The notes under the pieces are model-generated. The model saw only the letters and a program-made list of their open reading frames with translations, was not told the DNA's origin and did no database searches. The position numbers were made by a program, and so were the translations under genes. DNA of 32,382 bases from an uncultured Eubacteriales bacterium (GTDB lineage Bacteria > Bacillota > Clostridia > Lachnospirales > Lachnospiraceae), in the NCBI GenBank assembly GCA_949292725.1, contig CASFAQ010000011.1, positions 1 through 32,382 on the forward strand. Reading direction: 5' to 3'. Shown in pieces: positions 1-32,382 of the stretch (positions within the stretch are counted from its first letter, which is position 1; the number at the start of each line of letters is the position of its first letter).

Positions 1-1
1 G

Positions 2-535
2 ACATACATAAGCCTTCTTAGCGGAGTGATAACAGGCGTATGCCTTGGCATGTATCTGGAAAAGAGGATGAGTTACCAGGATGCAATGCAGTACATTTTA
101 AGCTGTATGTGCATACCGGGAGCGGTATTTCTTTTTCTGCCTTCGCCTCTTGCGCTTTTTATGGCATTATTTTCACTCTCTCTTTTATGTATGGACAGAG
201 GACATGTTGTGTGCGCCGCGTTCTTTGCGGTGCTGTGTATGTTGACGCATCTGAGCGGAGTGTGCGCGATTGTATTATGGACGGCGGGATTTATATATAA
301 GAAGGAAAACAGATATGCGAGTATTGTCTATGCCGCATGTGTTGCGATAACGCAGCTGATTGTATGCATATCGTGTATGGCGGCGGGATACACAAGCTTT
401 GCGGAATATATACTTGTATTTATCGTACCTGCGTGCATGGTACTGCGCCCTTATAAGAACCTTATATACATCAATGTCATACTGGTAATCCTGAGCGGAT
501 TCTATATGACGGCTATGATGTACGGATATATATGA
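2..535 (+). CDS. PIG-V-like membrane glycosyltransferase paralogue, 5' end missing
   Basis: The frame is open to the left edge, so the gene is truncated by the window. GTG at 26 is only the first in-frame start codon visible and is probably internal. The visible part is almost entirely hydrophobic, with about five or six membrane helices. Its order of segments (CIPGAVFLFLPSPLALFMAL, a short charged loop, then LTHLSGVCAIVLW) follows YPMGAFMVQPFTESLFLMLT and LSRSQGIALLVP in the next gene, so the two look like diverged tandem paralogues. It lacks a stretch of roughly 80-100 residues that the downstream copy has between the middle helices and the C-terminal pair. It is likely a polytopic dolichol- or polyprenyl-phosphate-sugar-dependent transferase. 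The active-site end is outside the window, so the function is inferred. Confidence 0.6.
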   Translation, partial: TYISLLSGVITGVCLGMYLEKRMSYQDAMQYILSCMCIPGAVFLFLPSPLALFMALFSLSLLCMDRGHVVCAAFFAVLCMLTHLSGVCAIVLWTAGFIYKKENRYASIVYAACVAITQLIVCISCMAAGYTSFAEYILVFIVPACMVLRPYKNLIYINVILVILSGFYMTAMMYGYI

Positions 536-548
536 CAGGAGATCGGAT

Positions 549-1673
549 ATGGCTGGGAAGAATGAAAAATTAATTCTGTTTATCAAAATATTTACGGCTT
601 CGATTGTGGTCCACTGGTTTATTATGCTTCTTGGATATATACTTCTGACCGGATTTGGGGCTGATGATTCATATGGCGGTTTTTTCTCGTATTTTTACGA
701 AAAATTTTCTGCCAGCGGCGACGTTCCGCATTATATTGAGATAGCGGGTAATGGCTATGCATCCTCAGGAGATACGGCTAATCTTATCGTATTCTATCCT
801 CTTTATCCATTGCTTATGAAGATATTTGCGTTTATATTCAGGGATTATTTTGTATCCGGCGTAATCATCTCCAATATATGCATGGGCGTTTCGGCATATT
901 ATCTGTACAGGCTTGCGCAAAGGGAGCTTAATACGGATAAGGCAAAGGACAGTTTGGTAATATATCTTTTGTATCCGATGGGAGCTTTTATGGTCCAGCC
1001 GTTTACTGAGAGTCTGTTTCTGATGCTTACGCTGATCTGTCTTTACTATATAAGGGAGAAAAAATGGCTTATATGCGGTATCGCAGGACTGCTTGCCACG
1101 CTTAGCAGGTCTCAGGGTATAGCGCTCTTGGTACCGGCCGTATATGGGGCGGTCGTATATATGGTGCGTAAGAAAAAGTTTGTTCTAAGCTCATTGGCGA
1201 CGTTTTTTATACCCGTGGGAACGTTTATATATCTTCTGATAAATAAAATCGTGCAGGGAGATTTCTTTGCTTTTGTAGAGCATCAGGCTGCGGAACCGTG
1301 GTATAATGTGTCGCACTGGATATCCGATAATCTGGCCCGGCATTATGAAGGGGCAATGGATTATTTCTCTCTTGGAATTATAATTTACTGGGCGCAGATA
1401 ATACTTTATTTCGTCGGTGTGGCCGCGCTATTTTACGGTATACATAAAAAGGTCGCGACTTCAATAGTTGCCTACGGTGGAGCATATATATTCCTTTCAT
1501 ATCTGCACGGCTGGCTCATAAGCGGTCCGAGATATATGATGGGATGCGTGCCGCTCTATATCATATACGGAGCCGTAGACAATAGGATTATAAAGAATAT
1601 AATACTTCTTGCCTGCGGTATATTTGCGGTATTTGTAACATTGTGCATGTGGCGCGGAGAGGCGATAATGTAA
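549..1673 (+). CDS. PIG-V-like polytopic mannosyltransferase family protein
   Basis: A 374-residue protein with about nine or ten predicted membrane helices. After the first helix comes an extracytoplasmic loop with DVPHYIEIAGNGY (about residues 56-68), like the D-x-x-H/Y active-site loop of bacterial PIG-V/GT-C mannosyltransferases, followed by the YPLYPL and YPMGAFMVQPFTESLFL segments typical of this group. Such enzymes transfer a sugar from a lipid-phosphate donor on the outer face of the membrane, often to surface polymers or proteins. AGGAG at 537-541 lies eight bases before the ATG, supporting this start. The gene follows a related partial gene by 13 bases and is followed by a small membrane protein 6 bases on, so the three probably form one operon. 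Acceptor and donor cannot be told from sequence. Confidence 0.72.
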   Translation: MAGKNEKLILFIKIFTASIVVHWFIMLLGYILLTGFGADDSYGGFFSYFYEKFSASGDVPHYIEIAGNGYASSGDTANLIVFYPLYPLLMKIFAFIFRDYFVSGVIISNICMGVSAYYLYRLAQRELNTDKAKDSLVIYLLYPMGAFMVQPFTESLFLMLTLICLYYIREKKWLICGIAGLLATLSRSQGIALLVPAVYGAVVYMVRKKKFVLSSLATFFIPVGTFIYLLINKIVQGDFFAFVEHQAAEPWYNVSHWISDNLARHYEGAMDYFSLGIIIYWAQIILYFVGVAALFYGIHKKVATSIVAYGGAYIFLSYLHGWLISGPRYMMGCVPLYIIYGAVDNRIIKNIILLACGIFAVFVTLCMWRGEAIM

Positions 1674-1679
1674 TACGTA

Positions 1680-2132
1680 ATGAATATTGAAAGGGGTTTT
1701 GATGAGTTGGAGGGTTTACAGAAGAGGATAATATATTTTGCAGCGTTATTAACAGTCTATTTTATCATGACTGCATTTGTTGCGGTGATATTTGAATATT
1801 ATACGGTATCGGTGTCGAAGGGAGCGATTATATTCTCGCCTGCGATGAGCTGGCAGCTTATATTGTTTGTGCTGGAGCTTATAACCATTACGATACAGGC
1901 GGTTATGCTTATAAAACTTGTACGGAAACCTACGCATAAGGGATATGTTATTATCAGAAATACCGGTATTGCCGCAGGAGCTTTCGCAGTGGCGGCGGTT
2001 ATATATGTGCTTATCAAGGACGGGGTATGCGTATATCCCACCATGATAATGGCGGTGTATATGGCGCTTATCATACTGGTTCGCGCGATTATTATTCCAA
2101 GGAGTGTCAAACGGTATATTAAGGAGAATTAA
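1680..2132 (+). CDS. Small four-helix membrane protein, function unknown
   Basis: I do not recognise this 150-residue protein. It has a short charged N-terminus (FDELEGLQKR) and then four hydrophobic segments at about residues 18-46, 57-82, 91-112 and 119-140, separated by short basic loops. No catalytic motif is visible. It starts six bases after the PIG-V-like gene and has no good ribosome binding site of its own next to the ATG (GGAGAGG lies about 20 bases upstream, inside the preceding gene), which suggests translational coupling. Its position implies a role linked to the membrane glycosyltransferases, but that is only inference. The start could be wrong by a few codons. Confidence 0.6.
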   Translation: MNIERGFDELEGLQKRIIYFAALLTVYFIMTAFVAVIFEYYTVSVSKGAIIFSPAMSWQLILFVLELITITIQAVMLIKLVRKPTHKGYVIIRNTGIAAGAFAVAAVIYVLIKDGVCVYPTMIMAVYMALIILVRAIIIPRSVKRYIKEN

Positions 2133-2169
2133 TCATCCGGTAAAAGATTTCATAAAATAAAAGAAATAA

Positions 2170-2198
2170 TTGATTTTTGAAACTAAAAATATTATAAT
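2170..2198 (+). promoter_or_regulatory. Sigma-A-type promoter for the GH10 xylanase
   Basis: TTGATT at 2170-2175, a 17-base spacer and a perfect TATAAT at 2193-2198. The expected transcription start near 2205 gives a leader of about 60 bases. The region is AT-rich and lies in the only gap before the xylanase. Confidence 0.75.
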
Positions 2199-2211
2199 AC
2201 AAGAAGGCTGT

Positions 2212-2250
2212 ATGAAATTTCAGTTACGAAAATTAAAAATAATACTATGA
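2212..2250 (+). CDS. Possible 12-residue leader ORF in the xylanase leader
   Basis: ATG at 2212 opens a frame for MKFQLRKLKIIL ending in TGA at 2248-2250, directly abutting the GAGGAGG ribosome binding site of the xylanase. A weak GAAGG lies about four bases before the ATG. The placement inside the predicted transcript and the stop at the next gene's ribosome binding site would suit translational coupling. ORFs this short arise by chance often, so confidence is low. Confidence 0.2.
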   Translation: MKFQLRKLKIIL

Positions 2251-2265
2251 GGAGGTAATCCAATT

Positions 2266-4104
2266 ATGAAAATGCGTAAGTTGTATGCAGCTATGGCGGT
2301 TGCTCTTACAGTGTGTCTTACGCTTCCGCTTGCATCGGATGCAGGGGCGGATGCGGCAAAGAAACCTGCGCTTAGCAAGAAGAAGCTTTCCATTAACGTG
2401 GGCAGCTCCAAGAAGTTAAAGATTAAGAACTATAAGAAAAAGGTGACGTGGAAGACCAGTAAAGCATCTGTAGCAAAGCTTTCAGCCAAGAAGAAGACTT
2501 CCGTAAAGATTACGGGAAAGAAGAAAGGCTCTGCTGTTGTAACGGCATCATATAAGCAGGCAGGAAAGACTAAGAGGCTCAAATGTAAGGTTACGGTACG
2601 TGAAAAGACCGTTAATGATGTTACGGTGACTCCGGTGCCTGTTGATAATTCGACTCCGGTACCACAGCCTACGGCAACTATCGATCCGAATGCGCCTACG
2701 CCTTCACCGACTCCGTTCCCATATGACACATATGAGGGATGCCTGTGGAAACAGCCGGCGGACGTACATATCAAGGATCTGTTCTCTCAGTATTTTGTCA
2801 GTGGAGTCAGTACAGATCTTGGAAGCTTAAGATTCGGTGAGTCCGCAGCACTTGTAAAGTATCATTTCTCAAGTGTTACCATGGGTAATGAGAACAAGAT
2901 GGAAAGCCTTATAACTGATGAGGCGACAGATGAGTATCCGGATGGAATGGGTAAGGCTAATGTTGATAATTACTATGCAACCAACGGTGAAGGAAAGGTT
3001 ATAATTAATTACAGGACACTTGAAAATGTGCTTTCATATTGTAAGGCTAATAACCTGAAGCTCCGTTATCATGCATTTGTATGGCATTCACAGGTTCGAG
3101 AGTACTTCTTCCTGCAGGATTATAACTATTCCGACTACAGTCTTGAGGATTACGAGGCTAACGGATGGGATACATCCAATTATCATAAGCTTGCTGATTA
3201 TGATACGATGAAGAAGAGACTGAATGATTATATAAGCCAGGTTATTGATTATATCTATTCACATGGCTATGGCGACGTGGTATATGCATATGATGTAATC
3301 AACGAGGCAGCTAACGGTAATGTTACCTTTACGTACAATGATAATGGTTCAACTGTTTCAGTAAGGACCAATCCGGGAGTAACGACCCAGTCAGGAAAGA
3401 CCGTTACTTCTGACAGCAGCCCTGATGACGTAATGGATATGCTGGTAAATGAGGGAAGAGTTCCTGCTGCAAGCCACAGCTACTGGTATGCAACACTTGG
3501 TAAGGATTATCTCTACCTGTCATACCTGTACGCATATGAGGCAATTCAGGAGGCTATGGCAAAATACGGCGCTCAGTTCGGTTATACACAGACTCCGTCG
3601 CTGATATATAACGATTACAACACGGATGCTGATAACCAGATAAAACTTGTTAATTACATTAACTTAACATGTAATGAGGTTAACGGAACATCGGGTATCA
3701 AATACTGTGACGGTATCGGACTTCAGTCACACAGTATTCCTGAGGCTACACAGGAGAACATGATCAAGAAGATAGCTGATGAGGGACTTGAGGTTCAGAT
3801 CACGGAGCTTGATGAGAATATCAACATAGCTGAGGATACTCATGCATCCAAGATGAAGAAGCTGTATGGTATCTATATGAAGTATTCAAAGAACGGTGAG
3901 TATGGAAGCGTCCAGGGCGACGATTACATCGGAGTAACATCTGTTACCAACTGGGGAATATGTGATGGTGACGGAAGCTGGGGAGCAGCCTATCTGTTCA
4001 AGACGTATGACGATCCTGAAGAGATTCTTTCGCTTGAGCCAAAGCCTGTATTCTACGGAATATTACAGGCCGGAGGCGTGGACTGCGGAGATGAGGTTTA
4101 TTAA
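2266..4104 (+). CDS. Secreted GH10 endo-1,4-beta-xylanase with basic Ig-like N-terminal module
   Basis: A 612-residue modular protein. Residues 1-30 form a signal peptide (basic start, hydrophobic core, cleavage probably near ADA-AKK). Residues 31-113 form a very lysine-rich Ig-like (Big_2-like) module with the WKTSKASVAKLS and GxAxVTASYK pattern. Residues 114-152 are a Pro/Thr linker. Residues about 165-605 are the GH10 barrel: RYHAFVWHSQ at 267-276, the acid/base Glu347 in DVINEA, IYNDYNT at 447-453, the nucleophile Glu514 in QITELDE and the TNWG segment at 561-564. All key GH10 residues are present. It should cut internal beta-1,4 bonds of xylan outside the cell. GAGGAGG is well placed before ATG 2266. 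No LPXTG, SLH or dockerin is seen, so retention may rest on the basic module (inference). It is a single-gene unit with its own promoter and terminator. Confidence 0.95.
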   Translation: MKMRKLYAAMAVALTVCLTLPLASDAGADAAKKPALSKKKLSINVGSSKKLKIKNYKKKVTWKTSKASVAKLSAKKKTSVKITGKKKGSAVVTASYKQAGKTKRLKCKVTVREKTVNDVTVTPVPVDNSTPVPQPTATIDPNAPTPSPTPFPYDTYEGCLWKQPADVHIKDLFSQYFVSGVSTDLGSLRFGESAALVKYHFSSVTMGNENKMESLITDEATDEYPDGMGKANVDNYYATNGEGKVIINYRTLENVLSYCKANNLKLRYHAFVWHSQVREYFFLQDYNYSDYSLEDYEANGWDTSNYHKLADYDTMKKRLNDYISQVIDYIYSHGYGDVVYAYDVINEAANGNVTFTYNDNGSTVSVRTNPGVTTQSGKTVTSDSSPDDVMDMLVNEGRVPAASHSYWYATLGKDYLYLSYLYAYEAIQEAMAKYGAQFGYTQTPSLIYNDYNTDADNQIKLVNYINLTCNEVNGTSGIKYCDGIGLQSHSIPEATQENMIKKIADEGLEVQITELDENINIAEDTHASKMKKLYGIYMKYSKNGEYGSVQGDDYIGVTSVTNWGICDGDGSWGAAYLFKTYDDPEEILSLEPKPVFYGILQAGGVDCGDEVY

Positions 4105-4128
4105 TACTTAATGAGTATTCTGTCACAT

Positions 4129-4159
4129 AGAGGCAGGGACGTGGTCCCTGTCTCTTTTT
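4129..4159 (+). terminator. Rho-independent terminator after the xylanase
   Basis: A 12-bp stem (4129-4140 pairing with 4144-4155, one G-U pair) with a three-base loop, followed by TTTTT at 4155-4159. It separates the xylanase from valS. Confidence 0.9.
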
Positions 4160-4183
4160 AACGCTACTATTTGAAACCTCATC

Positions 4184-4212
4184 TTGACAGGAAAACGCTT
4201 TTAGAATACTAT
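4184..4212 (+). promoter_or_regulatory. Sigma-A promoter for valS
   Basis: A perfect TTGACA at 4184-4189, a 17-base spacer and TACTAT at 4207-4212. It lies just after the upstream terminator and gives a leader of about 35 bases, too short for a T-box. Confidence 0.8.
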
Positions 4213-4255
4213 AAGATATTATACTTATACATAATAACAGGAAATGAGGGTAACT

Positions 4256-6898
4256 ATGAAAAAGGAGCTTGAAAAGACATATAATCCTTCGGACATTGAG
4301 GATAGGCTTTATAAAAAATGGATGGATAAGAAATATTTCCATGCGGAAGTTGACAGGAGTAAGAAGCCATTTACGATCGTAATGCCTCCTCCTAATATTA
4401 CGGGACAACTTCACATGGGACATGCTCTGGATAATACACTTCAGGATATACTTATAAGATATAAGAGAATGCAGGGATATAATGCTCTGTGGGTTCCGGG
4501 AACCGACCATGCTTCCATTGCGACGGAGGCCAAGATTGTTGAGGCTATGCGTGAGGAAGGCATAACAAAAGATGATATTGGAAGGGAAGGATTCCTGGAA
4601 CGTGCGTGGAACTGGAAAAAGCAGTACGGCGGACGTATCGTATCGCAGTTAAAGAAGATGGGCTCATCCTGTGACTGGGACAGAGAGCGTTTTACAATGG
4701 ATAAGGGATGTAATGAGGCCGTAAAAGAGGTATTTGTTAAACTTTATAATAAAGGACTTATTTACAGGGGAGAGAGGATTATTAACTGGTGTCCCCACTG
4801 CCTTACATCAATATCCGATGCTGAGGTAGAACATGAGGATCAGGCAGGTCATTTTTGGCATCTTAAGTATGAGCTTGCAGACGGAAGCGGCTCTATAATG
4901 CTTGCAACCACGCGTCCTGAGACGCTTCTCGGAGATACTGCCGTAGCGGTTAATCCTAAGGACGAAAGATATGCGTCATATGTGGGCAAGACGGTTATAC
5001 TGCCTATCGTTCACAGGGAGATTCCTATTGTGGCTGATGAGTACGTAGACATGGATTTTGGAACCGGAGTTGTTAAGATTACGCCTGCACATGATCCGAA
5101 TGACTTTGAGGTAGGTTTAAGACATAACCTTCCTGTTATCAATGTAATGACTGATGATGCGAGGATTGTGGAAGAGTATGAAAAATACGCCGGAATGGAC
5201 CGTTACGAAGCAAGAAAGGCAATAGTAGAAGATCTGAAAGAGGAAGGAGCCCTTGTTAAGGTTGAGGATCATGACCATAATGTAGGTGTATGCTACAGAT
5301 GCGGAACCACCGTAGAGCCGCGTGTGTCAGAGCAGTGGTTTGTAAAGATGAAACCGCTCGCACAGCCTGCCATAGAGGCTGTAAAGAGCGATGAGACACA
5401 GTTCGTACCTGAATACTTTGAAAAAACATATTTCCACTGGCTTGAGAATATACGCGACTGGTGTATATCAAGGCAGCTTTGGTGGGGTCACAGAATACCT
5501 GCATTCTATTGTGACGATTGCAAGAAGATGGTTGTTACGAAGGAAGATGAGGCAGTATGTCCGATATGCGGCAAAAAGATGCGACAGGACCCGGATACTC
5601 TTGACACATGGTTTTCATCAGCGCTTTGGCCGTTCTCAACGCTTGGCTGGCCGGATAAGACCGAGGAGATGGACTATTTTTATCCTACGAGTACGCTGGT
5701 TACCGGATATGATATTATCCCATTCTGGGTTATGAGAATGATGTTCTCAGGTATTGAGCAGACGGGAAAGGCTCCGTTTGACACCGTGCTCATTCACGGG
5801 CTTGTACGTGATTCGCTCGGACGCAAGATGAGCAAATCTCTCGGCAATGGCATCGACCCTCTTGAGATTATCGATAAGTACGGAGCTGATGCACTGAGAT
5901 TTACGCTTATTACGGGCAATGCTCCGGGCAATGATATGCGTTTTTACAATGAGCGTGTTGAGGCAAGCCGTAACTTTGCCAATAAGGTATGGAACGCTTC
6001 GAGATTTATCATGATGAACCTTACGGATGAGGAAATGAATACGGATGGCATGCCTGAGCTTACCGATGCGGACAAATGGATAATATCTAAATTCAATGAT
6101 ACTGTAAAGGAAGTTACTGAAAACCTCGATAAATATGAGATTGGAATAGCTGCCGATAAGATATATAATTTCATATGGGAGGAGTTCTGCGACTGGTATA
6201 TAGAGATGGTTAAGCCACGTTTGTATAATGATGGGGATGAGACAAGGGTAGCTGCACTTTGGACCCTTAAGGGAGTGCTTACGGATGCGCTTAAGCTTCT
6301 TCACCCTTATATGCCTTTCGTTACCGAGGAGATATACTGTACGTTGATGGATGATGACGATATATCCATTATGGTAAGCGACTGGCCAAAATACAGAGAA
6401 GAGTATTATTTTGTCGAAGAAGAAGCAGCTGTTGAGAGGATTAGGGAAGCCGTTAAGGGTATAAGAAATGTGCGTTCCCGGATGAATGTTGCACCGGGAC
6501 GTAAAACTGCTGTATATGTGGTTTCCGCCAATAAGAAAGTAAGAGAGATATTCGAGAAAAGCAAGGTTTTCTTTGCGACGCTTGGTTACGCCGGCAGTGT
6601 AAATATAGCGGAGGATAAGGAGGGTATTGACGAGGACGCCGTATCCATACTTATACCGGAGGCGGCCATATATATACCGTTTGAGGAACTTGTAGACGTA
6701 GGCCTTGAGATAGAGCGTCTCAAGAATGAGAAGAAGAAGCTTATATCGGAGCTTGCGCGTTCAGAGAAGATGCTTGGCAACGAGAAGTTCCTGGCAAAAG
6801 CGCCGGAGACCAAGATTGCTGAAGAGAAGGCTAAGCAGAAGAAATATCAGGATATGATGGAACAGGTTACTGAGAGACTTGCCGCACTCGAAAAATAA
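4256..6898 (+). CDS. valS: Valine-tRNA ligase
   Basis: A class I aminoacyl-tRNA synthetase that charges tRNA-Val in the cytoplasm. About 880 residues, the usual length. PPPNITGQLHMGHAL holds the HIGH-type signature (HMGH at about 53-56) and KMSKS is at 524-528. The editing (CP1) domain contains the TTRPETLLGDTAVAV segment. Two cysteine pairs (CDDC and CPIC) suggest a zinc knuckle before the DTWFSSALWPFSTLGWP segment typical of ValS. The end is the coiled-coil arm (LEIERLKNEKKKLISELARS onwards). ATG 4256 is preferred over in-frame ATG 4244 because GAGGG at 4246-4250 is correctly spaced for 4256, and the protein then begins MKKELEKTYNPSD as in relatives. It has its own promoter. Unlike many Firmicutes valS genes it has no T-box leader here. 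Confidence 0.97.
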   Translation: MKKELEKTYNPSDIEDRLYKKWMDKKYFHAEVDRSKKPFTIVMPPPNITGQLHMGHALDNTLQDILIRYKRMQGYNALWVPGTDHASIATEAKIVEAMREEGITKDDIGREGFLERAWNWKKQYGGRIVSQLKKMGSSCDWDRERFTMDKGCNEAVKEVFVKLYNKGLIYRGERIINWCPHCLTSISDAEVEHEDQAGHFWHLKYELADGSGSIMLATTRPETLLGDTAVAVNPKDERYASYVGKTVILPIVHREIPIVADEYVDMDFGTGVVKITPAHDPNDFEVGLRHNLPVINVMTDDARIVEEYEKYAGMDRYEARKAIVEDLKEEGALVKVEDHDHNVGVCYRCGTTVEPRVSEQWFVKMKPLAQPAIEAVKSDETQFVPEYFEKTYFHWLENIRDWCISRQLWWGHRIPAFYCDDCKKMVVTKEDEAVCPICGKKMRQDPDTLDTWFSSALWPFSTLGWPDKTEEMDYFYPTSTLVTGYDIIPFWVMRMMFSGIEQTGKAPFDTVLIHGLVRDSLGRKMSKSLGNGIDPLEIIDKYGADALRFTLITGNAPGNDMRFYNERVEASRNFANKVWNASRFIMMNLTDEEMNTDGMPELTDADKWIISKFNDTVKEVTENLDKYEIGIAADKIYNFIWEEFCDWYIEMVKPRLYNDGDETRVAALWTLKGVLTDALKLLHPYMPFVTEEIYCTLMDDDDISIMVSDWPKYREEYYFVEEEAAVERIREAVKGIRNVRSRMNVAPGRKTAVYVVSANKKVREIFEKSKVFFATLGYAGSVNIAEDKEGIDEDAVSILIPEAAIYIPFEELVDVGLEIERLKNEKKKLISELARSEKMLGNEKFLAKAPETKIAEEKAKQKKYQDMMEQVTERLAALEK

Positions 6899-6922
6899 GT
6901 CGTATTATGCGGCGGATGTCTG

Positions 6923-6951
6923 TTGATTTTTGGATTGCCTGTAAGTATTAT
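6923..6951 (+). promoter_or_regulatory. Sigma-A-type promoter for the 46-residue ORF and TPR gene
   Basis: TTGATT at 6923-6928, a 17-base spacer and TATTAT at 6946-6951. It lies in the 80-base gap after valS and gives a leader of roughly 20 bases before ATG 6980. Confidence 0.7.
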
Positions 6952-6979
6952 AGTTTTGAGAGCGAGGAAGGAGAGACTA

Positions 6980-7120
6980 ATGATTAATTTTGAAGAAGAA
7001 CTTAATAAATTCCAGCCCAGTATGGACATAGAACAGACTCAGGATGCTGTGTATAATAACAGATATGAGGATGTGACTGACGTGGTAAAGGATCTGCTTA
7101 AGGAGCTTAATTCTAGGTAA
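6980..7120 (+). CDS. Small acidic protein, function unknown
   Basis: A 46-residue soluble protein, MINFEEELNKFQPSMDIEQT onwards, ending DVVKDLLKELNSR. It is acidic and should be largely helical. AGGAAGGAGAG ending four bases before ATG 6980 is a strong ribosome binding site and decides this start; an upstream in-frame start at 6923 overlaps the predicted promoter and is rejected. It sits 29 bases before the TPR/zinc-ribbon gene and probably shares its transcript. I recognise no family; a small partner of the TPR protein is only a guess. Confidence 0.65.
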   Translation: MINFEEELNKFQPSMDIEQTQDAVYNNRYEDVTDVVKDLLKELNSR

Positions 7121-7149
7121 TGTTCGTGTGAGTGACTGGAGGAAAGAGT

Positions 7150-8559
7150 ATGAATTGTCCTATATGTAAAGAGCCGATTACCATGCAGACCATGCGTTGC
7201 GGTAATTGCGGCAGGAGTATGAATGTATACAAGAGGGTAATCAGAATATCGAACACGTTGTACAACAGGGGACTTGAAAAAGCCCATATCAGGGATTTGA
7301 GCGGAGCGATAGAAGACCTTAATCTGAGTCTCAAATATTACAAGAGAAATACCGACGCAAGAAATCTTCTGGGACTTGTATATTACGAAATTGGCGAAAC
7401 AGTGATGGCGCTTACACAGTGGATACTCAGTAAGAATCTTCAGCCTGAGGATAATGAGGCGGATTATTTTATTGAGGCCATACATTCCGACGCATCGCTG
7501 GATACGCTAAACCAGACGATTAAAAAATATAATGCGGCGCTTATTTCTGCCAGACAGGGCAATGATGATCTTGCGATTATCCAGCTTAAGAAGGTTGTTT
7601 CCCTAAGTCCGAGATTTGTCAAGGCGCATCAGCTTCTTGCGCTTATGTATATGATGAGCGGGCAAAAGGAGCTTGCGATAAAAGTCCTTAAGGCGATTAA
7701 GCCTGTTGATATCAATAATACCATTACGATCAGATATCTTAGAGAACTTGGCATAAAGCATGTCTCGGCGTCGCGTGCGCCCGCACAGGATGCCGGGGGC
7801 GGAGGCAGGAAGATATTTCATGGGGATTCGGGAGTTGTTGTAAAAGAGGTCGGCTCATATAAAACCGAAAAGCCCAGAGTATATCCTTTTGTCAATGTCA
7901 TCATAGGAGTTATAATAGGTCTTTTGGTAGGAGTTGTATTGATATCGCCTACCATAGCAGGAAGAATCAGTTCGGATAAGAATTCTGAAATTGCTGATTA
8001 TGGAGAAAAGCTTGCGACAAAGGATAAAACCATATCTGACCTGCAGTATGATAATGAGAATCTGAACGCTCAGATAAGTGAGCTTCAAAAATCACTTGAA
8101 GAGGCGACCACCGACGATTCTTTGTCGCTGGCAGAAACATACGAAAAGATAATTGAAGCCTATATAAGCTATAATGATGATAAAAAATCTGAGGCCTTAG
8201 CTATGATATCCGGCCTTGATGTGTCGGCAGTGGAAAATGAAGCCGTAAAAAGCATACTGACCCAGATACAGAGCGAGGATGCTATGACAGCGTCTGCCGA
8301 AATTTTTGAAAAAGGGCGTATAAGCTATAACAACGGAAATTATGACGAGGCGCTTACATACCTTACGGAAGCGCTTAATCTAAACCCGGATAATTATGAT
8401 GCGATGTACTTCCTTGGAAGATTGTATCATAAGCAGGGCAACAGTAAAAAGGCGGAGAGTTACTACAGACAGGTTATCGACGATTATCCGGATTCGCCAA
8501 GAGCATCTGAGGCAAGAAGCAGGCTTAGCGAACTGGGAATAGATGTTGATACTCAATAA
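7150..8559 (+). CDS. Zinc-ribbon, TPR and coiled-coil membrane protein
   Basis: A 469-residue protein. The N-terminus carries a zinc ribbon, CPIC at 3-6 and CGNC at 17-20. Residues about 35-200 hold TPR-like helical repeats (GAIEDLNLSLKYYKRNTDAR, LAIIQLKKVVSLSPRFVKAH). A single membrane helix lies at about 246-268, followed by a coiled coil at about 277-320 (DKTISDLQYDNENLNAQISE). The C-terminus has two clear TPRs at about 383-450 (GNYDEALTYLTEALNLNPDN, KKAESYYRQVIDDYPDSP). This predicts a cytoplasmic zinc-ribbon/TPR half and an outside TPR half joined by one helix, so it is probably a scaffold. GGAGGAAAG lies just before ATG 7150. It ends 82 bases before spoIIAA, across a hairpin, so a link with sporulation is possible but not shown. 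Confidence 0.8.
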   Translation: MNCPICKEPITMQTMRCGNCGRSMNVYKRVIRISNTLYNRGLEKAHIRDLSGAIEDLNLSLKYYKRNTDARNLLGLVYYEIGETVMALTQWILSKNLQPEDNEADYFIEAIHSDASLDTLNQTIKKYNAALISARQGNDDLAIIQLKKVVSLSPRFVKAHQLLALMYMMSGQKELAIKVLKAIKPVDINNTITIRYLRELGIKHVSASRAPAQDAGGGGRKIFHGDSGVVVKEVGSYKTEKPRVYPFVNVIIGVIIGLLVGVVLISPTIAGRISSDKNSEIADYGEKLATKDKTISDLQYDNENLNAQISELQKSLEEATTDDSLSLAETYEKIIEAYISYNDDKKSEALAMISGLDVSAVENEAVKSILTQIQSEDAMTASAEIFEKGRISYNNGNYDEALTYLTEALNLNPDNYDAMYFLGRLYHKQGNSKKAESYYRQVIDDYPDSPRASEARSRLSELGIDVDTQ

Positions 8560-8579
8560 GCGTTACGATAAGACTGACG

Positions 8580-8617
8580 GCATACCGTTTATGCAACAAA
8601 ACGGTATGCTTTTTTTA
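8580..8617 (+). terminator. Terminator-like hairpin between the TPR gene and spoIIAA
   Basis: An 11-bp perfect stem (8580-8590 with 8599-8609) with an eight-base loop, followed by eight bases of T (8609 onward). It is a good intrinsic terminator by shape. Only 23 bases separate its T-tract from the spoIIAA ATG, with GGAGG inside them, so the spoIIA promoter must lie upstream of or overlap the hairpin. Confidence 0.85.
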
Positions 8618-8640
8618 GTATAGAATAAAGGAGGCTTAAG

Positions 8641-8964
8641 ATGCAGATTGAGAATAACAATCTTATAATTCATGCAGGCAGGGAGATAGACCATATGAGC
8701 GCTGAAAGAATCAGACGCGAATTTGAAGAATGCTATATGACCGGCAAAGTAAAAAATGTGATATTTGATATGTCCGACGTAGAATTTATGGACAGCTCTG
8801 GAATCGGGATGATCATGGGCAAGTATATGAAAGTCCGTTATACGGGAGGCCGGGTATATGTCGCGGGTGTACCAAAGCATATAGACAGGATACTTGATAT
8901 CTCGGGAATATATAAAATTGTGTCAAAATGCGATAATGTATTTCAGGCATTAAAGGAATGTTAA
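8641..8964 (+). CDS. spoIIAA: Anti-sigma F factor antagonist SpoIIAA
   Basis: A 107-residue STAS-domain protein. In forespores the unphosphorylated form binds SpoIIAB and frees sigma F; SpoIIAB inactivates it by phosphorylating one serine. The site is in VEFMDSSGIGMIMGKY (second serine of DSSGIG, about residue 59), as in the family. Length is slightly under the Bacillus protein. GGAGG at 8630-8634 is well spaced for ATG 8641. It overlaps nothing and is followed after 14 bases by spoIIAB, giving the conserved IIAA-IIAB-sigF order. Confidence 0.95.
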   Translation: MQIENNNLIIHAGREIDHMSAERIRREFEECYMTGKVKNVIFDMSDVEFMDSSGIGMIMGKYMKVRYTGGRVYVAGVPKHIDRILDISGIYKIVSKCDNVFQALKEC

Positions 8965-8978
8965 TTGGGGGAGAATGT

Positions 8979-9452
8979 ATGGATAAGGTTCAGAAAATGA
9001 GTATTGAATTTGGCTGTGAGCCTGCTAACGAAGGCTTTGCAAGAGTTGCGGTGGCTGCATTTGCCGCGAGACTCAATCCTACGCTGGGTGAAATATCGGA
9101 TATAAAAATGGCGGTATCGGAGGCGGTGACCAATTCGATAATACATGGGTATTATCAGATGGAGCAGGGAAGAATATATGTTGAATGCCAAATTGAAAAT
9201 GATATGCTTGCCGTCTGTATTCGTGATAACGGCAGGGGCATATCTGACATAAAAAAGGCCATGGAGCCTATGTACACCACAAGACCCGAGCTTGAGCGGT
9301 CGGGTCTGGGATTTGCATTTATGCAGACATTTATGGATGAAGTGTCCGTGAAATCCACACCCGGAAAAGGTACAACAGTAAAAATGACTAAAACGATAAC
9401 AAAGGAAAAAGCTATAATGGATGATATCGGTATGGCTGTTGGATACAATTGA
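8979..9452 (+). CDS. spoIIAB: Anti-sigma F factor and serine kinase SpoIIAB
   Basis: A 157-residue GHKL (HATPase_c) protein that holds sigma F inactive and phosphorylates SpoIIAA. The N-box is SEAVTNSIIHGY (about 48-59), the G1 box DNGRGISD (about 85-92) and the G2 region RSGLGFAFMQTF (about 107-118). ATG 8979 is chosen over 8958 because GGGGGAG precedes it and the protein begins MDKVQKMSIEF as usual. It is about ten residues longer than the Bacillus protein, with an extra tail MDDIGMAVGYN that overlaps the sigF start by 32 bases, so sigma factor and inhibitor are translationally coupled. Confidence 0.95.
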   Translation: MDKVQKMSIEFGCEPANEGFARVAVAAFAARLNPTLGEISDIKMAVSEAVTNSIIHGYYQMEQGRIYVECQIENDMLAVCIRDNGRGISDIKKAMEPMYTTRPELERSGLGFAFMQTFMDEVSVKSTPGKGTTVKMTKTITKEKAIMDDIGMAVGYN

Positions 9453-10176
9453 GCTCATAAGGATGGCCCGAAACGGAAATCCCGACGCAAGAGAGGAGAT
9501 TATAATCAATAATATGGCTCTGGTGTGGAGTATTGTGAAGAGATTTTCTAACAGGGGTTATGAGTCCGAGGATTTGTTTCAGATAGGATGCATAGGGCTT
9601 ATGAAGGCGGTTGACAAATTCGACCTTTCATTTAACGTAAAATTCTCAACCTATGCCGTACCTATGATTCTGGGTGAGATAAAAAGATTTATACGAGACG
9701 ACGGACCGGTGAAAATAAGCCGCAGCATTAAAGAAAATAATATAAAGATAAGACAGGCCGGAGAGCGGATTATGCAGGAGCTGGGAAGGGAGCCTACAAT
9801 GCAGGAAATATCCGGGGCGACGGGATTGTCCGTCGATGATATAGTAGTTGCGGCCGATGCGTCGCTTCCCATAGAGTCAATCTACAATACGGCTTATCAG
9901 GGTGATGGAGAGGATATTCATGTGATTGACAGGCTCAGCGAATACAAGGATTGCGGAGATGTTGACATAGAAAAAGAAAGGGTCATCAATCATTTATTGA
10001 TAGAGAAACTGTTATCAGAACTGTCGGAGACGGAGCGTATGCTTATTAAACTTAGGTATTATCACGATAAGACGCAGGCTCAGGTTGCCGGCAGACTGGG
10101 GATAAGCCAGGTTCAGGTATCGCGAATGGAGAAAAAGGTCTTGATGAAAATGCGAAAATGCGCAGCGTGCGAATAA
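9421..10176 (+). CDS. sigF: Sporulation sigma factor F
   Basis: The forespore-specific RNA polymerase sigma factor (also called spoIIAC), about 251 residues. Region 2 contains RGYESEDLFQIGCIGLMKAV and FSTYAVPMILGEIKRFIRDD, region 3 contains ISRSIKEN and LGREPTMQEIS, and region 4 contains LSETERMLIKLRYY and the helix-turn-helix AGRLGISQVQVSRMEKK. These match Bacillus SigF segment by segment. The start is uncertain: ATG 9421 overlaps the spoIIAB end and lacks a well-spaced ribosome binding site; TTG 9439 or ATG 9463 would also keep all conserved regions. The spoVA genes that follow are classical targets of the late forespore programme. Confidence 0.95.
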   Translation: MISVWLLDTIELIRMARNGNPDAREEIIINNMALVWSIVKRFSNRGYESEDLFQIGCIGLMKAVDKFDLSFNVKFSTYAVPMILGEIKRFIRDDGPVKISRSIKENNIKIRQAGERIMQELGREPTMQEISGATGLSVDDIVVAADASLPIESIYNTAYQGDGEDIHVIDRLSEYKDCGDVDIEKERVINHLLIEKLLSELSETERMLIKLRYYHDKTQAQVAGRLGISQVQVSRMEKKVLMKMRKCAACE

Positions 10177-10199
10177 AAAAATAATATGGTGGCATAATA

Positions 10200-10367
10200 A
10201 TGTATAAATATCAGGAAAAGAGGTCGTCTTATATGAAGAAGGCTCTGGCAATTTTTATGATAGCAGCATTTGCCGCCTGTGCAGTTGTTATGTACATGTA
10301 CTGGCATCAGGATTCGGATATTGTGGACAAGGGTGTGCTGGTCTGGAGAGAGTGCTATGGATTCTGA
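10200..10367 (+). CDS. 55-residue single-helix membrane protein between sigF and spoVAA
   Basis: A small ORF, MYKYQEKRSSYMKKALAIFM onwards, with a basic start, one hydrophobic helix at about residues 14-34 (ALAIFMIAAFAACAVVMYMY) and a short tail ending VWRECYGF. GGTGG seven bases before ATG 10200 supports translation; an internal ATG at 10233 with GAGG upstream would give a 44-residue form starting MKKALAIF. It starts 23 bases after sigF and its stop overlaps the spoVAA start by 11 bases, the type of overlap seen between genuine co-translated genes. I recognise no family. The context suggests a small sporulation membrane protein. Confidence 0.55.
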   Translation: MYKYQEKRSSYMKKALAIFMIAAFAACAVVMYMYWHQDSDIVDKGVLVWRECYGF

Positions 10368-10989
10368 GCTGTATATTAAAATAGACCAAAATACAAAGGT
10401 AAATAAAAAGAAAATACTGCTTTCCGACATAGCGGAAATTCATCATGCGGATCACGATATTGTAAAGGAAGTGGGCGGATACGCCGTGCTTAATATAACT
10501 GCTGATGAGAGTGGAATGTATGCCATGACGGTACTGAAGGTCGTTGAGCTTATTCACAGAAAAAAACCGGCTCTCAAGGTCGTAAATGAAGGCGAAAGCG
10601 ATTTTGTCATTGAATATGTACCCAAATCAGAGCAGAAGAGCAAGGTTCTTGAGTATGTAAAGGCGGGCTTTGTTACGCTGGTTGCATTTGTTGGAGCGGC
10701 ATTTACGATAATGACATTTAACCTTGACGTAAGCGTGGGTGATCTGTTCGATAATATATACAGATGGTTCATGGGTGTGGACAAGCAGGGTAAACCTACA
10801 ATACTTGAATTTTCATATTGTATCGGACTGCCGATAGGAATTATCGTATTTTTTAATCATTTTTCAAGAAAGAAGCTTACCGTTGACCCGACTCCCATAC
10901 ATGTGGAGATGCGTAATTATGAGGATCAGGTAAATAATGCGCTTATTAAGGATGCGTCGAGGGAAGGGAAGACTATTGATGTTTCTTAA
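10357..10989 (+). CDS. spoVAA: Stage V sporulation protein AA
   Basis: About 210 residues. A soluble N-terminal part of about 100 residues (MDSELYIKIDQNTKV onwards) is followed by a helix (GFVTLVAFVGAAFTIMTFNL), then YCIGLPIGIIVFFNHFSRKK and HVEMRNYEDQVNNAL, which align well with Bacillus SpoVAA. SpoVA proteins form the inner-membrane machinery that moves dipicolinic acid into the forespore; SpoVAA is a less studied member. ATG 10357 with GGAGAG upstream is the start; the longer open frame upstream (from 10270) is not coding. The 3' end overlaps spoVAB by 11 bases. Confidence 0.88.
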   Translation: MDSELYIKIDQNTKVNKKKILLSDIAEIHHADHDIVKEVGGYAVLNITADESGMYAMTVLKVVELIHRKKPALKVVNEGESDFVIEYVPKSEQKSKVLEYVKAGFVTLVAFVGAAFTIMTFNLDVSVGDLFDNIYRWFMGVDKQGKPTILEFSYCIGLPIGIIVFFNHFSRKKLTVDPTPIHVEMRNYEDQVNNALIKDASREGKTIDVS

Positions 10990-11398
10990 AGGGCTTGTGA
11001 TGCTTGTAATAGGTGTCTCTGCAGGCGGCATGGTTGCTGCGGGAACATTTGCATTTATAGTGATGCTTGGCGTATTTACAAGGCTTGCTTACAGAACGCA
11101 TACATCATCATATACTTCGATATATGAAAGTGCGATAGTGCTTGGCGGTACGCTTGGCAACATAATCCTCTTATATGAGGTACGCATTCCGCTTTATTAT
11201 GCGGGTATCATAGTGTTCGGACTATTCTGCGGCATCTTTGTAGGATGCCTCGCAATGGCGCTTGCTGAGGTGCTTAAGGTGTTTCCGATACTTGTAAGAC
11301 GCACGGGCCTTTTTGAGGGACTGCCGTTTATCGTATGCGGGATTGCCGCAGGTAAAATGGCGGGAGCGTTTGTGCAGTTTGTATACGGCTGGACATAA
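10979..11398 (+). CDS. spoVAB: Stage V sporulation protein AB
   Basis: A 139-residue polytopic protein with four or five membrane helices: GLVMLVIGVSAGGMVAAGTF, the conserved RL followed by YESAIVLGGTLGNI, YAGIIVFGLFCGIFVGCLAM, ALAEVLKVFPILVRR and a glycine-rich last helix. These segments parallel Bacillus SpoVAB (EWAVVLGA, AALTEVLNVIPILAKR). It acts with SpoVAA and SpoVAC in the forespore inner membrane. ATG 10979 overlaps the end of spoVAA (stop at 10989), so translation is coupled. Confidence 0.87.
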   Translation: MFLKGLVMLVIGVSAGGMVAAGTFAFIVMLGVFTRLAYRTHTSSYTSIYESAIVLGGTLGNIILLYEVRIPLYYAGIIVFGLFCGIFVGCLAMALAEVLKVFPILVRRTGLFEGLPFIVCGIAAGKMAGAFVQFVYGWT

Positions 11399-11421
11399 TA
11401 TATATGGATGGAGGAGTTCCT

Positions 11422-11907
11422 ATGAATATAGAAGATGTGATGAATGAAAATGACGAGACTGTGCGCAATAACGCATATAATGAATATGTTAAAAAGATTA
11501 CCCCGAAACATTCGTGGTGGCGTAATATGTGCAGGGCGTTCGTCTTTGGGGGCCTGGTATGCACGCTTGGACAGCTGTTTACATCATGGTACATGAGTAT
11601 GGGAAATGATGAGAAGACTGCGGGCATGTATACGACGCTTTCTCTTGTGCTTCTTAGCGTGATTCTTACAGGTACCGGTATCTTTGCAAAACTTGCAAAA
11701 TACGCCGGCGCAGGAATTCTGGTGCCCATTACCGGATTTGCAAATTCAGTTGCGTCTCCCGCAATAGAATTCAAAAGAGAGGGGCAGATATTCGGAATAG
11801 GATGCAAGATATTTACGATTGCAGGTCCGGTCATATTGTACGGTGTATTTACAAGCTGGATTCTGGGGGTCATATACTGGCTTCTTGCTTTGTGTAATGT
11901 GGTGTAG
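11422..11907 (+). CDS. spoVAC: Stage V sporulation protein AC
   Basis: A 161-residue polytopic membrane protein. AFVFGGLVCTLGQ, TLSLVLLSVILTGTGIF, the signature AGAGILVPITGFANSVASPA and the tail FGIGCKIFTIAGPVILYG align with SpoVAC, the mechanosensitive channel component for dipicolinic acid. GGAGGAG is ideally spaced for ATG 11422; the in-frame ATG 11404 is rejected. In most clostridia spoVAD and spoVAE follow directly; here the next gene is a GH8 enzyme with its own promoter 16 bases later, so the operon ends at spoVAC. Confidence 0.92.
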   Translation: MNIEDVMNENDETVRNNAYNEYVKKITPKHSWWRNMCRAFVFGGLVCTLGQLFTSWYMSMGNDEKTAGMYTTLSLVLLSVILTGTGIFAKLAKYAGAGILVPITGFANSVASPAIEFKREGQIFGIGCKIFTIAGPVILYGVFTSWILGVIYWLLALCNVV

Positions 11908-11923
11908 ATGAATGTGAAAATGG

Positions 11924-11952
11924 TTGATTTTAACAGGTTGGTAGGGTATATT
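11924..11952 (+). promoter_or_regulatory. Sigma-A-type promoter for the GH8 gene
   Basis: TTGATT at 11924-11929, a 17-base spacer and TATATT at 11947-11952. It has the same -35 hexamer and spacing as the xylanase and CBM9-protein promoters. No terminator is seen between spoVAC and this promoter. Confidence 0.72.
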
Positions 11953-11990
11953 ATTGATTAAGAAATATAAATCAGACTGGGAGAGAACGT

Positions 11991-14396
11991 ATGATAATAA
12001 AACACAATAAAAAATGTAATACCGTTGTTGTTACGGCGGTGATTATAGCGCTATTACTAAGCGCGGTATCCATATACCAGAGCCCGGCATCGGCAGCGCA
12101 GAAGATTAAAAAGATATCTGTAAAGGGCTGCAAGTCGGGCTGTTTTGGTATGAAAAAGGGCGAAAAACTCAGATTGAAACTTGCGATCAATAAAAAAGTA
12201 AAGAAGAAGGCGTGGAAGAAAGTAAAATTTACATCATCCAAGAAGAAAATAGCATCGGTAAGCAGACGCGGTGTGGTTAAAGCCAGGTTGGAAGGACGTG
12301 CCGTCATAAAGATAAGGGCAAAAAAGGGCAAGGCAAGGACCAGGGTGCGTATTGTAGTAAGTAAGGATACATATACCTATACGGATGTGTATGCGCATAC
12401 AGCCGCACCGGCTGATATAGCTGCTGTGTCTACGGGAGAAGTATCCGGCATTCCGGCTGTGACGCCTACGGATACGCCTTTTATGGCGCCGACTGTAACT
12501 CCGGCAGATGAGCCGACCAGAGAACCTTCAGCTTCGCCGACAGATACGCCTACCAAGTCGCCAACGGCAGCTCCTACCAAGTCGCCAACGGCAGCTCCTA
12601 CCAAGTCGCCAACGGCAGCTCCTACCAAGTCGCCAACGGCAGCTCCAACTAAAGCGCCTACAGCGACTCCTTCGGCAAGACCTACATATTATCCGGGAGA
12701 GAATCCCGAATATGAAAGACCATCAGTAACCGCAAAACCTGTTTTAAGTTTTCCTATTAACGGTGGCTCGGATTCCATCATGAATGAGGGAACGAGTGAT
12801 AATGCAGAGATAACATATAACTCTGACGGAACCATGACGATTACATTTAAGAGTCAGTGGGCGGCTGTTAATTTTATGTTGCCTGATAATGCACAGAATT
12901 ATTACAGTGAATACAGGTCGGCGGTTATAACGTATAAGAGCGAAGGAACTCTTTCGGGAGATAATAATCTTGGTCATGCGTTGTTTGATGATAAATGGGA
13001 TCCGTCGGGAGCGGATGCCGGTGCAGGAAAGCATCCTGACTGGGGCAGAAAGATTACTGCTTCGTCCGAGTACACTACGAAGGTATTCAATGTCACGGAA
13101 GAGTGTAACGGCGGAGTTATAAGAGGGGTGCAGATATTTAACCCTAATCAGATGAGTAGCGGTGATTATATAAAGATTACGATAGCCTCAATTGTTTTCT
13201 ATAATGAGGAGAAGGAAGAGGGATTTGTTCCTGATGAACCAGTGCCAACGCCGGTGGGAGCTGTGTATTCCGGCAATTACCGTAATCTGTTTAAGGAAAA
13301 CGGACATTCCGACGAAGAGATAAGCCGGAAGCTTGATTCGGCATGGCAGCAGTTGTTCTATGGAAGCGAAGAGGAGAAAATATATTATACCGTGGGAAGT
13401 GATATGGCATATATCTATACTGCGGATACGGATGATGTGCGTTCAGAGGGTATGTCTTACGGAATGATGATATGCGTTCAAATGGATAAGAAATCGGAGT
13501 TTGACAAGCTGTGGAAGTGGGCAAAGACATATATGCAGCATAACAGCGGCATGCATAAGGATTACTTTGCATGGCAGTGTAATACGGACGGAACAAAGAT
13601 TGACGAAACGCCTGCATCAGATGGTGATGAATACTTTGCAACTGCGCTCCTGTTTGCATCGGCAAGGTGGGGCGACGGAACGGGAATATATAATTACAGC
13701 TCGGAAGCGGACGCTATATTGAATGCCATGCTTCATCAGGCAGATGACGGACAAGGCTTTAATATGTTTGATTCGCAGTACAAGCTTCCGGTATTCTGCC
13801 CTACATGGGGAGCAGCTTCATTTACTGACCCGTCATATCATCTGCCTGCATTTTATGAGGTGTGGAAGCGCATTGATACTGACAATTCGTCCTTCTGGGC
13901 ACAGGCGGCTGCGGCAAGCAGAAGCTATTTTAAGATGGCAACGAATGAAACTACGGGACTTGCGCCGGATTATTCTGAATTTGACGGAACGCCAAGGGAT
14001 ACGAACGGACACGGAGATTTCAGGTTTGATGCGTGGAGAACCGCAGCCAATATAGCGTGCGATTATGCGTGGTGGGGTAAGGATGATTGGGCTGTAACTC
14101 ATGCAGATACAATTCAGCAGTTTTTCTATAGTAAGGGAATCGAAAGTTACGGTAACCAGTGGACTCTTGTTGGTGAGAGCCTGTCGTCGGATCATTCACC
14201 GGGTCTTGTAGCGATGAATGCGGTAGCGTCTCTTGCGGCAAGTAACGACATAGCAAAGGAGTTTGTCGAAGAATTGTGGAATATCGGTATAACTACCGGC
14301 AAATACAGATATTATGACGGATGCCTGTACATGATGGGACTTCTCCATGTAAGCGGTAATTTCCGGGCATATTTTCCCTCGGGAGTAACTCCCTGA
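11991..14396 (+). CDS. Secreted GH8 xylanase (Rex-like exo-oligoxylanase) with Ig-like and putative binding modules
   Basis: An 801-residue modular protein: signal peptide about 1-36 (cleavage near ASA-AQK); very basic Ig-like module about 37-124; Pro/Thr linker about 155-235 with four exact PTKSPTAA repeats; a beta-rich module about 250-405 (YNSDGTMTITFKSQWAAVNF to ITIASIVFYN), likely carbohydrate-binding; GH8 catalytic domain about 424-801. The last closely resembles Bacillus halodurans Rex, the reducing-end xylose-releasing exo-oligoxylanase: YRNLFKENGHS, the acid Glu486 in RSEGMSYGMM, DGDEYFATALLFAS, DPSYHLPAFYE, the base Asp680 in FRFDAWR and YYDGCLYMMGLLHVSGNF. Residues at the Rex loop that blocks the acceptor side are partly kept (DHSPGL against LHPVGL), so endo-xylanase activity is also possible. 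Known Rex enzymes are mostly cytoplasmic; this one carries a signal peptide. Confidence 0.92.
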   Translation: MIIKHNKKCNTVVVTAVIIALLLSAVSIYQSPASAAQKIKKISVKGCKSGCFGMKKGEKLRLKLAINKKVKKKAWKKVKFTSSKKKIASVSRRGVVKARLEGRAVIKIRAKKGKARTRVRIVVSKDTYTYTDVYAHTAAPADIAAVSTGEVSGIPAVTPTDTPFMAPTVTPADEPTREPSASPTDTPTKSPTAAPTKSPTAAPTKSPTAAPTKSPTAAPTKAPTATPSARPTYYPGENPEYERPSVTAKPVLSFPINGGSDSIMNEGTSDNAEITYNSDGTMTITFKSQWAAVNFMLPDNAQNYYSEYRSAVITYKSEGTLSGDNNLGHALFDDKWDPSGADAGAGKHPDWGRKITASSEYTTKVFNVTEECNGGVIRGVQIFNPNQMSSGDYIKITIASIVFYNEEKEEGFVPDEPVPTPVGAVYSGNYRNLFKENGHSDEEISRKLDSAWQQLFYGSEEEKIYYTVGSDMAYIYTADTDDVRSEGMSYGMMICVQMDKKSEFDKLWKWAKTYMQHNSGMHKDYFAWQCNTDGTKIDETPASDGDEYFATALLFASARWGDGTGIYNYSSEADAILNAMLHQADDGQGFNMFDSQYKLPVFCPTWGAASFTDPSYHLPAFYEVWKRIDTDNSSFWAQAAAASRSYFKMATNETTGLAPDYSEFDGTPRDTNGHGDFRFDAWRTAANIACDYAWWGKDDWAVTHADTIQQFFYSKGIESYGNQWTLVGESLSSDHSPGLVAMNAVASLAASNDIAKEFVEELWNIGITTGKYRYYDGCLYMMGLLHVSGNFRAYFPSGVTP
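12549..12644 (+). repeat. Four identical 24-base tandem repeats in the GH8 linker
   Basis: Four perfect copies of a 24-base unit encode PTKSPTAA repeats, followed by a degenerate fifth copy (to about 12668). Perfect identity at the DNA level, including third positions, points to recent expansion, and slippage could change the linker length between strains. Confidence 0.9.
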
Positions 14397-14419
14397 GAGG
14401 GATAAGTATTAAAATGCCA

Positions 14420-14436
14420 GAATTGTCTGACAATTC
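14420..14436. promoter_or_regulatory. Perfect palindrome, possible operator
   Basis: GAATTGTCTGACAATTC has perfect 8-base arms around one central base. The half GAATTGTCTGA recurs exactly at 14743-14753. TTGT-N3-ACAA symmetry is typical of dimeric GntR/FCD-type regulator sites, but no regulator gene is nearby and the assignment is inference. Confidence 0.4.
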
Positions 14437-14578
14437 AAACAATTTGATGTTGTCACATTAAAAATAGTTGGATGGTTTTTGAGGTTATTGATGGAACAAT
14501 ATGTAATATTATGGAATAAAAGCAAAACGTCGATTCGGAATATATGTTTGCTTCCGTGCATACGCGAAGAGAAAACAG

Positions 14579-14651
14579 TTATCCACGTGTATATAAGTCA
14601 AAAATAAGTCAGAATAATCAGTTATTCACGGAGTTATTCACGTTATCCACT
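14579..14651 (+). other. Cluster of four DnaA-box-like sites
   Basis: Same-strand 9-mers: TTATCCACG at 14579-14587, TTATTCACG at 14622-14630, TTATTCACG at 14634-14642 and TTATCCACT at 14643-14651. Each differs from the TTATNCACA consensus only at the last base. Three are nearly back to back. A weaker inverted copy (TGTGAACAA) is at 14797-14805. An AT-rich tract starts about 28 bases after the last box, as in origin unwinding elements, but no dnaA or dnaN is in the window. Confidence 0.5.
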
Positions 14652-14819
14652 ATTTGCGTAGACGTGTGTAGTGGTTTGTGAAATAAAAATAAAAATTAAC
14701 AAATGATAAAAAGTATAAAATAATAAATAAAGCTTGACATTTGAATTGTCTGAAACAACCATGCAATAGTCGGAATTCTCGCACAAATAATCGAGATGTG
14801 AACAAAATGTGTTTTTTTC

Positions 14820-14855
14820 TTGTATTAATAATAAAATATGTTATAATTAATACAA
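14820..14855 (+). promoter_or_regulatory. hpf promoter within a 10-base-arm inverted repeat
   Basis: TTGTAT at 14820-14825, a 16-base spacer and TATAAT at 14842-14847. The same stretch is an inverted repeat: TTGTATTAAT (14820-14829) and ATTAATACAA (14846-14855), so both promoter elements fall in the arms. The leader to ATG 14906 is about 50 bases and contains a short ORF (14859-14903, MAAGAVFNKDRKGW) ending next to the hpf start. Confidence 0.6.
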
Positions 14856-14905
14856 AACATGGCTGCGGGAGCTGTGTTTAATAAAGACCGAAAGGGCTGG
14901 TGACA

Positions 14906-15433
14906 ATGAAGTTTATTATTAGTGGGAAAAATATTGATGTGACTGACGGGCTCAGGGTCGCCGTGAATGAGAAGATCGGCAAGCTTGAGAGGTATTTTAC
15001 AGACAGCACGGAGATACACGTTACGCTGAGTACGGAAAAGGAGAGACAGAAGATAGAGGTTACTATTCCTATGAAGGGCAATATTATAAGAGCCGAGCAG
15101 GAAAGTAGCGATATGTACGTTTCGATTGATCTTGTTGAAGAGATAATTGAGAGACAGCTTAGGAAATATAAGACAAAGCTTATTGAAAAGCAACAGACGG
15201 CAGTGAGTCTCAAGAAGGCGTTTATTGAAGAAGAGAGCGAGGACGATGAAGAGATTCGTATCATTAGAACGAAAAGATTTGCTGTTAAACCTATGGATGC
15301 TGAGGAAGCATGCGTACAGATGGAGCTGCTTGGACATAATTTCTTTGTATTCAGAAACGCGGAGACTGATGAGGTCAATGTTGTATACAGAAGAAAGAAT
15401 AATACATATGGATTAATAGAACCTGAATTTTAG
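14906..15433 (+). CDS. hpf: Long-form ribosome hibernation promoting factor
   Basis: A 175-residue protein of the long HPF type. The N-terminal S30AE domain (about 1-100: MKFIISGKNIDVTDGLR, then SDMYVSIDLVEEIIERQLRK) binds the small subunit in the mRNA/tRNA channel. An acidic linker (EEESEDDEE) leads to the C-terminal dimerisation domain about 118-170 (KRFAVKPMDAEEACVQMELL and HNFFVFRNAETDEVNVVYRR), which pairs ribosomes into inactive 100S dimers in stationary phase. AAGGG nine bases before ATG 14906 supports the start over GTG 14900. Single-gene unit with its own promoter and terminator. Confidence 0.95.
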   Translation: MKFIISGKNIDVTDGLRVAVNEKIGKLERYFTDSTEIHVTLSTEKERQKIEVTIPMKGNIIRAEQESSDMYVSIDLVEEIIERQLRKYKTKLIEKQQTAVSLKKAFIEEESEDDEEIRIIRTKRFAVKPMDAEEACVQMELLGHNFFVFRNAETDEVNVVYRRKNNTYGLIEPEF

Positions 15434-15467
15434 AGATATAGATCTTTTCTCATAACATTCCTTTGCC

Positions 15468-15516
15468 GGGATTGCCATGGAGCTGTGCAGAGAGCCTGTG
15501 GCAATCCCTTTTATTT
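15468..15516 (+). terminator. Terminator after hpf
   Basis: A perfect 10-bp stem, GGGATTGCCA (15468-15477) with TGGCAATCCC (15499-15508), a 21-base loop and a T-rich tract TTTTATTT. The loop is long but the stem and tract are convincing. Confidence 0.8.
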
Positions 15517-15525
15517 GTTTTGTTG

Positions 15526-15554
15526 TTGAATTTAACTCCTTCTAATGTTACAAT
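15526..15554 (+). promoter_or_regulatory. Sigma-A promoter for the secA operon
   Basis: TTGAAT at 15526-15531, a 17-base spacer and TACAAT at 15549-15554, just after the hpf terminator. The leader to ATG 15601 is about 40 bases. Confidence 0.72.
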
Positions 15555-15600
15555 AGCATTTGATATTGCAATAAAGATGTATATAACAGGAGAACTATAT

Positions 15601-18168
15601 ATGAAATTAAGTAAAATATTTAAGAGCCACAGTGAACGAGAGGTCAAGAGAGTTATACCGATAGTTGACAGGATTGAGAGTCTTGAGCCTGAGTATCAGG
15701 AGCTTAGCGACGAAGAATTAAGGGCCAAGACTGATGAATTTAAGAAACGTCTTTCCGAGGGTGAAACGCTTGATGATATCCTGCCGGAGGCATACGCTGC
15801 CGTCAGGGAAGCGGCAAGAAGAGTTCTCAATATGAGGCATTTCAGGGTTCAGCTCATAGGTGGAGTCATACTTCATCAGGGAAGAATCACAGAAATGAGA
15901 ACAGGTGAAGGAAAGACGCTCGTTTCAACTCTTCCTGCATATCTTAATGCGCTTGCGGGAAAAGGTGTCCATATCGTTACGGTAAATGATTATCTTGCAA
16001 AGCGTGACGCCGAGTGGATGGGACAGATACATGAGTTCCTGGGACTCAGCGTCGGCGTTATACTGAGCGACATGGATAATGACACAAGACGTGAGGCATA
16101 TAACTGCGACATAACGTATGCAACGAATAATGAACTTGGATTTGATTATCTTAGGGATAACATGGTCATATACAAGGAAAAGCTTGTGCAGAGAGGACTT
16201 AGTTACGCCATAATTGACGAGGTTGACTCGGTTCTTATCGATGAGGCCAGAACACCTCTTATCATATCCGGTCAGAGCGGCAAATCTACCAGACTCTATG
16301 AGGCTTGTGATATTCTTGCCGGACAGCTTGAGCGCGGTACTGCAAAAGAGATGTCTAAGATGGATTATATGATGGGAGAGGATGCCAATGAGACTGGTGA
16401 TTTTGTTGTAAATGAAAAGGAAAAGACAGCCACCCTTACAGAAGAGGGTGTAAGAAGAGTTGAGAAGTTCTTTGGCATAAACAATCTTGCGGATCCTGAG
16501 AATCTTGAGATTCAGCATAATATGGACCTTGCGTTAAGAGCTAATTACCTGATGTTCCGTGATAAGGACTATGTAGTTCAGGACGATCAGGTTCTTATAG
16601 TAGATGAATTTACCGGACGTATAATGCCGGGAAGAAGATTCTCTGACGGACTTCATCAGGCGATAGAGGCTAAGGAGCATGTTAAGGTTAAGAGGGAGAG
16701 TAAGACGCTTGCTACGATTACCTTCCAGAATTTCTTTAACAAATACGATAAGAAGAGTGGAATGACCGGTACCGCCGTAACTGAGGAAAAGGAATTCCGT
16801 GAGATATACGGAATGGACGTAGTTGAGGTTCCGACCAACCTTCCGGTTGCAAGGATTGATCATGACGACGCCGTATTTAAGACAAGGAAAGAAAAGCTTA
16901 ATGCTGTTGTCAATGAGATATGTGAGGCTCATCGCAAAGGACAGCCTACTCTTGTGGGTACCATCACGATTGAGGCGTCTGAGGAGCTTAGTGCGCTGCT
17001 TAAGAGAAAGGGGATACAGCATAAGGTCCTCAATGCCAAATTCCATGAGCTTGAGGCTGAGATCATAGCCGACGCCGGACAGATGGGGGCGGTTACGATT
17101 GCAACCAATATGGCAGGACGTGGAACGGATATCAAGCTTGGAGAGGGAGTTACGGAGCTTGGAGGACTTAAGATCATAGGTACTGAGCGTCACGAGTCCA
17201 GACGTATAGATAACCAGCTTCGAGGACGTGCAGGACGACAGGGTGACCCGGGTGAATCGAAATTCTTCATATCCCTTGAGGACGACCTTATGAGACTCTT
17301 TGGTTCGGAGAGACTTATGGGATTATTTAATTCGCTTGGAATAGAAGAGGGCGAACAGATACATCATAAGTCGTTAAGCAAGGCGATTGAGAGAGCCCAG
17401 AAAAAGATAGAGAGCAACAACTATGGAATCCGTAAGAACCTTCTTGAGTACGATCAGGTAAATAATGATCAAAGAGAGATAATATACAAAGAAAGAAGAA
17501 GGGTTCTTGACGGAGAAAGCATGCGCGATACCATATATAATATGATATCGGAGATAATTGAGGGAGCCGTTAATTCCGTAATCGGGGACGATCAGAATCC
17601 GGAAGGATGGAATGTGGCTGAACTTAATAATGCTATTATTCCTATCATTCCTATCAGACCGATAACAATTGATGAGGCTCAGATGGAAAAGATGAGTAAG
17701 AAGGTTCTTATGCAGCAGCTTAAGGAAGAGGCTGTCAAGCTATATGAAGCTAAAGAAGCGGAGTTCCCTGAAGAGGAGCAGATAAGAGAGATAGAGAGAG
17801 TTATCCTGCTTAAGGTTATCGACCACAAATGGATGGATCACATAGATGATATGGACCAGTTAAGACAGGGTATAGGGCTTCAGTCGCTTGGACAGAAGGA
17901 CCCGCTTTTGGAGTATAAGTTCCAGGGATTTGATATGTTTGAGTCCATGACCAATGCAATCAGGGAAGATACCGTAAGAGCGCTTATGCATGTTAAGATA
18001 GAGCAGAGGGTTGAGCGTGAGGAAGTTGCCAAGGTTACCGGAACCAATAAGGACGAATCTGCAAAGAAAGGTCCCGTAAAGAGAAAGGGAAAGAAGATCC
18101 AGCCTAACGATCCGTGCCCATGCGGCTCGGGACGCAAATATAAGCAGTGCTGTGGAAAAGGATTATAG
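15601..18168 (+). CDS. secA: Preprotein translocase ATPase SecA
   Basis: An 855-residue motor that drives unfolded preproteins through SecYEG at the membrane. Walker A is TGEGKT at about 101-106; Walker B/DEAD box region is [20 protein letters not shown]; the preprotein cross-linking domain holds [20 protein letters not shown]; motif [13 protein letters not shown] and [20 protein letters not shown] complete the helicase folds; the C-terminal zinc SEC-C motif is [20 protein letters not shown] precedes ATG 15601. An upstream in-frame start at 15463 would read through the hpf terminator and is rejected. It is the first gene of a run with prfB (16 bases downstream), hom and the ApgM-like gene. 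Confidence 0.98.
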
Positions 18169-18184
18169 AAAAGGAAGTGATTAG

Positions 18185-19292
18185 ATGGTTGAACTGGACA
18201 ATATGAAAGCAAAGCTTAACAGTTACAGAGAGCCGTTATTAGAAGTGGGGGATTCACTTTGACCTCGCTAATAAGAGTTTAAGAATTGAAGAACTTCAGA
18301 GAATCATGGAAGAACCGGGTTTCTGGAATGATTCGGCTGATGCCCAGGAGAAAATGAAGGAGTTAAAAGCGCTCGAATCGGTTGTGGAAGGATTTGAAAA
18401 ACTAAAATCGAGGTTCGAGGACATTGAGACCCTTATCGAGATGGGTTATGAGGAAGAAGATGAGTCTCTTATAGGAGAGATTGATGAGGAGATGAATGAA
18501 TTTATCTCCGGATTTGTAAGCCTTAGGCTGACCACTCTGCTTTCGGGCGAGTATGATGCCGATAATGCAATACTTACTCTTCATGCAGGAGCCGGCGGCA
18601 CTGAAAGCTGTGACTGGGCGGGCATGCTCTGCCGTATGTATCAGCGTTGGGCTGATAAAAAGGGCTTTAAGGTGGAGGTGCTTGATTCGCTTGACGGAGA
18701 CGAGGCGGGAATCAAGTCTGTCACACTCCAGATTAACGGTGAGAATGCATACGGATATCTGAAATCCGAAAAGGGAGTACACAGACTTGTAAGGATATCC
18801 CCGTTTAATGCGGCGGGTAAAAGACAGACATCCTTTGTATCCTGTGACGTGATGCCCGATATAGAAGAAGATATAGATATTGAAATCGCTGATGAGGATA
18901 TACGTATCGATACGTATCGCTCAAGCGGTGCGGGAGGACAGCATATCAATAAGACGTCATCCGCGATAAGAATAACACATTTTCCCACGGGAATCGTTGT
19001 GCAGTGTCAGAATGAACGCTCGCAGCATATGAATAAGGACAAGGCCATGCAGATGCTTAAGGCTAAATTATACATCCTCAAGCAGCAGGAGAATCAGGCC
19101 ATGCAGGATGATATCAGGGGCGAGGTGACAGAGATTGGCTGGGGTAACCAGATACGCTCCTACGTTATGCAGCCGTATACTATGGTCAAGGATCACAGAA
19201 CCAATGAAGAGACGGGTAATGTTAATGCAGTTTTGGATGGAGATATAGATATATTTATTAATGCCTATCTGAAATGGATTAATACAAAATAA
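18185..19292 (+). CDS. prfB: Peptide chain release factor 2, made by programmed +1 frameshift
   Basis: RF2 ends translation at UGA and UAA. The zero-frame ORF starts at ATG 18185 (MVELDNMKAKLNSYREPLLE) and meets TGA at 18260-18262 after codon 25 (CTT). Slipping one base forward reads GAC CTC GCT AAT (DLANKSLRIEELQ) and joins the long frame, giving about 368 residues. The site is CTTTGAC with GGGGG at 18247-18251 upstream, the classical autoregulatory arrangement: low RF2 makes the ribosome pause at UGA and shift. SPF (205-207), the stop-recognition tripeptide of RF2, and GGQ (250-252), the hydrolysis motif, are present. AAAGGAAG precedes the start. Annotating from an internal ATG (18306) would lose the regulated N-terminus. 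Confidence 0.96.
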
Positions 19293-19309
19293 ACGTGGAG
19301 GTATACACA

Positions 19310-20521
19310 ATGAGTAAGATAGCAGTAATGGGATATGGTACGGTTGGATCAGGTGTTGTAGAAGTAATACTTGGCAACCACGACCTTATTGCAAAAAGGG
19401 CAGGTGAACCGGTGGATATCAAGTATGTACTTGATCTCAGGGATTTTCCGGGTTCAGTTATAGAGGACAGGCTTGTTAAGGATTTTGATATTATTAAAAG
19501 TGATCCGGAAGTTGAGGTTGTCGTAGAGACTATGGGAGGACTTCATCCTGCTTATGAATTCGTAAAAGCAAGTCTCCTTGCAGGTAAAAGCGTATGTACC
19601 TCTAATAAAGAACTGGTGGCCAAATACGGACCTGAGCTTATAAAGATAGCTGAGGATAATAATATAAGTTTTCTGTTTGAGGCCAGTGTGGGTGGAGGAA
19701 TACCTGTGATCAGACCTCTCATACAGGCACTTACTGCCGATGCAATCGAGGAGATTACGGGAATTCTTAACGGCACGACCAATTATATACTTACCAAAAT
19801 GAGGGATGACGGCTCTGATTTTGAAAGTGTTCTTAAGGAGGCTCAGGAGTTAGGGTATGCCGAGCGCAACCCGGAGGCGGACGTATGCGGATATGATGCG
19901 TGTAGAAAGATAGCAATCCTTACATCCCTTGCTTATGGCAGTCAGGTGGACTACGAGGATATATATACCGAAGGAATCACAGCCATTACAGCAGAGGATT
20001 TTAAATATGCCGGTGTGCTTGGGGCCTCCATCAAATTATTTGGTACAAGCAAGATGATAGACGGGAAGGTGCTTGCAATGGTAGCGCCTGTGATGATAAA
20101 ACCATCGAATCCTCTGTATGCCGTAAACGATGTGTTTAACGCAGTATATGTAAAGGGCAACATGGTCGGAGACCTTATGTTCTACGGAAGAGGAGCGGGA
20201 AAGCTTCCTACGGCGAGCGCGGTTGCTGCTGATGTAATAGATGCTGTTAAGCATAAGGGTGTCAATATCAGAATGATATGGAGCGATAAGAAACAAAAGC
20301 TTCTTCCTATTATGGATGCAAAGCATAAATTTTTCGTAAGAGTGAAAAGATGCGAGGGTATTGAGGATAAGGTGGCCCGTGCATTTAATGACGTATCGGT
20401 GGTGGATGCAGGAATTGATGGAGAATACGCATTCGTAACCGGTGTGATGACGGAAAATGAATATAAAAATGCAGCCGGAAGCATAGATAATATAATCGGA
20501 ATGATCCGTGTGGATTTCTAA
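19310..20521 (+). CDS. hom: Homoserine dehydrogenase
   Basis: Reduces aspartate semialdehyde to homoserine with NAD(P)H, the branch to threonine and methionine. About 403 residues. The N-terminal Rossmann motif is GYGTVGSGV (about 8-16), followed by SNKELVAKYG, the catalytic-domain signature GGGIPVIRP, GILNGTTNYILTKM and ACRKIAILTSLAYG, and a C-terminal ACT domain (about 335-403) that usually mediates threonine feedback. GGAGG lies nine bases before ATG 19310; ATG is preferred over GTG 19295. It starts 17 bases after prfB and probably shares its transcript. Confidence 0.96.
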   Translation: MSKIAVMGYGTVGSGVVEVILGNHDLIAKRAGEPVDIKYVLDLRDFPGSVIEDRLVKDFDIIKSDPEVEVVVETMGGLHPAYEFVKASLLAGKSVCTSNKELVAKYGPELIKIAEDNNISFLFEASVGGGIPVIRPLIQALTADAIEEITGILNGTTNYILTKMRDDGSDFESVLKEAQELGYAERNPEADVCGYDACRKIAILTSLAYGSQVDYEDIYTEGITAITAEDFKYAGVLGASIKLFGTSKMIDGKVLAMVAPVMIKPSNPLYAVNDVFNAVYVKGNMVGDLMFYGRGAGKLPTASAVAADVIDAVKHKGVNIRMIWSDKKQKLLPIMDAKHKFFVRVKRCEGIEDKVARAFNDVSVVDAGIDGEYAFVTGVMTENEYKNAAGSIDNIIGMIRVDF

Positions 20522-20552
20522 GTAATACAGTGTTCTGAAAGGAAGTATGGAA

Positions 20553-21752
20553 ATGAAATATGTTGTGATTCTGGGAGATGGAATGGCGGATGAACCTATA
20601 GAAGCTCTGGGAGGAATGACACCACTGGAATATGCCACGACCCCAATGATGGATAAGCTTTCAGAAGTTTCTGAAATCGGACTTGCAGCAACTATTCCTG
20701 AAGGAATGAAACCGGGAAGCGATACGGCCAATCTTGCCGTTCTTGGCTATGATCCTCATGTGTATTATACCGGAAGGTCCCCACTTGAGGCACTGAGCAT
20801 CGGGGTCAATATGGAGGATACCGATATCGCAATAAGATGTAATATTGTAACGGTCTCAGATGATGATCTTCCTTATGAGGAGAAAACAATAATAGACCAT
20901 AGTTCAGGTGAGATTTCAACTGAGGAAGCTACGGAATTGCTTGAAGCTGTAAAGAAAGAGTTTCAGGATGAGGTATATCAGTTTTATACGGGCACAAGCT
21001 ACAGGCATCTTACGATATGGAAGAATGGAAGTGTTTCCGAACTGACGCCTCCGCATGACATACCCGGAAGGGTTATCGGAGAATACCTGCCTGAGGATAA
21101 GATGCTGGCAGAGTTCATGAAACGCTCATATAATATATTGAATAATCATCCAGTTAATATCGAAAGACAGAAGAGGGGCCTCAATAAGGCAAATTCCCTG
21201 TGGTTCTGGGGCGCGGGCACCAAACCGGCGCTGGAATCGTTTGAGAGAAAATACGGGAAGAAAGGCGCTATGATATCGGCGGTTGATCTTCTAAAGGGAA
21301 TCGCTGTCGGAACCGGAATGGATGTAATCGAGGTTGACGGCGCAGATGGAACGCTTGAGACCAATTATGAGGGTAAGGCATGCGCAGCGGTAACCGCACT
21401 TACGGAAGAAGAATATGATTTCGTATATGTTCATCTTGAAGCGCCTGACGAAATGGGACATCAGGGCAGCGTGGAGCGAAAGATTAAGGCTATAGAGTAC
21501 CTTGACGACAGAATAATCGCACCGGTATTTGAGAGACTGTCCGAGTCGGGAGAGGAGTTTAGAATGCTTATCATGCCGGATCATCCTACACCGATAAGCG
21601 TAAGAACACATACGGCGGATCCTGTGCCATACATGATATATGACAGCACGGATCTGAAAGAAGGAAATGCTACCTATTCTGAAAAGAATGCAAAAGAGAG
21701 TAAAAGACTTTTTTCAGAGGGATATAAGCTCATGGATTATTTTTTGTCTTGA
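20553..21752 (+). CDS. ApgM-family phosphoglycerate mutase-like protein, putative homoserine kinase
   Basis: About 399 residues of the alkaline-phosphatase superfamily, archaeal-type cofactor-independent phosphoglycerate mutase family. The metal/catalytic motifs are visible: GDGMADEP near the N-terminus, GMKPGSDTANLAVLGYDP with the catalytic serine, HLEAPDEMGHQG and MPDHPTPISVRTHTADPVPY. Members of this subfamily encoded beside threonine genes are annotated as proposed homoserine kinases. Here it is between hom and lysC and no ThrB-type kinase is present, so homoserine phosphorylation is a reasonable inference; a mutase role cannot be excluded. ATG 20553 (MKYVVILGDG) is chosen over ATG 20547 because AAGGAAG is better spaced for it. 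Confidence 0.85.
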   Translation: MKYVVILGDGMADEPIEALGGMTPLEYATTPMMDKLSEVSEIGLAATIPEGMKPGSDTANLAVLGYDPHVYYTGRSPLEALSIGVNMEDTDIAIRCNIVTVSDDDLPYEEKTIIDHSSGEISTEEATELLEAVKKEFQDEVYQFYTGTSYRHLTIWKNGSVSELTPPHDIPGRVIGEYLPEDKMLAEFMKRSYNILNNHPVNIERQKRGLNKANSLWFWGAGTKPALESFERKYGKKGAMISAVDLLKGIAVGTGMDVIEVDGADGTLETNYEGKACAAVTALTEEEYDFVYVHLEAPDEMGHQGSVERKIKAIEYLDDRIIAPVFERLSESGEEFRMLIMPDHPTPISVRTHTADPVPYMIYDSTDLKEGNATYSEKNAKESKRLFSEGYKLMDYFLS

Positions 21753-21826
21753 CATAGCTTCATTTCGGTGATTAACTAATATAGGTCAAGTCAGATTAAA
21801 AGATTATATTGTAATAGGAGGCTGTT

Positions 21827-23038
21827 ATGCTTGTAGTTAAGAAGTTCGGCGGAACATCGGTTGCCGACAAAGACAGGATATATAATGTTGCGAGACGTTG
21901 TATAGAAGAATATAAGAAGGGAAATCAGGTAGTTGTCGTACTGTCCGCGATGGGAAAGCAGACGGATGTGCTTATTGATATGGCAAAGAGCATATCGCCA
22001 AATCCGTCAAAGAGAGAGATGGATATGCTGTTTACGACGGGTGAGCAGACATCTGTTGCACTTTGTGCCATGGCGATTAACGAGCTTGGTGTTCCTGCAG
22101 TTTCTCTTAATGCATTTCAGGTTGCAATGCATACCAGCGCCGTATACGGCAATGCGAGATTAAAGAGAATAGATACCGAGAGAATACATTATGAGTTGTC
22201 CAATAATAAGATAGTTCTTGTAACGGGATTTCAGGGAATCAATCAGTATAATGATTATACGACTCTTGGACGCGGGGGCTCTGATACGACGGCAGTTGCG
22301 CTTGCTGCGGCGCTTGCTGCGGACGCGTGTGAGATATATACTGACGTTGACGGAGTGTATACCGCTGATCCGCGTATTGTTAAGGATGCGCGCAAGATGA
22401 ATGAAATTACATATGATGAGATGCTTGAGCTTGCAAGCTTCGGTGCGGGCGTGCTTCATAACCGTTCTGTGGAGATGGCCAAGAAATACGGAGTACAGCT
22501 TGTTGTAAGATCGAGTCTGAATGAACATGAAGGAACAATTGTCAGGGAGGATGTTAAAATGGAAAAAATGCTTGTAAGCGGCGTTGCATGCGATAAGAAT
22601 GTTACACAGATTGCTTTGTTGGGACTGAAGGATAAGCCGGGAGTAGCGTTTAAGCTGTTCCAGCACCTTGCCAATCATAATGTTAATGTGGATATGATTC
22701 TGCAGTCAGTGGGCAGGGACGGAACAAAGGATATAAGCTTTACGGTAACTGAGGATATGATGGATACCGCTATCGAGACTATTAAGAGACATGAGGGCAA
22801 GAGTCTGGAGTTCGATAAGCTTAACGTGACCACGGATGTTGCAAAGATATCCGTTGTAGGCGCCGGAATGATGAGCAATCCGGGCGTCGCCGCAAAGATG
22901 TTTGAGGCAATATATGATGCCAATGTCAATATCATGCAGATATCTACCTCAGAGATAAGGGTTACGGTTCTGATTGATGAGAAATATTCTGAGAGAGCGC
23001 TTAATTCCGTACACGATGCATTTGGTCTTGCTGAATAA
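21827..23038 (+). CDS. lysC: Aspartate kinase
   Basis: Phosphorylates aspartate, the first step to lysine, threonine and methionine. 403 residues, monofunctional. The amino-acid kinase domain has KKFGGTSVAD at 5-14, FTTGEQTSVALCA, GFQGIN, TTLGRGGSDTTAVALAAALA and YTDVDGVYTADPRIV. Two C-terminal ACT domains (about 265-400; ALLGLKDKPGVAFKLFQHLA and ISVVGAGMMSNPGVAAKMFE) should bind lysine and/or threonine. AGGAGG lies before ATG 21827. The 74-base gap after the ApgM-like gene has a TTGACA (21749-21754) without a convincing -10 and no room for a lysine riboswitch. With hom it forms an aspartate-family group. Confidence 0.96.
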   Translation: MLVVKKFGGTSVADKDRIYNVARRCIEEYKKGNQVVVVLSAMGKQTDVLIDMAKSISPNPSKREMDMLFTTGEQTSVALCAMAINELGVPAVSLNAFQVAMHTSAVYGNARLKRIDTERIHYELSNNKIVLVTGFQGINQYNDYTTLGRGGSDTTAVALAAALAADACEIYTDVDGVYTADPRIVKDARKMNEITYDEMLELASFGAGVLHNRSVEMAKKYGVQLVVRSSLNEHEGTIVREDVKMEKMLVSGVACDKNVTQIALLGLKDKPGVAFKLFQHLANHNVNVDMILQSVGRDGTKDISFTVTEDMMDTAIETIKRHEGKSLEFDKLNVTTDVAKISVVGAGMMSNPGVAAKMFEAIYDANVNIMQISTSEIRVTVLIDEKYSERALNSVHDAFGLAE

Positions 23039-23060
23039 CATATGAAATGGATGTGCTGAA

Positions 23061-23984
23061 ATGATAAGTAATTCTGTTATGGCGTCGATGATAATTACGA
23101 TTGTACTTGCATCGGCAGGGATAGTCGTGCCCTTTGCAATTATATATATTAGTGTAAGGAAAAAGGAAACGGGCTCATTTGCTTCATATGGGCTTGGACT
23201 GCTGGCTTATTTTTGGTCGCAGTATCTTCTTCCGCTTCCTATTCTGTACATACTTACGCGGTTTAGCGGATTTATGAATATATATAATGATGACAGATAC
23301 TATGTTGTATACATACTTATTACAGCTACGCTTCTCGGAGTGCTTGGAGCGCTTGGAAGACTGTGGAGCGTATGGCTTATGAATAAGCGCACGCCATCAT
23401 TATACAGGGCCATGTGCTCGGGGATAGGATATGCGACATTTGGCGCCGGTAGTGTTATTATGGCATATATTACGTATTTCAGGTATTCCGGACTGATTAA
23501 TAAAAGCGGGGTATCGGCATTCTCAGATTTCCTTAAGGCAGGTAATTCCGGTGTGACGCAGGGGGGCATAGATAATGTTGTGGAGCAGCTTGTGAATGCA
23601 AGGGTAGTCGACATTGCATTTGAAGGCATTAATGTTATACTGGTCGTAATCGTGGAAGTCGCTTTTGCTGTGTTTGTCTATGAGGGAGTTATAAAGAACA
23701 GCAAATTAAAGACCACAGCTATATGTGCGGGAATCAGCATAGCATATTCGTTTGTTACGATGCTTCTTGCGTCATTGTCACAGGATGAAATGGGAAATGT
23801 GGTAAGTAAGAATGTGGGCTCGCTCATATATAATGCGTACATGCTTATATGCGGGCTGATTGCGGCGTGGTATGTGTACGGAGCGCTAATGAGATACAGA
23901 CAGGCTGTTAAAGATGGATCATATCTGCAAAAGACATATTTTGAGAAGGCGGACGAGGAAGAGAAGATAAAGGGTTTATTATAA
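23061..23984 (+). CDS. Polytopic membrane protein, degenerate YhfC-like
   Basis: A 307-residue protein with about seven or eight membrane helices. The middle segment LGALGRLWSVWLMNKRTPSL followed by YRAMCSGIGYATFGAG resembles the core of YhfC-family glutamic-type intramembrane proteases (EExxR...FLLKK...A...GLGHGGIEA), but the expected glutamates and the histidine are replaced (ALG for EE; SGIGYATFGAG for FGLGHGGIEA). If the match is real it is a non-catalytic member. The start is 22 bases after lysC with a weak ribosome binding site, so it may be cotranscribed. A charged tail (EKADEEEKIKGLL) ends just before a hairpin. Family assignment by eye is tentative; that it is a real coding gene is more certain. 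Confidence 0.6.
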   Translation: MISNSVMASMIITIVLASAGIVVPFAIIYISVRKKETGSFASYGLGLLAYFWSQYLLPLPILYILTRFSGFMNIYNDDRYYVVYILITATLLGVLGALGRLWSVWLMNKRTPSLYRAMCSGIGYATFGAGSVIMAYITYFRYSGLINKSGVSAFSDFLKAGNSGVTQGGIDNVVEQLVNARVVDIAFEGINVILVVIVEVAFAVFVYEGVIKNSKLKTTAICAGISIAYSFVTMLLASLSQDEMGNVVSKNVGSLIYNAYMLICGLIAAWYVYGALMRYRQAVKDGSYLQKTYFEKADEEEKIKGLL

Positions 23985-23992
23985 TATCAGGG

Positions 23993-24020
23993 AGCAGCTG
24001 CATTGAGCAGCTGCTTTTTT
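23993..24020 (+). terminator. Terminator-like hairpin before the GH31 gene
   Basis: A 9-bp perfect stem, AGCAGCTGC (23993-24001) with GCAGCTGCT (24007-24015), a five-base loop and TTTTTT to 24020. The GH31 start is only 28 bases beyond, so GH31 has no room for a separate promoter downstream. A perfect TATAAT at 23980-23985, with no clear -35, could instead start a transcript right at this hairpin. Confidence 0.8.
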
Positions 24021-24048
24021 AAATCTAATATACAAGGAGAACGGTAAT

Positions 24049-26301
24049 ATGAAATTTTCTAACGGGTGCTGGCTTAAAAAGGCCGGTGTTAAGTATCATA
24101 CTCCTAAACAGGTGTATGATAAGAGTCTTTTGTATGGTGGAAGTACTTTAAGATTATATGCTCCGACCAATGTCATATATAACAGGGGATGTACACTTTC
24201 GGGCCCTGTTATAACGATTAAGATAACAACTCCCAAAAGAGGTATATTCGGGATACAGCTTCTGCACTATGAGGGCGTAGTGGACAGATATCCCGGCTTT
24301 GAGCTCGATATAAAGACCGATGAGACGATTGATATATTATACGAGAATGAAAATATCGTCATAAAAAGCGGAGAGGCAAGGCTTATCATAGATGCCGGTC
24401 TCAATATGAAATTTTACAGTGGAGAGAGATATCTTACAGAGATTAAGGCCACAGATATGGCATATATAACTGCGGATGTCGGAACGGATAAGGATGGCTA
24501 TGAGAAAAATACGGCATATATGAGTGCGGCGGTCAATCTGTCGGTGGGAGAGCACATATATGGACTTGGCGAGAGATTTACCGAATTTGTAAAGAACGGT
24601 CAGTCGGTTGATATCTGGAATGCCGACGGCGGTACATATACGGAACAGGCATATAAGAATATTCCGTTTTTCATATCGGATATGGGGTATGGAGTTCTTG
24701 TAAATGATACCGGAAGGGTTATGTATGAGATTGGAAGCGAGTATGTAAGGAAGGCTTCTTTCTGTGTAAAAAAAGAGAGCATGTCATTTTATGTGATATG
24801 CGGTGAGGATAACGAGTACGGATATATGAAAGATGTACTCGTAAAATATACCGGGCTTTCCGGAAGAGCGCCGATACTTCCTGCATGGAGTTTCGGGTTA
24901 TGGCTGTCGACGTCATTTACCACGGATTATGATGAAGAGACTGTAATGGAATTTATCGAGGGCATGAAAAAAAGGGATATCCCGCTTCGGGTATTTCATT
25001 TTGACTGCTTCTGGATGAGGGGTATGCAGTGGTGTGATTTTTGCTGGGATAAGGAAGTGTTTGCCGACCCGCAGGGAATGCTTAAAAGAATAAAAGATAA
25101 CGGACTTTCCGTATGCGTTTGGATAAATCCGTACATAGCGCAGAATTCGCATCTGTTTTTCGAAGGCGCAAAGAAGGGATATCTTATAAAGAGGAGCAAT
25201 GGAGATGTATGGCAGTGGGATATGTGGCAACCCGGAATGGCTATAGTGGATTTTACCAATCCTATGGCCGTACAGTGGTATCAGGAAAATCTCGGCAGAC
25301 TCCTGGACATGGGAGTGGACTGCTTTAAAACGGACTTTGGCGAGAGGATTCCTACGGATGACGTTGTGTACTATGATGGCTCTGCTCCTGAGGATATGCA
25401 TAATTATTATTCGTATCTGTACAACAGGGCAGTGTATGAGGTGGTCAAAGAGAAAAAGGGCGAAGATAAGGCTATATTATTTGCAAGGAGCGCTACCTGC
25501 GGAGGACAGAAGTTCCCGGTTCACTGGGGCGGCGATTGTACGGCAGAGTATGTGTCAATGGCTGAAAGCTTAAGGGGCGGACTGTCGCTTATGATGTCGG
25601 GATTCTCATTCTGGAGCCACGATATAGGCGGATTTGAGGATACCTCCACACCGGATGTGTATAAGCGCTGGGCTGCATTTGGTCTTATGAGCTCTCATTC
25701 CAGACTGCACGGAAGCTCGTCCTACAGGGTGCCGTGGAATTATGATGATGAGGCTGTGGAGGTCGTATCTTATTTTTCCAAATTAAAGAACCGCCTTATG
25801 CCATATATATATTCATATGCATGTCAGGCGTCCGTTACGGGAATACCTCTTATGAGAAGTATGGTGCTTGAGTTTCCGGAGGATAAGAACTGCGCATATC
25901 TGGACAGACAGTACATGCTGGGCAGGGAGCTTTTGGTGGCTCCGGTGTTTAATGAACGCGGGGATGTAAGCGTATATCTTCCGTGCGGAGTCTGGACCGA
26001 CTTTTTTAACGGCAGTCATTACGAGGGCGGCAGATGGTATGAATTTAAAAATATAAGTTATATGACAATACCGTGTTTTGTAAGAGAGGGAGCCGTCATA
26101 CCGATTGGGAGACGTGATGACAGACCTGATTATGATTATATGGAGGAGCTTGTTATAAATGTATACCGTTTGGGCGAGGGGATGAGTAAGAGTATGCCAT
26201 TATATAATCCCCATGGACGGATAGAGGATATAATTGAAGTGACTTTAAAAGATAAAAAAATACATTCAAATATGATAGATAAGGTCAAATTATTTGCTTA
26301 A
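24049..26301 (+). CDS. Cytoplasmic GH31 alpha-xylosidase (YicI type)
   Basis: A 750-residue enzyme releasing alpha-linked xylose from isoprimeverose or xyloglucan-type oligosaccharides. It follows Escherichia coli YicI along its length: MKFSNGCWL start, VYGLGERFT-type motif (IYGLGERFTEFVKNGQ), WNADGGTYTEQAYKNIPF, PPAWSFGLWL equivalent (PAWSFGLWLSTSFTTDYDEE), VFHFDCFWM, the nucleophile Asp429 in FKTDFGERIPTD, the acid/base Asp496 in VHWGGD, and SFWSHDIGGFE. No signal peptide, so substrates must be imported. AAGGAG precedes ATG 24049. The C-terminal beta domain is slightly shorter than in YicI. Natural substrate could also be side chains on hemicellulose fragments; the xylan context supports alpha-xylosidase. 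Confidence 0.95.
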   Translation: MKFSNGCWLKKAGVKYHTPKQVYDKSLLYGGSTLRLYAPTNVIYNRGCTLSGPVITIKITTPKRGIFGIQLLHYEGVVDRYPGFELDIKTDETIDILYENENIVIKSGEARLIIDAGLNMKFYSGERYLTEIKATDMAYITADVGTDKDGYEKNTAYMSAAVNLSVGEHIYGLGERFTEFVKNGQSVDIWNADGGTYTEQAYKNIPFFISDMGYGVLVNDTGRVMYEIGSEYVRKASFCVKKESMSFYVICGEDNEYGYMKDVLVKYTGLSGRAPILPAWSFGLWLSTSFTTDYDEETVMEFIEGMKKRDIPLRVFHFDCFWMRGMQWCDFCWDKEVFADPQGMLKRIKDNGLSVCVWINPYIAQNSHLFFEGAKKGYLIKRSNGDVWQWDMWQPGMAIVDFTNPMAVQWYQENLGRLLDMGVDCFKTDFGERIPTDDVVYYDGSAPEDMHNYYSYLYNRAVYEVVKEKKGEDKAILFARSATCGGQKFPVHWGGDCTAEYVSMAESLRGGLSLMMSGFSFWSHDIGGFEDTSTPDVYKRWAAFGLMSSHSRLHGSSSYRVPWNYDDEAVEVVSYFSKLKNRLMPYIYSYACQASVTGIPLMRSMVLEFPEDKNCAYLDRQYMLGRELLVAPVFNERGDVSVYLPCGVWTDFFNGSHYEGGRWYEFKNISYMTIPCFVREGAVIPIGRRDDRPDYDYMEELVINVYRLGEGMSKSMPLYNPHGRIEDIIEVTLKDKKIHSNMIDKVKLFA

Positions 26302-26334
26302 AGTGTCTTTTTTACATTATATGTTGATTATGTA

Positions 26335-26363
26335 TTGATTTTTATAAGACAAAATGAGATAAT
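26335..26363 (+). promoter_or_regulatory. Sigma-A-type promoter for the CBM9 protein
   Basis: TTGATT at 26335-26340, a 17-base spacer and GATAAT at 26358-26363. The expected start near 26370 leaves only about 17-26 bases before the candidate ATGs. The same -35 hexamer and spacing precede GH10 and GH8. Confidence 0.68.
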
Positions 26364-26386
26364 GTTATGGAAAATATGATTTGGTT

Positions 26387-28657
26387 ATGAAATCAATGAA
26401 AAAAACATTGGCAGCAGTTCTTTGTGCAGCAATGGTCGTTACCCTTGTGCCATCAGGCTCTGCAGATGCGGCAAAGAAGCCTAAGCTTAAGAAGAAGACT
26501 TCGGTAACAGTTGGAAAGACTGTTAAGATTAAGGTAAAGAACGCTAAGAAAAGTTCAAAGTTTACATGGAAGACAAGTAACAAGAAAGTTGCTAAGATTA
26601 CCAAGAAGGTTGCAAAGGGAAAGAAAGCCTCTGCAACAGTTAAGGGTATCAAAGAGGGTAAAGCTAATATTACTGCTACATATAAGAAAGGCGGTAAGAA
26701 GATTAAGCTTAAGTGTAAGGTTACGGTAAAGGCCGACACAAGCGTACAGCCAGTTGTTAACCCTACGGCTCCGGTAGTGTCACAGAATCCTAATCAGACG
26801 ACACCTCCTGTAATACAGGATACTGCACAGCCTAATCCTACAGCAACTAATCGGCCTACAAGAAGACCTACGGCTTCACCTACGCCTAAGCCAACGGCAA
26901 CTCCGGTTCCGGAACCTGATGCCATTATGTATAAGACATATGTGGATATCAATGTAGACGGCGTGGTTGATGAGACATGGGATTTTGCAGATGAGATGGC
27001 GCTTGATAACTGGTATGCAGATCCAGAGCAGAACGATACGGGCAATGCACAGACAAGCAATGCTAAGGCAAAGATGCTTTGGACTGACAGCTATCTGTAC
27101 ATCCTAGTAACAGCTGATGATCCGGAGATTGATAATGGTAATGATGCTACATATCTTCAGGATTCTGTAGAGATATTCTTCGATCAGAATAATGCTAAAG
27201 TTGATTATTCGGCAAGCAATGCATTCCAGTATCGTCTTGTAATTAACCCTAAAGAAGGTTCTGAGGAACCTGCGGGAACGCTTACGGATAAGAACAGCTG
27301 GGATGGAGAGGATATCATATCGGCAGCGGGTACAACCGAAACAGGATATGTATGTGAGTTTGCCATTCCTTTAAAAGAGGCTCCTGCAGTAAGAAACTTC
27401 TCAGGTGTTGAGGTTCAGATTAACGATGCGTCAGGCGGAGTAAGAAACGGAACATGGAATCTGTTCGCAGACCCTGCTAACGGAGATACCATTCCTTACA
27501 GCGATACCACAGTATTTGGTGATTGCCAGTACATGATAAAGACACAGCCTAAGGTTATTACTCTCAATCTTACAGAGGATAATCTTGATATGAGACTTCC
27601 TGACCAGTTCAGAGTTATTGAGACGGATGATGAAGACAATCAGATGTTTGATGAAGAGGGATATCCGATATACGCAGTTGATGATAACGGAGCTTACATA
27701 CCACAGGACGGCGTTATGAATACATTATCCAAACTTGAGGACGGAGTACTGTATTGTAACACTGCCAATAATGCCGTTGTGTATTTCTCTGACGGAACTG
27801 AGGCAAGAACGGTATTGTCCGGTGAAAAAGCCAAGGTTAAGATCACGGGTACATATGTTGCAGGAGAGGAAGAGGATATAACTGCCGCTGCATTCAGAAT
27901 GTGGATGGTTGATTCTAACGGACGTACTCTTACCGGAGATTCACCTGTAACCACATCCAATCAGGAGACTATATCGGTTGAACAGCTTGCTCCGGATGAG
28001 GACGGAAACTTTGAGTATGAGTTAGAGTTTACCGCACGCGAAGGAGATAAGGCAGCTGACGACGGATATGAAAGCATTGGAAACTGCGACGGTATCATGA
28101 TCAAGGCTCCTACATATAACGGAACGATAGGTAATCTTGTAATCAAGTCGGTTGTAATTACCGTAGATGATCCTATCCGCAACGATACTCCGTCCGTAGG
28201 AGATGACGATAATGATGATACAGGCGTTTATGAGCTTGATCTTACTAAGACTGATTTCTACTCTATTGAGGGAGATGGAACAACAGCTTCATACAATGAA
28301 GAGAATGGTACGCTTGATGTGAACGTTGCACAGTTTCAGGCTATCCTTCTTAAGGCTCCTGCAGATAAGGCTTATAAGTATGTAGAGATTGCTTACACAA
28401 GTGATTCGGAGCTTAACTATTATGTGTTTGACGCTGATCTTACAGATGGACTTGGACAGACGCCTTCAGGACAGCATCAGGTTGCAAACCTTGTTGCCGC
28501 TGATGTTGAGACTGTTGTCGGCAGTGAAGCAGGTGCAGATTATGCAGGAAACTGCGTAACGGCAGTAAAGATTGTTCATGTAGACTGGAACAGTGAGGCT
28601 GCAAAGAAGATACAGATCAAATCTGTTAAATTCATGTCTGAAAAGCCTGCACAATAA
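26387..28657 (+). CDS. Secreted xylan-binding protein: basic Ig-like module, CBM9 and two further beta modules, no catalytic domain
   Basis: About 756 residues. Signal peptide about 1-28 (cleavage near ADA-AKK); extremely lysine-rich Ig-like module about 29-115 (FTWKTSNKKVAKITKK, KANITATYKKGGKKIKLKCK); Pro/Thr linker about 116-178; CBM9-like domain about 181-383 (DGVVDETWDFAD, AKAKMLWTDSYLYILVTADD, DSVEIFFDQNNAK), a family that binds xylan or glycan ends; a beta-rich region about 388-595; an acidic linker; and a last beta module about 615-751 that resembles the module before the GH8 catalytic domain. No glycosidase motif is seen, so it probably tethers substrate to the surface. Start choice is uncertain: ATG 26387 and 26396 both lack a recognisable ribosome binding site, while TTG 26381 is less likely. 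It lies between two cytoplasmic glycosidase genes. Confidence 0.85.
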   Translation: MKSMKKTLAAVLCAAMVVTLVPSGSADAAKKPKLKKKTSVTVGKTVKIKVKNAKKSSKFTWKTSNKKVAKITKKVAKGKKASATVKGIKEGKANITATYKKGGKKIKLKCKVTVKADTSVQPVVNPTAPVVSQNPNQTTPPVIQDTAQPNPTATNRPTRRPTASPTPKPTATPVPEPDAIMYKTYVDINVDGVVDETWDFADEMALDNWYADPEQNDTGNAQTSNAKAKMLWTDSYLYILVTADDPEIDNGNDATYLQDSVEIFFDQNNAKVDYSASNAFQYRLVINPKEGSEEPAGTLTDKNSWDGEDIISAAGTTETGYVCEFAIPLKEAPAVRNFSGVEVQINDASGGVRNGTWNLFADPANGDTIPYSDTTVFGDCQYMIKTQPKVITLNLTEDNLDMRLPDQFRVIETDDEDNQMFDEEGYPIYAVDDNGAYIPQDGVMNTLSKLEDGVLYCNTANNAVVYFSDGTEARTVLSGEKAKVKITGTYVAGEEEDITAAAFRMWMVDSNGRTLTGDSPVTTSNQETISVEQLAPDEDGNFEYELEFTAREGDKAADDGYESIGNCDGIMIKAPTYNGTIGNLVIKSVVITVDDPIRNDTPSVGDDDNDDTGVYELDLTKTDFYSIEGDGTTASYNEENGTLDVNVAQFQAILLKAPADKAYKYVEIAYTSDSELNYYVFDADLTDGLGQTPSGQHQVANLVAADVETVVGSEAGADYAGNCVTAVKIVHVDWNSEAAKKIQIKSVKFMSEKPAQ

Positions 28658-28682
28658 TATAAAACCTGAATGATATTAAAAA

Positions 28683-28721
28683 GGGCTGTCTCACTTAATA
28701 TGGTGAGGCAGCCCGATTTTT
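28683..28721. terminator. Bidirectional terminator between the CBM9 protein and GH3 genes
   Basis: GGGCTG-T-CTCAC (28683-28694) pairs with GTGAG-G-CAGCCC (28703-28714), one mismatch, eight-base loop. T-rich tails lie on the plus side (ATTTTT after 28714) and on the minus side (CTTTTT reading leftward from 28683). It suits the two convergent genes that end at 28657 and 28733. Confidence 0.88.
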
Positions 28722-28732
28722 ATATTATTTCA

Positions 28733-30892
28733 TTATATAAGAGAAGCGATATTCGTATAATCAGTATCCAGGGTTACGTTAATTTGCAGACGTATGTCAT
28801 CAACAGCGCTTCCTATGTTGATTATATAACTGCCACTGTCGGCTCTGTACAAGGCGGATTCCACATCATAATATGCAAATGCTGCCGGTGTAAGCTCAAA
28901 GGAAACTTCCTGTGAGCGGGATGGTTCCAGATATATTTTCTTAAAACCTTTAAGTTCAAGCCTTGGTCTGTCTATGTTTGGATTGACCGGGCTTATATAG
29001 AGCTGTACGGTCTCCTTGCCTGAAACTGCACCTATATTTTTTATGGTGCAGCTTATATTGCATATTGCATCTGCATCGGATTGCGTACCGGCACTTACTG
29101 CTTCCGCTTTTATATCCGAATATTCATAATCGGTATAAGAAAGCCCGTGACCGAAAGCGTACAGGGCAGGAACATTTTTGCTTTCGTAATACCTGTAACC
29201 GATATACAGCCCCTCTCTGTAATTGCCGTCAGTATTATATGATTGACAGTCGCTTAATTTCTCAGGGAAGGATACGGGAAGCTTTCCTGACGGATTAATC
29301 ATTCCGAAAATAATCTCTGCAAGTGCAAGACCTCCCATCATTCCGGACATTGAGTTCCAGAGGATGGCCTTTGCTTTATGTGCAAATGAGGAAAGGTTTA
29401 TGGCAGAGCCTGAGTTAATTGATATTATCATATCCGGCCTTACCTCAAGAAGCTCGTCTATGAGCAGGTCCTGACCATATGGGAGTTCGTATGATGTGCG
29501 GTCAAATCCTTCTGTATCGTGTGAACGGTTGAGACCGCCCACATATATTACGATGTCGCATTCCTTTGCAAGTTGAACGGCTTCTTCGAGAAGGGCTTCT
29601 TTTTTGGCGAGATTCTCAGATGCATCATCTCCGGATATTCCTTCGGAAAAATCAAGGCTCTGTGCCTGCCAGTTTACGTCTCCGGATGTATGTTCCTCAT
29701 TGTCCACATAATATCCGGGAGCATAATTAATATCCGAAAGTCCCCCTGCCAGCATGGATATCCCCATAAGAGGGGTGATTTCAAACAAGGCGTCAACCTC
29801 AGAACTGCCTCCACCCAATGAAAGTTTTCTTGTAGCACTATCGCCTATTACGGCAATACTTTTAACCTTGGATATATCCACAGGGAGCGTTCGGTCTTCA
29901 TTCTTTAAGAGCACAATTGCCTCACGGGCTGCATTAAGCAGTGTTTCGTGCGACGAAGTAAGATTATATGCGCCCCTGCTCCTTTTATCCTTATCCGGTC
30001 CGATTTTTTTGATACGCTTTAATAAGGAAAGTATCCTTGCACATTTTTCATCTAAGATATCCGTGCAGATTTCATTATTATCTATAGCCTCAAGCAGAGG
30101 GTTTGCAAAGAAATAATTGTCAAAATCATATGTGACGCTCATTTCAAGATCCACTCCGGCTTCGTAGCTTTCCTTCGTTGAATGAACGGCGCCCCAGTCG
30201 GATATTACAACGCCGTCATAATGCCATTTGTTGCGAAGTATGTCAGTAAGAAGATAACGGCTTTCGCTTACATACGGTCCTCTGAAGCGATTGTATGAGC
30301 ACATTATGGAATATGATTTTCCGTATTTTACCGCGGCATAAAAAGCGGGAAGATACAGCTCATATAATGCGCGCTCATCTACCAGAACGTCAACTTCTAA
30401 CCGGTTAGTTTCCTGATTATTGAGTGCAAAATGCTTGACGCATGCCGCCACGTCATTTTTCTGGATGCCCTGTATCTGACGTGCAACAAGCATACCCGTA
30501 AGATACGGATCCTCGCTCATGTATTCAAAATTACGCCCGCACAGTGGCGTTCTGTGTATATTAATCCCCGGAGCAAGGATAACGTCCTTTCCGCGGCCGC
30601 GGGCCTCCATGCCAAGTATATTGCCGACTTCTTCCGCAAGTTTCTCATTCCATGTCGAGGCAAGAGAGGCGCCCGATATCATCCATGAGACCTTGCATCT
30701 GTCTTCATTAGTTCTTATCCATTCACTATCCTTAAAATCAAAACGTACGCCAAGCGGACCGTCAGACATTATAACAGGCGGTATATTAAGACGCGACACC
30801 TGTGCATTTCTGAAAAGTCCGGCCCCGTGTATAAGACTTACTTTTTCTTCGGTTGTCATACTGTCAATAAGTTCTTTTATATCCGTATCCAT
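28733..30892 (-). CDS. Cytoplasmic GH3 beta-glycosidase (beta-xylosidase/beta-glucosidase)
   Basis: A 719-residue two-domain GH3 enzyme with a C-terminal fibronectin III-like domain. N-terminal motifs: MSDGPLGVRF, LAPGINIHRTPLCGRNFEY, SEDPYLTGMLVA, CVKHFALNNQETNR and the nucleophile Asp232 in VVISDWGAVHS. The second domain has LLKNEDRTLPVD, VIGDSATR, and SHDTEGFDRTSYELP with the likely acid/base Glu461. YAFGHGLSYTDYEYS leads to the FnIII-like end. No signal peptide, so it should cleave imported beta-linked oligosaccharides to monosaccharides; sequence alone does not separate xylose from glucose preference, and the xylan genes around it favour xylose-containing substrates (inference). GGAGGG lies seven bases before the ATG. 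It is the only minus-strand gene, divergent from tex. Confidence 0.93.
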   Translation of the reverse strand: MDTDIKELIDSMTTEEKVSLIHGAGLFRNAQVSRLNIPPVIMSDGPLGVRFDFKDSEWIRTNEDRCKVSWMISGASLASTWNEKLAEEVGNILGMEARGRGKDVILAPGINIHRTPLCGRNFEYMSEDPYLTGMLVARQIQGIQKNDVAACVKHFALNNQETNRLEVDVLVDERALYELYLPAFYAAVKYGKSYSIMCSYNRFRGPYVSESRYLLTDILRNKWHYDGVVISDWGAVHSTKESYEAGVDLEMSVTYDFDNYFFANPLLEAIDNNEICTDILDEKCARILSLLKRIKKIGPDKDKRSRGAYNLTSSHETLLNAAREAIVLLKNEDRTLPVDISKVKSIAVIGDSATRKLSLGGGSSEVDALFEITPLMGISMLAGGLSDINYAPGYYVDNEEHTSGDVNWQAQSLDFSEGISGDDASENLAKKEALLEEAVQLAKECDIVIYVGGLNRSHDTEGFDRTSYELPYGQDLLIDELLEVRPDMIISINSGSAINLSSFAHKAKAILWNSMSGMMGGLALAEIIFGMINPSGKLPVSFPEKLSDCQSYNTDGNYREGLYIGYRYYESKNVPALYAFGHGLSYTDYEYSDIKAEAVSAGTQSDADAICNISCTIKNIGAVSGKETVQLYISPVNPNIDRPRLELKGFKKIYLEPSRSQEVSFELTPAAFAYYDVESALYRADSGSYIINIGSAVDDIRLQINVTLDTDYTNIASLI

Positions 30893-30915
30893 AGCAATCC
30901 CTCCATATAGCAGAG

Positions 30916-30924
30916 ATTATAACA
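30916..30924 (-). promoter_or_regulatory. Extended -10 promoter for GH3
   Basis: On the minus strand TG-T-TATAAT (TATAAT at plus positions 30916-30921, TG at 30923-30924). No good -35 is seen at 16-18 bases, which fits an extended -10 promoter. The leader is under 20 bases and holds GGAGGG. Confidence 0.6.
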
Positions 30925-30959
30925 CTGAAATATGAATTTTCTATTAAGAAAGTTGAGCG

Positions 30960-30988
30960 TTGACACAAAAAAATAATTTGTATATATT
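30960..30988 (+). promoter_or_regulatory. Sigma-A promoter for tex
   Basis: A perfect TTGACA at 30960-30965, a 17-base spacer and TATATT at 30983-30988. It is divergent from the GH3 promoter within the 134-base intergenic region. Confidence 0.8.
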
Positions 30989-31026
30989 TTTAAGTACAAC
31001 AATATTGGGCAGAAAGGGCATATAGT

Positions 31027-32382
31027 ATGGATATATACAGGCAGATAGCAAGAGAGCTGGGCATTGAGGTATGGCAGGTCCGCGCGGTTGCAAAGCTTAT
31101 AGATGAGGGAAATACCATTCCATTCATTGCAAGATACCGTAAGGAGCTGCATGGTTCTCTTACCGATACACAGCTTCGACAGCTGAATGAAAGGCTTACA
31201 TATCTTAGGAATCTTCTTGAAAAAAAGGAGCAGGTGATTGCTACCATAGAGGAACAGGGTCAGATGACCAGAGAACTTTATCATAATATCGTAAATGCAA
31301 AAACGCAGGTTGAGATTGATGATCTGTACAGACCTTACCGACCAAAAAGAAGGACAAGAGCGCAGGCAGCAAGAGAAAAGGATCTTTCGCCACTTGCAGA
31401 TATCATTAAGCTGCAGGTCATTAAAGGTAATGTTTTTGATATGGCGCGGGAATATGTTTCCGAGGAAAAGGGGGTGTATTCGGCAGAAGAAGCCTTGGCG
31501 GGAGCGTCAGATATTATCGCTGAGAGCATATCAGATAATGCTGATTACAGAATGGAGATAAGAAATCTTACAAGAAATGAGGGCACGATAACATCTGTTG
31601 CAAAGGATGCGGATGCGGAAAGCGTTTATGAGAATTATTATGATTTTTCCGAGCCGGTAAAATGTATTGCAGGATACCGTGTACTTGCGCTTAACAGAGG
31701 TGAGAAGGAAAAATATCTTACCGTAAAAATCAATGCGCCTGTTGAGAGGATTATGGGCTTCCTTGAGAAGGAAATAATAAAAAAGAACGATATCCAAACC
31801 ACTCTGTTAATCAGGGATGCGATTAAGGACAGTTATGAGCGCCTTATAGCGCCGGCGGTGGAAAGAGAGATAAGAAACGAACTTACTGAAATGGCACAGG
31901 CTCAGGCAATAGCCGTATTTGGAAAGAATCTTAAGCAGCTTCTTATGCAGCCGCCGGTCAGTGATAAGACCGTGCTTGGCTGGGATCCGGCGTTTAGGAC
32001 GGGCTGTAAGCTTGCAGTGGTTGACGCTACGGGGAAGGTTCTTGATACTACCGTTGTATATCCGACCATGCCGCAGAATAAGGTCGGAGAGACCAAAAAG
32101 ACTGTAAACGCACTTATCGATAAGTACGGAATCAATCTTATATCCATAGGCAATGGAACCGCATCGCGGGAATCTGAACAGATTGTATCTGACATAATAA
32201 AGGATAATGCGGGGGTACAGTATGTAATTGTAAATGAGGCGGGAGCGTCAGTTTATTCTGCAAGCGAGCTTGCGGATGAGGAATTTCCTCAATTTGACGT
32301 GGGATGAAGGAGTTCAGCGTCAATTGCAAGACGTATTCAGGACCCGCATACATAGCTTGTTAAAATCGAACCCAGATCGATC
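31027..32382 (+). pseudogene. tex: Tex RNA-binding protein, 3' truncated by the window and interrupted by two stop codons
   Basis: The N-terminal 426 residues match Tex (YqgF-fold transcription accessory protein; nucleic-acid binding): IARYRKELHGSLTDTQLRQL, DDLYRPYRPKRRTRAQAARE, LGWDPAFRTGCKLAVVDATG, IGNGTASRESEQ and VNEAGASVYSASELADEEFP. The conserved frame continues to the window end as RSSASIARRIQDP and LVKIEPRSI, but TGA at 32305-32307 and TAG at 32353-32355 interrupt it. Relatives read DV..R.A.SIARR.QDPLAELVKI here, so both stops fall in otherwise conserved sequence. End-of-contig base errors are the simplest explanation; a true pseudogene is the alternative. The intact ORF is 31027-32307. 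The helix-hairpin-helix and S1 domains would lie beyond the window. Confidence 0.8.

Follow-up and report, generated by a model that had tools for sequence, protein, structure and literature searches.

A lysine-rich Big_2-type Ig module as a candidate charge-based surface-retention tag on exported xylan-acting proteins of a Lachnospiraceae genus

A strongly basic Ig-like module, carried mostly by xylan-degrading or xylan-binding proteins, may serve as a non-covalent, charge-based surface-retention tag that, we infer, binds the cell wall. Nearly all of the non-lipidated xylan-digesting proteins that this bacterium exports have it. On sequence data, we give this reading about an even chance. Three of its carriers are encoded in the window, the whole stretch of 32,382 nucleotides analysed here (contig CASFAQ010000011.1 of assembly GCA_949292725.1, from an uncultured Eubacteriales bacterium of the Lachnospiraceae), with the following features.

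2266-4104, + strand: GH10 protein (signal peptide, basic module, Pro/Thr linker, then catalytic region)
2266..2352, + strand: predicted signal peptide of the GH10 protein, cleavage near ADA-A (translation, hydrophobic core)
2353..2607, + strand: basic Big_2-type Ig module of the GH10 protein, net charge about +28 (own-genome profile 42.8 bits; AlphaFold; charge)
2608..2721, + strand: Pro/Thr-rich linker of the GH10 protein (translation)
2722..4101, + strand: GH10 xylanase catalytic region, acidic (PF00331, E=1.5e-34)
11991-14396, + strand: GH8 protein (signal peptide, basic module, Pro/Thr linker, then GH8 domain)
11991..12098, + strand: signal peptide of the GH8 protein, predicted from the translation
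12099..12368, + strand: basic Big_2 module of the GH8 protein, net charge about +32, arginine-richer and divergent (PF02368, 24.9 bits)
12369..12695, + strand: Pro/Thr repeat linker of the GH8 protein (PF04886 PT repeats)
13434..14348, + strand: GH8 catalytic domain (PF01270, E=1.8e-30)
26381/26387-28657, + strand: CBM9 protein (signal peptide, basic module, Pro/Thr linker, then CBM9)
26387..26473, + strand: signal peptide of the CBM9 protein (ATG at 26387; TTG at 26381 is an alternative start)
26474..26731, + strand: basic Big_2 module of the CBM9 protein, net charge about +30 (PF02368, 30.5 bits; 50/84 identical to the GH10 module)
26732..26950, + strand: Pro/Thr linker of the CBM9 protein (translation)
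26954..27529, + strand: CBM9 domain (PF06452, E=4.2e-31)

As the initial annotation had described, all three translations run from a signal peptide through a lysine-rich Ig-like module into a Pro/Thr linker. The modules are 88-93 residues long and contain 28 Lys and 2 Arg in the GH10 protein, 26 Lys and 9 Arg in the GH8 protein, and 33 Lys and no Arg in the CBM9 protein, giving net charges of +28, +32, and +30, respectively, while the rest of each protein is acidic, at -38, -39, and -70. A Pfam scan detected no catalytic family in the CBM9 protein, and LPXTG-type anchor, SLH, CWB2, and dockerin families are missing from all three proteins at E<=10, in agreement with the annotation.

The GH10 and CBM9 modules, which share the motifs WKTSxxxVAK and GxAxxTAxYK, are clearly homologous, since their alignment scores 222 and the best of 1000 shuffles reaches 101. 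The GH8 copy, described from the start as more divergent, scores 63 and 75 against the GH10 and CBM9 modules, within the maxima of composition-preserving shuffles (86 and 84), so that its homology rests on profiles: it matches Pfam Big_2 at 24.9 bits, above the cut-off of 22.8, and an own-genome Big_2 profile at 54 bits, the seeds of which come partly from the GH8 copy itself. The CBM9 module exceeds the same Pfam cut-off with 30.5 bits. The GH10 module gives no match with the Pfam Big_2 profile, and scores 42.8 bits with the own-genome profile, which does not include it among its seeds. AlphaFold predicts an Ig-type beta sandwich for the GH10 module (pLDDT 92.7, six sequences), and this model resembles Big_2-CBM56 structures (Foldseek E=1.6e-4), superposing on 7quz/7r3t, the Big_2-CBM56 domains of the beta-1,3-glucanase BglH, with a Z of 11.1 and an rmsd of 1.8-2.0 Å. 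By profile and model, the modules of the three proteins are thus Big_2-type Ig domains (PF02368). Chance composition is excluded by the shuffles for GH10 and CBM9 and by the profiles for GH8, and a new domain family is excluded because the module belongs to a known one.

The likeness to known Big_2 proteins extends to the solved GH10 xylanase 4hu8, which matches a profile of 30 own-genome modules (E=0.008), and comprises fold, profile match, and glycoside hydrolase context. In contrast to these proteins, the module described here is lysine-dominated with a charge of about +26, occurs as a single copy right after the signal peptide, and recurs on about 30 proteins encoded in a single genome. 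Xylanase 4hu8 is probably the enzyme from termite gut that Han et al. 2013 described; the title of that paper attributes significance to the enzyme's Ig-like domain.

The three window proteins are real cases of a much larger set, which the initial annotation had strongly undercounted. The own genome, a draft 1.75 Mb MAG in 92 contigs with 94% completeness, contains 54 Big_2 copies with a bimodal charge distribution: 20 at or below +12, one at +16, and 33 at +18 or more. Most near-neutral copies lie inside their proteins or occur as repeats (GH59-type, LRR, NlpC/P60, amidase, and deacetylase proteins), and most basic copies stand alone at the N-terminus, between the signal peptide and a linker that leads to an acidic payload. 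These payloads include GH10, GH8, GH43, GH115, GDSL esterases, PF00756 esterases, CBM9 (some module-CBM9 proteins having no detected catalytic domain), a glucuronoyl-esterase-type protein, and a polysaccharide deacetylase. Two basic copies are C-terminal, on a GH127 protein and on an esterase; three GH5 proteins carry the module and at least one does not. Among the GH13 frames, examined as a neutral-substrate control, none has a clear signal peptide. Genome-composition bias is excluded as the source of the lysine richness, neutral and acidic Big_2 copies being present in the same genome.

Some loci depart from this layout. A 189-residue frame (L017:1696-2262, C24:5695-6261) consists of a signal peptide, a basic Big_2, and an acidic Pro/Thr tail, with no further convincing domain, and another module gene (L032:13581-15879, C7:41580-43878) is split over two frames by a frameshift or an assembly error. 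Two GH59-type and LRR proteins (L023:3812-7075 on C15 and L039:2371-4818 on C5) have acidic Big_2 copies and a basic C-terminal part of +30 to +35, which in the LRR protein is an fn3.

The GH10 relatives of the window protein come from Lachnospiraceae or Clostridia MAGs. The profile search in relatives that had been proposed gave 55-91 matches in each of nine other species of the genus. Among 54 proteins scanned, nearly all from these nine species and two from other genera, the payloads include PF00756 (11), GH10 (10), and CBM9 (9). In a set of 77 genus modules, net charge lies between +20 and +32, and lysine makes up 32% of residues, arginine 1.5%, and Asp plus Glu 2%. Their charge variance is 6.9, compared to 11.8 expected for independent columns, and 0.3% of shuffles gave a value as low; this set was chosen by profile score with no charge threshold, a first set having been taken at +18 or more, which narrows its variance. 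The lower variance suggests selection on the total charge of the module. There are about ten GH10 matches per genome in the genus and zero in most other relatives. In four loci from genera with no GH10 (L209, L212, L213, and L244; G036, G020, and G023), a terminal C-terminal Big_2 copy carries +19 to +23 and most inner copies are near neutral.

Among GH10 proteins, the module follows the export route. With signal peptides and lipoboxes assigned by simple rules, it occurs on 25 of the 27 GH10s with a classical signal peptide (genomes G000, G001, G005, and G009) and is missing from the lipoprotein GH10s, frames of 417-435 residues with a lipobox, in 10/10 genomes, as well as from the cytoplasmic GH10 of the own genome. 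The nominal Fisher value of 2e-7 for this association should be read as one consistent contrast, since the lipoproteins look like one orthologous group, with few independent events. As exceptions, four genomes (G009, G005, G006, and G007; L271-L274) have a near-neutral GH10 that lacks any strongly basic part; the only one of these scanned, L271, contains ricin-type lectin repeats. A near-neutral GH30 protein with no basic module (L194:10593-12776) also contains such repeats. These GH10 and GH30 proteins are possibly a released class.

Judging from the sequences, charge seems more important than fold for the role of the module, because one GH10-CBM_4_9 protein (G008, L275:837-3044) has neither the N-terminal basic Big_2 nor any other Big_2 and ends instead in a basic LRR_5 tail of about +36. 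In the own genome, a peptidoglycan amidase (L204:11021-13201, C20) has a lysine-rich Cu_amine_oxidN1 domain of +23. In a 400 kb sample of the own genome, the first 20 kb of 20 contigs picked independently of Big_2 matches, a 75-residue stretch of at least +23 is found in 6 of the 10 classical signal-peptide proteins of at least 500 residues, compared to 4 of 156 non-secreted proteins that reach +18. Four of these six stretches are Big_2, one is LRR_5 (in a CotH protein), and one is the Cu_amine_oxidN1 of a peptidoglycan amidase; the sampled secreted proteins with no such stretch are a GH98-CBM-esterase, a GH30-ricin protein, an LRR protein, and a protein of unknown function.

Recognised anchors hardly overlap with the module in the own genome. 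No LPXTG-like motif occurs in the last 60 residues of the module-bearing ORFs, almost all of which also lack a lipobox; in the genome as a whole there is no dockerin (PF00404) at E<=1 and no SLH (PF00395) over the cut-off, and Choline_bind_1 gave no match, with a control that was equally silent. The module proteins themselves, which lack LPXTG, fit the proposed route apart from sortase; the genome does have five sortase matches and one LPXTG-type anchor (PF00746) over the cut-off, on a protein other than the module carriers. Five CDP-glycerol glycerophosphotransferase-type matches, all in one cluster, make an anionic wall polymer likely in this organism. One basic-module protein (L035:2551-3654, C37:11050-12153) is probably membrane-anchored, since it ends in a hydrophobic segment.

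Electrostatic holding of these proteins to the wall is plausible, and as a model it would proceed as follows. Carrier proteins would leave via Sec and have their signal peptide cleaved, and the lysine-studded domain (about +26, few acidic residues), now N-terminal, would bind anionic polymers, probably of the teichoic-acid type, in the envelope of the same cell, with the Pro/Thr linker keeping the acidic catalytic or binding domain facing outward. Module-CBM9 proteins with no catalytic domain might then bridge the cell to xylan. Retention by charge would explain why net charge is conserved, why folds interchange, why lipoproteins lack the module, and why some module-CBM9 proteins are non-catalytic, and the +23 domain of the peptidoglycan amidase counts in its favour because the substrate of that enzyme is the bacterial wall. 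Of the original reading, a tag of conserved charge stands, placed on exported xylan proteins that have no recognised anchor and missing from lipoprotein GH10s, together with a likely anionic wall polymer. Counting against retention, an Amidase_3 protein and an NlpC/P60 protein have near-neutral Big_2 domains, at least one carrier (C37:11050) also has a C-terminal hydrophobic segment, and the basic modules cluster on xylan-acting proteins, a bias that adhesion to substrate would likewise predict.

In that explanation, the lysines would draw the enzyme to fibre by binding anionic plant polymers non-specifically (4-O-methylglucuronic acid on xylan, pectin, lignin). It would account for the xylan bias, as carriers are mostly xylan-acting (GH10, GH8, GH43, GH115 alpha-glucuronidase, CE15-type glucuronoyl esterase, esterases, CBM9), and for what looks like an exchange of the module for ricin-type or several CBMs, since secreted enzymes with no module often have these (GH10-ricin, GH30-ricin, GH98-CBM), as if the module replaced a CBM. 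High-pI domains of a Lactobacillus brevis S-layer-like protein are indeed known to bind plant polysaccharides non-specifically (PMC12691797). Nevertheless, GH10-CBM_4_9 and CBM9-only proteins combine module and CBM, although a second domain for substrate binding would bring them little benefit, the peptidoglycan amidase has a basic domain with a different fold, and in genera with no GH10 the basic Big_2 is located on LRR_5, GH43, and unknown proteins. We rank retention over anionic-xylan adhesion, which we consider rather improbable, and both could be true at once.

The module might also space out or stabilise the domain attached to it, its charge merely balancing an acidic payload. In favour of this role, a Big_2-like stretch is matched on the solved xylanase 4hu8, and charge balance has some support: module charge rises with the acidity of the rest of the protein (Spearman -0.56, 26 own paralogues), and the total charge lies within 10 of neutral in 59% of 92 proteins. 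Module charge is, however, nearly constant (+26.4, sd 2.9) over payloads ranging from -4 to -89, lipoprotein GH10s with an acidic linker do without the module, and a neutral Ig, of which the same genome has copies, would suffice, so that we regard this role as unlikely. Docking on a specific acidic surface protein, in the manner of a dockerin without calcium motifs, would fit a single module type serving about 30 different payloads and the missing dockerins, but residues change freely along the module (pairwise identity averages 41% and falls to 16%; a single invariant glycine in 30 own-genome copies), another fold can take the module's place, and no partner protein was identified, which makes docking very improbable.

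To our knowledge, the wall-binding domains of Lactobacillus S-layer proteins and the Listeria GW modules have folds other than Big_2, and none is fused to xylanases. They associate with the wall non-covalently, through positive charge or teichoic acids (PMC2571106, PMC4010754), and this binding has been measured, whereas that of the Big_2 module is what we infer. By analogy, the nearest functional precedent is the basic terminal domain (FPm-1) of Fibrobacter succinogenes, common to GH10, GH43, esterases, and CBM-only proteins, and discussed as a surface-anchoring domain before being proposed as a type 9 secretion signal (PMC3079729, PMC6851124). The likeness is one of description; the Fibrobacter domain is C-terminal and belongs to a diderm, whereas most basic Big_2 copies are N-terminal. 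In the literature outside subscription journals, our search returned no account of lysine-rich Big_2 in Lachnospiraceae, and although the Big_2 family is already known, its genus-wide use as a charge tag seems undescribed.

Taking Big_2, LRR_5, FN3-like, and Cu_amine_oxidN1 folds together, we tentatively suggest, as a possibility we hold with clearly less confidence than retention itself, that the genus tags the fibre-degrading proteins it exports with a polycationic domain, whatever its fold, forming a non-covalent enzyme layer on an anionic wall without dockerins, sortase, or SLH, lipidation being the alternative. How xylanases with no dockerin, SLH, or sortase signals stay near the cell is poorly explained in rumen and gut Lachnospiraceae. 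If retention by the basic module is true, a short portable charge domain would explain how these free-looking xylanases do so, the sequence of a secreted protein could tell whether it is retained or released, and the module might be usable for surface display in Gram-positive hosts.
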